A DNA stretch of 64,000 nt, taken from positions 4,692,778 to 4,756,777 of the forward strand of contig NZ_KV440950.1 in assembly GCF_001636405.1 (NCBI RefSeq), given 5' to 3'. Position 1 is the stretch's first letter; each line of letters starts with the position of its first letter. Positions 1 to 64,000 of this stretch are shown here, piece after piece. The notes under the pieces were generated by a model that worked only from the letters and a program-made list of their open reading frames with translations, searched no databases and was not told where the DNA came from. Origin of the DNA: Peribacillus frigoritolerans. GTDB lineage: Bacteria > Bacillota > Bacilli > Bacillales > DSM-1321. Made by a program: the position numbers and the translations under genes.

Positions 1-270
1 GCAACTGTTACGCCCATTCATCCATTATCCTTTGCAATGGCAACAGGAATAGGAAGTGGAAGTATGGCAGCTGCTGCATTAGGTCCTCTAGTTACGGCGT
101 TTCCAGAAATGAAAGATCAAATTATTGCTTTTTCAGGTGCAAGTAATCTTGCGACATCTGTAACAGGTTTATATGTGAGTATTTTTATTGCTTTGCCATT
201 AACAGAAAAACTCTATGGATGGATGACAAAAAGAAAAAGTAAAAATATGAAATCGAATGTGGGGGTGTAA
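1..270 (+). CDS. DUF3100-type membrane protein, C-terminal part
   Basis: The frame is open from base 1, so the 5' end lies outside the window; the last 89 residues are visible. It has a glycine/alanine-rich stretch (residues GIGSGSMAAAALGP) and one clear hydrophobic segment before a basic tail (KRKSKN). This resembles the C-terminal half of DUF3100 membrane proteins, whose function is not established. The next gene starts 3 bases after the stop, so the two are almost certainly co-transcribed and perhaps form one membrane complex. Family assignment is from memory of the family pattern. Confidence 0.6.
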   Translation, partial: ATVTPIHPLSFAMATGIGSGSMAAAALGPLVTAFPEMKDQIIAFSGASNLATSVTGLYVSIFIALPLTEKLYGWMTKRKSKNMKSNVGV

Positions 271-273
271 CCA

Positions 274-726
274 ATGTTAAAGAACATCCAAGAATGGATA
301 TTAGTTTTAGGGATTATCGGAGTTGTGGTGTTAATTGGAAATTATATTGGCTATGATATACTCCCAATTACTGCTTTACCAGGAATGGTTATATTAATCC
401 TTATTTCTTTAGCGGGCCTTGTTATCGGTAAACTAGTCCCACTCAAAATCCCAAGTATAGCTTACATTGGAATATTAGGGTTTATACTTACTGTTCCTAA
501 CATGCCTGGGTCAGATCAAATTGTGAAGTGGACTGCAGATGTCAGTCTTTTAGCAATAGCTACACCCATTTTAGCCTATGCTGGGATAGGTATTGGCCGT
601 TCATGGGCAGACTTTGCTAAACTAGGTTGGAAAACGATCGTTGTTGGAATGTGTGTTTTACTTGGTACCTTTTTGGGTTCCGCAATTATTGCTGAAATTG
701 TTCTGCGCTTTCAAGGGATTATTTGA
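274..726 (+). CDS. Small polytopic membrane protein, partner of the DUF3100 protein
   Basis: This 150-residue protein is almost entirely hydrophobic, with about four to five membrane segments (roughly residues 8-26, 32-52, 60-78, 90-108 and 120-145). It begins 3 bases after the DUF3100-type gene, with GGGGG about 8 bases ahead of the ATG inside the upstream gene. Pairing of a DUF3100 protein with a short membrane protein suggests a two-component permease, but that is inference and no substrate can be named. No clear hairpin terminator follows in the next 230 bases. Confidence 0.65.
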   Translation: MLKNIQEWILVLGIIGVVVLIGNYIGYDILPITALPGMVILILISLAGLVIGKLVPLKIPSIAYIGILGFILTVPNMPGSDQIVKWTADVSLLAIATPILAYAGIGIGRSWADFAKLGWKTIVVGMCVLLGTFLGSAIIAEIVLRFQGII

Positions 727-957
727 AATCATATTATTATATCAATTTGTCATGGGAGATGGGGATAAATGTCATTCTCAGAAATCCCACACCTACAAAA
801 ACTTTTTTAATAAGATTCCTATAGCCAAATTTATAAAAACTGATTTACAATTTCACTTACACTTTAATTATGATCGATTAGTTCAAAACCTTTTTCCCAT
901 TTTACGCAATTGGGACGGATTATCTGCATGTAGGAAGCAATCCGTTCATTTTGGCAT

Positions 958-990
958 AAAAAAATAGCTGGCCTCTTGGGCCAGCTTTAT
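958..990 (-). terminator. Terminator of the GlsB/YeaQ-type gene
   Basis: AGCTGGCC (966-973) pairs with GGCCAGCT (979-986) around a 5-base loop. Read leftwards it is followed by ATTTTTTT, which suits the minus-strand gene ending at 999. Confidence 0.8.
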
Positions 991-998
991 TTTTGTAT

Positions 999-1253
999 TT
1001 ATGAAGCTTTTCTCATGCCTTTTAAGATAAGGCTTAAGATGAAGACAAATACGATTGCACCAATCAATGCTGGAATTATAGCGAAATCTGCCACTGAAGG
1101 TCCCCAGTTCCCAAGAATTAATGAACCTAACCATGCACCAACAAAACCAGCGATAATGTTACCGATAATTCCAAATGGTACGTCACGTCCAACAATCATA
1201 CCTGCTAACCAACCGATGATACCTCCGATAATTAATGACCATAAAAATCCCAT
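999..1253 (-). CDS. GlsB/YeaQ/YmgE family stress-response membrane protein
   Basis: This 84-residue protein has the transglycosylase-associated family pattern: three hydrophobic helices (about 3-22, 29-48, 57-78) rich in glycine, with GGIIGWLAGMIVG near the start and IGNIIAGFVGAWLG in the middle. Family members are small inner-membrane proteins induced by general stress; their molecular role is unknown. AGGAGG-like bases lie a few bases upstream of the ATG. It is monocistronic, with its own terminator downstream and a 475-base gap upstream. Confidence 0.85.
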   Translation of the reverse strand: MGFLWSLIIGGIIGWLAGMIVGRDVPFGIIGNIIAGFVGAWLGSLILGNWGPSVADFAIIPALIGAIVFVFILSLILKGMRKAS

Positions 1254-1679
1254 AATATATTTCCTCCTTCAAAATAGTTATTTTTTGATTTTCTGCAGCA
1301 GACTCCAAGAAATTAAATCACTTCCATATTGTCATGCTTTTTTTCAGTACTTTTAACCTTTACATTCAAATGGTATGATGCCGATTCGCACAATATCTAA
1401 TGAATGTGAATGTTTTAGTTATTGGGTAGTGTTAGCTAGCTATAGCCCTTAGAGTAACTGATTGGACAATCCTCTTGTTAGTGAATTTTTTCTTTTTGTT
1501 TGCTGCTGTACTCATTATTTTCCCCGTTTAATTAATCTAAAACCTAATTTTTTTTTTAAATATTTGGCAACAAAAACAGGATTATCAGATATATTAAACG
1601 GGTATACCATAGGCTTAACTTTGTCACATAGTTAGTATAAGCAGCATTCGTCTCAATTATGTTCATAAAGCAAAAAGAA
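1254..1679. other. Intergenic stretch, no gene seen
   Basis: About 425 bases of AT-rich sequence between two minus-strand genes. Only short frames without ribosome-binding sites are present. It probably holds the promoter of the GlsB-type gene near 1260-1400, but no good -35/-10 pair was found by eye. Confidence 0.5.
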
Positions 1680-1712
1680 AAAGGATGCCCCATTATCGGG
1701 ACACCCTCCTTT
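1680..1712 (-). terminator. Terminator of the aldo/keto reductase gene
   Basis: An imperfect hairpin (GGGTGTCCC pairing with GGGGCATCC through G-U pairs) read leftwards runs into TTTTTC. It lies just past the stop of the reductase at 1730. Confidence 0.7.
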
Positions 1713-1729
1713 CATTTGCTGTATTCTTT

Positions 1730-2560
1730 TTAGAACAAAAGTTCATCGGGATTGCTGCCGAAACGTTCATTTTTGTTCAAGGCATCTATTTGATTCATTT
1801 CATTTAAACTCAATGAAAAATCAAATACCTGCGCATTTTCCTTGATACGGGATGGCGTAATCGATTTAGGTATTACAACTAGATCATGTTGCAGATGCCA
1901 TCTAATCAACACTTGTGCTGAACTTTTCCCGTGCTTCTTTGCTATATGATTAATTGTCGGCTCTTCCAAAAGGTTCCCTCTGCCTAGCGGGCTCCAAGAT
2001 TCTACCTTTATTTCATGTTTTGCACAGTAATCACGAATTTCGACTTGAGTTAAAAGTGGATGCAATTCAATTTGATTGACGACCGGCTTCACTTCACTGT
2101 TTGCAAGTAAATTTTCCAAATGATGAACATGGAAATTACTTACACCGATTGATTTCACCTTTCCATCCTTATAAAGCTTCTCCAAGGCCCTCCAGGTTTC
2201 CAGATATTTATCTTTTCCCGGCCAGTGGATCAGGTATAAATCCAAGTATTCCAATCCAAGGCGATTTAAACTATCCTCAAATGCCTTGAGCGTCGTTTCA
2301 TATCCTTGCTCGGTATTCCACACTTTGGAGGTTATGAACAATTCTTCACGTGGCACTCCGCATTCCCGAATCGCTTGGCCTACACCTTCTTCATTTTCAT
2401 AAATGGCCGCTGTATCAATCGCCCGATAACCGACTTCGATCGCTTTTTTGACGGACTCAACCGTTTCATTGCCGTTTTTCACTTTAAATACACCGAAACC
2501 CAACTGTGGCATTTTAACTCCATTATGTAAGGTGATCGTTTCCCCAATATTCGAAATCAT
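1730..2560 (-). CDS. yvgN: Aldo/keto reductase, YvgN (glyoxal/methylglyoxal reductase) type
   Basis: This 276-residue protein is full length for the AKR family and closely resembles B. subtilis YvgN, an NADPH-dependent reductase of glyoxal and methylglyoxal. The catalytic tetrad is visible as Asp49, Tyr54 (AIDTAAIYENEEG), Lys79 (ITSKVWN) and His112 (LIHWPG). The NADP-binding IPKS motif is near residue 230, and the C-terminus ends in NPDELLF as in YvgN. The ATG follows GGGGGAATGATGGA. It is a single gene with its own terminator. Substrate preference is by homology only. Confidence 0.9.
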   Translation of the reverse strand: MISNIGETITLHNGVKMPQLGFGVFKVKNGNETVESVKKAIEVGYRAIDTAAIYENEEGVGQAIRECGVPREELFITSKVWNTEQGYETTLKAFEDSLNRLGLEYLDLYLIHWPGKDKYLETWRALEKLYKDGKVKSIGVSNFHVHHLENLLANSEVKPVVNQIELHPLLTQVEIRDYCAKHEIKVESWSPLGRGNLLEEPTINHIAKKHGKSSAQVLIRWHLQHDLVVIPKSITPSRIKENAQVFDFSLSLNEMNQIDALNKNERFGSNPDELLF

Positions 2561-2954
2561 TCCATCATTCCCCCTTACTTTTATTTACCAATTATACATC
2601 CCTCCACCTTCTATTTCTAACCATAAGCATCGGGATTTATAGAGTCCCTTGAGTGAAAGCCCATCCCTAAAGGCCATTTATATATATCAATGTAACATTT
2701 TATCTTTTTAATCATTTACTAAGTTAAATATTTTGTAAAAAAATGACGAAACATCTATCCTTAAAGGTATGTAATTCGTTACAATAGTATAGTTCGATTT
2801 TAAACCATGTAAAAAAGAAGGTGCCATCTTTAAAGAATAATCAAAACTAAAACTCCCATGCTAAATATTGAGGAGTGCAAACTGTCGTGCGCCCAATTAT
2901 TGGCCACAAACTATATTCACTTTATATACTTGAAATCAAGGGAGTCCTCCATGT
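2561..2954. other. Leader and promoter region of the first PiT gene
   Basis: The 394-base gap holds no gene. Its right part carries a module shared with the next transcription unit: TTTTGTAAA at 2731-2739 followed exactly 42 bases later by AATTCGTTACAAT (2773-2785). About 170 bases of untranslated leader separate this from the start codon. Confidence 0.5.
2731..2785 (+). promoter_or_regulatory. Phosphate-type promoter module upstream of first PiT gene
   Basis: TTTTGTAAA, preceded by TTAA, resembles inverted Pho-box half sites. TACAAT at 2780-2785 within AATTCGTTACAAT can serve as a -10 without a good -35, as expected for an activator-dependent promoter. The same two blocks with the same 42-base spacing recur at 4069-4123. 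PhoP control is inference. Confidence 0.45.
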
Positions 2955-3953
2955 ATGAATACCATACTCATCTTAACCGCGCTAATAATACTTTTTGCTT
3001 TGGTCTTTGACTTTATCAATGGTTTCCATGATACGGCTAACGCCATCGCTACAGCCGTATCAACCAAAGCACTTAAACCACGACATGCAATCATCATGGC
3101 TGCGGTCATGAATTTATTGGGAGCATTGACCTTTACCGGTGTAGCGCATACCATTACGAAGGATATCGTCGATCCTTTCACATTGAATAATGGTTCATAT
3201 GTTATTCTTGCTGCACTAATTTCGGCAATAATATGGAATTTAATCACTTGGTATTTTGGCATTCCAAGCAGTTCCTCCCATGCGATCATTGGTTCAATAG
3301 CTGGAGCGGCCATCGTGGCCAGTGGATTCGATGCGATTAAATGGAGTGGATTCACTAAAATTGTACAAGCATTGATCCTATCTCCCATCCTTGCCTTTAC
3401 GCTTGGATTCATTGTTTACAGTATCTTCAAGGTAGTATTCAAAAATAATAATTTAGGAAAAACCAATACACGATTCAGGAGAATACAAATTGTCACTGCG
3501 GCCATCCAGTCTTATACACATGGGACGAATGATGCTCAAAAATCCATGGGTATCATCACGATGGCTTTGATCGCTAACGGATATGCCTCTACCTCTGAAG
3601 TTCCTTTCTGGGTACAATTATCTTGCGCTATAGCCATGGCGCTTGGTACATCGATCGGAGGTTGGAAGATCATCAAAACCGTTGGCGGTAAAATCATGAA
3701 AATCCGCCCGGTTAATGGTGTGGCTGCCGATATGACTGGAGCAGCGATCATTTTCGGTGCAACCTTCCTGCATATGCCGGTCAGCACGACACATGTCATT
3801 TCTTCTTCAATACTTGGGGTCGGTTCTGCACACCGCATCAAAGGGGTAAAATGGGGAACCGCAAAAAACATGCTGGTCACTTGGTTCATTACATTGCCAA
3901 TTTCTGCTTCCTTAGCTGGAATCATTTACTATTTGATTGCTTTATTTTTATAG
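2955..3953 (+). CDS. pit: PiT family inorganic phosphate transporter, copy 1
   Basis: This 332-residue membrane protein carries both PiT signature repeats: DFINGFHDTANAIATA at residues 19-34 and YTHGTNDAQKSMGIITMA at about 187-204, each within a half of about five membrane helices. PiT proteins import metal-phosphate with a cation gradient. It differs at 37 of the first 200 positions from the second copy at 4827, so the pair arose by duplication. Unlike copy 2 it has no DUF47 partner directly upstream and is transcribed alone, ending at its own terminator. GGAG about 12 bases ahead supports the ATG. Confidence 0.92.
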   Translation: MNTILILTALIILFALVFDFINGFHDTANAIATAVSTKALKPRHAIIMAAVMNLLGALTFTGVAHTITKDIVDPFTLNNGSYVILAALISAIIWNLITWYFGIPSSSSHAIIGSIAGAAIVASGFDAIKWSGFTKIVQALILSPILAFTLGFIVYSIFKVVFKNNNLGKTNTRFRRIQIVTAAIQSYTHGTNDAQKSMGIITMALIANGYASTSEVPFWVQLSCAIAMALGTSIGGWKIIKTVGGKIMKIRPVNGVAADMTGAAIIFGATFLHMPVSTTHVISSSILGVGSAHRIKGVKWGTAKNMLVTWFITLPISASLAGIIYYLIALFL

Positions 3954-3962
3954 AACCTTTTG

Positions 3963-3990
3963 CCTTTCCATATCGGAAAGGCTTTTTTTT
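3963..3990 (+). terminator. Terminator after first PiT gene
   Basis: GCCTTTCC pairs with GGAAAGGC around ATATC, followed by eight T residues. Confidence 0.9.
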
Positions 3991-4068
3991 TACAAATCCC
4001 CCTTATAAATGCAGGGTTTTCCCCTTTTTTTAATTTTCCTTGTTTTTTTATGTAAAGTTTTATTAAGA

Positions 4069-4123
4069 TTTTGTAAATTTTCGTCGAAAAACCTTCCCGG
4101 ATACTACATGAATTCGTTACAAT
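4069..4123 (+). promoter_or_regulatory. Duplicated phosphate-type promoter module upstream of DUF47-PiT operon
   Basis: TTTTGTAAA (4069-4077) and AATTCGTTACAAT (4111-4123) match the module before the first PiT gene with identical 42-base spacing. A further TGTAAA at 4051-4056 lies 21 bases (two turns) before the TGTAAA at 4072, consistent with repeated Pho-box half sites. Regulator identity is inferred. Confidence 0.45.
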
Positions 4124-4190
4124 CAAATTGTTAATACTAAGCGTACGACTAAAGTGCGTAAATTTGCATGACTAATTGGGAGGCTTTAAC

Positions 4191-4811
4191 ATGGCTTTTA
4201 AATCAAAAAAAGACAAATTCGCGGTAATGCTTTTTAACATCGCTCAAAACCTTAAAGAAGGTGCTGACTATTTCGCGGATTATAAACTTAAGAACATCTC
4301 CGATCTCAAAGTATTTTCAGATACCATGAAAGACTATGAGCATAAAGGCGATTCAATGGTTCATAATGTGATCAAAGAGCTGAACAATGCTTTCATCACT
4401 CCTATTGAACGGGAGGATATCCTTGAATTAACCATGAGAATGGATGATGTCATAGACGGTTTGGAACACTGTGCGGCATTATTCGAAATGTACTCAATTG
4501 TCAATGCAGATGAGTATATGCTTAAGTTTGTGGATGCAATCAAACAGTGTACGTATGAGATTGAAAATGCTGTCGATACACTATCCACTAAAAAATTGCC
4601 AATGATTCGTGAACATGCAATCAAAATTAAAGATCTTGAATCCGTTTGTGACGGAATCCAACGACAATCAATCAAAAACTTGTTTACAGTTGAAAAAGAC
4701 CCAATCAGGATCATTCAATATAAAGAAATTTACGAAAGCCTTGAAGAGATTGCCGATCACTGTCAAGCGGTGGCCAATACACTTGAAACAATCATAATGA
4801 AAAACGCCTAA
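4191..4811 (+). CDS. DUF47 (PhoU-like) phosphate transport accessory protein
   Basis: The 206-residue protein starts at the ATG at 4191, preceded by GGGAGG at 4178-4183; a TTG 15 bases earlier would overlap this ribosome-binding site. The sequence is helical and charged, with the PhoU-like features of DUF47: ADYFADYK near residue 30, DSMVHNVIKELN near 60, and EREDILELTMRMDDVIDGLE near 75. DUF47 proteins are cytosolic partners of PiT transporters, and here the gene sits 15 bases before the second PiT gene, so they form an operon. In B. subtilis the equivalent pair is ykaA-pit. Confidence 0.9.
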   Translation: MAFKSKKDKFAVMLFNIAQNLKEGADYFADYKLKNISDLKVFSDTMKDYEHKGDSMVHNVIKELNNAFITPIEREDILELTMRMDDVIDGLEHCAALFEMYSIVNADEYMLKFVDAIKQCTYEIENAVDTLSTKKLPMIREHAIKIKDLESVCDGIQRQSIKNLFTVEKDPIRIIQYKEIYESLEEIADHCQAVANTLETIIMKNA

Positions 4812-4826
4812 GGAGTACCCCAATAA

Positions 4827-5825
4827 ATGGATACTTTATTAATTATAACAATATTAATCGTTTTCTTTGCTTTAGCATTCGACTTCATCAATGGTTTTCA
4901 TGATACAGCCAATGCAATAGCAACTGCCGTTTCAACAAAGGCCTTGAAGCCTAGGCATGCCATCATCATGGCAGCCGTCATGAATTTCGTCGGTGCCATG
5001 ACATTTACTGGAGTGGCGAAGACCATAACGAAGGATATCGTGGATCCGTTCACGCTTCCGAATGGTTCATATGTAATAATGGCTGCTCTACTTGCCGCTA
5101 TCATATGGAACCTTCTAACGTGGTATTACGGAATACCAAGCAGTTCCTCCCATGCATTGATCGGTTCGATTGCTGGTGCAGCCATTGCCGCAGCAGGATT
5201 CGCTGGAATTAACTGGGGAGGATTCATGAAAATTCTTCAAGCTTTGATCTTCTCCCCGCTAATTGCTTTTGCAATCGGGTTTATCGTATACAGCATCTTT
5301 AAAGTTGTCTTTAAAAACAATAACCTGACAAAAACAAACCAAAGATTCCGGACTATACAGATTGCTACTGCAGCACTTCAATCGTATACCCACGGAACGA
5401 ACGACGCACAAAAAGCGATGGGTATCATCACGATGGCCCTTATTGCAAATGGTTATGCATCAAGTACTGATATCGCCTTCTGGGTTCAGTTCTCCTGTGC
5501 GCTCGCAATGGGACTTGGAACTTCCGTCGGCGGATGGAAAATCATTAAGACCGTTGGCGGCAAAATCATGAAAATCCGCCCGGTCAATGGTGTTGCAGCC
5601 GATTTAACCGGAGCCTTTATCATTTTCGGCGCGACTGTAATACACATGCCAGTCAGTACAACCCATGTTATTTCGTCTTCAATCCTTGGTGTTGGATCTG
5701 CGCATCGTGTCAAGGGCGTAAAATGGGGAACGGCAAAAAGGATGATCATCACTTGGTTCATTACCATTCCCATCTCGGCAACATTAGCTGGTTTGATTTA
5801 TCTTTTAATTAACTTCTTATTCTAA
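4827..5825 (+). CDS. pit: PiT family inorganic phosphate transporter, copy 2
   Basis: This 332-residue paralogue of the upstream transporter has the same length and the same signature repeats (residues 19-34 and 187-204). By hand count it is about 81% identical over the first 200 residues, with differences concentrated in lipid-facing stretches such as 121-150. It begins 15 bases after the DUF47 gene, with AAGGAG about 12 bases before the ATG. Keeping both copies in tandem suggests dosage or different metal or affinity preference, which the sequence alone does not resolve. Confidence 0.93.
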   Translation: MDTLLIITILIVFFALAFDFINGFHDTANAIATAVSTKALKPRHAIIMAAVMNFVGAMTFTGVAKTITKDIVDPFTLPNGSYVIMAALLAAIIWNLLTWYYGIPSSSSHALIGSIAGAAIAAAGFAGINWGGFMKILQALIFSPLIAFAIGFIVYSIFKVVFKNNNLTKTNQRFRTIQIATAALQSYTHGTNDAQKAMGIITMALIANGYASSTDIAFWVQFSCALAMGLGTSVGGWKIIKTVGGKIMKIRPVNGVAADLTGAFIIFGATVIHMPVSTTHVISSSILGVGSAHRVKGVKWGTAKRMIITWFITIPISATLAGLIYLLINFLF

Positions 5826-5828
5826 AAT

Positions 5829-5864
5829 AAAATCCCTTCCGGTTTCCATCGGTAGGGATTTTCT
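5829..5864 (+). terminator. Terminator of the DUF47-PiT operon
   Basis: AAAATCCCT pairs with AGGGATTTT around an inner stem, followed by a T-rich tract. Confidence 0.8.
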
Positions 5865-5954
5865 GTTTTACAAAGGATTTATCTATGCTTATCAATAGGA
5901 AATCGTTTAAAATTCAAGGAGAAGGAATTTTTTTTAGCGAGGGGCAAAATAAGA

Positions 5955-7211
5955 ATGAAGGAATTCGAAAAAAATAGAGATATTTTTAAAGACCTTTATG
6001 GAGATATGATGGAGTTTGCCGATAGAATCAGTTCTGTTTTAGGTTGCCCCATTACAATCGAGGACGGTAACCACCGCTTACTTGCTTATAGCACTCACGA
6101 TGATACTACGGATCAGGCCCGAATCATGACCATAATCGGAAGACGTGTCCCTGAAAAGGTCATCAACAGTTTATGGAAAGATGGTTTCATCCCTGCGTTA
6201 TTGAAGGAAGATGCCCCCATTAAAATCGGGGCCATCAATGATGTCGGTCTCGGTAACAGGGTTGCGGTTTCCATCCGGAAAAATAATGAAGTACTTGGAT
6301 TCATTTGGGCCTTGGAAGTAAATGAACCTTTCACCGAAGAAGATATGAAATTTCTGCAATTCGCTGCCAAAGAGGCAAAGAACCAGTTACAGCAATTGCA
6401 ATTGAAAAAGAAAAGGAAAGAAGCAGGTCATCAAGAGTTCCTATGGCGCATGTTGACCGGGCACTACCAAGAAGAATCGGAAATAATTGAAAATTACAAG
6501 AAATTCTCAATCCATGTTCCAGTGGTTTTTTCCATATTGGTATTCGAATTTCCTAAAGAGATCAATCGCGAAGTGGAGCGTTACATTTCATACATGTTAA
6601 CGACCACTCAAAAGATAAACAGTTCCTTATTTGCCATTGACCATAACAAGCTCATTCTTTTCGCGGGAGCCAACCAGGAAAACAGCCCTTCTTTCACTTC
6701 ATCGATTTATGAGTTCATTCCTTTTTTCATTCTGGAGATGAAACGGCGTTTCGGTGTTGAGCATATCCTTGGAACGGCTGGCAATATGTATAAAAACTTA
6801 ATGGATGTTAAATCAAGTTACGAAGAAGCTCTATACACCCTAAAAATGAAGAATATATTCCCTGATGACATGGCACTCATTTTACATTATGAAGAACTTG
6901 GCATGTTTCAAATGATTGAATCACTCGCAAGCAACAAACAGCGCCGTGTTCATCCTTCCATCCTTAAACTTAAAGCATACGATATGAAAAACCAGACGGA
7001 ATTGCTGCAAACACTCACCGTCTATCTAGAGAAAGACTGCAACCCAAATGAAGCTTCAAAAAATCTTCATATCCATGTAAATACATTGAATTACCGATTA
7101 AAAAGAATCTCTGAAGTGGGAAATATTCGATTAAAGGATCCAATTCAAAAAATGTCCCTCTTTCTTAACATTAAACTTAATCAATATGATGAATTTTTCA
7201 AAAAAAATTAA
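5955..7211 (+). CDS. adeR: PucR/CdaR-type transcriptional activator, AdeR-like
   Basis: The 418-residue protein has an N-terminal sensing region (about 10-150), a central degenerate GGDEF-like domain (about 170-300) and a C-terminal PucR helix-turn-helix around 365-405 (SKNLHIHVNTLNYRLKRI). In B. subtilis the same kind of protein, AdeR (YukF), lies upstream of ald and activates it in response to alanine. Here an EcsC-family gene intervenes, but ald follows on the same strand. GAGGGG lies about 10 bases before the ATG. Confidence in the family is high; the AdeR role rests on context and the palindrome before ald. Confidence 0.82.
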   Translation: MKEFEKNRDIFKDLYGDMMEFADRISSVLGCPITIEDGNHRLLAYSTHDDTTDQARIMTIIGRRVPEKVINSLWKDGFIPALLKEDAPIKIGAINDVGLGNRVAVSIRKNNEVLGFIWALEVNEPFTEEDMKFLQFAAKEAKNQLQQLQLKKKRKEAGHQEFLWRMLTGHYQEESEIIENYKKFSIHVPVVFSILVFEFPKEINREVERYISYMLTTTQKINSSLFAIDHNKLILFAGANQENSPSFTSSIYEFIPFFILEMKRRFGVEHILGTAGNMYKNLMDVKSSYEEALYTLKMKNIFPDDMALILHYEELGMFQMIESLASNKQRRVHPSILKLKAYDMKNQTELLQTLTVYLEKDCNPNEASKNLHIHVNTLNYRLKRISEVGNIRLKDPIQKMSLFLNIKLNQYDEFFKKN

Positions 7212-7263
7212 TGGTATATTCCCAGATATGGAATACTAAAAGAAGTGTGGAAAGGTTGATCAT

Positions 7264-8085
7264 ATGAAATTAGAAACAAAAGAAGAACTTGAAAAAGAAT
7301 TAACAATCATTGAAAAATGGGAGAAAGATCAGAAAGGACTATGGTTTTGGGAACGGATTGGGCGCATCCCCTTCAAGCTATTGGATAAGTTGACACCGGA
7401 TTTCATTCAGAAAAAATTAGGTTTCATGCTTGATGAAATCGGCAGCTACATTCAGAATGGCGGAAAATATTTAACGAAAGAAGCCCATATTCTAAGTCAG
7501 CTGCAAGCCAAGGTTCCCGAGTTGAATATTAATGACCTGGAAGAGGTTTCAAGCATCCCCCTCCATATCATGGATAGCGTGAGTCAGGATATTAAAACTT
7601 CAGGCAGCAAATTGGCAACGGTTCAAGGTGCCACTACCGGGATTGGCGGAATCTTCACCTTGGCCATCGACATCCCGCTTCTTCTCGGGTTGTCCATCAA
7701 AACCCTTCAGGATATCGCCATCACATATGGCTTCAATCCTAGGGACCGCCAAGAACGTATTTTCATCGTCAAATGTCTGCAATTTACAACATCGGATGTT
7801 GTCGGTAAAAAGGCTCTATTAAATGAATTGTCGAACATGAACCAGACGGATTCCCAATCAAAAAGGGAAATAGCATCCGAACTCCAGGGATGGCGAGAAG
7901 TCGTTTATACATACCGCGATCAGTTTGGCTGGAAAAAGCTTTTGCAAATGGTTCCTGTTGCCGGAATAATATTTGGCGCCATTACAAATCGTTCGATGAT
8001 TGCCGATATCGCCGATACGGGAATCATGCTTTACAAGAAAAGAAGGATTTTAGAGCGCATTCAAGAACCTATTGCAAAGAATTAA
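7264..8085 (+). CDS. EcsC family protein
   Basis: This 273-residue protein matches the EcsC family, peptidase-like proteins of unknown activity named after the third gene of the Bacillus ecs cluster. It has an amphipathic N-terminal half, a glycine-rich hydrophobic stretch near residues 120-140 (TGIGGIFTLAIDIPLLLGL) and a second hydrophobic patch near 225-245. AAAGG lies 9 bases before the ATG. It sits 52 bases after adeR and 171 bases before ald, on the same strand, so it may be read with adeR. No link between EcsC proteins and alanine use is known to me. Confidence 0.8.
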   Translation: MKLETKEELEKELTIIEKWEKDQKGLWFWERIGRIPFKLLDKLTPDFIQKKLGFMLDEIGSYIQNGGKYLTKEAHILSQLQAKVPELNINDLEEVSSIPLHIMDSVSQDIKTSGSKLATVQGATTGIGGIFTLAIDIPLLLGLSIKTLQDIAITYGFNPRDRQERIFIVKCLQFTTSDVVGKKALLNELSNMNQTDSQSKREIASELQGWREVVYTYRDQFGWKKLLQMVPVAGIIFGAITNRSMIADIADTGIMLYKKRRILERIQEPIAKN

Positions 8086-8139
8086 TTTCAGCTATACAAA
8101 GGTCTTGATCCTCGCAAGTCCATGGTTTTTGAAACTGCG

Positions 8140-8157
8140 TTTGTGGAATTCCACAAA
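8140..8157 (+). promoter_or_regulatory. Perfect 18-bp palindrome, candidate AdeR operator
   Basis: TTTGTGGAATTCCACAAA is perfectly self-complementary. Its centre lies about 63 bases before a TATACT -10 hexamer (8211-8216) that has no good -35, so the site is where an activator of ald would bind. A related half site (TTTCCACA) lies at about 8180. Binding by AdeR is inference. Confidence 0.6.
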
Positions 8158-8210
8158 TACACCTTTTTCATTTTTCTGATTTCCACATACTAACTGTTTC
8201 TTTTTCCAAC

Positions 8211-8216
8211 TATACT
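8211..8216 (+). promoter_or_regulatory. ald: Candidate -10 hexamer of ald
   Basis: TATACT with no recognisable -35 at 16-18 bases upstream, 41 bases before the ald start codon. Confidence 0.45.
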
Positions 8217-8256
8217 TGTGATACAAATAGTAAAACATATTATTGGAGGGATTAAG

Positions 8257-9390
8257 ATGAGAATAGGAATTCCAAAAGAGATTAAAAACAATGAAAATCG
8301 TGTAGCTATCACTCCAGCTGGGGTCGTGGCATTAGTCAATGCAGGACATGAAGTATTAATCGAAATGAACGCAGGTCTAGGAAGCAGTTTCACAAATGAA
8401 GCATATCAAGAAGCTGGTGCTGTTATAGTCGAGGACGCTGCTAGCGTTTGGGCAAGTACTGAAATGATCATGAAAGTAAAAGAACCTATCTCATCTGAAT
8501 ATAAATATTTCAGAAAAGATTTAATCCTTTTCACATATTTACATCTTGCGGCAGAACCGGCACTAGCTCAGGCACTAAAAGAAAGCGGTGTCTTGGCCAT
8601 TGCTTATGAAACGGTTGCAGTAAACCGCACACTTCCATTATTGACACCAATGAGTGAAGTTGCAGGACGCATGGCTGCACAAATCGGTGCTCAGTTCCTT
8701 GAAAAAAATAACGGCGGTAAAGGAATACTCTTAAGCGGAGTTCCTGGAGTTAAACGCGGTAAAGTCGCTGTAATCGGCGGAGGAATGGTTGGAACGAATG
8801 CTGCTAAAATCGCTATTGGTTTAGGCGCAGATGTTACCATTCTTGACTTAAGCCCTGACCGCCTGCGTCAGCTTGATGATATTTTCGGAAATGAACTGAC
8901 TACACTCATCTCCAACCCTTATAATATTGCAGAAGCAGTCAAAGATGCCGATTTAGTAATCGGTGCCGTATTGATTCCAGGTGCTAAAGCTCCTAAGCTC
9001 GTTACTGAAGAAATGGTTAAAACGATGTCTCCAGGTTCAGTCATTGTCGATGTTGCAATCGACCAAGGCGGTATCTTTGAAACGGTCGACCACATAACAA
9101 CACATGATAACCCTACTTATGTTAAACATGGAGTAGTTCATTATGCAGTGGCGAATATGCCAGGGGCAGTGCCTCAAACTTCTACAGTAGCTTTAACTAA
9201 CGTAACAGTCCCATTTGCACTTCAAATTGCAAATAAAGGTGCCATCAAAGCGATCCTTGAAAATGATGCTCTTGCAAAAGGCGTCAATGTGGCCAACGGT
9301 GAAATCACGTTCGAAGCAGTTGCCACAGACCTTGGCTACAATTACGTAAGTGTTGAAAACGCCTTAAACCCGAATAACATTAACGCTTAA
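8257..9390 (+). CDS. ald: Alanine dehydrogenase
   Basis: This 377-residue enzyme is full length and follows B. subtilis Ald closely. It catalyses NAD-dependent oxidative deamination of L-alanine to pyruvate and ammonia, used in alanine catabolism and in sporulating cells. The active-site Lys75 (MKVKEP) and His96 (YLHLAAEP) are present, as is the Rossmann loop ([15 protein letters not shown], near residue 172) and the DVAIDQGG motif near 268. The start at 8257 follows GGAGGG at 8245-8250; the frame also opens 13 codons earlier but without a ribosome-binding site. A strong terminator follows. Confidence 0.97.
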
Positions 9391-9394
9391 TATA

Positions 9395-9435
9395 AATAAG
9401 ACTCCAGAATCTTGTCTGGAGTCTTATTTTTTTTG
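9395..9435 (+). terminator. Terminator of ald
   Basis: AATAAGACTCCAGA pairs with TCTGGAGTCTTATT, followed by a run of T. Confidence 0.92.
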
Positions 9436-9645
9436 GACGAGGGCCTCGATGAAGCTGAGCTTCTTCGTATGATATCTGGATCAGGCCGGGATATTCCGCA
9501 CAAGGGTCGAATTATCCTCATATGGGTTGGATTATCTGCTCGGACGGGCGATTTTTCCGGAGATATAAGATATGCCACTTCTTGATCAAGTCTGTCCTTT
9601 CCCCGGTTGATGTCCTTACTAATCTTACAAAATAGAATATTCCTC

Positions 9646-11013
9646 TTAATCTATGAAAATCTTTCCAGGATTCATTATTCCTTTCGGATCCAAAGCCTGT
9701 TTGATCGTTTTCATCACTTCATAAGCAGCTCCATGCTCCCTTCGCTGATACTTCGATTTTCCAAGTCCTACCCCATGTTCACCGGTACATGTACCGCCTT
9801 TTGTTAATGCATATTCGACGATTTCTTCATTTAACCTCTTCGCTTCTTTAACTTCTTCAGGATTTTTCAAATCAATCATGAACAATACGTGATAATTCCC
9901 GTCACCTACATGTCCTATAATCGCACCCTCCACTTTGGATTGTTCGACTTTCTTCCTTGTATCCAGTATGGCATTCGATAATTCATGTAGTGGCACACTT
10001 ACGTCGGTCACCATTAGCTTTTTTCCGGGTGCACTATGGATGAAAGCGTACGCGAGATTATGGCGCGCTTCCCATAAGGCGTTCCGTGCTTTTGAATCGG
10101 TTTCAAACTGGATATCTCCACAGCCAAAATCACTTACGATTTCCTTGGCAAATTTGACGTCCTGTTCCAGTCCGGCAAAATTCCCATGAAACTCGAGGAA
10201 TAGGGTTGGTTGGACATCATAGGATTTGTCCATGAATTGATTAACTTTTTTTATGGACTCGGCATCCACCAATTCAATTCGTGCAATCGGGATTCCAGCA
10301 AGCATGATCCCATTAACCGCAGATACTGCCTGTTCGACGGTTGGAAATGAGGCTCTTCCGGCCATTGTGACTTCAGGGATGCCATATACCTTCAATGTCA
10401 GTTCAGTAAATACACCCAGCGTACCTTCAGAGCCGACAAACAAGCCATTCAAATGAATGCCTGAAGATGATTTTGTCGCTAAGCTTCCGGTATGAATCAC
10501 TTCACCATTTGCTAAAACCACTTCCAAATCCCTGACTTGATCGCGCATTATCCCATATTTGACCGAGGTCGTCCCACTTGCATTCGTAGCTGCCATCCCA
10601 CCCAATGTAGCATCGGCGCCAGGATCGACGGAAAAGAACAAACCGTATTTTTTTAATTCTTTATTAAGTTGCGTCCTTGTCACACCCGGTTGGACCTTAA
10701 CAAGGAAATCATTTTCCCTGATTTCCAATATTTGATTCATCAAGGACAAATCCAGGGAAATACCCCCTTTGACTGGAACGACATGCCCCTCCAAACTTGA
10801 TCCTAACCCAAAAGGAATGACTGGTATTTCATGCTCATTCGCATAACACATGACTGCGCTTACTTCTGCAGTATCCCTTGGATATATGACCATATCCGGT
10901 AAATGCGGGGTGTGATATGATTCATCATGGCTGTGCTGTTCCAATAGAGTTTCATTCACCGTTACTTGTTCTTCCGAAAGTATCTTCCTTAATTCTTCTA
11001 TATAACCTTTCAT
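9646..11013 (-). CDS. glcD: FAD-linked oxidase, GlcD / D-lactate dehydrogenase type
   Basis: This 455-residue flavoprotein has the FAD-binding-4 (PCMH) domain at about 35-210, with PFGLGSSLEGH and the GGMAATNASG loop, and the FAD-oxidase C-terminal domain at about 215-454, with TGEHGVGLGKS. Members oxidise 2-hydroxy acids such as glycolate or D-lactate. No GlcE or GlcF partner lies nearby, so it may act as a stand-alone enzyme. GAGGGGG precedes the ATG. It lies 82 bases downstream of proC on the same strand and could be co-transcribed. The exact substrate is unknown. Confidence 0.88.
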   Translation of the reverse strand: MKGYIEELRKILSEEQVTVNETLLEQHSHDESYHTPHLPDMVIYPRDTAEVSAVMCYANEHEIPVIPFGLGSSLEGHVVPVKGGISLDLSLMNQILEIRENDFLVKVQPGVTRTQLNKELKKYGLFFSVDPGADATLGGMAATNASGTTSVKYGIMRDQVRDLEVVLANGEVIHTGSLATKSSSGIHLNGLFVGSEGTLGVFTELTLKVYGIPEVTMAGRASFPTVEQAVSAVNGIMLAGIPIARIELVDAESIKKVNQFMDKSYDVQPTLFLEFHGNFAGLEQDVKFAKEIVSDFGCGDIQFETDSKARNALWEARHNLAYAFIHSAPGKKLMVTDVSVPLHELSNAILDTRKKVEQSKVEGAIIGHVGDGNYHVLFMIDLKNPEEVKEAKRLNEEIVEYALTKGGTCTGEHGVGLGKSKYQRREHGAAYEVMKTIKQALDPKGIMNPGKIFID

Positions 11014-11095
11014 TATTACAGCCCCCTCTTTTCTCCGAACATTCTGAAAATAGTTCGCGAATGAAATTGCCCGCTAATAGGCAATCCATCTTTCT

Positions 11096-11902
11096 TCATT
11101 TACTGAAACCTTTCGTTTTATCCGTGCAGGCCTTCATTGCTTGCAGAATGCTGGATCTTAGCTGATTCTCTTCTAAAGCCGCTACCGCAGAAATCGTTGA
11201 TCCGCCCGGCGTGCAGACATCATCCTTTAAAGCAGCAGGATGTCTTTCCGTTTCCAGTACCATTTTAGCAGCTCCCATTACAGCTTGTGCTGCCATTCTG
11301 TATGCTTGTTTTCGTGGAATGCCATCACGGACCCCTCCATCAGCCAGCGCCTCGATGAACATATAAACATAAGCAGGCGACGAACCGCTGATGGCCGGAA
11401 CTGCGTCCATCAAATCTTCATGCAGGATTTCCGTTTTACCGAAACTATTCAGCAGTGCAGTCACATCCTCTATATCAGCATCGGTAATTTCATCATTGAT
11501 GCACATGGCAGTCATGCCTTCACCGACAAGCGAAGGAGTGTTTGGCATCGTCCGGACTACCTTCACTCTTTTTTCGAAGCTGTTCTCAACTAGAGATACA
11601 GTGATCCCTGCTGCCATAGTAATGATAACGGTGTCTTCTTTAACATGATTCTTCACTTCTTCAAGTACTTGCTTATGCATGGCAGGTTGGATCCCCAGAA
11701 AGAGAAAATCGGCAAAACCGGCAACCTCTTTATTATCCAAAGTACCCCTAACGTTATATTTCGTGGTGATTTTAGTTTTGGTTTCCGCACTCGAAGTACT
11801 GACCATTATTCCTTCAGGTGAAATGACCTCCGCATGCAGCATGCCCTCAAGCATTGCCTCACCCATTTTGCCGCATCCAATAAACCCGATTTTTTTATTC
11901 AT
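11096..11902 (-). CDS. proC: Pyrroline-5-carboxylate reductase
   Basis: The 268-residue protein is full length for ProC, which performs the last step of proline synthesis, reducing 1-pyrroline-5-carboxylate with NAD(P)H. The N-terminal Rossmann motif (GFIGCGKMGEAML, residues 5-17) and the C-terminal family motifs (SGSSPAYVYMFIEAL near 165 and CTPGGSTISAV near 230) are intact. Bacilli often carry several proC paralogues, so this need not be the main biosynthetic copy. No riboswitch or T-box is visible upstream. Confidence 0.95.
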   Translation of the reverse strand: MNKKIGFIGCGKMGEAMLEGMLHAEVISPEGIMVSTSSAETKTKITTKYNVRGTLDNKEVAGFADFLFLGIQPAMHKQVLEEVKNHVKEDTVIITMAAGITVSLVENSFEKRVKVVRTMPNTPSLVGEGMTAMCINDEITDADIEDVTALLNSFGKTEILHEDLMDAVPAISGSSPAYVYMFIEALADGGVRDGIPRKQAYRMAAQAVMGAAKMVLETERHPAALKDDVCTPGGSTISAVAALEENQLRSSILQAMKACTDKTKGFSK

Positions 11903-12102
11903 ATCTTACACTTCCAATCATAAGTTCATCTATGTTCCCACTTTATTATATCGGATATGATAAATGGAAACACGTTGGAGATATTAAACAGGAAGGATTT
12001 GGTGGTTTCTGGTCGAATTACTTAAAGTGATATGGATGAATCTTTATATTCACCTTTACCCACTATAGTCAAGTAATTGAATTCTTTTACAAAAAAAAAA
12101 CG

Positions 12103-12148
12103 TTGACTAATTGGTCATTAGAGATTTATAATTTTGACCTATTAGTCA
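12103..12148 (+). promoter_or_regulatory. Promoter with two palindromic operators before the MFS exporter
   Basis: TTGACT (12103-12108) and TATAAT (12127-12132) form a promoter with an 18-base spacer. TGACTAATTGGTCA (12104-12117) overlaps the -35 and TGACCTATTAGTCA (12135-12148) lies just after the -10. Both fit TGACYNATTRGTCA, with centres 31 bases (three helical turns) apart. This is the layout of a TetR/MarR-type repressor site, but no such regulator gene is adjacent. Confidence 0.75.
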
Positions 12149-12174
12149 CAAACGAATAAGAAATACAGTTATAG

Positions 12175-13755
<1,581 letters not shown>

Positions 13756-13765
13756 AACAGGCTCG

Positions 13766-13797
13766 GGACCGGCTGATATAATCAGCCGGCCTTTTTC
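13766..13797 (+). terminator. Terminator of the MFS exporter gene
   Basis: CCGGCTGAT and ATCAGCCGG pair around ATA, followed by CCTTTTT. Confidence 0.9.
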
Positions 13798-13870
13798 ATC
13801 CCTTCAATCCTATGTTTCTTTTTCATTGATAAGGGCATTTTACCTGTATGAGACTAAATGGGGTGATACT

Positions 13871-14494
13871 ATGGACAGGATAAACGATTCAATTTTGCCT
13901 GCAGATTTTTATCAGCAGCCCACGCTTGAACTGGCGAAATCCCTTCTTGGCTGCCTGATCGTAAAAGAAACAGCGGAAGGAACCGCTTCTGGATTCATTG
14001 TTGAAACAGAGGCCTACATGGGACCTGGGGACAGGGCCGCACATAGTTTTGGAAATAGACGGACAAAGCGGACGGAAGTGATGTTCGGAAATTCCGGTTT
14101 GATCTATACATACGTCATGCACACACATACACTGGTCAATGTCGTAAGCGGCGGACCTGAAAATCCGGAAGCCATTTTAATTCGCGCGATTGAACCGTAT
14201 ACAGGGCTCGAGTTAATGCATGAAAGACGCGGAATTGCCGATATTCGTAAATGGACCGATGGACCAGGGAAGCTAACAAAGGCACTAGGCATCACCATGG
14301 ATGATTATGGTCGATCTTTTACGGACCCCCCGCTTTATCTGGCTGCAGGAAAAAAGCCTGGCCACATATCCAGCGGTCCCCGCGTCGGAATCGACAACTC
14401 CGGGGAAGCAAAGGATTACCCTTGGCGATTCTGGGTTACCGACAATCCATATATATCCCGTAAGAACTTAATTAATAAAAGGGGACCAAAATAG
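13871..14494 (+). CDS. mpg: DNA-3-methyladenine glycosylase (AAG/MPG family)
   Basis: The 207-residue protein matches the alkyladenine glycosylase family, which excises alkylated purines in base excision repair. Visible landmarks are LLGCLIVKE near residue 25, the catalytic-glutamate segment FIVETEAYMGPGDRAAHS near 42-59, and TDGPGKLTKALGI near 130-142. The start is the ATG at 13871, preceded by GGGGTGA; the frame opens 15 codons earlier without such a site. It resembles B. subtilis YxlJ. It is a single gene. Confidence 0.93.
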   Translation: MDRINDSILPADFYQQPTLELAKSLLGCLIVKETAEGTASGFIVETEAYMGPGDRAAHSFGNRRTKRTEVMFGNSGLIYTYVMHTHTLVNVVSGGPENPEAILIRAIEPYTGLELMHERRGIADIRKWTDGPGKLTKALGITMDDYGRSFTDPPLYLAAGKKPGHISSGPRVGIDNSGEAKDYPWRFWVTDNPYISRKNLINKRGPK

Positions 14495-14507
14495 TCTCCG
14501 TGATGTT

Positions 14508-14562
14508 ACCCCCTCTAAGTGAACTGTATAAACTCTGTGGATGTTACACAACTTTGAGGGGA
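14508..14562 (+). promoter_or_regulatory. Long-range inverted repeat covering a ribosome-binding site
   Basis: CCCCCTCTAAGT (14509-14520) can pair with ACTTTGAGGGG (14551-14561), with one mismatch. The right arm includes GAGGGG, the ribosome-binding site of the 27-codon frame starting at 14570, so pairing would hide it. A control role is speculative. Confidence 0.3.
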
Positions 14563-14569
14563 TTTAACT

Positions 14570-14653
14570 ATGTCCGTAAGCATTCCGATATATCAAAAAG
14601 TAGTGAATGAAAGCTTTAAGTTTCCAGCCAATTACCCCGGTAATAATATCTAA
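14570..14653 (+). CDS. Possible 27-residue peptide
   Basis: A short frame from ATG at 14570 has GAGGGG 8 bases upstream and encodes a peptide with a basic, aromatic composition (begins MSVSIPIYQKVV, ends PGNNI). It does not resemble a family I know. It lies between the glycosylase gene and a hairpin terminator. The good ribosome-binding site is the only support. Confidence 0.3.
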   Translation: MSVSIPIYQKVVNESFKFPANYPGNNI

Positions 14654-15077
14654 ATGTTTGTATGAAATCCATATTTAATCAGCCATTCAAGAAAACCATT
14701 CCCCTACTCAAAGTATCATCACATAGTAAAATCGTGAGCCTGATGCCCCCTACGTACAAAATTAAAAAATTAATCACGGAAAGGTAAGGATTTATTATTC
14801 TTACCTTTCTTTTAATTACCGTAACTCAAACTTCCATTATACGAAATGCTCTTTTGAGTTTACTAGCTATCCATTTATGCAAAATTCCAATATTTGGTCC
14901 TCTTATACTCCAATGAACCCACCCGATGTACCAGACTCCCATTTTCCTGTAAAACAATAACCCGAAAAATGACGAAAAAGTTGAATTTTATTTATATGGG
15001 TCATGTTTTTTATATTCCATACCTTTATAATATAAATGCTAGATATTTTTTTACCACATCAGGAGGAACTTTCCTAA
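14654..15077. other. Intergenic stretch before the LysM hydrolase gene
   Basis: Contains the hairpin at 14780-14814 and, near 15028-15033, a TATAAT without a clear -35 that may be the -10 of the hydrolase gene. No gene is seen. Confidence 0.45.
14780..14814 (+). terminator. Hairpin terminator downstream of the small frame
   Basis: AAAGGTAAG pairs with CTTACCTTT across an AT-rich loop, followed by CTTTTAATT. Confidence 0.65.
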
Positions 15078-16250
15078 ATGACCAATTCTAAAAACTCTTT
15101 CATTCTTGCGGGGACCATTATAGGTACCCTAATCGCCGGCACTTCTGCTTATGCTGGTTCTTATCAAGTTAAATCAGGGGACACCCTAGATAAAATCTCT
15201 AAAGCCAATAATACAACTGTCCAGCACTTAAAATCTCAAAACCATTTGACTAGTGACCTTATTTTTCCCGGCCAAGTCTTGAAATTTAATACCATTAACA
15301 ACCATACAGATAAAAGTAAAGATAAAACCGAAAAATATGTGGTTAAACTTGGGGATTCATTATCTAAAATTGCCAATAAATATAATGTATCCGTTAGTGC
15401 CCTGCTTAAATTAAACCCTAATATTTCTAGTTCGGACCGGATATATATTGGCCAAACCATCCGGGTTTCCGGACAAACCTCCGGATCCAGCCCTTCGGCT
15501 AAAAATAGTTCAAATGCTTCATATAAAGTCAAATCCGGGGATACACTGGGCAAAATTGCCAGAGTCAATAATATGACTGTCCAACAATTAAAGTCTATGA
15601 ATCATTTGACTAGCACTCTCATTTTTCCAGGTCAGGTCTTGAAGGTTAATGCCATTACCAGCAATCCGGATAAAGGTAAAAATACAACAGGCGTTTATGT
15701 CGTTAAATTAGGGGATTCCTTATCAACAATCGCTAAAAGATATAACCTTTCCCTTAGTGCCTTACTTAAAATAAACCCTAATATTTCCAATTCAGATCGT
15801 ATTCGTATCGGCCAAACCATCCGGGTTTCAGGGAAGGCCTCGGCATCTGCAATCAATAAACCGTCCAAATCCAACAAGGCAGATCAAGTTTTGGCAGCTG
15901 GCGCTAAATACTTGGGAGCCAAGTATGTTTACGGTGCGAGCACTTCACGCACTGATGTATTTGATTGCTCTTCATTCACATTAAGAGCATTCCAAAGTGC
16001 AGGTATTTCCTTGCCTAGAAATTCAGTAGCCCAATCACACGTTGGTAAAGCTGTATCCTCAAAGGCCCTGCAAAAAGGGGATTTAGTATTTTTCGATACC
16101 AATAATGATGGAGTGATCAATCATGTAGGAATTTATGCCGGTAACGGTCAAATGCTGAATGCTTCGACATCTAAAGGTGTATCCTACGCTAACATTAACA
16201 ATTCCTACTGGGGACCAAGCTTTGTGAAGGCAGTCCGTGTCCTAAACTAA
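15078..16250 (+). CDS. Secreted LysM-NlpC/P60 peptidoglycan endopeptidase
   Basis: The 390-residue protein has a signal peptide (residues 1-26, ending in SAYA), four LysM domains (about 28-71, 85-130, 148-191 and 205-250) and a C-terminal NlpC/P60 domain (about 270-390). The catalytic cysteine is in DVFDCSSF and the histidine in INHVGIYAG; the third polar position is Asn (MLNAS), as in some LytE-type enzymes. It should cut D-Glu-meso-DAP stem-peptide bonds in the wall, as LytE, LytF and CwlS do. LysM pairs 1-2 and 3-4 are nearly the same, so the binding region arose by duplicating a two-domain block. AGGAGG lies before the ATG. Confidence 0.93.
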   Translation: MTNSKNSFILAGTIIGTLIAGTSAYAGSYQVKSGDTLDKISKANNTTVQHLKSQNHLTSDLIFPGQVLKFNTINNHTDKSKDKTEKYVVKLGDSLSKIANKYNVSVSALLKLNPNISSSDRIYIGQTIRVSGQTSGSSPSAKNSSNASYKVKSGDTLGKIARVNNMTVQQLKSMNHLTSTLIFPGQVLKVNAITSNPDKGKNTTGVYVVKLGDSLSTIAKRYNLSLSALLKINPNISNSDRIRIGQTIRVSGKASASAINKPSKSNKADQVLAAGAKYLGAKYVYGASTSRTDVFDCSSFTLRAFQSAGISLPRNSVAQSHVGKAVSSKALQKGDLVFFDTNNDGVINHVGIYAGNGQMLNASTSKGVSYANINNSYWGPSFVKAVRVLN

Positions 16251-16746
16251 ATGATGGTGGCAGTAAACGATAAAAAGCAAAAAAGCGTGTTTCGATAAAT
16301 GATCATACACGCTTTTTTTGCTTATGATAATGTTAACTAGCCGCCAACTGGTGTTATGGCTTATCCCCCTTCTTTTTGAAGCCATCCTAACTCTCGCATT
16401 AAATTATGCATATAATTCGTTAAAGTAATAAGTCTTTTTTATAATTGACTTTACGATTAAAATACTCAAAACACATTAAAGTATTGTAAGATATACAAAA
16501 TAAACTAAACCTTCACTAGTAAACCCAAATTTATAATAGATACCCGAAGCAATGATAAACACACCCGTTAAAAATATTTTATAATACCAATACTTACTCA
16601 TTATCAATAGGTAGAATAATATATAAAGTTAAGCTAACCTTTTTTATCCTCTCTTTCCTCATACCTGGCGGATTAACCTTGCATTTCCACAATCGCATAA
16701 TTCAGTTGATTACTGATACGGACTCCTTCAAAACTTGATAATTCCT
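16251..16746. other. Intergenic stretch after the LysM hydrolase
   Basis: AT-rich sequence of about 500 bases. Apart from the terminator at 16279-16319 nothing recognisable is present; no frame has both a ribosome-binding site and useful length. Confidence 0.5.
16279..16319 (+). terminator. Terminator of the LysM hydrolase gene
   Basis: AAAAAAGCGTGT and ACACGCTTTTTTT pair across a loop of about 16 bases. Confidence 0.85.
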
Positions 16747-16899
16747 TTAGTTATCGTTTGATGTTGTTAGATGTCTTTCCTGCATTTCAACCTGCTTTCT
16801 ATGGACTTTTTCTTCTATAAGATCTATGAACATCTGATTATTGTTGAGATTTTCTTTATTAGACTCTATTAACCGCGCTAATGATACATTTTTACGCAT
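16747..16899 (-). CDS. FbpB-like small basic protein
   Basis: This 50-residue frame has a near-perfect ribosome-binding site (AGGAGGTCC) 6 bases before its ATG. The sequence begins MRKNVSLARLIESNKENL and continues with a charged helix ending in VHRKQVEMQERH. It fits the pattern of the FbpB family (MRK..xxSxxxLxxxNKxxLL), small Fur-regulated proteins of Bacillus thought to act with the FsrA small RNA in iron sparing. I could not find a convincing Fur box upstream, so regulation by iron is not shown here. Family call is by pattern only. Confidence 0.6.
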   Translation of the reverse strand: MRKNVSLARLIESNKENLNNNQMFIDLIEEKVHRKQVEMQERHLTTSNDN

Positions 16900-17216
16900 T
16901 TTTTGGACCTCCTTCTCTACAGAAATTGCTAGCAGGAAAAAGAATGGTTTTCTCTACTAATGAAGAATATTTTTCCTATTACTTCATGATATTTTCATAA
17001 TACTCTTAGTTTAAAAATTCTTGGTTTCAATTTTGAAATGACCGTTACCAATATTGGTATTGTCATTCCGGGTATATCCTGTTCACTTTTTCAACTTGCA
17101 TTCTTGTCCTTGATCGGGCCGTGCAGATATAAGTAAGTACATTATCTATTTCCAACAAAAAAAGGCCTTCATCACAGAAGACACTTTCAGAAAGTATACT
17201 AATAAGGAGAGTAAGT
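16900..17216. other. Upstream region of the FbpB-like gene
   Basis: No gene. It contains the palindrome at 17038-17066 and AT-rich sequence that must include the promoter of the small basic protein. Confidence 0.45.
17038..17066. promoter_or_regulatory. Palindromic operator-like site
   Basis: TACCAATATTGGTA (17046-17059) is a perfect 14-bp palindrome inside a wider imperfect one (ATGAC at 17038-17042, GTCAT at 17062-17066). It lies about 140 bases upstream of the FbpB-like start codon. The protein that would bind is unknown. Confidence 0.45.
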
Positions 17217-18197
17217 TTGCCTGAGCTTTTTTCTTTCAAAAACGTTCCAGCCGATTCCAGAAATCCGCTCCCTTTTCCGCCGATTTTCTGCCCAGTTACC
17301 TCAAAGCAAACGCCTGTGGTGTCTCGGCTAGCCAGTTACTCGGCAGGAGTGTCGCAAATTTCTTCCATCCTTTAAGGATTAATGTAAAAAAAACTCAAGG
17401 ACCACCTCGTCTTAAACTTGGTTCGGGATGAGCCTAGCCTACGTTTTTTTCTTAAATTACGTTCCAGTCGATTCCAGAAATCTGCCCCCTTTTCCGCCTA
17501 TTTTCTGCCCAGTTACCTCAATGCAAACGCCTGTGGTGTCTCGGCTAGCCAGTTATTCGGCAGGAGTGTCGCAAGTTTCTTCCATCCTTTAAGGATTAAT
17601 GTAGAAAAAACTCAAGGACCACCTCGTCTTAAACTTGGTTCGGGATGAGCCTAGCCGACCTTTTTTTCTTCAATTACGTTCCAGCCGATTCCAGAAATCT
17701 GCTCCCTTTTCCGCCTATTTTCTGCCCAGTTACCTCAATGCAAACGCCTGTGGTGTCTCGGCTAGCCAGTTATTCGGCAGGAGTGTCGCAAGTTTCTTCC
17801 ATCCTTTAAGGATTAATGTAGAAAAAACTCAAGGACCACCTCGTCTTAAACTTGGTTCGGGATGAGCCTAGCCGACCTTTTTTTCTTCAATTACGTTCCA
17901 GCCGATTCCAGAAATCTGCTCCCTTTTCCGCCTATTTTCTGCCCAGTTACCTCAATGCAAACGCCTGTGGTGTCTCGGCTAGCCAGTTATTCGGCAGGAG
18001 TGTCGCAAGTTTCTTCCATCCTTTAAGGATTAATGTAGAAAAAACTCAAGGACCACCTCGTCTTAAACTTGGTTCGGGATGAGCCTAGCCGACCTTTTTT
18101 TCTTCAATTACGTTCCAGCCGATTCCAGAAATCTGCTCCCTTTTCCGCCTATTTTCTGCCCAGTTACCTCAAAGCAAACGCCTGTGGTGTCTCAGCA
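17217..18197 (-). repeat. Tandem array of a 217-bp intergenic repeat (family A)
   Basis: The block CGTTCCAG recurs at 17243, 17460, 17677, 17894 and 18111, an exact 217-base period. Units 3 and 4 look identical and the first differs at scattered positions. The fifth copy is truncated, lacking the GGCTAGCC segment. Each unit contains GGCTAGCCAGTTA and CCTGTGGTGTCTCGG. The reverse complement matches the units at 45990-46580, so the two clusters are in opposite orientation. Open frames of 76 codons recur in each unit, but they lack start signals and family resemblance and are not counted as genes. Confidence 0.95.
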
Positions 18198-18297
18198 GGA
18201 GTATTTCATAATTTTTCATTCTAGTGAGGTTCCATAAACAAAACATTAAAGTATATTCTAGTGTTTAATCAGGGGTGATTGCATTTCGAACATGGAA

Positions 18298-19980
18298 TTA
18301 CTTTAGTTTCTCTTGCTCTTCAAGGTACTGCCTTATTTTTTTCAAATAATCCGGTGCATCCATCTGATCTTTCACGACCAGTTCTATAAGGCAAAGTTTA
18401 TCGGCGTTCATATCTTGGGCATTTGTAATGGCTTCATCCAGTTCACCATTCGTCTCGACTCTTGCTGTGAATGCCTCTTGACCAAATGCTTCAGCCAGTT
18501 TTGTATAATTCCACTTTGGTATCTCGTTGTATTTCTGTTTTTCTATATCGACTTTTACGTTTAAGAATTTTTCTATCGTATAGCCGTTATTGTTGAGGAT
18601 AAACACGATGGGCTTACAGCCGTTTTCCAGCATCGAGCTTATTTCCTGTGCTGTCAGCTGTATCGATCCGTCCCCGGTAAACAAAAGGACACGCCGGTTT
18701 CTATCCGCTATACAAGCACCGAAAGCTGCAGGCGTCGCATAACCAATGCTTTGCCAGCCTCCCTGGGCTATGTAGGTCGCCCCTTTCGGCAATCTGACCT
18801 GTGACATGCCATAAGAGAATGTTCCTGTTTCCGTGACCACAATGTCATTTTCCTTCAACATTTGCTGAATTCGAGGATAATAGGAAGTCGCTTTCAGTGG
18901 TGCTGACGGGTCTTCCACCATTGTGTCATACGGAAACGAGATGTTTCCGACAGATTCTTTCTGACGGTAGCCAATGTCCTGGAGCGCATTTAGTATTTCT
19001 TCCGCCTTGACATTCATATAGCTGGCTTCCCCCACTTTTAATGTGTCAGATTGAATTTCCACCATTTTCAACGGGTTAAGCTTTGCTGTACCTTTGGAAG
19101 TATTGACGTCTGACCAAACAGTACCAACGGCTATGATCAAATCCGCTTCTTCAACAGTCTCAGTTACATCCTTACTTCCGAAAGCTCCGCCGTATACACC
19201 AATATACTGGGGATGACTCTCATCAAACCCGCTTTTACCCTGCATCAGTGAAGCAACTGAAACATTTAACCTCTCAGCGAGCTGCTGTACGGGTTTCTGC
19301 AAGTTATAACGAAGTGTTTTTACGTCCACAAGCAGAACGGCTTTATTTACATGTTCTAACATGCCTTTTATATGCTTCACTGCTGACTGCAAAGCATCGA
19401 CATTCGTTTTTGTCATGTTTTCTGATGTCTTACCGTGAGAAAGCAATGGTTTTTCAACGAGATCGATAGCCACTACCAAATAAACGGGCATTTTCTTTTC
19501 TTTCGCGATTTTGATTGCAGCCGGTATCTCCCTAGCTGCGTTTTCTGGTGTAAGTATTGCTGTATAACCGGTAATATGCTCATAAACCTTACGGAAAACA
19601 TCAAAATCTCCATCCATTAACGTATGGTGGGCAAGCTCCTTTTCCTGCTGCATCATGGTCTTTGGCGAGCCGACAATATGGATGAGCGGCACATTTTCAC
19701 TGTACGCTCCAGCGATTGCATTACATGCGCTCATTTCACCGACACCAAAGGTGGTTATCAGTGCCGACATGCCCTTCACCCGGGCATATGCGTCCGCTGC
19801 GTATCCAGCATTGAGTTCATTTCGTCCATTAATAAACTCAATCCCATCGTAATCTTCCAAAGTATCTAGCAATGAGAAATTATAGTCTCCAGGCACACCA
19901 AAAATCTCTGTAATGCCTTCTGCTTTTAAGCAGTCGTATAAATATTGTCCCAAGGTTGTGTTTTCAGCCAAGTCAATCAC
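18298..19980 (-). CDS. ipdC: Indolepyruvate / alpha-keto acid decarboxylase
   Basis: The 560-residue protein is a full-length thiamine-diphosphate decarboxylase. The N-terminal PYR domain has the conserved glutamate (NGRNELNAGYAADAYAR, Glu55), and the C-terminal PP domain has the ThDP motif starting GDGSIQLTAQE and ending NNNGYT, around residues 430-465. The family includes indolepyruvate, phenylpyruvate and branched-chain keto-acid decarboxylases, which turn transaminated amino acids into aldehydes (Ehrlich-type catabolism; auxin synthesis in plant-associated bacteria). The divergent sigma-54 activator 258 bases away is the likely regulator. Substrate choice cannot be decided by eye. Confidence 0.88.
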   Translation of the reverse strand: MIDLAENTTLGQYLYDCLKAEGITEIFGVPGDYNFSLLDTLEDYDGIEFINGRNELNAGYAADAYARVKGMSALITTFGVGEMSACNAIAGAYSENVPLIHIVGSPKTMMQQEKELAHHTLMDGDFDVFRKVYEHITGYTAILTPENAAREIPAAIKIAKEKKMPVYLVVAIDLVEKPLLSHGKTSENMTKTNVDALQSAVKHIKGMLEHVNKAVLLVDVKTLRYNLQKPVQQLAERLNVSVASLMQGKSGFDESHPQYIGVYGGAFGSKDVTETVEEADLIIAVGTVWSDVNTSKGTAKLNPLKMVEIQSDTLKVGEASYMNVKAEEILNALQDIGYRQKESVGNISFPYDTMVEDPSAPLKATSYYPRIQQMLKENDIVVTETGTFSYGMSQVRLPKGATYIAQGGWQSIGYATPAAFGACIADRNRRVLLFTGDGSIQLTAQEISSMLENGCKPIVFILNNNGYTIEKFLNVKVDIEKQKYNEIPKWNYTKLAEAFGQEAFTARVETNGELDEAITNAQDMNADKLCLIELVVKDQMDAPDYLKKIRQYLEEQEKLK

Positions 19981-20238
19981 TCCTTCAATCGATTACTCTC
20001 TACTTTATTTATACCCAAACATAAGTAGGTTAACCGTATAAGTATCCATTTGCTTTAATGTGGGTGGCGTCTCTATTACTCTAGTTTTAGCTTGATGAAT
20101 GAAGTGAATGAGACTATCCCAGGCAAGATTCATATAAAAAATGATTCAATTCCAAATCAAAATATCTGAAAATTCTTGATTTCGCTTCTGTTTTTGATTT
20201 ATATTTGAATCACCGGCACAGTGATAAGGGGGAAAATG

Positions 20239-21639
20239 ATGAGTGATAACAACGTCAAAAGAGTTTTGGAATGCATTATCAACACATCCAATAATAATAT
20301 TACCGTGACCGATGAAAAAGGATTCATTTTATTCACGAATCCTAATCATTGGTGGATATATGGAATCGAACCAGAACATTACCTTGGAAAATCCGTTTAC
20401 CAGCTCGAAACGGAAGGAATCCTTTCACCTTCGATTTCCGCCATGGTATTGAAAGAGAAAACGCCTATCCAGATCATGCAGCAAACGAAGACGGGAAAAA
20501 TCGTCATGTCGACTGCCTATCCCATCTTTGATGATGATGGTGAATTGATTCGTGTCGTCAGCTATGCCCAAGATCAAACTGAAATCAGGAACCTCCAGGA
20601 TCAGTACGGTCAATTGGAGAAAAAGATTCAAGAATACCAATCGGAGGTCGAGGAACTAAGGGAACAGGAGGAGTTGATCTATCGCAGCAAGGAAATGCGA
20701 CAAATCGCCAAAACGATACACCGTGTTTCCAAAACGGATGCGACAGTCATGCTTCTTGGGGAATCCGGTGTGGGAAAGAGCGTATTCGCCCGCCGGCTGC
20801 ACAATCAGAGTTACCGCAGTAAAGAGCCATTCATCGAAGTCAACTGCAGTACCATCCCAGAAAGTCTCTTTGAATCCGAAATGTTTGGATATGAAGCGGG
20901 ATCCTTCACCGGAGCGCAGAAACAGGGGAAGCAAGGGCTGATCGAACAAGCAGATAACGGAACCTTATTTCTGGATGAAATCGGGGAGCTTCCCCTCGAT
21001 ATGCAAGTGAAGTTATTAAATGTCCTGCAAGAGAAGACCTTTAAAAGAGTCGGAGGAAAAAAAGAGCATAAGATTGATTTCCGGCTTGTGACGGCAACCA
21101 ATCAAAACCTTGAGGAAATGGTGGAGAAGGGAACATTCAGGCTCGATTTGTATTATCGCTTAAATGTGATTCCCATCCAAATACCGCCGCTACGCGAAAG
21201 AAAAGAAGACATTGCCATCTTAATCAATCATAATCTCGAAATCATCAATAAGAAATACAAGTCGGATAAGAAATTGCACCCTTCCACTTACGAAATACTG
21301 ATTCAGCATAAATGGTCAGGAAACGTGCGTGAATTGGAAAACCTGATTGAACGGCTCATTTTGACCTCGGAAGACTCCATCATTTTCCCAGGCTTTCTCC
21401 CCTCCCATTTCCATGGACAAGAATCTTTGGAGAAAATGGATGATACCCTAATGATCGACAATATGATGGTTGATGATAGTGATCTCAATACCGCTCTCGA
21501 ACAAGTCGAAAAATGGATGTTGATGAAAGCGAGTAAACAATGCAAGTCCACATATGAAATGGCTAAATTCTTAGGTATCAGCCAGCCATCCGTCGTCAGG
21601 AAAATGAAGAAATATAAAGATCATCTGCCCATTAAATAA
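20239..21639 (+). CDS. Sigma-54-dependent activator, PAS-AAA+-Fis HTH
   Basis: The 466-residue protein has an N-terminal PAS domain (about 8-115), a coiled-coil linker (about 118-150), a sigma-54 AAA+ domain (about 160-385) with Walker A GESGVGKS and the sigma-54 contact loop reading GSFTGA rather than the usual GAFTGA, and a C-terminal helix-turn-helix (about 425-466). It should activate SigL promoters in response to a ligand. I start it at 20239, six bases after AAGGGGG; an ATG 3 bases earlier is also possible. It diverges from the keto-acid decarboxylase gene, its probable target, but no clear -24/-12 element was found between them. Confidence 0.9.
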   Translation: MSDNNVKRVLECIINTSNNNITVTDEKGFILFTNPNHWWIYGIEPEHYLGKSVYQLETEGILSPSISAMVLKEKTPIQIMQQTKTGKIVMSTAYPIFDDDGELIRVVSYAQDQTEIRNLQDQYGQLEKKIQEYQSEVEELREQEELIYRSKEMRQIAKTIHRVSKTDATVMLLGESGVGKSVFARRLHNQSYRSKEPFIEVNCSTIPESLFESEMFGYEAGSFTGAQKQGKQGLIEQADNGTLFLDEIGELPLDMQVKLLNVLQEKTFKRVGGKKEHKIDFRLVTATNQNLEEMVEKGTFRLDLYYRLNVIPIQIPPLRERKEDIAILINHNLEIINKKYKSDKKLHPSTYEILIQHKWSGNVRELENLIERLILTSEDSIIFPGFLPSHFHGQESLEKMDDTLMIDNMMVDDSDLNTALEQVEKWMLMKASKQCKSTYEMAKFLGISQPSVVRKMKKYKDHLPIK

Positions 21640-21723
21640 CAGCGGAATAGAAGAAAGTTTCAATGCAGTATCCACTTTTTTACCGTATAAAAAGGAGACC
21701 AGCGTATCGAGGTCTCCTTTTTC

Positions 21724-22770
21724 TTACTTATTTGACACGCCCGCAGATTCAAATGTTGCCATTTCTTTAATGACCAATGTCGCTGCCTTGAGAATGGGGT
21801 ATGACAGGGCAGCCCCTGTTCCTTCCCCGATTCTCATTCCCAGGTCGAGGATCGGTTCCTTGCCTAGCAGTTCTATGGCCGCTCTATGACCAGGTTCTGC
21901 AGATCGATGTCCAACAAACATATAATCGGCTGCACGTCCGGAAATCAGGTTTGCCAATACAGCAGCCGTTGTTGTAATGAAACCATCAACAAGAATGGGT
22001 ATACGGTTATTCGCTGCAGCAAGCATGGCCCCTGCCATACCTGCAATTTCGAATCCACCGATATTCATCAAAATGTTGATTGGATCATCAGGATTAGGAT
22101 TTCTTAATGAAATCGCTTCTTCAATTATTCTTCGCTTATGTAAAATGCCTTCTGACTTCAATCCTGTTCCCTGCCCCACTAGTGATTCGACGCTTTTCCC
22201 GCTTATGATGGAGATGATGGCGGTACTGGATGTCGTATTTCCGATTCCCATTTCACCAAGAATCAGGCAGTTCACCCCACGGGCAATCATTTTCTCTGCA
22301 CGGTCATACCCAATGTCAAGCGCTTGATTTACTTCTTCCTTTGTCATAGCCTCTTCCTTATAAAAGTTTCTAGTTCCATTACGGACTTTTCTGGAAGTTA
22401 ACCCCGGTGCTTCGATATCTGCATCGATCCCTATATCGACAATGTCCAAGTAAGCATCTATCGCACGGCTTAATACATTGATGGCAGCACCGTCATTCAG
22501 GAAATTAAGTGCCATTTGTTCCGTCACTTCTTTTGGATACGCGGAAATCCCTTCTTCCGTAATTCCATGGTCGGCTGCAAACACGATCACCCCCGGTTTC
22601 GAAATGTCCGGAAACGCCTCCCCTGTCATCTTGGCCAGTTCAATTATCCATTCTTCCAGCCGTCCAAAGCTTCCCTGAGGAACCGTCAGCGAATCGACAT
22701 GTCCTTTAACCTGACGTCCCATTTCTTCATCCAGCATCGGGATGGAAATGGCAGATAAACCATTCTTCAT
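21724..22770 (-). CDS. cobT: Nicotinate-nucleotide--dimethylbenzimidazole phosphoribosyltransferase
   Basis: The 348-residue enzyme matches CobT, which makes alpha-ribazole phosphate for the lower ligand of cobalamin. Family landmarks are FAADHGITEEGISAYPKEVT near residue 65, GEMGIGNTTSSTA near 170, and RIGEGTGAALSYP near 315, whose Glu is the catalytic base. The start is the ATG at 22770, preceded by GGGGG; five codons upstream lack such a site. It stands alone with no other cob gene and no cobalamin riboswitch visible, which suggests a salvage role. Confidence 0.94.
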   Translation of the reverse strand: MKNGLSAISIPMLDEEMGRQVKGHVDSLTVPQGSFGRLEEWIIELAKMTGEAFPDISKPGVIVFAADHGITEEGISAYPKEVTEQMALNFLNDGAAINVLSRAIDAYLDIVDIGIDADIEAPGLTSRKVRNGTRNFYKEEAMTKEEVNQALDIGYDRAEKMIARGVNCLILGEMGIGNTTSSTAIISIISGKSVESLVGQGTGLKSEGILHKRRIIEEAISLRNPNPDDPINILMNIGGFEIAGMAGAMLAAANNRIPILVDGFITTTAAVLANLISGRAADYMFVGHRSAEPGHRAAIELLGKEPILDLGMRIGEGTGAALSYPILKAATLVIKEMATFESAGVSNK

Positions 22771-22789
22771 ATTAATCCCCCACAATCCA

Positions 22790-22819
22790 AAATAAAAACC
22801 TTACCAATAGGAAAAGGTT
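22790..22819 (-). terminator. Terminator of the signal peptidase gene
   Basis: AACCTT pairs with AAGGTT; read leftwards it is followed by TTTATTTT. Confidence 0.6.
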
Positions 22820-22899
22820 CTTATCCATCATCTGCTATAAATACAACTTAGTCCATATCATTATCATCCAGGCTTTCACTTGAATTCACTATTATCCTT

Positions 22900-23445
22900 T
22901 CACTTCGGCACTCCCATTTCATTTAAAGGGTAGATGCGAAATTTCACTTTGCCCACAAGTGATTTTTCAGAAATAAAACCAAATCTTCTTCCATCCCAAC
23001 TATTCCTTCGATTATCCCCCATGACAAATAAATGACCGACAGGTACCTTGGATTTCCCGAGTAAATCACTTAGGGTGAAATTCTCCGTCAGATTCTCTTC
23101 TGGTGGAATTTCCCCTTTTTTTGTATTCAAATATGGTTCTGTATACTTTTTCCCATTGATATATAAGACATCATCTTTCATTTCGACGCTGTCCCCTGGT
23201 AAACCGATCACCCTTTTTATATAATTCTCTTCCGCGTCCGGAGCATAAAATACCACCATATCGAAGCGCTCTGGCTTTCCGATTTTAGCTACCACGATCC
23301 GGTCATCATTTTCATAAGTCGGCTCCATTGATTCACCTTTTACCGTGACTGGCGTAAATAAAAACTGTTGGCAAATGAACACGATCATTAAAGCGAATAA
23401 GATAGCTTTCAACCACGAGAACACTTCACTTTTCATATTCTTCAC
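22900..23445 (-). CDS. sipS: Signal peptidase I
   Basis: The 181-residue enzyme is typical of Bacillus type I signal peptidases (SipS 184 residues): one N-terminal membrane anchor (about 10-30), then an extracellular catalytic domain. The catalytic Ser39 is in GESMEPT and Lys77 in NYIKRVIGLPGD, with the MGDNRRNSWDGR box near 150. It removes signal peptides from secreted preproteins. I start it at the GTG at 23445, just after GGGAGGGAG; the frame runs 13 codons further upstream without signals. Which of the several Bacillus Sip paralogues it corresponds to is uncertain. Confidence 0.93.
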   Translation of the reverse strand: MKNMKSEVFSWLKAILFALMIVFICQQFLFTPVTVKGESMEPTYENDDRIVVAKIGKPERFDMVVFYAPDAEENYIKRVIGLPGDSVEMKDDVLYINGKKYTEPYLNTKKGEIPPEENLTENFTLSDLLGKSKVPVGHLFVMGDNRRNSWDGRRFGFISEKSLVGKVKFRIYPLNEMGVPK

Positions 23446-23654
23446 ACGGACTCCCTCCCATCCATTGTCAACGGCTAAACCCACGATAATTGCTGTATTT
23501 TGGCTAGCAGCGCCAAAAAGAATTCATTAGCTTAATTTGCCGGTCGGTGATTTTTAGAGGAGACATTCCAAAGAAATATCTGGAAAAATTGTAACACATT
23601 CATTTATTGCTCGCGAGAATAAATGATTTTTCAGAGCCAATCTCAAACCATGAG

Positions 23655-23684
23655 AAAAAGGATAGCGATTTTAGCTATCCTTTT
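23655..23684 (-). terminator. Terminator of the nitroreductase gene
   Basis: AAAAGGATAGC pairs with GCTATCCTTTT; it can work in both directions and lies 14 bases past the nitroreductase stop. Confidence 0.85.
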
Positions 23685-23697
23685 CTTAGTTTGTTCC

Positions 23698-24405
23698 TCA
23701 GAATTTATTCCAAGTCAATATAGTATCGAGTGGCAAACGGACTTTTTCAAAGCCTGCTTTAGTTCCTTTTCCAAGGGAAATCAACATGACAGGTTTGAAG
23801 TTTTCCGGTACATTGAACGCATCCACAAATTTGGCTTCATCGAACCCTCCCATTGGGACTGTATCGTATCCTTTTGCTTTTGCAGCCAACATGATCTGCA
23901 TGGAAACCAAGCCACCGTCAATCATGGCTACGCTTAAAGCCTTCTCAGCGGAAAAGTTGCCGTAATTATGCAGAATAGAGGCTACATATGGCTCTTTGAT
24001 TTCATTCTTCATGATCCCTTTATTGACTAATTCACCATAAATCCGTTCTGCATTTTTGTAACCTTCTATATCAGCTAAAACGGCAATGACAGCAGATGCA
24101 TCGACGATTTGTTGTTGGTTATTTGCGATGGGTAGCAATTCTTGTTGGGTTTGCTTATCTTGAATCACAAGGAATCTCCATGGCTGTAAGTTGGAAGAAG
24201 AAGGCGCTTGAATCGCAATCTCCAGGATTTCACGAATTTCCTCTTCAGTCATCACGTATTCAGCATCGTACTGGCGAACAGATCTCCGTTCTTTTGCTAC
24301 CGTAGTGAAATCCGTATCATTAAGGACTTTCGGCTTTTCAAGCGGTACATTCAATTCTTTAGCTTTATTCAGGTACTCTTCTTTACTCATTATATTTTTT
24401 GTCAT
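23698..24405 (-). CDS. NAD(P)H-dependent nitroreductase family flavoprotein
   Basis: The 235-residue protein has the nitroreductase fold pattern: an N-terminal FMN-binding RRSVRQYD segment (about 38-45), AIQAPSSSNLQPWRFLV near 65-81, and a C-terminal GGFDEAKF/SLGKGTKAG region. Relatives reduce quinones and nitroaromatics and protect against electrophiles. The start at 24405 follows GGAGG; the upstream 23 codons overlap the promoter. It is transcribed from a promoter covered by a 9-bp inverted repeat and preceded by an Rrf2 regulator gene. Confidence 0.88.
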   Translation of the reverse strand: MTKNIMSKEEYLNKAKELNVPLEKPKVLNDTDFTTVAKERRSVRQYDAEYVMTEEEIREILEIAIQAPSSSNLQPWRFLVIQDKQTQQELLPIANNQQQIVDASAVIAVLADIEGYKNAERIYGELVNKGIMKNEIKEPYVASILHNYGNFSAEKALSVAMIDGGLVSMQIMLAAKAKGYDTVPMGGFDEAKFVDAFNVPENFKPVMLISLGKGTKAGFEKVRLPLDTILTWNKF

Positions 24406-24440
24406 TGATAATGACCTCCATTTAACTGTAATTATTATAG

Positions 24441-24474
24441 GAACAGTATATAACACATACTGTTCTTTTGTCAA
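24441..24474 (-). promoter_or_regulatory. Nitroreductase promoter with overlapping inverted-repeat operator
   Basis: On the minus strand TTGACA (24474-24469) and TATACT (24450-24445) are 18 bases apart. GAACAGTAT (24441-24449) and ATACTGTTC (24457-24465) form a perfect 9-bp inverted repeat with a 7-base gap lying over the spacer and -10. ACTGTA and TACAGT half sites flank it. This is a repressor site, most simply for the adjacent Rrf2 protein. Confidence 0.75.
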
Positions 24475-24486
24475 ATACAGTTTAAG

Positions 24487-24514
24487 AAAAACGAAACCCT
24501 TGCGGTTTCGTTTT
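24487..24514 (-). terminator. Terminator between the Rrf2 gene and the nitroreductase
   Basis: AACGAAACC pairs with GGTTTCGTT around CTTGC, with AT-rich flanks on both sides. It separates the two minus-strand genes, so the nitroreductase relies on its own promoter. Confidence 0.75.
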
Positions 24515-24519
24515 TCACA

Positions 24520-24936
24520 TCAAGATTTTGATAGTAAATCAGCAATCGTCTTTTGTTCCAAGCCTTGTATAATCCAGCTCTCCATCTCGTTTTTCAAGCC
24601 GCATAAAGCTTCGCGAGAAGATGGTTGAAAGCATTTTTTAGCATTCACATCAAGAAAGCCTTTTGAAAAAGGTTCGGATTTAATTGCAGAGTATATATCT
24701 GCAAGAATGATTTGTTCGGGATTTTTGGCAAGTGAATATCCCCCATCTCTTCCTTCCTTCGCTTGAATCAGCCCTGCCTTCACTAAATTACTTAATATTT
24801 TTCTAAGAAAACCTGACTCCGAATCAAGCTTAACGGCCAATTTATTACTATTGCATAATCCATCATGTTCAGCAAGTACAAGCAGGGCTTGTACTGCAAG
24901 ACTAAACCACATTATACTGGAAACCTTTTCTGCCAT
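24520..24936 (-). CDS. Rrf2 family transcriptional regulator
   Basis: The 138-residue protein has the Rrf2 winged helix-turn-helix at its N-terminus (SSIMWFSLAVQALLVLAEHDG then NSNKLAVKLDSESGFLRKIL) and GRDGGYSLAKNPEQI, the wing signature, near residue 75. Three cysteines are present (about 27, 107 and 118) but not in the C-x5-C-x5-C layout of Fe-S sensors, so thiol-based sensing, as suggested for YwnA-like relatives, is possible. The ATG at 24936 follows AGAGGTG. The palindrome before the next gene is its likely site. Confidence 0.88.
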   Translation of the reverse strand: MAEKVSSIMWFSLAVQALLVLAEHDGLCNSNKLAVKLDSESGFLRKILSNLVKAGLIQAKEGRDGGYSLAKNPEQIILADIYSAIKSEPFSKGFLDVNAKKCFQPSSREALCGLKNEMESWIIQGLEQKTIADLLSKS

Positions 24937-25256
24937 TTCTTTCACCTCTCTCCTCTACTTTAAACTATTTTTCATTGAATATACAACGTTACATCGAACA
25001 ATCCTGCCTAAAAACCTCCTTATAAAACCATCCATCAGGGAAAGCTTGCAGCCCTTTTTGTTTCATAGCAGTGAAAGTAATGGAGAACACAAAAAGAATG
25101 GATATATTAGCATCCCACTTGGCCTATTTTATATAGTTTTACATTAAATGCATTTCACCATTTCCAAAAAATAAATTGACAAAATTCTTGTCTTACAAAT
25201 TATATGTTTTGGAATATGGTAAACTTACTTAATAGAATGGATGAGGAAGTGGATGA
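24937..25256. other. Divergent intergenic region
   Basis: Between the Rrf2 gene and the BASS transporter. Contains the transporter promoter at 25176-25205; no gene is seen. Confidence 0.5.
25176..25205 (+). promoter_or_regulatory. Candidate promoter of the BASS transporter
   Basis: TTGACA (25176-25181) and TTATAT (25200-25205) are separated by 18 bases, about 50 bases before the start codon. Confidence 0.55.
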
Positions 25257-26225
25257 ATGATGCTGAAAACAATAAATGAACAACTCGATAAAATCATGCC
25301 TCTCATCACGCCGATTAGCGTGATTATTGGGGTATTATTGTCCGAACATCTAATGGATTATACCTTTCTTGTTCCATGGATATTTGCCTTCATTACATTT
25401 TCCGGGAGTTTAGGCTCTAACTTTAAATCCCTGCAACAGGCAGTCACCCACCCTTTACCCGTTTTCATCGTATTGATCATCCTTCATATGCTTATGCCAA
25501 TTTGGGCTTTTGGTCTCGGTCATTTAGTGTTTCATGGTGATGCTTTCACAATTACCGGCCTAGTCCTCGCTGTAGTGATTCCAACCGGTGTCACCAGTAT
25601 GATCTGGGTATCCATTTATAAGGGTAATGCCATACTTGCCCTAACCATCATCTTAATCGACACCCTACTCTCGCCATTCATCGTCCCATACAGCATTTCC
25701 CTTTTCGGAGGCGGTTCGATCGAAATGGATTTGGGGTCGATAGTGGAAGGATTAATCGGAATGGTCGTTCTTCCCTCCATGCTTGCCATGTTCTTGAATC
25801 AGGCTACAAAAGGAAAGATACAAAATACACTATCTCCCCGATTAGCTCCATTCTCCAAGATAAGCGTTGGAATCGTAGTCATATTGAACAGTTCAAAAAT
25901 CGCGCCTTACTTAACCCATTTCGATAAGAAAATAATGATCATGGCCTTCTTGGTTTTGTTCATAGCCGCTTCAGGCTATGCCCTTTCTTGGATGGTCGGT
26001 GCATGTTTAAGATGGGAAAAGGCGGATATCATCACCTTGACATTTACAGGCGGTATGCGAAACATCAGTGCTGGAGCCGTTCTTGCAACCACCTATTTCC
26101 CTGCTGCCGTTGCGGTACCCGTTGTACTTGGCATGCTGTTTCAACAAATGCTTGCCTCCTTTTTTGGGTATGTCATGGAAAGACATTTTCATCGTGGTGT
26201 AATTGAAGGGCCATCCGCCGAATGA
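25257..26225 (+). CDS. BASS family transporter (bile acid:Na+ symporter-like)
   Basis: The 322-residue protein has about nine to ten membrane helices and the BASS pattern, including FITFSGSLGSNFKSLQQ near residue 45, VIPTGVTSMIW near 110 and the crossing-helix segment FTGGMRNISAGAVLA near 262. Bacterial members import organic anions such as pantoate, pyruvate or keto acids with sodium, or act on arsenite, so the substrate is open. The gene begins with two ATG codons; AGGAAG precedes them. It is monocistronic. No neighbouring metabolic gene gives a firm clue. Confidence 0.85.
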   Translation: MMLKTINEQLDKIMPLITPISVIIGVLLSEHLMDYTFLVPWIFAFITFSGSLGSNFKSLQQAVTHPLPVFIVLIILHMLMPIWAFGLGHLVFHGDAFTITGLVLAVVIPTGVTSMIWVSIYKGNAILALTIILIDTLLSPFIVPYSISLFGGGSIEMDLGSIVEGLIGMVVLPSMLAMFLNQATKGKIQNTLSPRLAPFSKISVGIVVILNSSKIAPYLTHFDKKIMIMAFLVLFIAASGYALSWMVGACLRWEKADIITLTFTGGMRNISAGAVLATTYFPAAVAVPVVLGMLFQQMLASFFGYVMERHFHRGVIEGPSAE

Positions 26226-26332
26226 TTATTTCCCAAGCATCCTTTTTCCCTTTCAATTACATTCCAATTATAATAGGTAAGTGGAACACATTTACATGAT
26301 TATCCATTATAAAATCATTGGAGGTATTGGAG

Positions 26333-26878
26333 ATGAAAGTTGTTGCCATAGTGGGAAGTATCCGTAAAGAGTCATACAACCTTAAGCTAGCCAAATATAT
26401 TCAAACTAAATATCAAGATCGTTTTGAACTCGAAATCTTGAACATTCGGGATTTACCTTTTTATGATCAAGATATTGAAAATGATCCTCCATTGGTTGTA
26501 AAAGAATTTAAAAGCAAAGTGGCTGAAGCAGATGCAGTCTTGTGGGTAACACCTGAATACAACGGGACGATTCCAGGTGTATTGGGCAATGCAATTGATT
26601 GGTTATCACGTGTCGATAAAGTCTTGATCGGCAAACCATCATGGATCATGGGTGCGTCTATGGGGCAATTAGGGACGGTAAAAGCTCAATTGCATTTGCG
26701 TGAAATCTTATTCGCAATAGGCATCTCCTCCCCACTCCTTCCTGGGAATGAAGTATATGTTGGTGCAGTGCATGACAAAATCGATAACGAAGGCAGCCTT
26801 ATACATGAGCCGACTGTCCAGTTTATCGATACGGTCATCGATAATTTCATTAGCTGGTATAATCATCATACTCGTTAA
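26333..26878 (+). CDS. NADPH-dependent FMN reductase (flavodoxin-like)
   Basis: The 181-residue protein has a flavodoxin-like fold: VGSIRKESYNLKLAKYI near residues 7-23 binds the FMN phosphate and TPEYNGTIPGVLGNAIDWLSR near 74-94 contacts the flavin. Relatives include azoreductase YhdA and ArsH-type quinone reductases. The start at 26333 follows GGAGGTATTGGAG; five codons upstream overlap that site. A strong hairpin follows the stop. Confidence 0.9.
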   Translation: MKVVAIVGSIRKESYNLKLAKYIQTKYQDRFELEILNIRDLPFYDQDIENDPPLVVKEFKSKVAEADAVLWVTPEYNGTIPGVLGNAIDWLSRVDKVLIGKPSWIMGASMGQLGTVKAQLHLREILFAIGISSPLLPGNEVYVGAVHDKIDNEGSLIHEPTVQFIDTVIDNFISWYNHHTR

Positions 26879-26887
26879 TGCTTTACA

Positions 26888-26926
26888 CAAGAATCCCAGT
26901 AGGCTTGATCCTGCTGGGATTCTTGT
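26888..26926 (+). terminator. Bidirectional terminator between FMN reductase and gdh
   Basis: AAGAATCCCAGTAGG pairs with CCTGCTGGGATTCTT. It serves both converging genes. Confidence 0.85.
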
Positions 26927-26955
26927 TGCATCATATAAGAGGAATTAATCAAAAC

Positions 26956-27756
<801 letters not shown>

Positions 27757-28611
27757 TTAACTTTTTGCCAACCCCAGCATAATCCCAGCTATGATGATCA
27801 AGATAATCCCAATTACGATTCCAATTAGTTGGCGCTTCGTTTTCTTTTCACGTAAAATGAAGATCCCGCCAAGGGTTGAGATGACTATGCCCATCTGCGA
27901 AAGTGAAAAACTAGTGGCCACTCCCACACGTGGCTGGGAAATGAATAAAAACATGTTCCCTGCAGCCCATATCAATCCCGGAATGATATTGCGAATCGTA
28001 TATTTGTTAAACGGTTTATGCTTAAAAGTCAATAACAGACCGCCTATCACCATCCCAATCGCTTGAGGGAACAACGCTGACCACCCGTCAACATCAAAAA
28101 GACGGGCCACGACCACATAAACCAAATAACCGAATGTCGAGATGAGGAGAATAACAATTCCTTTCTTCAAGTTTCCCGACTTGCCCTCTTTCGATTCTTT
28201 ATCTTCCAAGGAGGTCAAGATGATTCCTATAATAATGAAGATCAATGCCAAAACGCCTAAAATAATCGCTTTCATTGTAGACCATTCGTTAAAAACTATG
28301 ACCCCGAATAAAGTGGTTGAAATGAGCTGCAATCCTGTTGAAATCGGCATTGTTTTAGAAACTCCCATTAAATCAATGCTCTTAAGCTGATTAGCTTGTC
28401 CAACGGCCCAAAACAATCCAGATACGACTCCGACTCCAAACACTAGAAGTGACAGCTTAATATCGGCAAAAATATAAACACCAATAGAAAAAATCAAGGC
28501 GCCAATCGTTGTACCTAGTGTTTGACTATAGGGTCCACCCCCGAGTTTCACATTAAATAAAACGATGCTTCCCCAGAATAATGCCGGCAAGAGAGCTAAT
28601 AGTATATCCAT
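27757..28611 (-). CDS. glcU: Glucose uptake protein GlcU (GRP family)
   Basis: The 284-residue protein has about ten membrane helices and belongs to the GRP sugar transporter family. Landmarks are LLPALFWGSIVLFNVKLGGG near residues 7-26 and ATSFSLSQMGIVISTLGGI near 238-256. It imports glucose, probably by proton symport. It directly precedes gdh, so imported glucose can be oxidised at once; in B. subtilis the pair is forespore-expressed. A CATATTA at 28677-28671 upstream could be a forespore -10, but the matching -35 is poor. The start is at 28611 after TATGGGGGT. Confidence 0.93.
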   Translation of the reverse strand: MDILLALLPALFWGSIVLFNVKLGGGPYSQTLGTTIGALIFSIGVYIFADIKLSLLVFGVGVVSGLFWAVGQANQLKSIDLMGVSKTMPISTGLQLISTTLFGVIVFNEWSTMKAIILGVLALIFIIIGIILTSLEDKESKEGKSGNLKKGIVILLISTFGYLVYVVVARLFDVDGWSALFPQAIGMVIGGLLLTFKHKPFNKYTIRNIIPGLIWAAGNMFLFISQPRVGVATSFSLSQMGIVISTLGGIFILREKKTKRQLIGIVIGIILIIIAGIMLGLAKS

Positions 28612-28743
28612 TTTCAACCCCCATATATGTAAGTACAAAACTAAGCAGGATATTTCATTTTGTATTCTTTTAATATGTTCGCATTATTTGAAATGACCCT
28701 TGGTAATTTTATGAAGTGTTTCACTAAAAAATTGTTCAACACG

Positions 28744-28769
28744 AAAAGGGCTGCAGAAGCAGCCCTTAT
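28744..28769 (-). terminator. Terminator of the amine oxidase operon
   Basis: AAGGGCTGC pairs with GCAGCCCTT; read leftwards it is followed by TTCG and T-rich sequence. It lies 27 bases past the membrane-protein stop. Confidence 0.75.
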
Positions 28770-28795
28770 GGATGTTATTGATATTCTTGCAACAG

Positions 28796-29371
28796 CTACC
28801 CGCCATGTTGATGATGTTGCATGTCCATTTCCGAATCTCCACCAACCTTGAAATAATCACGTTCCCAAACAGCCGACGTTCCGATAATGATGATGGAGAA
28901 CATGAGGGTCAGACAGAAAGGAGCAAACCCCCTCCCACTTTTTGTCTCTTTTACATCCTCTCTTTTTATATAAAAAGTCACAAAGAATATACTGCAAAGG
29001 TAAATCAGATCCATCGAAACGAGCATGTAAGTTTGTGAATCAAGAGGCAGCATGACCCCAAGCATGGCTCCCATCATTGCCCCCATCAGGGTTGTTGACA
29101 GAGACTCCATAACCGCTGTCAGACCGAATGGTTTTCCGATGATGAAGCCTGCCACTGCACATATTGCGATGGCTAGAACGGTTAAAACCGCCAGCTTGCC
29201 GGGCATCAGGAATGACAGCATTAAACTTAAGGTTAAACTTGTCGTCATGCTTAACATCATGACCATGCATTTACCAAGGCTAACACCAATATGATCTTTT
29301 TTCAGATGGGCTTTTTTAGAAAAGTAAATTGTATAAGCCACGACTATCATAAAACTGGTCAGCAGCAGCAT
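28796..29371 (-). CDS. Met/His-rich membrane protein downstream of copper amine oxidase
   Basis: I do not recognise a named family with certainty. The 191-residue protein has about six membrane helices, two of them strongly methionine-rich (KCMVMMLSMTTSLTLSLML and LMGAMMGAMLGVML), and ends in MDMQHHQHGG. Met clusters in helices plus a His tail are typical of copper handling. It starts at 29371 after AAGGGGG, 48 bases past the amine oxidase stop, with the next terminator after it, so both are in one transcript. My inference is copper supply to, or membrane support of, the oxidase. Another reading is a general stress membrane protein with a coincidental tail. Confidence 0.7.
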   Translation of the reverse strand: MLLLTSFMIVVAYTIYFSKKAHLKKDHIGVSLGKCMVMMLSMTTSLTLSLMLSFLMPGKLAVLTVLAIAICAVAGFIIGKPFGLTAVMESLSTTLMGAMMGAMLGVMLPLDSQTYMLVSMDLIYLCSIFFVTFYIKREDVKETKSGRGFAPFCLTLMFSIIIIGTSAVWERDYFKVGGDSEMDMQHHQHGG

Positions 29372-29419
29372 TCGATTCGTTTCCCCCTTTTCGAGCAATA
29401 TTTAGTGAAACGACTGATT

Positions 29420-31372
29420 TTAATGACAGGATGAATGACCGTCCATCTGGCAAGCTGAATTCTTTGTTTTTGATGGTGGCACGTCAAGAGCTGGATTCCG
29501 ATTGAAAAAGCCCGTCGGTTTTAAAATGAAGCTAATATAAGCGGTCGGCATGACTGGCCAATCTTCAGGTCGTGTTATATGATGGTGTCCCATGTTATAC
29601 CAGACCACAACATCTTCATTTTCAATGGAGCGATCGGCTTTTACCCAATCTTCCAACCCTTCTCCCCCTGCATGTTGATTTGGGTATCGCCCTGAAGCAA
29701 ACTGTTCTTCAGGATCGAATGGCGTCACCCAAAAATGGTGTTTTAAAAATCCAGCCCGTTTTAATAAAGGCGAATCATCATGGGCGAACGGGAAACAATT
29801 CTCCCCAGCAAACAATTTATAACCAACCGGTTCCCCCAATATATTCTTTTTTGAGGGATTGACGATCTTCCAGAAGCGCGCAGTACGCAAATCAAGGTCC
29901 CGGACAGCCTCGAATTCATTTTTAAGCAAAGTAGAAACCGGATAGAAACCATTTCCATATGGGTTGTCCGGTCCCTTTTCCATGCTTTTTGTATTGACTT
30001 CATAAACTGAATTATTCATTCCATCAACCATCATATCAAGCCTCATATTAAAGAAATGCTGGTGATGTGCAGCAAATAATTGAGGTGCGACCAGATTGCC
30101 ATGCAGGTGTTTCCGGTCAGGTTCGATGGCTTGTGTATGCAATATGCCTGTCAATTTCACTTCAAACTGTATCGTCCCATCCTGAAAGAAATACCAATAA
30201 AAACCGTATTCGTAATTTCCAACAGTCGAAATGCTCGATAAGACCAATCTTCTTGAACGGCGGACTTCAACATGACCTGTCCTCCAATCCGTATGTTTCC
30301 ACCCAATTCCAAAATCCTCCTCATGCAGACAAATTGCATTTTTAATTTGAATTACATTCCCTTTACTATCCACCAGGTTCGCGTCAAAGTACTTGATCTC
30401 ACCTAGGCAGTCACACCCAAGTTCAAGTGAATTCGCCAACATGCCAATGCCGTATTCCCCTGCATCAAAAGCATTGTTCCTGTTAACCGGATCAGTCGGA
30501 TCACCATAAGGCACCACCATCTCGGATAAAGAAGCTCTATACAGGATTGGCCGCTGCACTCCATCATCATTGTAACTGACCGTATGAAGGACAAGACCCT
30601 CACGGGAGTTGAAACCAAAGCGGATATTCCATTTTTGCCAATCGATCACATGTCCTTCCGTCGTGAAACTTGGTCCTTTTGGCTGAACTATTTCCAAAGG
30701 CTTAACATCCTGCCTCATGTCACCTACTTGATCGGGTGTATAATTTCCATCAAGCGGCGGAAATGGTATGACACCTTTATCCACAATCTTGATGACTTCC
30801 ATCTTATTTAAATCGACAAGGACAAATAATCCTGAAATGGGACGTGCATAACCATTATCATATAATGATGTACGGTAATAACATAATGCCCTGACGATTC
30901 GTACATCCACTTCCTCTTCAATTCCAAAATTTCCTGCTGACCATGGATCGACCATGATATTGTCCATATCCTTAAGCCCTCTTTTGGCAAAGGCTTTTAT
31001 CATCTCAGGGTGGCTTTTCACGACTTCCTGACACTCCATGAATTCATCAGCCATTATCGATGGCTGCACTCCAGGAATCAGTTTCCATGACGTTATACTG
31101 CCTTTCGTTAAGGAAACTACAGCCTCATATGTTTTTCCCTCTTGATTATGAAGAATGATACAGAATGCTTCTCTCTTGATTTGTTCATCATCACGATAAT
31201 CCAGAACAATGGATTTTGCAGGTTCCAGTAAGCTGATGTTAGCGAAGCGGTAATGGTCATCCAATCCTTTATCACGTTTTAAAATCTGGACCGTAAGTTT
31301 AAGTTCTTCTGCCGTTAATGGATCAAGCGGGTGATTTTCCCTCGTTACTTTCACGATAGAAGTTTTTTCCAT
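29420..31372 (-). CDS. tynA: Primary-amine (copper/TPQ) oxidase
   Basis: The 650-residue protein is full length for a copper amine oxidase. The topaquinone precursor is Tyr387 in the consensus VGNYEYG, the catalytic base Asp303 lies in NAFDAGEYG, and copper ligands are the HxH pair at 437/439 (HHQHFFNMRLDM) and a later His in MGHHHITRPEDWP. It oxidises primary amines such as tyramine or phenylethylamine to aldehydes with H2O2 and ammonia. No signal peptide is seen. The final 17 residues (NSACQMDGHSSCH region) form an unusual Cys/Met/His-rich tail. The upstream aldehyde dehydrogenase would take the product. Confidence 0.95.
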   Translation of the reverse strand: MEKTSIVKVTRENHPLDPLTAEELKLTVQILKRDKGLDDHYRFANISLLEPAKSIVLDYRDDEQIKREAFCIILHNQEGKTYEAVVSLTKGSITSWKLIPGVQPSIMADEFMECQEVVKSHPEMIKAFAKRGLKDMDNIMVDPWSAGNFGIEEEVDVRIVRALCYYRTSLYDNGYARPISGLFVLVDLNKMEVIKIVDKGVIPFPPLDGNYTPDQVGDMRQDVKPLEIVQPKGPSFTTEGHVIDWQKWNIRFGFNSREGLVLHTVSYNDDGVQRPILYRASLSEMVVPYGDPTDPVNRNNAFDAGEYGIGMLANSLELGCDCLGEIKYFDANLVDSKGNVIQIKNAICLHEEDFGIGWKHTDWRTGHVEVRRSRRLVLSSISTVGNYEYGFYWYFFQDGTIQFEVKLTGILHTQAIEPDRKHLHGNLVAPQLFAAHHQHFFNMRLDMMVDGMNNSVYEVNTKSMEKGPDNPYGNGFYPVSTLLKNEFEAVRDLDLRTARFWKIVNPSKKNILGEPVGYKLFAGENCFPFAHDDSPLLKRAGFLKHHFWVTPFDPEEQFASGRYPNQHAGGEGLEDWVKADRSIENEDVVVWYNMGHHHITRPEDWPVMPTAYISFILKPTGFFNRNPALDVPPSKTKNSACQMDGHSSCH

Positions 31373-31633
31373 CTCAACCTCTCCCTTTTAGGTAAAATAT
31401 CATTCTATCCATTAAGTAAACTTCCCCTCGAAGTGCCTCGTGCATAAAGTGCAAAATTTTATTTGCCTACCTCATCATCTTTCCCGGAAACTGATGTTGA
31501 CTCTTTGACCCAACAATATTCAATATGTTGAAGATAGCCAATATCAGTAAACACATCCCACTCATACCGATTTATCAAGCGGATAGCTGGAATTCAACTC
31601 AATCAAGCTGCCCATTAGGGCGCGTCCCTGCCC

Positions 31634-33109
31634 TTAAACTCCATACCAGTTCAAGCCCTGCTCATTCAAATCGATCCACACATTTTTTGTTTCCGTGTAC
31701 ATATCCATCGCTTGGATACCCAGTTCCCTTCCGAAACCGCTTTGCTTTCTGCCGCCAAAAGGTGCTGCACTATCAAGCATGCTAAACGTGTTCACATATA
31801 CCGTCCCCGCTTTTAACCCCCTTACCATCCGGTGCGCCCGTTTTAAATCATTGGTCCATAAACCTGAAGCCAATCCATACAAGCTGTCATTTGCCTTGTT
31901 CAATGCATCCTCTTCATCTTTGAACTTGATAACCGACAAAACCGGCCCAAAAATTTCTTCGCGGGCAATTGTCATTTCATTGGTAACGTTCTCAAAAACA
32001 GTGGGCGTGAAGAAATAGCCATTTCCTGCCTCCGTGTTTCTTTCTCCTCCCATGACAAGATTAGCTCCCTGTTCCAGACCGGCCGCTACATATTGTTGAA
32101 TTTTGTCAAGTTGCTGCAAGGAAACCTGCGGTCCCATTTGGGTCGTATGGTCTAAGGGATTCCCTACACGGATGGATCGTGCTTTCTTCACGAATGATTC
32201 CATGAATCGATCATATATGCTTTCCTGCACAAGAAGTCTTGTACCCGAGGCGCATACTTGACCTTGTGCGAAGAAGATACCAAACATGGATCCATTCACT
32301 GCATTATCAATTGAAGCATCATCAAAAACTATATTTGGTGATTTCCCCCCTAATTCAAGGCTAATTGGTTTTAAGTTCTTACTTGCTGCCTGCATGATTA
32401 GGCGGCCAGTATTCGTTGAACCCGTAAAAGCGATTTTATCGACGTCAGGATGGGAGGAGAGGGCATCACCCGCTATCTTCCCGTATCCCGGAATGACATT
32501 GATGACTCCATCTGGAATTCCGACTTCTTGAAAGATTTTAACCAATTCCAGAATGCTTACAGGAGTTTGCTCAGCTGGTTTTATCACAATCGTATTGCCT
32601 GCCGCTAAAGCAGGGGCAAGCTTCCACATCGTCAGCATAAGCGGAAAGTTCCAAGGCACTATGGCCCCTATGACACCGATTGGCTCCTTCAAAGTAAAAT
32701 TGAACCGGTTATTGGGAGAGGCAAGGGTACTTCCCTGGACTTTATTGGCTAATCCCGCATAAAATTCGAGTACATCTATCATGGCTGGCATCGCAATGAA
32801 TTTTGTTTCATTGATTGGCAGCCCGTTATCTTGTGATTCGACTTCGGCGAGCATATCGGCTTTCTCCCACAGTGCCTGTGCGACTTTATTCAATAACCTC
32901 CCTCTATCCCCCGGTGCCATTTCAGCCCACGGGCCTGATTCAAACGCCCTTCGTGCAGCTTTTACCGCTAAATCAACATCTTCCGGACCTGCCTCGGCAA
33001 CTATAGCATTCACTTCATCAGTTGCAGGATTAAATGATTCAAATGTTCTTCCAGATATTGAATCAACCCATCTCCCATCAATGAACAATCGATAGTTTTT
33101 CCCCATCAT
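31634..33109 (-). CDS. NAD(P)-dependent aldehyde dehydrogenase
   Basis: The 491-residue protein has the usual ALDH length and signatures: PWNFPLMLTMWKLAPALAAG near residue 152, FTGSTNTGR near 230, the general-base LELGGKSPN near 254 and the nucleophile in FFAQGQVCASG near 287. GGRKQSGFGRE lies near the C-terminus. Placed 260 bases upstream of the amine oxidase on the same strand and downstream of an AraC-type regulator, it probably oxidises aryl- or alkyl-acetaldehydes released by the oxidase. It begins with two ATG codons after AAAGGGG. Confidence 0.94.
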   Translation of the reverse strand: MMGKNYRLFIDGRWVDSISGRTFESFNPATDEVNAIVAEAGPEDVDLAVKAARRAFESGPWAEMAPGDRGRLLNKVAQALWEKADMLAEVESQDNGLPINETKFIAMPAMIDVLEFYAGLANKVQGSTLASPNNRFNFTLKEPIGVIGAIVPWNFPLMLTMWKLAPALAAGNTIVIKPAEQTPVSILELVKIFQEVGIPDGVINVIPGYGKIAGDALSSHPDVDKIAFTGSTNTGRLIMQAASKNLKPISLELGGKSPNIVFDDASIDNAVNGSMFGIFFAQGQVCASGTRLLVQESIYDRFMESFVKKARSIRVGNPLDHTTQMGPQVSLQQLDKIQQYVAAGLEQGANLVMGGERNTEAGNGYFFTPTVFENVTNEMTIAREEIFGPVLSVIKFKDEEDALNKANDSLYGLASGLWTNDLKRAHRMVRGLKAGTVYVNTFSMLDSAAPFGGRKQSGFGRELGIQAMDMYTETKNVWIDLNEQGLNWYGV

Positions 33110-33230
33110 CGTTTCCCCTTTCTATTGGACAATCAAAACAACAATCACATATCTATTAACACAATAAGGCTGGGCACTATTTTTTTATTGTAAAAAACGG
33201 AACATTCAGAATATTTTTTATGCATTAAAA

Positions 33231-33270
33231 CCAAAAAAAAGATCCTCGTCACCATGAACGGGATCCTTCA
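33231..33270 (-). terminator. Terminator of the AraC-type regulator gene
   Basis: An imperfect hairpin (GGATCCCGT with ACGAGGATC) read leftwards runs into TTTTTTTTT. Confidence 0.7.
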
Positions 33271-33296
33271 AATGTAATCACTATATAACAAGAACG

Positions 33297-34134
33297 TTAT
33301 ATTGGGTTTGAAAGTTTCTTTGAAACAGCATCGATGAATTCAGTAGGAGTCAGATAACCAAATTTTTTAAATTCATTAATTAAATGTGATTGATCAAAAT
33401 ACCCATTCTCATTAATCACATCCCAAACTGTAAAGACCTGTTTATTCAATAACATATGCAGGGAGTTTTGGAACCTCACTATTTGGCTGAATAATTTGGG
33501 CGGCATCCCTACATGGGCATCGAATTGCTTTCGCAAGTATCTTGTAGAGTATCCGGTCTCAGCAGCTAATTGATTCATATTTACATTTCCTTTAGAAGAA
33601 TATATTTTGTTCAAGGAATATTCTATAATTGCCGGCAAACCGTTACACGTAAAAATATTAATACCTATTTCTTCTTTGAACAGCTTTATTCTTCCATGAA
33701 AATCCCGTTCAGTTATTAACCTTTCCATAATGGTAGGTTCAATTTTTAACATATCAGCTAAAGGGATTTGGCGATCGATTACCTCCTTCATGGAATATTT
33801 AAAATGCTGGGTTTCCTGCTTAGGCATAAACCTCACACCGAAATATTCACAATTAGCCTGAAAGTTTATCGTTTTGTACTTGAGGACAGTCCCGTACACA
33901 TCTGCGGAAGGTCTTTCGGGATCGCAATAAAATAATATGTCGATGCACCCATCCGGAATGACGGACATTGGATTCATTAAATCCCGATTGATTTTAAATT
34001 GATAGAACAATGTAGTGGAATGGTCAGAATTTCTTTGTTTATATTCTATATAATAATCTGATAGAATCTCGAATTCCGGTTGAAATGGAAAATAGTCGAA
34101 GTTATTGAAACCCTGAATGATGCTCAGCTACCAT
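33297..34134 (-). pseudogene. AraC family regulator with an apparent 1-base frameshift
   Basis: The main frame (from about 34116 down to 33297) encodes a protein with an N-terminal sensing domain (VIPDGCIDILFY motif) and a C-terminal AraC helix-turn-helix pair (MNQLAAETGYSTRYLRKQFD, then YFDQSHLINEFKKFGY). Its only internal start candidates (TTG at 34010, or later ATGs) would cut into a coherent sequence upstream that reads GFNNFDYFPFQPEFEIL and continues to YYIEYK. An ATG at 34134 with AAAGGAG before it begins a second frame (MVAEHHSGF) that stops after ten codons. Removing one base of the CCC run at 34111-34113 joins them into 278 codons, a normal length. It may be a true mutation or a sequencing error. 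It lies next to the aldehyde dehydrogenase and is probably its regulator. Confidence 0.72.
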
Positions 34135-34469
34135 CACGCTCCTTTTATATTACACTGTCACCAAAGCCTTTTTACCACTGCAATGGGCTTGCATTTGCCC
34201 CAATTACTACAGTAATCGTTTGGGCTGAGTGGTCATCCGCATCACTACACGGGTCGGAGAGCCGTTCATCAATCTTCCCACCCCTGGCCATTATCAATAT
34301 GAGCGTTGTTTTTATAATTTTCGACAAGTATTTCCAAATCCCTTTTGACTGAAAGATTTAAAACAATACCCAACTTACAGAACTGTGAAAATAAAAAAAG
34401 CAAACCGTAGTCAAGGCTTGCACAGTTTATAGACAAAAGATTTCGGAATGGTCAATACCACAGATGATT
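34135..34469. other. Intergenic stretch upstream of the AraC-type gene
   Basis: About 335 bases with no supported gene; open frames here have no ribosome-binding site. The right edge borders the repeat mosaic. Confidence 0.5.
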
Positions 34470-34530
34470 GCGGGAGGAGACTTGGCAGACTATTGGCGGG
34501 AAGGAACGGATTTCCTGATACTAACTGCAA
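34470..34530 (+). repeat. Family A repeat fragment
   Basis: Contains GGAGACTTGGCAGAC and GGAACGGATTTCCTGATAC, matching the right half of the family A unit at 34749-34868. It is interrupted on its right by the family B element. Confidence 0.75.
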
Positions 34531-34531
34531 C

Positions 34532-34660
34532 GTTGATTTCCACTCCAGGCACTCGCTTTCCGCGGGCGGTCCGTGAGCCTCCTCGGCGCCTATGCGCCTG
34601 CGGGGTCTCACTTGGACACGCTTTTCCCGCAGGAGTCTCGCACCTTACGTTCCAATCAAC
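34532..34660 (+). repeat. Family B intergenic repeat, copy 1
   Basis: A 129-bp GC-rich block bounded by GTTGATT and AATCAAC. The core reads CGCTTTCCGCGGGCGGTCC, then CTCGGCGCC and GCCTGCGGGGTCTC. It matches the copy at 45745-45871. The reverse complement aligns loosely with family A (GAGACCCCGCAGGCGC, then CGAGGAGGCT), so A and B share an ancestor. Confidence 0.88.
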
Positions 34661-34748
34661 TTTGTTTTATAATTCAGATGGAACTGGAATCAAAACTTTT
34701 AAATTAGACTTGGTTATCAATGGTTTTTACTGTTTTATAATCCTTACT

Positions 34749-34868
34749 GGATTGAAGAAATTAGTGGCACTCCCGCGGATAACTGTCTAGCCAAGACACC
34801 ACAGACGCTTTCGGCAAGGAGGCTTGGCAGACTGTTGGCGGGAAGGAACGGATTTCCTGATACCAACT
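34749..34868 (+). repeat. Family A repeat, single divergent copy
   Basis: Begins GGATTGAAGAAATTAGTGG and ends GATACCAACTGAAC. It has the same order of blocks as the 46-kb units, with CTGTCTAGCCAAGACACCA at the centre in place of CTGGCTAGCCGAGACCCC. Confidence 0.85.
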
Positions 34869-34877
34869 GAACTTTTT

Positions 34878-34930
34878 TAAAAAAGAAAAAAATGTAGACA
34901 AATTCGATGAAAATCGAATTTGTCTACATT
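34878..34930 (-). terminator. Terminator of kimA
   Basis: An 18-bp perfect stem (AATGTAGACAAATTCGAT with its complement at 34913-34930) read leftwards is followed by TTTTTTTCTTTTTT. Confidence 0.93.
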
Positions 34931-34952
34931 CTGCTATCTTAAGATATGGAAC

Positions 34953-36779
34953 TTACTTCTTTAAATGATATGGCACTGTCGTAACAACCACATTTCTTTT
35001 ATAAAGTAAGTAAGCGCGAATCAGTAAACTTGATTGGTTATGAAGTATATTGTGCCAGCCCTTCTTCGGAATGAATTGGGGGATGATCACCGTAACTTTA
35101 TAGTTGGATTCACTAGCCTTATGTTCTACTGTATCCACAAATTTAGTTAGTGGCTGAATGATACTTCTGTAATACGAATTCAGTGTAACAAGCCTTACAT
35201 CCGGCTGCCATTTTTTCCATTTTTCTTCGAATTTCTTTTCATCTTCTCTTTCAAAAGCGACATAAACGGCAATGACCTGATGTGCAGATAGAGATTTTGC
35301 ATAATTTAAAGAGTTCTCAACCACATGAGTTATACCCGCAACAGGTACAAGGATGATATTTCCTTCGATTGGTAAGATCGGCTCACATGTTGTAATCCTT
35401 AGTTGGTCTCCAACTGCTTCATAATGCTTTCTAATTCGATGAAAAATTAAAATGATGATAGGTAAAAAAATCAAAACAGGCCAAACCTGAATAAATTTGG
35501 TTAAAAAGAATATCATCGTGACGATAAAGCTAATTATGGCACCAATTGAATTAATGGTTAATTTCAACATCCAGCCTTTTGGCTTTTCGCGAATCCATTT
35601 AACAATCATCCCGGTCTGGGATAACGTAAATGGGATGAATACACCAACCGCATAAAGCGGAATGAGATTTTCCGTATGTCCTTCAAATGCGACTATCAAG
35701 ATGATGGATGCAAGTCCAAGTATGATAATTCCATTGGAATACCCTAATCGGTCCCCTCTGATCGTAAACGCCCTTGGTATGAATTTATCCTTCGCCAGAT
35801 TTACCGCAAGCAAAGGGAAAGCCGAATATCCAGTATTTGCCGCAAGTATCAAGATCAATGCAGTTGTACCTTGAATGAAGAAATACATGAAATTCCGTCC
35901 AAAGATCCCTTCAGCAATCTGGGAGACGACCGTTACCTCTGCGCTAGGAACAATGCTTAAATAATAGGCTAAGAATACGATTCCCGAAAACAAAACAGCT
36001 AGTAAGGAACCCATCGCTACTAATGTTTTCGCAGCATTATTCGGTGCTGGATCTTTAAAGTTCGGGATTGCATTGGAAATCGCTTCGACTCCTGTCAATG
36101 CGGAGCTTCCTGATGCAAATGCTCTTAGCAGTATAAATAAACTGATGCCGGCTACCGGAGTCCCGATTGACGCATGCAATTCCGGTGAGACTACTCCCGT
36201 CAGAATCTTGTAAATCCCAACCCCAATCAAGATGAACAAGGCTAAAACGAATAGGTACACCGGATAGGCCAAGACAGATGCCGATTCCGTAACCCCCCTA
36301 AGGTTCAAGATAGTAAGTAGGATGACGAAAATAATGGCTATGAGGACATTATAATCATGCAGGCCGGGAAAAGCGGACGTGATGGCATCCGTACCAGCGG
36401 AAACACTTACCGCGACAGTTAATATATAATCGACCAATAAGGATCCTCCAGCTATCAACCCTGGATTGACACCTAAATTGTTTTTTGAAACCACATAGGC
36501 TCCCCCGCCATGTGGATAAGCGAAAATGATTTGTCTGTAGGACAAAATCAAAGCGGTTAACAGGATCAATACTCCAATCGCGATAGGGATTGAATACCAG
36601 AATGCCGCAGCACCGACCGTGATCAGGACAATCAATATTTGCTCCGGCCCATATGCAACCGAAGACAATGCATCTGAAGATAATATCGCCAACGCCTTTG
36701 TTTTGTTAAGCTTTTGTTCACCAAGTGCATTTGATTTTAAAGGTCTCCCGATCAAGAACCTCTTTATAGAAGATAACAT
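34953..36779 (-). CDS. kimA: High-affinity potassium importer KimA (YdaO type)
   Basis: The 608-residue protein has an APC-superfamily core of about 12 helices (residues about 30-460) and a cytoplasmic C-terminal domain of about 150 residues, the arrangement of KimA. Landmarks are ILSSDALSSVAYGPEQIL near 33-50 and YPHGGGAYVVSKNNLG near 89-104. KimA imports K+ with protons and is shut off at high c-di-AMP. The 5' leader contains the matching c-di-AMP riboswitch and a terminator, confirming the assignment. The ATG at 36779 is preceded by GGTGGTG; an in-frame TTG precedes it. Confidence 0.95.
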   Translation of the reverse strand: MLSSIKRFLIGRPLKSNALGEQKLNKTKALAILSSDALSSVAYGPEQILIVLITVGAAAFWYSIPIAIGVLILLTALILSYRQIIFAYPHGGGAYVVSKNNLGVNPGLIAGGSLLVDYILTVAVSVSAGTDAITSAFPGLHDYNVLIAIIFVILLTILNLRGVTESASVLAYPVYLFVLALFILIGVGIYKILTGVVSPELHASIGTPVAGISLFILLRAFASGSSALTGVEAISNAIPNFKDPAPNNAAKTLVAMGSLLAVLFSGIVFLAYYLSIVPSAEVTVVSQIAEGIFGRNFMYFFIQGTTALILILAANTGYSAFPLLAVNLAKDKFIPRAFTIRGDRLGYSNGIIILGLASIILIVAFEGHTENLIPLYAVGVFIPFTLSQTGMIVKWIREKPKGWMLKLTINSIGAIISFIVTMIFFLTKFIQVWPVLIFLPIIILIFHRIRKHYEAVGDQLRITTCEPILPIEGNIILVPVAGITHVVENSLNYAKSLSAHQVIAVYVAFEREDEKKFEEKWKKWQPDVRLVTLNSYYRSIIQPLTKFVDTVEHKASESNYKVTVIIPQFIPKKGWHNILHNQSSLLIRAYLLYKRNVVVTTVPYHLKK

Positions 36780-36848
36780 CAAGAATTCACCACCATGTAA
36801 TTTATAAGTTTATATTTCCCAGCTGTCGCAAAAAAAGAGACAGAACAC

Positions 36849-36888
36849 AAAAATGCCTACAAGTCATAGCTAAATAGACCTGTAGACA
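36849..36888 (-). terminator. Riboswitch-controlled terminator in the kimA leader
   Basis: TGTCTACAGGTC pairs with GACTTGTAGGCA (two G-U pairs), followed in the transcript by TTTTT. It lies between the riboswitch and kimA, so ligand binding can stop transcription. Confidence 0.85.
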
Positions 36889-36924
36889 TCAATTTTTTTG
36901 TCTAACAAGCTCCACCTTCCTTCT

Positions 36925-37060
36925 CATATAACGCTTACGAGGTTAGCTGACGGATTCGGACCTAAGAGTAGCCCTACCTTTTAAAGGATTCACCCCTTGG
37001 ATTGTTAAAGACAATCATAATAACGGGTCCCCCGCACCATAAGGTTTAAGCGATTTAGAA
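36925..37060 (-). ncRNA. c-di-AMP riboswitch (ydaO-yuaA leader)
   Basis: On the minus strand the leader reads AATCGCTTAAACCTTATGG, GCGGGGGACCCG, GGGGTGAATCC, AGGTAGGGCTACTC, TCCGAATCCGTCAGCTAACC and CTCGTAAGCG in order. These are the conserved blocks of the ydaO-type riboswitch, with the 5' CGCTTA pairing with the 3' TAAGCG. Binding of c-di-AMP favours the downstream terminator and lowers KimA. Identification is by recalled consensus and by the gene it controls. Confidence 0.95.
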
Positions 37061-37077
37061 ATATGAAACTGTTGATT

Positions 37078-37106
37078 ATCATACTCCCGTGAAATGGAAA
37101 AGTAAA
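37078..37106 (-). promoter_or_regulatory. Promoter of the kimA transcript
   Basis: On the minus strand TTTACT (37106-37101) and TATGAT (37083-37078) are 17 bases apart. The transcript would start near 37070, just ahead of the riboswitch. Confidence 0.65.
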
Positions 37107-37413
37107 TGAAAATTTTGCACAGAAATAGAATTATTATTTATAAGCGAGGTTTTATTCTTGACTTATATAACAAAAGTCATGCAAACACATGATTCGATGG
37201 TAGGAAAGGAGGAAAGTAAACGTCTAAAAGGAAGATATTCAAGAAGACAATGAACAAAAGATAGATTCCCCAAAAGGAAATATGAAGTAACTTGATGGAT
37301 TAAGTAAAACAGATCTGCCCCAGCTTGGATAGTCATAAAATCAGAATTCCGCTTTCCGATACCATTTTTAATTCCCGTCCAAACGGGGGCATTATTCCAC
37401 TGATCTACACCAA
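37107..37413. other. Intergenic stretch between kimA leader and the GtrA gene
   Basis: No gene. An AAAGGAGG at about 37205 is not followed by a usable start. A weak hairpin (CCCCGT with ACGGG, about 37375-37392) lies just past the GtrA stop and may end that operon. Confidence 0.45.
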
Positions 37414-37869
37414 TTAGTTCCTTCCTTCTTGAATTGGCCTCAAATTGCTTTTTTTAAAGACAAAGTATTTCTGGCCAAGATAGTTAAGCACTGTATAAAA
37501 GATTGTTCCTATCAGAACAGCCAAATTTTGTTGTATGGATAAATGAACGGTTCCTTCCAGTGATTCTGCAATGGCTTGGCCTATAGAATAAGCGGCGGAA
37601 TAACAAATCAGGATGACGCAAAAGAAACGGGTGACTCCTCGACGCCATTCTATATCGCTTTTAAAAGTAAAAGTCCTGTTCAAAAGAAAACTCGTTACAG
37701 CTCCCGTAACATTGCCGATAAAGGTGGAGATCCAGTAAGATAATTCAAGAACATTCATGAGAAAAAGCATGATGGAAAGTCCAACCGCTGTATTGACTAT
37801 TCCAACCAATAAAAAGCGGATAAAGGAGTTAGTTTGTTTTAGATAGTTTTTCAATACTGTTCCGTTCAT
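37414..37869 (-). CDS. GtrA family membrane protein
   Basis: The 151-residue protein has four membrane helices (about 17-37, 43-65, 82-104 and 117-138) with the GtrA pattern FIRFLLVGIVNTAVG near the start and FLLNRTFTFKSDI near 61. GtrA proteins are thought to flip lipid-linked sugars made by their GtrB-type partner. The annotated start overlaps the end of the upstream glycosyltransferase gene by 41 bases, so the two are translationally coupled; a later start is possible but would trim the first helix. Confidence 0.9.
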   Translation of the reverse strand: MNGTVLKNYLKQTNSFIRFLLVGIVNTAVGLSIMLFLMNVLELSYWISTFIGNVTGAVTSFLLNRTFTFKSDIEWRRGVTRFFCVILICYSAAYSIGQAIAESLEGTVHLSIQQNLAVLIGTIFYTVLNYLGQKYFVFKKSNLRPIQEGRN

Positions 37870-38851
37870 TGTCTAGTTGCTCCCGTTTTTTTAAATCGAG
37901 CGGATTAAATAGATCAAGATCAACAATATATTTAGGCCGGCGTTTGGATTCATTATAGATTTTTCCGATATACTCCCCAATCAACCCGACAGCAATCAAC
38001 TGTAGTCCACCGATCAACCATATGGAGGTGATCAATGAGGTCCAGCCAGTTTCGGTCTGCCCATAAAATTTCAACCATAAAAAGTAAGACCCAAAGAGTA
38101 AGCTAATGAAAAAGGAAAGACATCCTAGCCATAATACAAGCCGGATCGGTGTAACTGAAAAGGAAGTAATGCCATCAAGTGCAAAAGCAACCATCTTCTT
38201 AAATGGATATTTCGTTTCCCCGGCCAATCTTTCTTTACGGTCATAATAAACAGAGTCCGTCTTAAACCCAATGAGCGGTACAATCCCCCGTAAAAAAAGA
38301 TTCGTTTCATCAAAGCGTTCCAACTCCATGATCGCCCTTTTGCTCATTAGCCGGAAATCGGCATGATTATAGACAAGGTTAACCCCCATCTTGTTCATCA
38401 ATTTATAAAAACCTGTTGCAGATGTTCGTTTAAAGAATGAATCAAGGTCCCTTTTCTGGCGGACACCATATACGATTTCACATCCTTCATTGAATTTACG
38501 AATGAATTCCGGGATGACTTGAATATCATCCTGTAAATCTGCATCAATGGAAATCACACAATCTGAGGCTTCCTTGGCCGTAAACAACCCAGCCAGAAGT
38601 GCATTTTGATGTCCTGCATTCCGGGAAAGCTTTAGCCCGCGAACATATTCATTATTAATCGTTTCTTTGTAAATGATTTTCCAAGTTTGATCCTTGCTCC
38701 CATCATCGACAAACAAAATTTTACTTTGACCGGAAACGACGTTTTCATCGACCAACCCCCTCATCAATCCACAAAGCTTGGAAATGGTTTCCTGCAAAAC
38801 GCTTTCTTCGTTATAACAAGGTACAACAATCGTTACAATCGGTGAATTCAT
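37829..38851 (-). CDS. GT2 family glycosyltransferase, GtrB / YkoT type
   Basis: The 340-residue enzyme has a GT-A domain with VVPCYNEESVL (about 9-19), FVDDGSKDQTW (about 48-58) and the DADLQDD metal site near 102, followed by two membrane helices (about 237-258 and 272-294). Such enzymes move a sugar from UDP-sugar to undecaprenyl phosphate. The operon order membrane protein, GT2, GtrA resembles B. subtilis ykoS-ykoT with an added gtrA. Its product may decorate wall polymers, which is inference. Confidence 0.9.
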   Translation of the reverse strand: MNSPIVTIVVPCYNEESVLQETISKLCGLMRGLVDENVVSGQSKILFVDDGSKDQTWKIIYKETINNEYVRGLKLSRNAGHQNALLAGLFTAKEASDCVISIDADLQDDIQVIPEFIRKFNEGCEIVYGVRQKRDLDSFFKRTSATGFYKLMNKMGVNLVYNHADFRLMSKRAIMELERFDETNLFLRGIVPLIGFKTDSVYYDRKERLAGETKYPFKKMVAFALDGITSFSVTPIRLVLWLGCLSFFISLLFGSYFLWLKFYGQTETGWTSLITSIWLIGGLQLIAVGLIGEYIGKIYNESKRRPKYIVDLDLFNPLDLKKREQLDNERNSIEKLSKTN

Positions 38852-38866
38852 TCTATTCCCCCCTTT

Positions 38867-40546
38867 TCACATGACTCTGTATAAATGAATTTTCCATACG
38901 CTTCCTTTTTTCGTGAAAACCCTGTCCAGCACCAATCCGTTTTCCTTCGCGTTGTTGATTGGGATGGCAGAAAATATATACGTGCCGCCTAATCCTTTAA
39001 ACGCATCCATATCGAGGTCCAAATTTTTCAGCTCTTTTTTCGAGCCTTTCTTGAACATATAATGCTTCCCAAGCTCACCGGTAAACAGGTAACAACGTCC
39101 TCCCCATTCATCAAAATAGATTCTGATGTTTTTATTCTTAGCCAATTCGTTTTCAATTATTTGACGAAATTGATGTTTGTAAGAAAGCGGATAAAAATTG
39201 TTATAGCTATCGAGCGTGTAAAATCCATTATATTGAGCGATTGCGGGATGCAGCCCAATGCTGGCAACACGATATTCTTCTTGTGGACGGTCAATATGAT
39301 CTTTTATTTCCTGAAAAAGGCTTTCTGAATAGAACTCTTTAAAAGTTGGCTTTTTATTGTGAGTGATTTCCTCATTGAAACCGATTAAAATCAGTATTTG
39401 AACGGCGATGAAAATAGAAAGGGTTTTCTTAGCATAGTTGCTGTATTCCCAAATGATTTTTATCGCAAGGGCAAACCCCAAGTAAATGATCATCGGCCTT
39501 AAAAAGTGAAATCTGGCAAAGTTAAAAGTATCCAGTGTGTGAAACCTTTCCGTTAAAGGAAGCCAGCCTTTATAAAACCAAAATGCGTACCACGCTGAGA
39601 GCATGAAATTCAAGCCGAATAAAAAAACATATACCTTTTCCTGTCTCCACAATTTTTTTGTCAGAATAATATAAAGGGCAAAGACTGTAATCGGCAGGAT
39701 GATAAGCGCATGTAAAGTCATGACATGCGTATGTCCAAGAACGAAATTTTTGAAAGTAAGCTTAACGACCCAATCGAGCGGCAGCCTTGCGTGAAAATAT
39801 TCATCTCTGCTGTTTGGCTCCGAATCAAAAATGAATGAAGCGACCAAACGATACTCCACCAAACCAAAAATGACGGTCATATAAACGATCGAAAGAAGAT
39901 ACGTTATATTCCACCCTTTTCCCCTGATTACATCCGTTAGCCAAAGAAAGCCCATTGCAACAAGGAAAAAGAAAAAGCCAAGCACGATGCTTGAATAAAG
40001 CGGTAAAAGTGTAAGGACCAAATAATTCTTCCAAGAATGATCCTTGCTGCGGATATTCAAAAAAGCCCAAAGGGCTAAAGGCATCCCAAGTGTACTGAGC
40101 ATTCCCGATGGCCAAAATGGGGTAAGGGCAAAGGCTAAGGATGTTCCAACCCTAATCCAACCTGATTGTCTTCCTGTAACCAAATGTTTCCTCAATAAGA
40201 TATACATACCGAAGAATGCAATAAACCTTGTTAATGCCTGGCTTATTGCATAAGCAACCATTGTCGGAAAAAGAGCATGAAGCCACACGATAATGCTGAA
40301 CTCACTGCCAAAAGCATTACGGGGCAGCCCATTCATAATCTGCGGAATTCTGGCGTCAATTGCACCGAATAACTCACCGCTTTCTGAAAGGACTTTATAC
40401 CAGGCAAGGTTGGAATCCAAATTATCATGTACGCGAATATGCGCATTTTCTCCAAGGATGATTAAGGGGGAAAGATATAAAACAATGATGAGTAAGGCAA
40501 AAAGGATTTGTTTTCTCTCTTGATTTTCAATTGGCAAAATATCCAC
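38867..40546 (-). CDS. Polytopic membrane protein, YkoS / DUF6044 type
   Basis: The 559-residue protein has about 12 hydrophobic helices with large outer loops and a soluble C-terminal region, resembling B. subtilis YkoS and, in layout, GT-C type sugar transferases such as YfhO. An acidic HDNLDSNLAWY motif near residue 40 lies in the first outer loop, as expected for a GT-C catalytic site. It is the first gene of the operon with the GT2 and GtrA proteins, 15 bases before the GT2 gene. I infer it transfers the lipid-linked sugar onto an extracellular acceptor. Function is not proven for the family. Confidence 0.8.
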   Translation of the reverse strand: MDILPIENQERKQILFALLIIVLYLSPLIILGENAHIRVHDNLDSNLAWYKVLSESGELFGAIDARIPQIMNGLPRNAFGSEFSIIVWLHALFPTMVAYAISQALTRFIAFFGMYILLRKHLVTGRQSGWIRVGTSLAFALTPFWPSGMLSTLGMPLALWAFLNIRSKDHSWKNYLVLTLLPLYSSIVLGFFFFLVAMGFLWLTDVIRGKGWNITYLLSIVYMTVIFGLVEYRLVASFIFDSEPNSRDEYFHARLPLDWVVKLTFKNFVLGHTHVMTLHALIILPITVFALYIILTKKLWRQEKVYVFLFGLNFMLSAWYAFWFYKGWLPLTERFHTLDTFNFARFHFLRPMIIYLGFALAIKIIWEYSNYAKKTLSIFIAVQILILIGFNEEITHNKKPTFKEFYSESLFQEIKDHIDRPQEEYRVASIGLHPAIAQYNGFYTLDSYNNFYPLSYKHQFRQIIENELAKNKNIRIYFDEWGGRCYLFTGELGKHYMFKKGSKKELKNLDLDMDAFKGLGGTYIFSAIPINNAKENGLVLDRVFTKKGSVWKIHLYRVM

Positions 40547-40699
40547 CTCTTGATTAAATTCATATATCCATAATATTTGGCTTTGAAGGTAAATCTATTC
40601 TTTTTAAGGGATTTATTTTAACCTATTTTGATATAGGTCAACCAATGACCACATAAAATGCAATAAGCATATAAAAGAACCTTAAAAAGGGGCTGGGCT

Positions 40700-41560
40700 A
40701 TGATAAGGAAAGCGGTGATTCCAGCAGCCGGTTTAGGAACACGATTTTTGCCTGCTACGAAAGCTCAACCAAAGGAAATGCTGCCGATTGTCGATAAGCC
40801 GACCATTCAATATATTATCGAAGAAGCGGTACAATCAGGGATTACGGATATTATCATCGTTACGGGTAAAAACAAACGTGCCATCGAAGATCATTTCGAT
40901 AAATCGATTGAGCTTGAAATGCTTCTGCAAATGAAAGGTCAAAATGATCTGCTTAAGATCGTGGAGAACATTTCCAACATGGTCGATATCCACTATGTAA
41001 GGCAAAAGGAACCTTTAGGTCTGGGTCATGCAGTTTTATGTGCCAAAACCTTTATCGGAGACGAACCTTTTGCCGTCCTGTTAGGGGATGATATCGTGGA
41101 TAGCCAGGTTCCAGCCTTGAAGCAGTTAATGGAACGGTATAACAAGGTTCGAGCGAGCATTATTGGATGTAAGGAAGTATCACCAGCCGATGTCTCCAAG
41201 TATGGGATCGTAAACTTCCAAGAACGATATGAGGATTTATTTCTGGTAAGAAACTTGGTGGAAAAGCCAAAAGTGGAGGATGCACCATCAACACAGGCGA
41301 TAATTGGCCGATATATTTTATCACCTGCGATTTTTGAAATCCTTGAAAACGTACAGCCTGATCGTAAGGGGGAGATCCAGCTTACCGAAGCTTTAGACCT
41401 TTTGTTAGAAAAGGAACCATTATATTCGTATATCATCGAGGGAAATCGTTATGACGTAGGAGATAAATTCGGCTTCCTTCAAGCTTCAATAGATTTCGCC
41501 ATGAAACGACCTGAACTTCGTGATCAGCTAATAAAATATTTAAGGCAGTTGTTTCCTTAA
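40700..41560 (+). CDS. gtaB: UTP--glucose-1-phosphate uridylyltransferase
   Basis: The 286-residue enzyme matches GtaB/GalU. The nucleotide-binding motif AAGLGTRFLPATKAQPKEML (about 9-28), the VDKPTIQYIIEEA segment and the GDKFGFLQA motif near 253 are intact. It makes UDP-glucose for teichoic acid glucosylation and glycolipids. It is divergent from the sugar-transfer operon, whose GT2 enzyme would use a UDP-sugar. AAAAGGGG precedes the ATG. Confidence 0.95.
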   Translation: MIRKAVIPAAGLGTRFLPATKAQPKEMLPIVDKPTIQYIIEEAVQSGITDIIIVTGKNKRAIEDHFDKSIELEMLLQMKGQNDLLKIVENISNMVDIHYVRQKEPLGLGHAVLCAKTFIGDEPFAVLLGDDIVDSQVPALKQLMERYNKVRASIIGCKEVSPADVSKYGIVNFQERYEDLFLVRNLVEKPKVEDAPSTQAIIGRYILSPAIFEILENVQPDRKGEIQLTEALDLLLEKEPLYSYIIEGNRYDVGDKFGFLQASIDFAMKRPELRDQLIKYLRQLFP

Positions 41561-41579
41561 TGAAGTTAATATAGACCAT

Positions 41580-41615
41580 GCCCAATTACCAAAAAGAGGT
41601 GATTGGGCCATTTCC
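41580..41615 (+). terminator. Hairpin after gtaB
   Basis: GCCCAATTACC pairs with GGTGATTGGGC; the following T-tract is weak (CATTTCC). Confidence 0.6.
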
Positions 41616-41821
41616 ACATCGGATTGACCCCTTTGGTTGTAACATGATCCACTTACCATAATCCTCTAAGTAAAATATAACTGTTTATTCTTCCGTAAAA
41701 TGTTACAGCAGAAAAAGTTGAACAGAGAAAGAATAGTTTTCTATAAGTGAGGTTATGTTGATAACGTATCCTTCATGAATGTTCCAAAACACGATATCCA
41801 GAAAGGATTGTAGAGAAACAC

Positions 41822-41962
41822 ATGCACAATAAAGCCAATAACCCAATAATATCTGATGAATTTTTAGAACAAGTGGTTAAGGAAATCAATGCACAATTTG
41901 GCGGGCCCATCAATGAAAAAAATGATCGTTTCCAACATGGGGGCGATGATGAAAGAAATTGA
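41822..41962 (+). CDS. Small hypothetical protein, 46 residues
   Basis: A short frame with AAAGGA about 20 bases ahead encodes a hydrophilic, acidic peptide (MHNKANNPIISDEFLEQVV, ending QHGGDDERN). A clear terminator follows 38 bases later, which supports a real transcript. I do not recognise the family. Confidence 0.45.
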   Translation: MHNKANNPIISDEFLEQVVKEINAQFGGPINEKNDRFQHGGDDERN

Positions 41963-42000
41963 ATTGAAGCCCCCTTCATTAATCTAAAGCTCTCATGAAA

Positions 42001-42030
42001 AACTCTGGCTATATTCATCCAGAGTTTTTT
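42001..42030 (+). terminator. Terminator after the 46-residue frame
   Basis: AACTCTGG pairs with CCAGAGTT around a 10-base loop, followed by TTTTTT. Confidence 0.88.
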
Positions 42031-42154
42031 CGCTGTAACTTTATTTCTCCAATAGAATTATCCGCCCTTTCTTTAACGACTTGTCCAAACCGATTTAGCT
42101 TATCCTCATACAATGATTACATGTAAGTATTTTAAAGAAAGGGGAAAAACTTCA

Positions 42155-43549
42155 TTGAGCCATGCTGATGATGTCTTCCGCACTTCTCCAAAGGTTCCAA
42201 AAGGAAGGCTGGTTTCCGGACATACAAAAGAGTTCCAAACAGATCCCATTGGGTTCCTGACCCGATTGTCCAAGGAATATGGGGAAGTCGCTAAATTCCG
42301 TTTAGGACCATTCCAAACTGTTTATCACGTTTTAAATCCTGATTTAATAAAACAAATACTCGTAACAAAACAACAATCTTTCGTCAAATCCAAGGACTTC
42401 AATCTTTTAAAACCGCTTATCGGTGAAGGCCTGCTTACAAGTGAAAAAGACTTTCATATGCGACAGAGAAGGCTTATCCAACCCTCTTTCAAAAAGACTC
42501 ATATTAGCCAATACGCCAAGGATATGATTGATATCACAATGGATTATATATCAACTTGGCAACATGATGATGAACGGATTATAACGAAGGATATGATGGA
42601 CATCACTCTCGGGATAATCAGCAAGACCATGTTCAGCATGGAATTCAAGGATGGATATGAAATCGTTGGGAAACCTCTGGAAACTGCATTGAGAATAACA
42701 GTCAAAAGGATGAGAAAGATTTTCCGTATGCCATTATGGGTACCGACTAAAATCAACCGTGAATATAAAAAGGCGATACAAAGGCTTGATAAAGTGATTT
42801 ACGGCATTATTGAAAAACGGAAGAACGACACAGTAAAACATGAAGACATGCTAGGGATCTTGATGGACGCCCGTGATGCCGACGACGGGTTAGGCATGAC
42901 AAGCCATCAGGTGCGTGATGAATTAATGACTATTTTTCTGGCCGGTCATGAAACGACAGCAAATGCTCTTTCCTGGGCACTGTATGCAATTTCGAAGCAT
43001 CCGGAAATTCAAGCTAAGCTTTTCAATGAAGTCAATAGCATATTCGGTCACCGGAAACCCAGGCCTGAAGATTTCATGAAATTACAATACACTCAAAATA
43101 TCATTCATGAAACACTTCGCGTTTACCCGCCACTGTATATCTTATCCCGTGATGTGGCGGAGGATGTCACAATAGGAGGATATCGCTTTAAAAAAGGCGA
43201 TATGATTCTAATAAGTTCTTATGTGATGCAGCATAACCCAGAGTATTTTGATCAACCTGAATCATTTATCCCTGAGCGATTTGAAAATAACTTTATGAAA
43301 AGCCTGCCTGCGTTCGCTTACTTTCCATTTGGCGGAGGGCCGCGGGTTTGTATTGGCAATCACTTTGCCATGATGGAAGCGGTGTTTGTCCTGGCCTGCA
43401 TTGCAAAGCGGTATAGGATAAAGCTTGCACCTGACCACCATGAAGTGACCCCCCTTCCCTCCCTTACACTAAGACCCAAGAATGGACTGCGCATGGTGTT
43501 AGAAGAAAGAACTGCAGAAGCTTTTGAACCTGATGCATCCATTTTTTAG
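42155..43549 (+). CDS. Cytochrome P450
   Basis: The 464-residue protein is a soluble P450 with the I-helix motif AGHETTANAL (oxygen activation), the K-helix ETLR, the PERF region (FIPERFENNF) and the heme loop FGGGPRVCIGNHFAM with the ligand cysteine. The start is the TTG at 42155, placed 10 bases after AAAGAAAGGGG; an ATG at 42113 has no ribosome-binding site. The sequence looks nearer to fatty-acid/CYP4-like bacterial P450s than to CYP102, and no fused reductase is present. Substrate and redox partner are unknown. Confidence 0.92.
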   Translation: MSHADDVFRTSPKVPKGRLVSGHTKEFQTDPIGFLTRLSKEYGEVAKFRLGPFQTVYHVLNPDLIKQILVTKQQSFVKSKDFNLLKPLIGEGLLTSEKDFHMRQRRLIQPSFKKTHISQYAKDMIDITMDYISTWQHDDERIITKDMMDITLGIISKTMFSMEFKDGYEIVGKPLETALRITVKRMRKIFRMPLWVPTKINREYKKAIQRLDKVIYGIIEKRKNDTVKHEDMLGILMDARDADDGLGMTSHQVRDELMTIFLAGHETTANALSWALYAISKHPEIQAKLFNEVNSIFGHRKPRPEDFMKLQYTQNIIHETLRVYPPLYILSRDVAEDVTIGGYRFKKGDMILISSYVMQHNPEYFDQPESFIPERFENNFMKSLPAFAYFPFGGGPRVCIGNHFAMMEAVFVLACIAKRYRIKLAPDHHEVTPLPSLTLRPKNGLRMVLEERTAEAFEPDASIF

Positions 43550-43620
43550 TAATAGGAGTCTTTTCCTAATAAATATCATTGTACTAACTGGCCATCCTTT
43601 TAGAAAGGAGGGATGAAAAA

Positions 43621-43791
43621 ATGTATTTGCTCCATTCACCACGGAAAGGAATCATCCACACTGAATTGCACTATGTAGGAATGGCATCGCAGGTATATAC
43701 CGGTTATTTGCAATTTTTAAGCGAAATTGAACCGAAACAAGAAACCGAATACCTACAGGCGCCGCTCCCCTATTCATATGGGAACGGATAG
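43621..43791 (+). CDS. Small hypothetical protein, 56 residues
   Basis: The frame starts 5 bases after the strong site AGAAAGGAGGGATG and ends before a perfect terminator. The protein (MYLLHSPRKGIIHTELHYVG at the start, PLPYSYGNG at the end) is soluble and aromatic-rich. It lies 72 bases after the P450 and could be co-transcribed with it. I do not recognise the family. Confidence 0.6.
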   Translation: MYLLHSPRKGIIHTELHYVGMASQVYTGYLQFLSEIEPKQETEYLQAPLPYSYGNG

Positions 43792-43820
43792 TTTCCCACT
43801 TCTTACCTTATATTAAAGAA

Positions 43821-43847
43821 AAACCGACCTTGAAAGGTCGGTTTTTT
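43821..43847 (+). terminator. Terminator after the 56-residue gene
   Basis: AAACCGACCT pairs with AGGTCGGTTT around TGAA, followed by TTTT. Confidence 0.93.
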
Positions 43848-44300
43848 GTAATTCTGCAGTATGTTCCATAACCCTGGCCCCCGCAGCTCCCAAATGCTGG
43901 CTGTAACAATCCTGACAAGATAAACTAAGCGACCACGACTATTAAGGACTGAAACTGATTCAATCAACTTATATACTACGAAACAAATGCCAGTAATAAT
44001 GCAATTAAACAGAATTATATTTCTCTCTTTTCAATATGTATTTTAAAGAATGAAGAATTGCCAATTCATCCCTAAAAAATCACCTAGCAGTTTTTTTCTT
44101 TGAATCATTTCATAAAATCCAATATTTTTAGATAACCTTCTTCGCCGGTTGGAAACCCATTCCCGTTCACCGGCCTAAATTGACTTTTTTCCGATTCATG
44201 ATATATTAATATAGCACTTTAGTACGTGAAAGCGTTCAATAATAGAAGAAACTTTAAGTTTTACTGATAGACTATTTTATTAAAATTGTGAAAGAAAGGC
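43848..44300. other. Intergenic stretch before the amino acid permease
   Basis: AT-rich, 450 bases. No gene; the only notable site is the catabolite-response-like sequence at 44227-44240. Confidence 0.5.
44227..44240 (+). promoter_or_regulatory. Possible catabolite-response (cre) site
   Basis: TGAAAGCGTTCAAT matches TGWAARCGYTWNCW at 12 of 14 positions, 61 bases before the permease gene. CcpA control is inference from the motif alone. Confidence 0.35.
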
Positions 44301-44309
44301 ATGAATATA

Positions 44310-45641
44310 ATGGAGAAGACTCATCAAGATCTAAAAAAGGGCCTATTGCCGAGGCATGTCCAGTTCATTGCTTTAGCCGGAATGATAGGAACGGGGATTT
44401 TTAAGGGGAGTTCCGATACATTAAATATGGCAGGCCCAAGTGTTGTGATAGCCTATTTAATAGGGGGGCTATTGTTATTCATTGTAATGGCCGCACTAGG
44501 GGAGATGGCAACCGCTTTTCCTAATATGAACGTCCAACATCTCATTAATAAAGCTTTTGGGTTTCAACTATCATTCATTGTCGGGTGGCTCTATTGGTTC
44601 AATTGGATTATCGTAATCATTGTAGAAATAGTCGCAGCCGGCAGTTTTCTACAATATTGGTTTCCTACAGTACCATTATGGCTATTAAGCATACTTTGCG
44701 CTTCAGTTATAATAGGAATTAATTTGTTTCAAGTAAAATACTATGGAGAACTCGAATTTTGGTTCGCAGGAATTAAAATAATAACCTTAATTGCTTTTAT
44801 TATTTTAGGAGCTTTGATCATGCTAGGACTTTTTCCTAGTTCGGCTTCATTTTCTAATTACACGGAACATGGTGGTTTTTTCCCCAAAGGAATTGACGGA
44901 ATGTTAAGTGCACTTTTAGTGGTCATGTTTTCATACGGGGGTGCAGAATTAATTGGTGTAGCCGTCACGGAAACAAAAGATAGTCAGCGAGTCATACCAA
45001 AAATCATAAAAGGAACAGTATGGCGGGTGATTCTTTTCTATGTCTTGCCGATACTTATCATTTGCGGAGTAATACCTTGGAACCATGTAAGCAATGAAGT
45101 AAGTCCTTTCGTTCAGGTTTTCAGCTTATCGGGACTTCCCGGAGCCGCCGATATCATGAATTTCGTTCTTTTAACCGCTGTCTTATCAGCTGCAAATTCT
45201 GGCATATACGCTACCTCAAGGACACTGTTCACTCTTTCCCAGAACGGGGAAGCGCCCAAGGCATTTTTAAAAACAACGAAAAAGGGTATTCCGCTTAATG
45301 GTATATTTTTAACTACATTATGCATATTGGCTGGTGTGTTTTTATCCTATTTGTATCCCGACCTGATTTTAAGCTACCTTATGGCCATTCCTGGATTCAC
45401 GGTTTTATTATTGTGGATCAGTATTTGTTCCGCGCAATTGAAACTGCGTAAGCAATACAATGGCAAACCAGGATTCCGGGTAAAATGGTACCCATATACA
45501 ACTATATTAGCCATCACGGCTTTAAGCATTATCTTTTTGGCATTTCTCTTTAATAAGCAAAACTTCATCGGGACTACAGTATGTCTTGTCACGTTAGTGA
45601 TATTCATCCTTCTCTCATTTATTGTCAAACAAAAAAAATAG
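44310..45641 (+). CDS. APC family amino acid permease
   Basis: The protein (about 443 residues) has 12 membrane helices and the APC/AAT signature near the start (LPRHVQFIALAGMIGTGIFKG), plus a long loop with SYGGAELIGVAVTE near residue 210. Relatives import GABA, aromatic or basic amino acids with protons. Start choice is uncertain: ATG at 44301 is only 2 bases after AAAGG, so the ATG at 44310 is preferred. It is followed by a strong terminator and then the repeat cluster. Confidence 0.88.
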   Translation: MEKTHQDLKKGLLPRHVQFIALAGMIGTGIFKGSSDTLNMAGPSVVIAYLIGGLLLFIVMAALGEMATAFPNMNVQHLINKAFGFQLSFIVGWLYWFNWIIVIIVEIVAAGSFLQYWFPTVPLWLLSILCASVIIGINLFQVKYYGELEFWFAGIKIITLIAFIILGALIMLGLFPSSASFSNYTEHGGFFPKGIDGMLSALLVVMFSYGGAELIGVAVTETKDSQRVIPKIIKGTVWRVILFYVLPILIICGVIPWNHVSNEVSPFVQVFSLSGLPGAADIMNFVLLTAVLSAANSGIYATSRTLFTLSQNGEAPKAFLKTTKKGIPLNGIFLTTLCILAGVFLSYLYPDLILSYLMAIPGFTVLLLWISICSAQLKLRKQYNGKPGFRVKWYPYTTILAITALSIIFLAFLFNKQNFIGTTVCLVTLVIFILLSFIVKQKK

Positions 45642-45676
45642 AAATTTTATCCCCCCTGTATTTTATTAGGGATTTC

Positions 45677-45724
45677 AGACTGAAAGCAAACTCGATGAAA
45701 GTCGGGTTTGCCTTCAGTCTTTTT
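45677..45724 (+). terminator. Terminator of the amino acid permease gene
   Basis: AGACTGAAAGCAAACTCGA pairs with TCGGGTTTGCCTTCAGTCT, followed by TTTT. Confidence 0.9.
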
Positions 45725-45744
45725 AGTGTCAGTACAGATTGGAT

Positions 45745-45871
45745 GTCGATTTCCACTCAAGAAACTCGCTTACCGCGGGCGGTCCGGAAGTCCCTCGGCG
45801 CCTTTGCGCCTGCAGGGTCTCCCTTGTACTCGCTTTTCCCGCGAAAGGCTCGAACACCCGCTCCAATCAAC
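45745..45871 (+). repeat. Family B intergenic repeat, copy 2
   Basis: A 127-bp block bounded by GTCGATT and AATCAAC, matching the 34.5-kb copy through CCGCGGGCGGTCCG, CCTCGGCGCC and GCCTGCAGGGTCTC. It is in the same orientation as that copy. Confidence 0.88.
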
Positions 45872-45989
45872 TGGGATGTTGTTTTAAAACTATAGACCAC
45901 CTGGCGTTTAGTTTAAATTTGTCTATAGTCTGAAGGTTGCATCAATAGATATGGTCTCACCCCTAACCATGATTTCAAAACAAACTTGA

Positions 45990-46580
45990 GTTACCCTTTG
46001 AGGATGCCTTTGGATTGAAGAAATTTGCGACACCCCCGCCGCCGAATAACTGGCTAGCCGAGACCCCGCAGGCGCTTGCGCCAAGGAGGCTTGGCAGACA
46101 GTCGGCGGAAAGGGAGCGGATTTCTGAAATCGACTGCAATTTTTTCAAAGAAAAACTGAGAGTTGGCCTCATCCCGAAGCATGTTTAAGATTAGTTTATC
46201 CTTCATGCTTTTTCCTGTAATCCTTATTGGATTGAAGAAATTTGCGACACTCCTGCCGAATAACTGGCTAGCCGAGACCCCGCAGGCGCTTGCACCGAGG
46301 AGGCTTGGCAGACAGTCGGCGGAAAGGGGGCGGATTTCTGAAATCGACTGCAATTTTTTCAAAGAAAAACTGAGAGTTGGCCTCATCCCGAAGCATGTTT
46401 AAGATTAGTTTATCCTTCATGCTTTTTCCTGTAATCCTTATTGGATTGAAGAAATTTGCGACACTCCTGCCGAATAACTGGCTAGCCGAGACCCCGCAGG
46501 CGCTTGCACCGAGGAGGCTTGGCAGACAGTCGGCGGAAAGGGAGCGGATTTCTGAAATCGACTGCAATTTTTTCTAAAGA
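45990..46580 (+). repeat. Tandem array of three family A repeat units
   Basis: ATTGAAGAAATTTGCGACAC starts at 46014, 46231 and 46445, giving periods of 217 and 214 bases. The last two units are nearly identical. Each contains CTGGCTAGCCGAGACCCCGC and GGAGGCTTGGCAGACAG. The array is the reverse complement of the array at 17217-18197 in orientation. Frames of 66-110 codons on both strands of this array are by-products of the repeat. Confidence 0.95.
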
Positions 46581-46689
46581 ATAAAAGGGAAACAAATTTG
46601 GATTTAAAATACTCCTTATACCCATTTTCAACATACATATGTTAAAATGACCAATGAACCAATCATCCTACAAATTAGAGGTGTATATC

Positions 46690-47367
46690 TTGACCATATC
46701 CAAAACAAATCGCTTATCACTTGTGGAGCAGGTGGTTTCCCAAATCGAATCGTTAATCGAATCAGGTGAATGGAAAATAGGAAATCAAATTCCCCCTGAA
46801 ATGGATTTGATCCAACAGTTCGATGTAAGCAGAAATACATTAAGGGAAGCTGTACGATCACTTGTTTACGCAGGGCTTTTAGTAACGAAACAAGGAAAGG
46901 GGACATTCGTAAGGTCATCAAGTGCCCTGGGGGCAGCATTTGAAAGAAGGATCCAGCAGTCAAGTATATTAGAAACGTTAGAGGTCCGTCATGCCCTTGA
47001 AAGAGAAGGAGCTCAGTTGGCGGCATTAAGACGTAATCAAGAAGATATAGAACAATTGCGGTTTCATATATCAGCCTGCTGTAGAGCTGCCGAAGCAAAG
47101 GATATCAAGGCCTACGAAGAAGCGGATATACAGTTACATAAATCGATTATGGTTTCATCACATAATGATTTATTGATTGATTTGTACGAACATATGGAAC
47201 ACTCCCTGCATGAATCCATCCATCAGATAGTGGAGATGAGTTCTGATGTGAACTTTCATTTGAACATTCATTGCAAACTTGTGGATGCCATCATCGAACA
47301 AGATGTGAACCGGGCAATCGAAACAGTGAATGAATACATTGCACAATTCAAAAAATCTTTAGAGTAA
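46690..47367 (+). CDS. GntR/FadR family regulator (FCD domain)
   Basis: The 225-residue protein has a GntR winged helix-turn-helix (about 1-72; IPPEMDLIQQFDVSRNTLRE and GLLVTKQGKGTFV) and an FCD ligand domain (about 90-220) whose metal-binding residues include the His in QLHKSIM and the His pair later in the domain. The start is the TTG at 46690 after AGAGGTG. It lies 14 bases before an MFS transporter gene, so it probably controls that gene's expression with its substrate as effector. Confidence 0.9.
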   Translation: MTISKTNRLSLVEQVVSQIESLIESGEWKIGNQIPPEMDLIQQFDVSRNTLREAVRSLVYAGLLVTKQGKGTFVRSSSALGAAFERRIQQSSILETLEVRHALEREGAQLAALRRNQEDIEQLRFHISACCRAAEAKDIKAYEEADIQLHKSIMVSSHNDLLIDLYEHMEHSLHESIHQIVEMSSDVNFHLNIHCKLVDAIIEQDVNRAIETVNEYIAQFKKSLE

Positions 47368-47381
47368 GTAAGGAGGAGATT

Positions 47382-48608
47382 ATGGGCATTCATCAAGCGG
47401 CAAATCAACTAGAACAAAGAAAAGTGGATATTAAACCAAGATTAGGACTGCTCATCATCGGAATCATTCTTCTTGGGGCAAATCTGAGGGCTCCCTTAAC
47501 ATCGGTTGGACCCCTTGTCACTTCGATCCGTGATAACTTGGGGATTTCCAATACATTATCAGGTTCATTAACGACATTGCCTTTGCTTTCCTTCGCTTTA
47601 TTATCACCGTTTGCACCTAGGATAGCACGGCGTTTTGGAATGGAGCTTACACTTTTCCTTTCCTTGGTATTATTAACGATCGGAATTGGGATACGCTCAG
47701 TTGGCGGAGTGCCGACATTGTTCATAGGGACCATTTTAATCGGGTTAGCCATTGCAATAGGCAATGTTTTGTTACCCAGTCTGATTAAACATAACTTTGC
47801 CAGGAACATCGGTTTGATGACAGGAACCTATGCTGTTTCCATGAATTTATGCGGCGCAATAGGTTCTGGGATCAGCATTCCCCTTGCTTCTTCATCCGGA
47901 TTGGGATGGGCTGGTGCCCTTGGATGTTGGGGGATTTTATCACTTATTACAGTTTTCTTATGGATGCCGCAATTAAGACGGCCATTCAACTCAGGTAAGG
48001 ATGTACAAACGGCGCAAAAGGATAAAAAGATTAACTTATGGCGTTCTGGTTTAGCCTGGCAGATTACATTCTTCATGGGTTTGCAATCGTTTATTTTCTA
48101 TACAGTAATTACCTGGATGCCTGAAATCCTGGAGCAAAAAGGCCTGAATGCTGATGAAGCTGGCTGGATGCTTTCCATCATGCAGCTTGCAGTCATTCCC
48201 ATAACATTCCTTGTGCCAATTTTAGCTGGACGCTTACAAAGTCAGCGTCTGTTAGTGGTCCCGCCTGTCATCTTCCTTATATCAGGGATATTCGGAATAT
48301 TATCCGGAAGCACGCTCTTCATCCCAGTATGCATGATATTGATTGGGATTGGAGTCGGAACCATATTCAGTTTATCGATGATGTTCTTTAGTCTTCGAAC
48401 ACAAAGCACGCATGAAGCGACGGAATTATCAGGAATGGCACAATCATTCGGGTACCTTTTAGCTGCCATTGGACCGGTATTATTCGGATTGCTTCATGAC
48501 ATTACACACAGCTGGACTCTTCCCTTACTGATGTTGGCCGCTATATCGGCACTTATTTTCATTGTTGGAATGCGTGCAGGAAATAATGAATATGTAACGA
48601 CTCAATAA
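47382..48608 (+). CDS. MFS transporter, CynX/NimT family
   Basis: The 408-residue protein has 12 membrane helices and the CynX/NimT pattern (LRAPLTSVGPLVTSIRDNLG near residues 39-58, GNVLLPSLIKHNF near 128). Family members carry cyanate, nitroimidazoles or other small compounds; B. subtilis YycB is similar. AAGGAGGAG precedes the ATG. It is the second gene of an operon with the FCD-type GntR regulator. Confidence 0.88.
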   Translation: MGIHQAANQLEQRKVDIKPRLGLLIIGIILLGANLRAPLTSVGPLVTSIRDNLGISNTLSGSLTTLPLLSFALLSPFAPRIARRFGMELTLFLSLVLLTIGIGIRSVGGVPTLFIGTILIGLAIAIGNVLLPSLIKHNFARNIGLMTGTYAVSMNLCGAIGSGISIPLASSSGLGWAGALGCWGILSLITVFLWMPQLRRPFNSGKDVQTAQKDKKINLWRSGLAWQITFFMGLQSFIFYTVITWMPEILEQKGLNADEAGWMLSIMQLAVIPITFLVPILAGRLQSQRLLVVPPVIFLISGIFGILSGSTLFIPVCMILIGIGVGTIFSLSMMFFSLRTQSTHEATELSGMAQSFGYLLAAIGPVLFGLLHDITHSWTLPLLMLAAISALIFIVGMRAGNNEYVTTQ

Positions 48609-49188
48609 AGCCAGTAAAGGTATAAAAGGTTCTAAACGGCAATGGCCCCGGTATTGTACCGGGGCCATTTACATACCAGCCACTGATAGCGGTACGACAT
48701 GTTCCCATTCCGTGATTTTAATTTTCGAATAAGTAGAGAGTGGTCTTTGGTTTAAAGTCTTTGGTTTAAATAGAGAAGGAATATATGGCGTTCTCGCTTC
48801 GGTCATTTCGCGGCTCCCTTATCTTTAGTAAAAATTATCAACCTCAAACTCTGTCAGATAAGAAAGTTTCACCTTCTCCATTTGGAGAAAAAGAAATGTC
48901 CTAGGCTTAGAAGAGGTAAGTTTATTTGCTGCATATTACGGATCATTATCATTAGGGTAAAGTACAAAGTGATTCCGATAACTCATTTACATTCTTTGAC
49001 CCTCGCTCAATATCCGAATGATGTGCATGCGAAAAAGCCATTGCTTAATGTTGAGCAATGGCCTTTGTGTATTTCCTTAATACGAGATAAAACTGAATAT
49101 TCCGAAAAAGTAGTCCGATGTGAACCGTACGCCTTTTTACCTTCAACTATATTGAATTGAAAAAAAATTACTTTCCACTCTTCCTATT
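48609..49188. other. Intergenic stretch between transporter and yhbH
   Basis: No supported gene over 580 bases. It holds two hairpins: the terminator at 48641-48669 and GCCATTGCT pairing with AGCAATGGC at 49040-49064, which may end an unseen transcript. A 92-codon frame here lacks a ribosome-binding site and family features. Confidence 0.5.
48641..48669 (+). terminator. Terminator of the GntR-MFS operon
   Basis: AATGGCCCCGGTA pairs perfectly with TACCGGGGCCATT around TTG. Confidence 0.88.
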
Positions 49189-50358
49189 TTAAGCATACTT
49201 CTTACTTTCCTCATCTTTAAAAAAGCTCTTCATTGCATGGAAAACATCAGCCTTTTGCTTAAGGATATAGTACCTGAATTTTTCATTATCGATGTTCTTA
49301 TAAGCTGTCATCAATGTCGAATGGCGATTGTATTGATTGACTTCCCCGTATCCGAACATATTGGAAACCTTCATGAGTTCTTCAACAAGCTTAACGCATC
49401 TGACGTTATCGGATGTTAGGTTATCACCATCGGAAAAGTGAAACGGATAGATATTAAACTTCGCAGGGTCATATTTATGATCAATAAGTTCTAATGCTTT
49501 TCGGTATACGGACGAACAAATCGTACCGCCGCTTTCCCCTTTTGAAAAGAAATCCTCTTCCGGAACGACTTTCGCTTCTGTATGATGGGCAATGAACTCG
49601 ATTTCCACGGTCTCATATTTTGTCCGCAAGAAACGGTTCATCCAAAAGAAAAAGCTTCGAGCCATATATTTTTCCCATAACCCCATACTTCCGGAAGTAT
49701 CCATCATTGCCAGTACAACTGCTTTGGAATCAGGTTTCTGAACCTCATTCCAGGTTTTGAATTTAAAGTCTTCCTTATAAATAGGGTGAAAACCGGGGTG
49801 CCCCCTTAAGGCGTTCCGTTTGAAAGCGGATATCATCGTTTTCTTTTTATCGATATTTCCCATTAGGCCTGTCTTGCGGATGTCGTTGAATTCAATATGT
49901 TCAAGAGTGTGCTCCGCATGTTCTTTCTTCTGAAGATTAGGGAGTTCCAGTTGACTGAACAAGGCCTCCTCCAATTCCATCATCGACACTTCGGCTTCAT
50001 AATAATCCTCGCCGGCCTTGTCACCTGCACCTTGGCCCTTACCGGCTCCGGCATCGGACGGTGAGCCATCCCTTGCGACTACATCCCCCACTTTACTGTC
50101 TCCATCGCCTTGCCCTACATGTTTGTTCTTATCATAGTTATAACGAATTTTGTATTCATCCAAGGAGCGAATGGGGATCTTGATGACATCCCGGCCATTG
50201 GACATTACGATGCTTTCTTCTGAAATTAGATCAGGCAAATTATTCTTGATCGCTTCCTGCACCTTTTCCTGATGGCGTTGTTGATCATCATAGCCTTTCC
50301 GATGGAGGGTCCAATTTTCCTGTGAGATTACATACTGTTGATTACTCTCTTCCGACAT
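49189..50358 (-). CDS. yhbH: Sporulation protein YhbH (DUF444)
   Basis: The 389-residue protein matches YhbH, a SigE-dependent sporulation protein of unknown biochemical role. It has a basic N-terminal part, a glycine/aspartate-rich linker near 80-115 ([25 protein letters not shown]) and a von Willebrand A-like domain starting with MMDTSGSMG near 215. The gene is read in the same direction as prkA, with small genes in between; in many spore-formers yhbH, prkA and spoVR are functionally linked. Confidence 0.95.
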
Positions 50359-50476
50359 TCTCTTCCCCCCTTAAAAATGTTTGCACGCTTTTCATCATTC
50401 CTTCATATAATAAGTTAGTGTGGGAATGCCCACATCATTCCGGTTTTCCATTGAAAAATACAGTGCGAAAAAACGG

Positions 50477-50563
50477 ATGAAAAGAAAAGTATTACTCTAT
50501 CTTATGCAGCGACGCAGGATAATTTACAACAAAATTAATAATGGATGTTTGCCCATGAACTAG
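50477..50563 (+). CDS. Possible 28-residue basic peptide
   Basis: A short frame (MKRKVLLYLMQRRRIIYNKI at the start) is basic and hydrophobic, ends 60 bases before a strong terminator, and has no ribosome-binding site. It is recorded only because the terminator needs a transcript. Confidence 0.15.
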   Translation: MKRKVLLYLMQRRRIIYNKINNGCLPMN

Positions 50564-50622
50564 ACAAGTCCTGACAGGGGCGTTAAAGCCCTTTAAGGTT
50601 ATTTCTAAATAAGGAATATAAC

Positions 50623-50664
50623 AAAACGAACAGACCTGATGATTTTCAGGTCTGTTCGTTTTTT
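50623..50664 (+). terminator. Strong terminator without an assigned gene
   Basis: AACGAACAGACCTGA pairs with TCAGGTCTGTTCGTT, followed by TTTT; the flanks would work in both directions. On the plus strand no clear gene precedes it. Confidence 0.85.
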
Positions 50665-50755
50665 CATTCATCGGTAATAGGATCGCTTTAAGCCAGAAGT
50701 AATGGAGCAGCAAAAGACTCCCAGGACATTTTAAAAAAAGCAATGGAACACAACA

Positions 50756-50792
50756 AAAAGGATGTCCCAGCAGTTTTTCTGGACACCCCTTT
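50756..50792 (-). terminator. Terminator of the 59-residue gene
   Basis: GGGTGTCCAG pairs with CTGGGACATCC, followed leftwards by TTTTTG. Confidence 0.75.
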
Positions 50793-50826
50793 TACACAGA
50801 TAGAATGATTCTGGTTGTGGTATTCG

Positions 50827-51006
50827 TCAACCCTTCTCTTCCTCTATTTCATGTTGAACTGTACCTGGGCGTTTATCCCACTCTTTCAATTCTTCATTCG
50901 TCCTTTGATTTTCCATCTGCTTTCCAAGTTCTTTCATCTCTTCATAATCCTTAGCCATGGAGCTATTTTCCGGTACATGTTCTTTTTTCAGTTCCTCTTT
51001 GCTCAT
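50827..51006 (-). CDS. Small hydrophilic protein, 59 residues
   Basis: The frame has AGAGGTG 7 bases before its ATG and a terminator after its stop. The protein (MSKEELKKEHVPENSSMAKD at the start) is highly charged, without cysteine, and predicted helical, like many small cytosolic or spore proteins of Bacillus. I do not recognise the family. It is divergent from the HMA-like gene at 51125. Confidence 0.6.
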   Translation of the reverse strand: MSKEELKKEHVPENSSMAKDYEEMKELGKQMENQRTNEELKEWDKRPGTVQHEIEEEKG

Positions 51007-51124
51007 TTGCCATCACCTCTACTTATAGATACCCAATATTACCAAATCCGAAACGTAACATATCTAATGGAAATATGGGGTATAGATAAAACATTATGAG
51101 CAAATGTAAGGAGGTGCAAGATCT

Positions 51125-51334
51125 ATGCAAACAACTACCCTTTATGTAAAGGAAGCAACGTCAGAAGGCCCTATTTTAAATCTGGAGTCCATACTTTTGA
51201 AAACGGAAGGTGTGGAACGTGCGATCATCGATGTTGATGATGGGGAAATTAAAATTGACCATAGCGAAGAAAAACTATCACCGAATCAACTTATTACACT
51301 TATTGAACAGTATGGCTTGAATGTAACTAAATAG
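51125..51334 (+). CDS. HMA-like small protein lacking the CxxC motif
   Basis: The 69-residue protein follows the heavy-metal-associated fold pattern: a first strand (TTLYVKEA), a helix, TEGVERAIIDVDDGEIKID as the hairpin, and a last helix-strand (LITLIEQYGLNV). The metal-binding CxxC after strand 1 is replaced by ATSEGP, so it should not bind copper in the usual way. AAGGAGG lies 10 bases before the ATG. A hairpin follows. Function unknown. Confidence 0.7.
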   Translation: MQTTTLYVKEATSEGPILNLESILLKTEGVERAIIDVDDGEIKIDHSEEKLSPNQLITLIEQYGLNVTK

Positions 51335-51342
51335 AAATCAAT

Positions 51343-51383
51343 AGCACCGGGTTTCCTTCATTCAGAAGGGACTGGTGCTTTGT
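51343..51383 (+). terminator. Terminator of the HMA-like gene
   Basis: AGCACC pairs with GGTGCT, extended by TTCCTT with AAGGG, followed by TTGTTGG. Confidence 0.6.
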
Positions 51384-51504
51384 TGGGTTATAATCTCCCA
51401 TGCCTACTATAATCACCGTTATAAAAAGATTCATGATTTCAATAGAAATCCTGGATTTCCTCTAATCCACCTTTCATTCATCCAACCTTCCGTAAACGGT
51501 AATA

Positions 51505-51531
51505 AACCCCTGCCCGATCGGGGGCAGGAGC
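51505..51531 (-). terminator. GC-rich hairpin past prkA
   Basis: CCTGCCC pairs with GGGCAGG around GATC. The T-tract on the leftward side is short (GGGGTTTATT), so it is a weak terminator candidate. Confidence 0.45.
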
Positions 51532-51544
51532 AAAAAATTATGGA

Positions 51545-53440
51545 TTACCGATTTAACAAGCTGCCCACATAGCGCAGCAAATCATTGGCTGAAGTCGAAT
51601 TATATCCGTGCTCGTCTATAAGTCTCGTGATGACCTCGTTCACTTTCTTCAGTTGCCTTTCGTCTGGTGTCTTCGTTGAAGTGGTGATCTTAACGACATC
51701 CTTCAAATCAGCGAATAGTTTTTTCTGGATCGCTTCCCGTAAACGATCATGGGAATTATAATCAAATCGCTTCCCTTTACGGGCATATGCTGAAATTCGA
51801 ATTAATATTTCTTCGCGGAATGCTTTTTTTGCATTCTCGGAAATTCCAATTTGCTCTTCTATCGAGCGCATCAATTTTTCATCTGGGTTGATTTCTTCTC
51901 CAGTCAATGGATCGCGCAGCCTTGATTTATTGCAGTATGCTTCGACATTATCCAGATAATTATCCATGAGGATTTTCGCCGACTCTTCATATGAATATAC
52001 AAAAGCTTTTTGCACTTCATTTTTTGCAATGGCATCGTATTCTTTACGTGCCAGTGAAATGAAATTTAAATACCGCTCCCGGAGTTCGTTCGTAATGGAC
52101 GGATGCTGGTCAAGACCTGCTTTTAATGACATAAGTACATCCAATGCATTAATGGACGGATTCTCCTTACGTATTATCGTAGAGGAAATCCGGTTAATTA
52201 CGTAACGCGGGTCGATTCCGCTCATGCCTTCGTCCTGATATTCTTTTTTCAATTCATTGATGTCTGCGGAATTAAATCCTTCAACATTTTCCCCATCATA
52301 AAGCCTCATCTTTTTCACTAAATCGATATCGCCCTTTTTGGGATCTTTCAGGCGGGTCATGATGCTGAAGATTGCCGCCACCCTTAATGTATGCGGGGCT
52401 ATATGAACATCCGAGACATCACTTTCACGAATCATTTTTTCATAAATCTTCTCTTCCTCGGTAACCTTCAAGTTATATGGAATAGGCATGACAATGATAC
52501 GGGAATGCAATGCTTCATTTTTCTTGTTGGAAATGAACGCTTTATACTCCGTTTCATTCGTATGAGCCACAATGAGTTCATCTGCACTGATCAATGCAAA
52601 ACGGCCAGCTTTAAAATTCCCCTCTTGTGTCAATGATAGCAAATGCCATAAGAATTTCTCATCACATTTCAGCATCTCCTGGAACTCCATCATCCCGCGG
52701 TTCGCCTTGTTCAGCTCGCCATCAAAGCGATAGGCACGCGGATCTGATTCAGAACCGTATTCGGCAATGGTCGAAAAATCGATGCTTCCCGTCAAATCAG
52801 CAATATCCTGTGACTTAGGATCAGAAGGACTGAATGTTCCAATTCCAACACGCTTATCCTCCGAAAGGAAAATACGTTCGACCATAACATCTTCAATCCT
52901 GCTTCCATACTCCTGTTCTAACCTCATTACATTCAGCGGCGAAAGATTTCCTTCAATCCTGATGCCATATTCTTCAAAGAAATCATCCCGTAAATACTGC
53001 GGAATGAGATGCAGTGGATCTTCATGCATCGGGCATCCTTTTATTGCATAAATCGCACCAGAGTCTTTTAACGAATAATTTTCAAGTCCACGCTTCAGTA
53101 AAGAAACGAGTGTGGACTTCCCACCTGACACCGGACCCATGAGAAGCAATATCCGCTTACGGACATCCAGCCGCTTTGCTGCCGGATGGAAATATTCCTC
53201 GATGAGCCTTTCCAGTGAATCTTCAAGGCCAAATAACTGACCGCTGAAAAAATTGTATTTCTTTGTCCCATTTACTTCTTCTATCCCTGCATCTCTGATC
53301 ATGTTGTATACACGTGAATGAGCAGATTGAGCAACTAAAGGCGTTTCTTTCAATATTTCTAAGTACTCTGCGAAGGTGCCTTCCCACTTCAGCTTCTGTT
53401 CATCTTCTCTAAATTTTTCGATTTTCTTTAAAATATCCAT
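51545..53440 (-). CDS. prkA: Serine protein kinase / AAA+ protease PrkA
   Basis: The 631-residue protein has the same length as B. subtilis PrkA. It has an N-terminal AAA+ domain with Walker A GPVSGGKSTL near residue 107 and a C-terminal PrkA kinase-like domain (about 390-631). In B. subtilis PrkA is a SigE-induced sporulation factor and has been described as a Lon-like protease. The start at 53440 follows GGGGGAGG; 20 upstream codons overlap this site. It pairs functionally with yhbH further along the same strand. Confidence 0.96.
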   Translation of the reverse strand: MDILKKIEKFREDEQKLKWEGTFAEYLEILKETPLVAQSAHSRVYNMIRDAGIEEVNGTKKYNFFSGQLFGLEDSLERLIEEYFHPAAKRLDVRKRILLLMGPVSGGKSTLVSLLKRGLENYSLKDSGAIYAIKGCPMHEDPLHLIPQYLRDDFFEEYGIRIEGNLSPLNVMRLEQEYGSRIEDVMVERIFLSEDKRVGIGTFSPSDPKSQDIADLTGSIDFSTIAEYGSESDPRAYRFDGELNKANRGMMEFQEMLKCDEKFLWHLLSLTQEGNFKAGRFALISADELIVAHTNETEYKAFISNKKNEALHSRIIVMPIPYNLKVTEEEKIYEKMIRESDVSDVHIAPHTLRVAAIFSIMTRLKDPKKGDIDLVKKMRLYDGENVEGFNSADINELKKEYQDEGMSGIDPRYVINRISSTIIRKENPSINALDVLMSLKAGLDQHPSITNELRERYLNFISLARKEYDAIAKNEVQKAFVYSYEESAKILMDNYLDNVEAYCNKSRLRDPLTGEEINPDEKLMRSIEEQIGISENAKKAFREEILIRISAYARKGKRFDYNSHDRLREAIQKKLFADLKDVVKITTSTKTPDERQLKKVNEVITRLIDEHGYNSTSANDLLRYVGSLLNR

Positions 53441-53694
53441 TAAGGAACCTCCCCCTGTCACTTTCAGAGAATACTTAAATCTATGCTCCAAGTCTGACAA
53501 ACATGTCAGACTTTAAAAAGTGGACGGGCATTGTTTCGAATCCCGCTTGACTCTCCATGTATCGAAAAGGGCTTAATCATTGAGAATTGATGACAAATAT
53601 GCTGACAAGAAAATTTGTGTGCACTCCTGCTAAAAATTAGGGTATACTAAGCCTATACTTAAGTGGGACAATATGGGTAAAGGGAGGTCACAAC

Positions 53695-53784
53695 ATGGGC
53701 ACAGTTATTATCGTTGGAGTTGCTGTAACATTTTTAGCCGCTATCTTCACTGCCGGGTATGACGATAAACCAGGTGTGAAATAA
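53695..53784 (+). CDS. Small single-pass membrane peptide, 29 residues
   Basis: The ATG is 8 bases after AAAGGGAGG. The peptide is one hydrophobic helix (VIIVGVAVTFLAAIFTAG) with a short charged tail (YDDKPGVK). A TATACT lies at 53643-53648 upstream and a perfect terminator 28 bases downstream. Such small membrane peptides are common in bacilli, some in sporulation; I cannot name this one. Confidence 0.65.
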   Translation: MGTVIIVGVAVTFLAAIFTAGYDDKPGVK

Positions 53785-53811
53785 AAAATAACAGCCTTTT
53801 CTAAAACTCCA

Positions 53812-53850
53812 AAAAAAGGGACAGCAAATAAAATTTGCCGTCCCTTTTTT
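53812..53850 (+). terminator. Bidirectional terminator
   Basis: AAAAAAGGGACAGCAAAT pairs with ATTTGCCGTCCCTTTTTT; it serves the small peptide gene and the converging permease gene. Confidence 0.92.
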
Positions 53851-53938
53851 GAATCCTCATCTATATATAAATATAGAAGCACTTTCGAAGTCATTCACGA
53901 ATGGCTTATTGAGCATGCCAATCGAATAGGCTTCATCA

Positions 53939-55573
53939 TTATACAGCGTTCTTTTTATCAGTTTGAGCTGAAACGTTGTTCTCCATCGATCTCAAGTCTT
54001 CATTCACTTTTTGTCCTTGTTCCAAATATTCCGTTTGGAAACCACTTTTTATTGCCCAACTATAAAACATTAGTGATAAACATGTAATGATGACCATATC
54101 CAAACCAAATGGGATTATGTTTAGTCCACCAAACTTTTCACTGCCTAAGTATGAAATGGTCATCATACAGAGTAAGTAAACAACCATCCAAAGCCCTGCT
54201 GAAAAGTTTTGGCGGAATCCCTTCCATTTTATTTTTGATTGATAATAGAAATAAACGGGAAGACCAGCCATAATGATAAATAATACTTGACCTGTAAGCG
54301 GCCATCTTGCCCAATATAGAACCAAAGAAGCAAAGACAAAGCCCAGTGGTGCAATGATGCTTAATCCTTTTAAACGTAATGGTCTGTACAAGTTCTGACC
54401 TGTGCGTCTTAATGTCATAACAGTAACTGGACCTGTAATATAAGAGACTAAAGTCGCAACTGAAATAACCTCTGCCAATACGCCCCAGCCTCTAAACATG
54501 AATAAAAATAAGAAAGATACGCCTAGATTAAAAAACATGGCTTGACGCGGGATTCCATAAAGAGGATGCAGTTTTCCAAACACACTTGGTAAATATTTAT
54601 TCTTTTCCATTCCATAGAGCATTCGTGACGTTGTCGCCGTGTATGTTATTCCTGTCCCCGAAGGAGAAATAAAAGCATCTACGTATAGTAAAATAACCAA
54701 CCAGTTTATGCCTAAAACAATTGCTAAGTCAGCAAACGGTGAATTGAAATTCAAATGTTGCCATCCATTCACAATCATGGACGGGTCAACGGCTCCAATA
54801 AACGCAACCTGTAATAGAACGTAGATGACCGTTGCAATTAAAATGGAGCCAATTACTGCAATTGGGATCGAACGTCCAGGATTCTTTGCCTCACCTGCCA
54901 TGTTAATTGGACTTTGAAAACCGTTAAATGCAAAGATGATACCAGAAGTTGCTACAGCAGTAAGTACACTTGCCCAACCATTAGGAGCGATACTTCCTGC
55001 AGATGTAAAATTGGATGCATGAAACCCGGCAAATAAAAGTGAGCCAATCGTAAGTCCAGGAATAATAACCTTAAAGACTGTAATGAATGAATTAGCTTTC
55101 GAAAACAAACTGACTGTCCAGTAATTTAATAAAAAGTAGACGATCAGCAATACAGAGGCAATTGCCAAGCCTCCTCCAGTAAGACTTCCATTTTCTACTA
55201 AACCATGTGTCCACTGTGCCCATTCCCATGGCCATGAGCTCATATATTGAACAGAAGCAATCGCTTCAACTGGAATTACGGAAACGATTGCAATCCAGTT
55301 TGCCCAGCCTGCAATAAACCCTAAAAAAGAACCATGAGAGTACTGCGTGTATTTTACCATACCCCCAGCTTCAGGAAACATAGACCCTAATTCACTGTAA
55401 GATAGTGCGATAAATAAAATAACAACCATCCCGATAATCCAAGAGATAATGGCAGCGGGTCCTGCAATCTGTGCCGCTCTCCAAGCTCCGAATAACCAAC
55501 CTGAGCCAATAATTGACCCGAGTCCCACCATCATTAACGAAAATGTTCCCATCTTTCGCTGCATATTATTCAT
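53939..55573 (-). CDS. APC family amino acid permease linked to glutaminase
   Basis: The 544-residue protein has 12-13 membrane helices and the APC motif LGSIIGSGWLFG near the start, with FPEAGGMVKYTQYSHG near 68. It starts at 55573 after GGTGA; 26 upstream codons lack a site. Lying 205 bases after the glutaminase gene on the same strand, it probably imports glutamine or a related amino acid, or exports glutamate or GABA. In B. subtilis the glutaminase partner is the unrelated symporter GlnT, so a different transporter has taken this place. Confidence 0.85.
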   Translation of the reverse strand: MNNMQRKMGTFSLMMVGLGSIIGSGWLFGAWRAAQIAGPAAIISWIIGMVVILFIALSYSELGSMFPEAGGMVKYTQYSHGSFLGFIAGWANWIAIVSVIPVEAIASVQYMSSWPWEWAQWTHGLVENGSLTGGGLAIASVLLIVYFLLNYWTVSLFSKANSFITVFKVIIPGLTIGSLLFAGFHASNFTSAGSIAPNGWASVLTAVATSGIIFAFNGFQSPINMAGEAKNPGRSIPIAVIGSILIATVIYVLLQVAFIGAVDPSMIVNGWQHLNFNSPFADLAIVLGINWLVILLYVDAFISPSGTGITYTATTSRMLYGMEKNKYLPSVFGKLHPLYGIPRQAMFFNLGVSFLFLFMFRGWGVLAEVISVATLVSYITGPVTVMTLRRTGQNLYRPLRLKGLSIIAPLGFVFASLVLYWARWPLTGQVLFIIMAGLPVYFYYQSKIKWKGFRQNFSAGLWMVVYLLCMMTISYLGSEKFGGLNIIPFGLDMVIITCLSLMFYSWAIKSGFQTEYLEQGQKVNEDLRSMENNVSAQTDKKNAV

Positions 55574-55777
55574 ACATTTTTCACCATGCTTTCCAAAATT
55601 ATTCTTTACGTTTAAAAGTAACTGGATTAATGATTCGTGTAGGGCGCCCAATTACATCTTAAAGTAGTTGCTGCATTTACATCACCTCTTGTAAAAGTTT
55701 GAAAATTGATGAGGAAACCTTAAGGATGTCCCCTTATTGCTTCTATTAATTACACCGGAACCAAATTTTTCTGCATT

Positions 55778-56770
55778 TCAGAAAATGCTTAAATCCCATT
55801 CTTGTGCCATTTGTTTCAATAACAAACTACCTGCTACGCTATTCCCATATTCATCGATGGCTGGTCCATAAATACCAATGCCACATCCATCTTGAAAAGG
55901 CATTCCGCTTCTGGCACTTGGAGGAACTAGTGCCATAATCCCGCCAGATACTCCACTTTTAGCCGGCACCCCAATAAAAGCCGCAAATTTCCCCGAAGCA
56001 TTGTACATACCGCAAGTAAGCATTAATGCTTTGGCCAGCTTAGCCAATTTTTTAGGGATTACTTGTTCTTTACGAACGGGATGGTAACCATCTTGAGCAA
56101 GAATCAGTCCTAACAGGGCTATGTCTTCTGTGGTCACTTCTATGGAACATTGCATGAGGTAAACCTCTAAAGCTTCCTCTACTTCCGATTCCAAATAATT
56201 CGTCTCTTTCAAATAGTGAGCCAAAGCTCTATTTCTATGAGAGGTTAACCACTCAGATTGATACACTTCCTCATTGATTGTCGGGCGCTTCCCTAACAAA
56301 TTTTCAAATAGCTCATAGAGAAATTCCAATTTATTTTGTGAAGAATCCCCTGGGAGAAGCGAAGCTACTGTAATCGCCCCGGCATTTATCATAGGATTGA
56401 ACGGCTTTCCCGGCTTATGCATTTCTAAACGAATAATTGAATTGAAAGCATCCCCAGTTGGTTCCACATCGACCCTCTCTAACACATAAGAAATGCCGCG
56501 ACCCAAACATGCGGCTATAAAGCTAAGCACTTTTGAAATACTTTGCAGCGTGAAAGGAACTTCCCAATCCCCTGACTTGATCATTGTTCCACCCGGCTCC
56601 AGTATGGTAATGCCCAATTGCGATAAATGTGCATTTCTCAATGCCGGTATATAATTAGCGGTTTGTCCTTCAATAGCAAAGGATCTGTAATATGCTACCC
56701 ATTCATCTAAGTCGGATTTTCTTTGACTATTAACGTGAATGTCATACTCTTTTGACAATTCTTCAATCAC
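55778..56770 (-). CDS. glsA: Glutaminase
   Basis: The 330-residue enzyme matches Bacillus glutaminase YbgJ (GlsA) over its length and hydrolyses glutamine to glutamate and ammonia. The serine-lysine catalytic motif QSISKVLSF lies near residue 74, with NPMINAGAI near 125 and MYNASGKFAAFIGVPAKSGVSGG near 258. I start it at the GTG at 56770, six bases after AAGAGGTGG; ten codons upstream including an ATG have no site. The 5' region holds a GlnL-type direct repeat and a cre-like palindrome, and glnK-glnL is divergent from it. Confidence 0.95.
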   Translation of the reverse strand: MIEELSKEYDIHVNSQRKSDLDEWVAYYRSFAIEGQTANYIPALRNAHLSQLGITILEPGGTMIKSGDWEVPFTLQSISKVLSFIAACLGRGISYVLERVDVEPTGDAFNSIIRLEMHKPGKPFNPMINAGAITVASLLPGDSSQNKLEFLYELFENLLGKRPTINEEVYQSEWLTSHRNRALAHYLKETNYLESEVEEALEVYLMQCSIEVTTEDIALLGLILAQDGYHPVRKEQVIPKKLAKLAKALMLTCGMYNASGKFAAFIGVPAKSGVSGGIMALVPPSARSGMPFQDGCGIGIYGPAIDEYGNSVAGSLLLKQMAQEWDLSIF

Positions 56771-56874
56771 ATTCTTCCACCTCTTCAGTTGTTGTATCAT
56801 TATATTTTCAATATGAGCGTTTTACCGAATGCCATTACTAGATTCGATGAAAAAATAATGAATATTCTAAAAAT

Positions 56875-56889
56875 TGTTAAGCGCTTTCA
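56875..56889 (-). promoter_or_regulatory. cre-like palindrome before glsA
   Basis: On the minus strand TGAAAGCGCTTAACA, with the symmetric core AAGCGCTT, resembles a CcpA site. It lies about 105 bases upstream of the glsA start codon. Confidence 0.45.
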
Positions 56890-56934
56890 AAAATTTCTTT
56901 CTGCTTAATTTTAAATTGGGAACTACATAATCAT

Positions 56935-56950
56935 ACAAAAACCTACAAAA
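56935..56950 (-). promoter_or_regulatory. Candidate GlnL binding site
   Basis: On the minus strand TTTTGT-AGGT-TTTTGT, an exact fit to the direct repeat TTTTGT-N4-TTTTGT reported for GlnL (YcbB) of B. subtilis at the glutaminase operon. It lies between the divergent glsA and glnK genes. Confidence 0.75.
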
Positions 56951-57141
56951 TCTAAAAAATAAAAATCCACTAAAAAAAACGTGATCATCTCACATGTCCC
57001 GTTACCATTTTTTGTGGATAGAAAAACAATTTGATTTTGCCATAATTGATTATAATCCGTTCTATTCAGGAAAAAGTAAGCGTTGTATTGAAGCCGATGA
57101 AACTGTATACTGATTTTTTAAACAAATTAGGAGGTGACGAC

Positions 57142-58452
57142 TTGTATCTCAGTACGTTAATGAAAAAAGAGGTCTATGTCCTTGCTTTGATGTTGTTAAC
57201 TGTGCCATTAGCAGGCGAATTGAGTTTTTATCCTTTCAATGAAACGTTTCGGGTAAGTTTTGGTGTGCCTGCATTTTTCTTCTTTTTACTATTATTACAA
57301 AAAACGCCTGCCATATTTTCGGGCATCCTGACAGGAACAATGGTTGTGATATTTCGCATTCTAATCGACTTTTTCATGCAGGATAATTTCTCCTGGATTT
57401 CCGCATTTCACGCTCATTATCCTAGTTTTTTCTTTTATTTTACCTATTCCGTTCTATTCTATTTTGCGAAAATCAACCGCTTTCAAAGCCGAACTTTGAT
57501 TATTGGATTTATTGGTCTCATTATCGAAATATTGTCCGACTCCGTAGAATTAATCTTTCAATATATTGTGTTGGAAACAACGATTACGTTTGGTTCACTA
57601 AATGAGATGATCGTGATCGCATTCGGCCACAGTTTTATCGTTTTGAGCTTTTTTAATATGATGAAACTTTATGAAGCACAATCAAGGGAGAGGCAAATCA
57701 GAAAACAAAATGAACATATGCTGATGCTCATTTCCAATTTATACGAGGAAACGATTCATTTAAAAAAAACATTAAAAAATGCTGAGAATATTACAAAGAA
57801 ATCATATGATTTGTATCGCGAATTAAAAGCATTGGAAAAAAGGGAAAAGCAACTTCATGATCTTACAGAGCCATATAGTCAAAAAGCATTACGCATCGCG
57901 GGTGAAATGCATGAAGTCAAGAAAGATAATCAACGGATTTTTGCTGGTCTCTCCAAATTGATCTCCAATGAGAGTTTTAAAGATTATATGAATGCTGCTG
58001 AACTTTTTTATTTAATTATCCGAATTAATGAAAAATACGCCTTATCATTAGGAAAGGACATTCAATTTGAATACTCATTGGAAGGAAAAAACGATTCACC
58101 TTATCATGTATATACCGTGTTATCTCTTTTCAATAATTTAGTCGCCAATGCAGTGGAAGCAATTAAAGAAAAGGGAATCGTCCGTTTAAGTTTGTTTGAA
58201 ATTAGTGACAATGTAGAATTTAAAGTTGCTGATACCGGACCTGGAATTCCTCAAAAATATCAGACTGTCATATTCAAACCTGGTTTTACATCAAAGTATG
58301 ATCAGTTCGGGACACCTTCAACAGGGATTGGACTCTCATATGTTAAAGAAGTCGTGAAAGAACTGGGAGGGGATATCCTATTTGAGAATAGTTTTAATGG
58401 CGCTGTTTTTTCAATAAAGTTACCAATCCAGAAGTTGATCCAGAAAGGGTGA
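57142..58452 (+). CDS. glnK: Glutamine sensor histidine kinase GlnK (YcbA type)
   Basis: The 436-residue protein has about six membrane helices (about 10-175), a coiled coil (about 190-260) and a GHKL kinase domain with an atypical H-box (GEMHEVKKDNQ), N-box FNNLVANAVEAI and DTGPGIP. This is the layout of GlnK, which senses glutamine and signals to GlnL. The start is the TTG at 57142, 5 bases after AGGAGGTGA; 32 upstream codons would read through that site. The response regulator begins 4 bases after its stop. Confidence 0.9.
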   Translation: MYLSTLMKKEVYVLALMLLTVPLAGELSFYPFNETFRVSFGVPAFFFFLLLLQKTPAIFSGILTGTMVVIFRILIDFFMQDNFSWISAFHAHYPSFFFYFTYSVLFYFAKINRFQSRTLIIGFIGLIIEILSDSVELIFQYIVLETTITFGSLNEMIVIAFGHSFIVLSFFNMMKLYEAQSRERQIRKQNEHMLMLISNLYEETIHLKKTLKNAENITKKSYDLYRELKALEKREKQLHDLTEPYSQKALRIAGEMHEVKKDNQRIFAGLSKLISNESFKDYMNAAELFYLIIRINEKYALSLGKDIQFEYSLEGKNDSPYHVYTVLSLFNNLVANAVEAIKEKGIVRLSLFEISDNVEFKVADTGPGIPQKYQTVIFKPGFTSKYDQFGTPSTGIGLSYVKEVVKELGGDILFENSFNGAVFSIKLPIQKLIQKG

Positions 58453-58456
58453 TTCC

Positions 58457-59404
58457 ATGCGTTTTTTTATAACAGATGATGATTGTGCCATACGTTCAAA
58501 CCTAAGCCAAATTATAGAAAACGAAGATTTAGGTGAAGTGGTGGAGGAAGCGGAAGATGGCAGTCTATTAGAAGGGCATATTTTGAATTTAAAACAAATT
58601 GATATATTATTTATTGATTTATTAATGCCCATCCGGGATGGCATTGAGACACTTCGCCATATAAAAAGTACATTTAACGGGAAAATAATAATGATTTCGC
58701 AGGTTGAATCCAAGGAGTTGATTGGCGAGGCATACTCACTTGGAATCGATTATTATATTACTAAACCAATCAATCGGATTGAGATATTGACAGTCATTCG
58801 AAAAGTTATGGAACGCATCCATTTAGAAAGATCGATCACTAATATCCAAGCCTCTTTAAATAGTGTATTGAACTTTGAACAGCCAAAAGTTGATAATTCC
58901 AATAGTTTTAATGAAAAAAGTATAAGGGAGGTGGGTGAATTCCTTTTATCGGAATTAGGGGTCGTTGGAGAAAATGGCGCAAAAGATTTAATGGAAATGC
59001 TTCAGTATTTATTTATGTATGAACGGACTTTTACATTTGGAAAGCAATTCCCAACCCTTAAAGAAATCTTTGTAGAAATCACCAAAAAAAAGCTCGGAAC
59101 AGCAGCTCTGCCGGTTGATATCAATCGGGAAATAAAAGCTGCCGAACAGAGAATACGCAGAACGATTAACCATTCGTTAAATCATTTCGCTTCGCTAGGT
59201 TTAACGGATTTTTCGAATCCGAAGTTTGAAAATTACGCTTCCAAATTTTTTGATTTCACAGTCGTTCGCCAAAAGATGAAAGAACTGCAAAATGATTCAA
59301 AAATAGTTCTTACACCTACCCGGGTAAATACAAAAAAGTTTATTCAAGTATTTTATTTCGAAGCGAAACGATTGAATCCTGATGAAATAAATAGATATAG
59401 ATAA
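58457..59404 (+). CDS. glnL: Response regulator GlnL (YcbB type)
   Basis: The 315-residue protein has an N-terminal receiver domain (about 1-120, phosphorylated Asp54 in FIDLLMP) and a C-terminal YcbB domain (about 150-310), the DNA-binding region special to GlnL. In B. subtilis GlnKL activates the glutaminase-transporter operon when glutamine is present. The divergent glsA gene with a TTTTGT direct repeat makes the same circuit very likely here. Confidence 0.93.
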   Translation: MRFFITDDDCAIRSNLSQIIENEDLGEVVEEAEDGSLLEGHILNLKQIDILFIDLLMPIRDGIETLRHIKSTFNGKIIMISQVESKELIGEAYSLGIDYYITKPINRIEILTVIRKVMERIHLERSITNIQASLNSVLNFEQPKVDNSNSFNEKSIREVGEFLLSELGVVGENGAKDLMEMLQYLFMYERTFTFGKQFPTLKEIFVEITKKKLGTAALPVDINREIKAAEQRIRRTINHSLNHFASLGLTDFSNPKFENYASKFFDFTVVRQKMKELQNDSKIVLTPTRVNTKKFIQVFYFEAKRLNPDEINRYR

Positions 59405-59447
59405 TACATGATTAAATACGAAAAATTACGGAAGAACCAAAAAACAT

Positions 59448-59477
59448 AAAATCCCCTGAATGATTTCAAGGGATTTT
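59448..59477 (+). terminator. Bidirectional terminator after glnL
   Basis: AAAATCCCCTGAA pairs with TTCAAGGGATTTT around TGAT; it also lies at the end of the iron-uptake operon. Confidence 0.88.
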
Positions 59478-59486
59478 AACAATATC

Positions 59487-60494
59487 TTATTTTTTCAACA
59501 ATAAATACATGAAATAAGGTGCACCGATCAATGCAACCATGATACCTGCGGGAATCCCCTCGGGTTCAATTATATTTCGGCCTATCGTATCGGCAAGCAG
59601 CAATAGCCACCCACCGATTAAAATGGCAACCGGAATGAATAGTTGATTTCGAGGTCCTACCAAGGATTTTGCTATGTGCGGGGACATAAGTCCAATGAAT
59701 GCAATTCCGCCTGTAACAGAAACGGCAGCCGCTGCCAGTGCCACAGCCGTGATCAGCAGTACGATCCGCTCCTTTTCAATCGATACACCGACCCCAATTG
59801 CGACCGGTTCACTTAAACCAAGCAGATTCAAACGATTTGCTTTATATAAGGTGAATGGAATGAGGATGACTAACCATGGAATGATTGCCCAAATGAAAGG
59901 CCAATCCGTGCCCCATATATTTCCTGCCAACCATTTTGCGATGAAATCGACCTTCGCTCGTTCCGCTGACGAAATGAGGACAATCATCAGGCCTGAAAGC
60001 GCCATTGAAAAACCTACGCCGATCAACACTAACCGGACGGGTTCAAGTCCACTCTTCCTCTTGTATGAGAGGATATATATTAAACAGGCCGTCAGTAACG
60101 CTCCGATAAAACCAACAAGCGGAACCATATAAACAAATGAACCAGCGTCAAGCGGGAAAAACAAAAAGAATGCGGCAATGGCAACACCTGCTCCTGAGTT
60201 GATCCCGATGATTCCGGGATCGGCTAAATCATTACGTGTGATCCCTTGTAGAATGGCTCCCGACAGTGCAAGGGCCATGCCTGCTAAAAGGGTGATGATG
60301 ATACGCGGTAAGCGGACGGAAAATAATATGAATTCCTCTTTAAACGTCCCTTGCCCGAAGAGCGTTGGAAACAGTCGTCCTATAGAAAGATTGGAATACC
60401 CCGAACACGTCCCTATAATGATCGTAATGATGATGAGTGCACTCAATGCACCTATTATCCAACGCTGTTTTTTGACTAAAGCTGACTGTATCAT
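59487..60494 (-). CDS. yfhA: Siderophore ABC transporter permease (FecCD; YfhA type)
   Basis: The 335-residue protein has about ten helices with the FecCD pattern (VRLPRIIITLLAGMALALSGAILQGITRNDLADPGIIGIN near residues 60-99; the coupling-helix glycine of PHIAKSLVG near 277). It is the second permease half of a ferric-siderophore importer and overlaps the preceding permease gene by 4 bases. The gene set resembles B. subtilis YfiY-YfiZ-YfhA-YusV for hydroxamate/citrate siderophores. Confidence 0.92.
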   Translation of the reverse strand: MIQSALVKKQRWIIGALSALIIITIIIGTCSGYSNLSIGRLFPTLFGQGTFKEEFILFSVRLPRIIITLLAGMALALSGAILQGITRNDLADPGIIGINSGAGVAIAAFFLFFPLDAGSFVYMVPLVGFIGALLTACLIYILSYKRKSGLEPVRLVLIGVGFSMALSGLMIVLISSAERAKVDFIAKWLAGNIWGTDWPFIWAIIPWLVILIPFTLYKANRLNLLGLSEPVAIGVGVSIEKERIVLLITAVALAAAAVSVTGGIAFIGLMSPHIAKSLVGPRNQLFIPVAILIGGWLLLLADTIGRNIIEPEGIPAGIMVALIGAPYFMYLLLKK

Positions 60495-61501
60495 GAAAAT
60501 GCTTTACCTCCTTTACGCACGATTAGGAGGAAGAAAGGTAAACCTATCATCGCAACAACCGCTACCACAGGTGTTTCATATGGAGAATTGATCGTACGGC
60601 CGATCGTATCGGCAAGCAGCATGAAAGTGGCTCCCAAAATCGCAGACATAGGGAGGATGAAGCGATAATCCGTACCCACGATAGCCCGAACGATATGTGG
60701 GACCATTAACCCGATGAACACCATATTTCCGACAAGCGCAACGGCAGCCCCTGCCAGGAGAATGATGACCACGAAGAGAACCGCCTTTATCTGTGTTGTC
60801 TTTTGCCCTAAGCCTACGGCCACTTCTTCACTTAAACTAAGTATGGTGAGCTGTCTGGAAAAGATAAGGGAGATGAGGATGCCCATCAAAATGAACGGAA
60901 CGATTACACGAAGCTGCTCCCATGAAGTTCCGATATTCCCGCCAGCCGTCCACATCGATACATCTTTTGATACCTTGAAATATATGCCGACCCCTTGCGA
61001 AACGGCAAATAGGAATGCAGAGACTGCAGCACCAGCCAAAACGATCCGCAAAGGTGAAAATCCTCCCTTTTTCATCGTACCGATTCCGAAAACCATGGTT
61101 GCCCCGACAGCGGAACCTATAAAACACGCAATCATGATCCCTAAATTATTAGCATTTGGAATGAATGCCAAAGTGATGGCGAGACCTGCATTGGCTCCAG
61201 CCGTCAATCCAAGCAATCCGGGATCGGCAAGTGGATTTCTTGTCATTCCCTGCATGATGGCCCCAGAAACGGCAAGGGCTGCACCCACAAAGATTGCCCC
61301 CACTTCACGAGGGAAGCGGATTTCCCGAATGATTGAAATCTTTTCACCGACAGCATTTGATGTCAGTGCTTGCCAGACGTCTTTAACGGTAACATCAGCC
61401 GCACCAAATGCCATTGAAATAATGAACATGCCTATAAAGGCGACGATCGCTATGATCAGTTTACTTATAAATGGGATGAAACGTTGATTTTCATTAGTCA
61501 T
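60491..61501 (-). CDS. yfiZ: Siderophore ABC transporter permease (FecCD; YfiZ type)
   Basis: The 336-residue permease has about nine to ten helices and the motifs FPREVGAIFVGAALAVSGAIMQG near residue 63 and PHIVRAIVG near 284. It would pair with the adjacent permease to form the membrane channel. It follows the binding-protein gene by 67 bases on the same strand. Which siderophore is carried cannot be settled from sequence; schizokinen-type is suggested by the B. subtilis homologues. Confidence 0.92.
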   Translation of the reverse strand: MTNENQRFIPFISKLIIAIVAFIGMFIISMAFGAADVTVKDVWQALTSNAVGEKISIIREIRFPREVGAIFVGAALAVSGAIMQGMTRNPLADPGLLGLTAGANAGLAITLAFIPNANNLGIMIACFIGSAVGATMVFGIGTMKKGGFSPLRIVLAGAAVSAFLFAVSQGVGIYFKVSKDVSMWTAGGNIGTSWEQLRVIVPFILMGILISLIFSRQLTILSLSEEVAVGLGQKTTQIKAVLFVVIILLAGAAVALVGNMVFIGLMVPHIVRAIVGTDYRFILPMSAILGATFMLLADTIGRTINSPYETPVVAVVAMIGLPFFLLIVRKGGKAFS

Positions 61502-61568
61502 CTGTCTCTCTCATTTCTTTTTTTATAGAATAAAAGGAGAGGAATTGGAATCCCTCTCCCTCGCTGTA

Positions 61569-62489
61569 TTATTTTCCAAGAAAACTTTTGGAAAAGAAGT
61601 CTAATTGGTAATCTAATGTGATTGGATCATTGAAGTAGAATTTTTTTGCATCAGCTTCATACAGTTTATTGTTTTTAACGGCAGGTATGCTTTTAAACGT
61701 GTCAGTTTGTTGGAATGAATTGTCCTGATCTTTGTTATTGCTCAAAATCACATAATCACCTGCATAGTCTTTAAGGACTTCTAATGATAAGGCAAAGTAA
61801 CCATCTTTCAGCGCCACTTCTTTTACCTTTTCAGGCATACCCAATTTCATTTCTTGATAAAGGATTTCCGTTCCACGTCCCCAATTATCACCGTATACAT
61901 AGAACTGTTTGTCAAACTTTTCGAAAACGGAAACGGTAGCATCTTCTCCAATTTTGGCTTTAATTTCATCACCGGTTGTTTTTGCCCGTTTTTTGAAATC
62001 ATCCACCCATGCTTGAGCTTCTTTTTCTTTATTCAAAAGTTTACCGATTTCTACATGTTGTGTTAAATAGTCAACTTTTCCGTATGTATAAGTTACGGTT
62101 GGAGCAATTTCCTTTAATTTATCGACATTTTTAATCGTCGATAAACCAATGATTAAATCCGGATTCAACTCGATGATCTTTTCCAGGTTTTCGTCCGTCA
62201 CTTCTTCCACATCTTTTAACTCTTTAAAATTCGGGTTCATTTTAGACCAGGAATCAACCCCTACAAGGTTAACATCCAAAGCCATTACGTTACCTGCGAA
62301 AGATGATAGTACTAAAACACGCTGAGGATCTGCGGGAACTTCAACAGGACCATTTTCAGATTGATACGTGATGGTACCTGATTTTTCTTTTTTGGAAGAG
62401 GAGCTTTTTTCTTTTTCGGCTGACTCGTTACCACAAGCGCTAATAATTAACACTAAGAGCAGTATAAACGGAAACATTATCTTTTTCAT
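61569..62489 (-). CDS. yfiY: Iron-siderophore substrate-binding lipoprotein (YfiY type)
   Basis: The 306-residue protein has a lipoprotein signal peptide (lipobox ISAC, mature Cys about residue 19), a charged linker and a class III periplasmic-binding-protein fold typical of siderophore receptors (PQRVLVLSSFAGNVMALDVNLVG near 58-80). It would deliver ferric siderophore to the two permeases. AAAGGAG precedes the ATG. Its start overlaps the end of the ATPase gene by 50 bases. Confidence 0.92.
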   Translation of the reverse strand: MKKIMFPFILLLVLIISACGNESAEKEKSSSSKKEKSGTITYQSENGPVEVPADPQRVLVLSSFAGNVMALDVNLVGVDSWSKMNPNFKELKDVEEVTDENLEKIIELNPDLIIGLSTIKNVDKLKEIAPTVTYTYGKVDYLTQHVEIGKLLNKEKEAQAWVDDFKKRAKTTGDEIKAKIGEDATVSVFEKFDKQFYVYGDNWGRGTEILYQEMKLGMPEKVKEVALKDGYFALSLEVLKDYAGDYVILSNNKDQDNSFQQTDTFKSIPAVKNNKLYEADAKKFYFNDPITLDYQLDFFSKSFLGK

Positions 62490-63288
62490 TTGTTGTCAAA
62501 TCTCCTTTTAGTAAGTTGTATGTGCTGCACATTGGTTTGTTCGTTCGTTGATCTCGTCCGATTACCGCATCAATATGGAATACTTCCTTAAGAACATCAT
62601 GAGTGATGACTTCTTCACAATCTCCTGCTTTGACTATTTCCCCGTCCTTTAAGGCAATGATATAGTCGGCAAAGCGAGCAGCTTGGTTTAAATCATGAAG
62701 AACCATGACAATTGTACGTCCCTGTTCTACATTCAGCCTCTGTAATAATTCCAGAACCTCCAGCTGATGGGCCATATCCAAATAGGTGGTCGGCTCATCA
62801 AGGAAGATGATTTCCGTTTCCTGGGCAAGGGCCATCGCAATCCAAACACGCTGGCGCTGACCTCCTGACAGAGCATCCACGGGACGGAACTTGAAGTCTT
62901 TCGTGCCGGTCACTTCAAGTGCCCAATCAATCACATCATAGTCTTTCTGGGTCAGGCGCCCAAAACCTTTTTGATAGGGAAAGCGCCCATATGATACGAG
63001 CTCCCCAACCGTCAATCCGCTTGCACTCTCGGGTGTCTGCGGAAGTATGGCCATTTTTCTTGCAAGGATCTTAGTGCTTTCTTTTGAGATATTAACCCCA
63101 TCTAAAACAACCGTACCTGATTGATTTGGAATGATTCTGGTGATCGCTTTCAATAGTGTCGATTTCCCACATCCATTTGAACCGATGATCGTTGTGATTT
63201 TTTTATCTGGAATTTCCACACTGAGATCTTTTACAATTAAACGTTCACCATAACCAATATTCAAATTCTCTGTATATAGGCGAACCAT
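62440..63288 (-). CDS. yusV: Siderophore ABC transporter ATPase (YusV type)
   Basis: The 282-residue protein has Walker A GSNGCGKST (about 36-44), the Q-loop in LPQTPESASG, the signature LSGGQRQRV near 143 and Walker B IIFLDEPT near 163. It powers the importer encoded next in the operon. In B. subtilis yusV lies apart from yfiYZ-yfhA; here it leads the operon. It runs 50 bases into the binding-protein gene in another frame, giving a long C-terminal tail that may be variable. A Fur box and promoter precede it. Confidence 0.94.
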   Translation of the reverse strand: MVRLYTENLNIGYGERLIVKDLSVEIPDKKITTIIGSNGCGKSTLLKAITRIIPNQSGTVVLDGVNISKESTKILARKMAILPQTPESASGLTVGELVSYGRFPYQKGFGRLTQKDYDVIDWALEVTGTKDFKFRPVDALSGGQRQRVWIAMALAQETEIIFLDEPTTYLDMAHQLEVLELLQRLNVEQGRTIVMVLHDLNQAARFADYIIALKDGEIVKAGDCEEVITHDVLKEVFHIDAVIGRDQRTNKPMCSTYNLLKGDLTTNEKDNVSVYTALSVNY

Positions 63289-63336
63289 TTTTTAACCTCC
63301 ATTTACTGAAAAAAATAGATAAGTAAAAACTCAAAT

Positions 63337-63355
63337 GAAAATGATTATCATTATC
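63337..63355 (-). promoter_or_regulatory. Fur box of the siderophore transport operon
   Basis: GAAAATGATTATCATTATC matches the 19-base Fur consensus at 17 positions. It lies just downstream of the -10, where bound Fur-iron would block transcription. Confidence 0.9.
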
Positions 63356-63367
63356 CACTACTTAATT

Positions 63368-63396
63368 ACTATAATTCTATCTAAATATATTGTCAA
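63368..63396 (-). promoter_or_regulatory. Promoter of the siderophore transport operon
   Basis: On the minus strand TTGACA (63396-63391) and TATAGT (63373-63368) are 17 bases apart. Confidence 0.85.
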
Positions 63397-63476
63397 TGGT
63401 AATTTCATGGTCATATAAGAAGAATTTCTGACAGGATTCTTGGGGCCGGTCCGTATTACCGACTGACAATGAAAAC

Positions 63477-63506
63477 AAAGATCCCGGAGACGTTCCCGGG
63501 ATCTTT
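63477..63506 (-). terminator. Terminator hairpin past the nitroreductase gene
   Basis: AAAGATCCCGG pairs with CCGGGATCTTT. T-tracts are short on both sides. Confidence 0.65.
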
Positions 63507-63566
63507 ACTGTTTGGCTCATACTCAGCACTTTGTCAAAAACCTTCCTAATAGGCCATTTTCATTAA

Positions 63567-64000
63567 TCAATGTTTCTTAAATCCTTGCTTCTCAACATAA
63601 TCTTTCATGTACAGCCTGCTTTTCTTTCCAAGCATTCCTGCCATTTGCCCGGTCCAGGTGTCTTTTCGTTTACCTTTACTCCGAAGCTCATAATAACTGG
63701 AAATCGTTTCATTATACTCTTCAAGTTGTCCGATGAACTCTTGCTTATCCCCCTGATATCCATTTTCATGATAAATATTGGCCAACGGCAAACGCGGCTT
63801 TTTATCCGAACGGTTTTTCGGATATCCGACCGCTAGAGCGAATAATGGTATAACACGATGCGGTATATTCAAAATCGCTGACACTTCCGGGAGATTATTG
63901 CGGATCCCGCCTATATAGCAAATGCCTAGATCCATCGATTCTGCCGCCAATGCTGCATTTTGGGCCGCTAGAGCCGCGTCAATACAGGCAACCATGAATT
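63567..64000 (-). CDS. Oxygen-insensitive NADPH nitroreductase (NfrA/NfsA type), C-terminal part
   Basis: The frame is open to the window edge, so the N-terminus is missing; about 143 residues are visible. The segment ACIDAALAAQNAALAAESMDLG followed by CYIGGIRNN and LFALAVGYP is typical of the NfsA/FRP flavoreductase group, with a basic C-terminal region. It reduces flavin, nitroaromatics or disulfides with NADPH. It resembles B. subtilis NfrA1/YcnD. Confidence 0.88.
   Translation of the reverse strand, partial: FMVACIDAALAAQNAALAAESMDLGICYIGGIRNNLPEVSAILNIPHRVIPLFALAVGYPKNRSDKKPRLPLANIYHENGYQGDKQEFIGQLEEYNETISSYYELRSKGKRKDTWTGQMAGMLGKKSRLYMKDYVEKQGFKKH

Follow-up and report, generated by a model that had tools for sequence, protein, structure and literature searches.

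A methionine-rich membrane protein coupled to cytoplasmic copper amine oxidases in Bacillales: a candidate for copper supply

In a 64,000-nucleotide stretch of the Peribacillus frigoritolerans genome (hereafter the window), the gene of a cytoplasmic copper amine oxidase (CuAO) is followed by that of a small, Met- and His-rich membrane protein, which we call MEM. The tight coupling of MEM to a cytoplasmic CuAO is well supported by its recurrence across genomes. We think it rather probable, if some way from certain, that MEM acts as a copper transporter or copper-transfer protein of the membrane, serving specifically a CuAO that needs cytoplasmic metallation, and that it supplies the copper probably by import.

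Organization of the locus

The genes of an AraC-type regulator, an aldehyde dehydrogenase (ALDH), the CuAO and MEM, and then a terminator-like site, follow one another in this order on the − strand of the window:

33297–34010, − strand: AraC-type regulator (Pfam)
31634–33109, − strand: aldehyde dehydrogenase (Pfam Aldedh, 7e-187)
29420–31372, − strand: CuAO, 650 aa, AGAO-like, without signal peptide (Pfam, NCBIfam)
29423–29476, − strand: C-terminal tail of the CuAO, PSKTKNSACQMDGHSSCH (sequence)
28796–29371, − strand: MEM gene, starting at ATG 29371, for a six-TM Met/His-rich membrane protein of 191 aa
29246–29269, − strand: TM2 motif of MEM, C35-x2-M38-x3-M42 (conservation in 75 homologues)
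29051–29086, − strand: TM4 signature of MEM, MGAMMGAMLGVM (M96–M107), with MxxxM and GxxxG overlapping (conservation in 75 homologues)
28799–28828, − strand: His-rich C-terminal end of MEM, MDMQHHQHGG, predicted outside (K/R counts per loop)
28746–28767, − strand: terminator-like site 3′ of MEM, with a 9-bp stem (terminator scan)

A sequence-only reading of this DNA had placed the amine oxidase, its membrane partner and the ALDH exactly so, and had described the six helices, two Met-rich helices and the His-rich end of the partner, all of which our analysis confirmed, the Met-rich helices being TM2 and TM4. The open reading frame listed for MEM (28796–29398) starts from TTG 29398, which is most likely too early; ATG 29371 is preferred as the true start because it is preceded by AAAGGGGG and agrees with the start of the MEM relatives. 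The CuAO and MEM genes are separated by a gap of 48 nt in which the terminator scan found no terminator-like site (over the whole scan, 9 sites compared with 5.7 in shuffles, two of the 9 lying inside the CuAO and MEM genes). This gap, together with the site that follows MEM, makes it plausible that the two genes lie on one transcript, as had been asserted more firmly from the sequence alone. The best NCBIfam scores of the ALDH, among the best 25 models listed and each under its cut-off, are those of betaine-aldehyde and phenylacetaldehyde dehydrogenase, and the enzyme is likely to catalyse the next step of the amine pathway. Relatives of the AraC-type regulator in other genera are divergent from the CuAO.

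A cytoplasmic CuAO of the AGAO branch and its tail

The CuAO matches Pfam PF01179 (Cu_amine_oxid; 1e-166, 555 bits for a cut-off of 27) and, over its full length, NCBIfam PRK11504 (2e-292, 971.5 bits for a cut-off of 651), and it falls in the branch of AGAO, the phenylethylamine oxidase of Arthrobacter globiformis (E 5e-159). Residues Asn386, Tyr387 and Tyr389 of the N-Y-[DE]-Y motif, as well as His437, His439 and His598, are invariant in 25 CuAOs; we take the tyrosine of this motif to be the precursor of topaquinone (TPQ) and the three histidines to be the copper ligands. The stop-to-stop frame has 655 codons for a protein of 650 aa, so that there is no space for a hidden upstream signal peptide.

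The Cys/Met/His-rich tail of this CuAO is indeed present, but the accompanying claim that it is absent from typical ends of the family does not stand, since CuAOs of the signal-less branch usually have such a tail; the AGAO construct, for instance, ends in SGSHCHG. We can rule out that the Cys/His tail is special to this CuAO: AGAO has it, as do all 27 Bacillota CuAOs without a signal peptide (a cysteine in the last 20 residues in 27/27, compared with 0/25 for the other Bacillota CuAOs) and 10 of the 13 CuAOs of other phyla among those listed. The 620-aa chains of AGAO in the PDB seemingly end before the tail, which is therefore probably unneeded for folding. Moreover, as the tail is also found where MEM is absent, it is no MEM-specific dock.

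Sequence and predicted topology of MEM

The AlphaFold2 model of MEM, built from an alignment of 22 homologues, has six helices and a mean pLDDT of 78.9. Compared with 106 other membrane ORFs from the loci examined, MEM stands out by its Met content (9.9%, for a mean of 3.7%; 1/106 as high), by its five MxxxM motifs (mean 0.31, maximum 4; 0/106 reach 5) and by the three histidines of its last 20 residues (mean 0.31; 1/106 as high). Met38, Met96, Met100, Gly101, Met103 and Met107 are invariant in the 75 MEM homologues, Met99 and Thr64 are present in 74 of them and Met42 in 71. The motif of TM2 is M-x3-M, and TM4 carries the block MGxMMGAMLGxM, in which MxxxM and GxxxG overlap.

In the 33-row branch of the MEM tree that is linked to CuAO (see below), the number of Lys/Arg residues per loop is 2.45, 0.39, 0.21, 0.03 and 4.06 for loops 1 to 5, respectively. 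These counts place loops 1 and 5 inside, and both ends of MEM are consequently predicted outside. An outside C-terminus agrees with the existence of relatives bearing a C-terminal cupredoxin. On this predicted topology, Cys35 would be located at the cytoplasmic end of TM2; it is found in 25/33 rows of the CuAO-linked branch compared with 1/42 of the other rows, and, considering the 25 rows that are themselves CuAO-linked, in 20 (it is absent from the other five).

MEM matches no Pfam or NCBIfam family over its cut-off. The search of the PDB by sequence gave no convincing relative (best E 0.37), and the fold search with the model (Foldseek) gave no match with E < 0.001 (best 0.21). More specifically, Pfam found neither CopD (PF05425) nor a CopC domain in any of the 22 MEM rows at E 0.01, the Ctr family gave no Pfam match for the MEM rows and no Foldseek match under E 0.001, DUF420 (CtaM) is not among the Pfam matches of MEM, and the MFS appeared as one weak match to an exception model (E 0.003, for a cut-off of 999 bits), which does not make MEM a member. 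Phage_holin_2 was dismissed as an identity for MEM, with 22.7 bits for a cut-off of 32 in only one of the 22 rows. A tblastn search of plasmids with MEM gave nothing at 1e-5. Finally, the open-licence PMC literature searched contains no account of MEM, of a MEM–CuAO pairing or of the copper supply of CuAOs, in agreement with the sequence-only reading, which knew of no described function for the membrane protein.

MEM accompanies cytoplasmic CuAOs

The co-occurrence of the two genes, which had been proposed as a check, is borne out in the 397 genomes of the window's order: MEM directly follows all 11 full-length CuAOs of the 650-aa type on the same strand, as judged from coordinates, compared with none of the four exported-type CuAOs of about 770 aa. 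In one of the 11 cases (G371), MEM is split into two ORFs. Within the 43 genomes of the window's family, the 650-aa CuAO is present in eight, and all eight have the MEM gene of about 190 aa, frame-broken in one case (G014). An intact MEM of this length occurs in no other of the 43 genomes, in which the other MEM matches are cupredoxin fusions, short ycn-type forms and broken remnants. A pattern search with MEM alone in 84,980 species genomes, which finds close relatives only, led to 25 loci; CuAO adjoins MEM in 17 of them and is the third gene upstream in another (Caryophanon). The MEM–CuAO cluster is found in Peribacillus, Niallia, Neobacillus, Domibacillus, Robertmurraya, Terribacillus, Planomicrobium, Ammoniphilus, Aquibacillus and others. 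In one genome (G010), MEM is located on the far side of the divergent AraC gene.

The linkage also follows the phylogeny of MEM. On an unrooted tree of 75 rows (20 of 95 rows, namely pseudogenes, very short rows and near-copies, were dropped), all 25 CuAO-linked rows belong to one side of 33 rows (split 97/85), with none in the other 42 rows, and the linkage label changes five times compared with a mean of 21 after shuffling.

Exported CuAOs, which have no such partners, serve as a natural control. We classed 52 full-length CuAOs of Bacillota by signal peptide, tail and downstream partner: 27 have no signal peptide, and of the 25 others 22 are over the hydrophobicity threshold, the remaining three (L127, L201 and L216) being just under it with signal-like N-termini by eye. 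A partner is encoded directly downstream of 24 of the 27 signal-less CuAOs and of none of the 25 others (Fisher 7e-12, without correction for relatedness). These 24 partners comprise 13 MEM (frame-broken in L034, a remnant in L035 and split in L125) and 11 proteins of another family. The three signal-less CuAOs without a direct partner have MEM on their other side (L030), MEM elsewhere (L036) or none (L194; genome G851, a cytoplasmic CuAO with a tail). The 52 do not include fragments (L044, L046, L128, L129, L131 and L214), loci with no CuAO match (L045, L130 and L215) or four exported-type CuAO matches without a locus.

The fate of MEM where the CuAO is missing can be followed in five Peribacillus genomes without this CuAO (L084–L088), in which no AraC, ALDH or CuAO match is found in the 8–12 kb read. 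At these sites MEM is truncated in L084, L087 and L088, degraded in L085 and frame-broken in L086. The flanking DNA matches the window on both sides in L084, L085 and L086, and is well covered on one side only in L087 and L088. As the deletion may itself have cut MEM in L084, L087 and L088, these three are weak evidence, and decay without CuAO is suggested by two genomes only. G017 and G029 retain a remnant of MEM beside CuAO, and each encodes an intact MEM elsewhere.

MEM is nevertheless not exclusive to CuAO, as some genomes have the former without the latter. The sequence-only reading would have counted against itself homologues of the membrane protein that are common without an amine oxidase, and such homologues exist: in the 397 genomes of the order, the wider superfamily is matched in 163 and any CuAO in 18. 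Even members of the CuAO-linked branch occur alone: MEM comes without a CuAO match in two Cytobacillus and three Ureibacillus genomes. One Lentibacillus genome has a MEM-type gene and no CuAO. In G370, a tailed-type CuAO is broken, and the same stretch lacks MEM.

The MEM superfamily and copper

The link between MEM and copper, which had been read from its Met/His patterns, is well supported: MEM belongs to a broad copper family of Bacillales, as seen from cupredoxin fusions and from neighbourhoods with CsoR and DUF326. Fusions at the C-terminus of MEM-type proteins were identified by Pfam (Cupredoxin_1, 1.7e-12, in L013; Copper-bind, 1.3e-9, in L017) and, for others, by motif. In a set of 33 genomes with superfamily members away from CuAO loci, CsoR is no further than 10 kb from the chosen member in 10/33 (0.44 expected), and DUF326, which we take to be the Pfam family of Csp proteins, in 8/33 (at most 0.24 expected). 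This test was adopted after the comparison of immediate with outer neighbours given below; its distances were read by hand, and its 33 genomes were hand-picked from the 163 (37 before the removal of four near-copies). Csp3 proteins are described as cytosolic copper stores (PMC5171941). Copper families account for about 8/66 immediate neighbours compared with 3/66 outer neighbours among the 25 commonest families listed, which is suggestive at most. In addition, distant short members of the superfamily adjoin YtkA, CopC and DUF1775 genes, a member of the CuAO branch (L132) is near YcnI/CopC/CopD-like genes (by eye), and in L079 Pfam finds CopC and DUF1775, with CopD just under its cut-off. Members are also found near P-type ATPases and a multicopper oxidase, and in CsoR/CopA/Csp islands.

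Other membrane proteins beside cytoplasmic CuAOs

In the 295 genomes of a second family (f48), which we take to be Paenibacillaceae because one partner (L196) has the same sequence as the Paenibacillus cellulosilyticus one (L173), 12 CuAOs are full-length and cytoplasmic, and for 11 of them a Met/His-rich protein of 117–160 aa is encoded no more than 70 nt downstream. This partner has about three TM helices and the pattern HLxHWLxxPxLMG...MHxHH, and those scanned match no Pfam family over its cut-off. It was rejected as a relative of MEM, with an hhalign probability of 1.1% and no sign of kinship.

We also examined 15 plasmid-borne CuAO loci picked from 91 matching records. In two Acinetobacter and in Gemmobacter, the next gene is that of a Caa3_CtaG protein; Agrobacterium has DsbD_2 in this position, and Paenibacillus the 3-TM protein just described. 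DUF5134 is encoded by the second gene downstream of CuAO in two Paenarthrobacter and DsbD_2 by the third gene from CuAO in Halarchaeum, and in two Rhodococcus small unnamed ORFs of membrane type lie 1.5–1.7 kb downstream (by eye). No such membrane gene was found near the plasmid-borne CuAOs of Rubrobacter, Rhizobium SL42, Salinigranum, Halovenus and Natronosalvus. A membrane candidate therefore lies within about three genes in 10/15 loci and directly next in 5/15, counts that come without a chance estimate. Permeases too are found beside some CuAOs.

Taken together, these loci are suggestive of copper membrane proteins having been recruited repeatedly to the same job beside cytoplasmic CuAOs, and unrelated bacteria may meet the same copper need with different membrane proteins. 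A wider proposal is that cytoplasmic CuAOs throughout bacteria would be served by dedicated copper-entry proteins from many unrelated families; MEM would then found a type of Met-ladder copper transporter of its own, and the general cytoplasmic acceptor would be the Cys/His tail of the enzyme. We put this proposal forward tentatively, judging it somewhat likelier to fail than to hold. By it, MEM would fill the role for Bacillales and the 3-TM protein for Paenibacillaceae; Acinetobacter and Gemmobacter would use CtaG-like proteins, Agrobacterium DsbD_2, and actinomycetes a number of small membrane proteins, DUF5134 among them.

Proposed role of MEM

Little free copper is thought to be present in the cytoplasm (PMC2147054). 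Since the partnered enzymes share the need to be metallated there, copper supply is the simplest role for MEM, and import its likeliest form. In CcoA-like transporters, MxxxM together with HxxxM is presented as a strong predictor of Cu import (PMC6362234). Synteny, the exported-CuAO control, the cupredoxin fusions and the copper-gene neighbourhoods support the coupling and the involvement of copper; transport, its direction, the hand-over to CuAO and the role of the tail are what we infer. Copper would be caught outside by the His-rich end of MEM and would then move along the Met ladder of TM4 (Met107, Met103, Met100/Met99 and Met96) and Met42 and Met38 of TM2. Most CuAO-linked forms would add Cys35 as a last step, on the side where TM2 is predicted to face the cytoplasm. 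The copper could be handed over to apo-CuAO directly or through the copper pool of the cell, possibly via the Cys/His tail of the enzyme. The CuAO would subsequently form its own topaquinone, and its aldehyde product would pass to the neighbouring ALDH. Of the copper-delivery or membrane-docking module suggested by the sequence-only reading, the association with a cytoplasmic CuAO is thus retained on the basis of synteny and the control, delivery would follow along the lines above, and docking has found no specific support.

The opposite direction has to be considered. MEM could be a copper exporter, or an outward-facing tolerance protein that shields the cell from an H2O2-producing cytoplasmic copper enzyme without supplying it. 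The copper-resistance neighbourhoods of MEM relatives give efflux or protection some standing: superfamily members are found near CsoR, Csp-like DUF326, P-type ATPases and a multicopper oxidase, some are fused to cupredoxins predicted outside, as resistance proteins might be, and CtaM of Bacillus subtilis, also a small membrane protein, has been suggested to be a copper exporter (PMC13344008). We nonetheless regard it as unlikely, because exported CuAOs also need copper yet lack such a partner, and because most CuAO-linked MEM have a cysteine at the predicted cytoplasmic end. Moreover, MEM relatives adjoin YcnI/CopC/CopD-like genes (L132; CopC and DUF1775 in L079), and YcnJ of B. subtilis is described as being needed, with YcnI, in copper starvation and as a proposed importer (PMC13344008).

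A membrane scaffold that docks the CuAO, with copper binding incidental or nil, would account for the adjacent genes, the Cys/His tail and the shortness of the membrane protein. However, docking needs no strict Met array, cupredoxin fusions or copper neighbourhoods, MEM exists without CuAO, and its predicted topology puts the His-rich end outside, across the membrane from the enzyme; we find this explanation highly improbable. We give slightly less credence still to MEM as a carrier of the amine, aldehyde or ammonium of the pathway, with structural Met residues: its place in a catabolic cluster and the permeases beside other CuAOs would fit, but its relatives lie by copper genes and some of them have cupredoxin domains.

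If MEM supplies copper, as we favour, gene pairs of the MEM/CuAO type are candidates for the metal supply of cytoplasmic copper enzymes such as AGAO, and they hint at what a large copper-linked membrane family of Bacillales, as yet unnamed, may do. Authors writing on Csp3 refer to cytosolic copper enzymes that are 'currently unknown' (PMC5519932).

Comparison with known systems

The window CuAO and AGAO belong to the same branch and both end in Cys/His. On the AGAO side, however, none of five actinobacterial CuAO loci has MEM; two have DUF5134, two a small membrane-type ORF and that of Rubrobacter none. YcnJ/CopD with YcnI in B. subtilis provides the likeness of a Bacillales membrane copper protein acting at low copper, and MEM relatives reach into the same surroundings, the distant ones lying by CopC, YtkA and DUF1775 genes and L132 by YcnI/CopC/CopD-like genes (by eye). 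On the other hand, MEM has no CopC/CopD match, and its link is with a soluble amine oxidase rather than with the oxidases of respiration. CcoA/CalT, the importer for the cbb3 oxidase, is described as a copper supply for one enzyme with MxxxM in a membrane helix (PMC6362234), two traits that MEM would share. CcoA is nevertheless an MFS protein, whereas MEM has six TM helices in 191 aa and no MFS match over its cut-off. Finally, eukaryotic Ctr1/Ctr is a small Met-lined membrane protein with MxxxM, GxxxG, three TM helices and a cytosolic HCH end. MEM is not homologous to it by the tests run, and differs by its six TM helices and by a His-rich end predicted outside. Yet MEM too is small and Met-lined, combines MxxxM with GxxxG and has a Cys/His motif on what would be the receiving side.

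Apparent loss and decay of the copper amine oxidase cluster

Compared with 28795-34940 of the window, five Peribacillus relatives (L084–L088) lack the block of AraC regulator, aldehyde dehydrogenase (ALDH) and copper amine oxidase (CuAO) genes. The break points differ among these loci, lying within the gene for the six-helix Met/His-rich membrane protein (MEM) or just past it, which suggests that the pathway has been lost repeatedly. Another decaying copy is the tailed-type CuAO of L171 (genome G370), the frame of which is broken; MEM is absent from the stretch that carries it.

MEM without CuAO

In Ureibacillus (L067, L069 and L070), MEM belongs to the CuAO branch of the MEM tree and has a His tail, yet CuAO is absent from these genomes; the gene lies at a conserved site, adjoining what appears by eye to be a superoxide dismutase gene. 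In two Cytobacillus genomes, an orphan MEM adjoins an unnamed 185-aa protein, for the L054 copy of which Pfam gave no match.

Unnamed 185-aa protein beside orphan MEM, Cytobacillus
L054:7309-7869, strand opposite to MEM
L060:7102-7656, strand opposite to MEM

Distant relatives and fusions of MEM

Short MEM-like proteins also occur in L079, L080 and L081; in L079 a DUF1775 (YcnI) gene lies at most 6 kb away.

Short distant MEM-like proteins (137-139 aa)
L079:5884-6297, adjoins YtkA and CopC-CopD-like genes
L081:5823-6242, adjoins YtkA and CopC-CopD-like genes
L080:5903-6322

In other Bacillales proteins of about 300 aa, a cupredoxin-like domain, assigned by Pfam (L013 and L017) or by motif (L014, L018 and L165–L168), is fused to the C-terminal side of the MEM domain; several of these proteins are encoded close to genes for CsoR, Csp-like proteins, multicopper oxidases or two-component systems.

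Exported CuAOs

Some exported CuAOs (about 690 aa, with a signal peptide; L204, L208 and L210, family f48, taken as Paenibacillaceae) are followed by a Met/His-rich protein of 315-360 aa, which in L204 and L210 matches no Pfam family. It has a single, N-terminal hydrophobic stretch and the motifs FQHIHP/FQHVHP plus LHVHP or IHVHP, and may serve the exported enzyme as a copper partner outside the cell.
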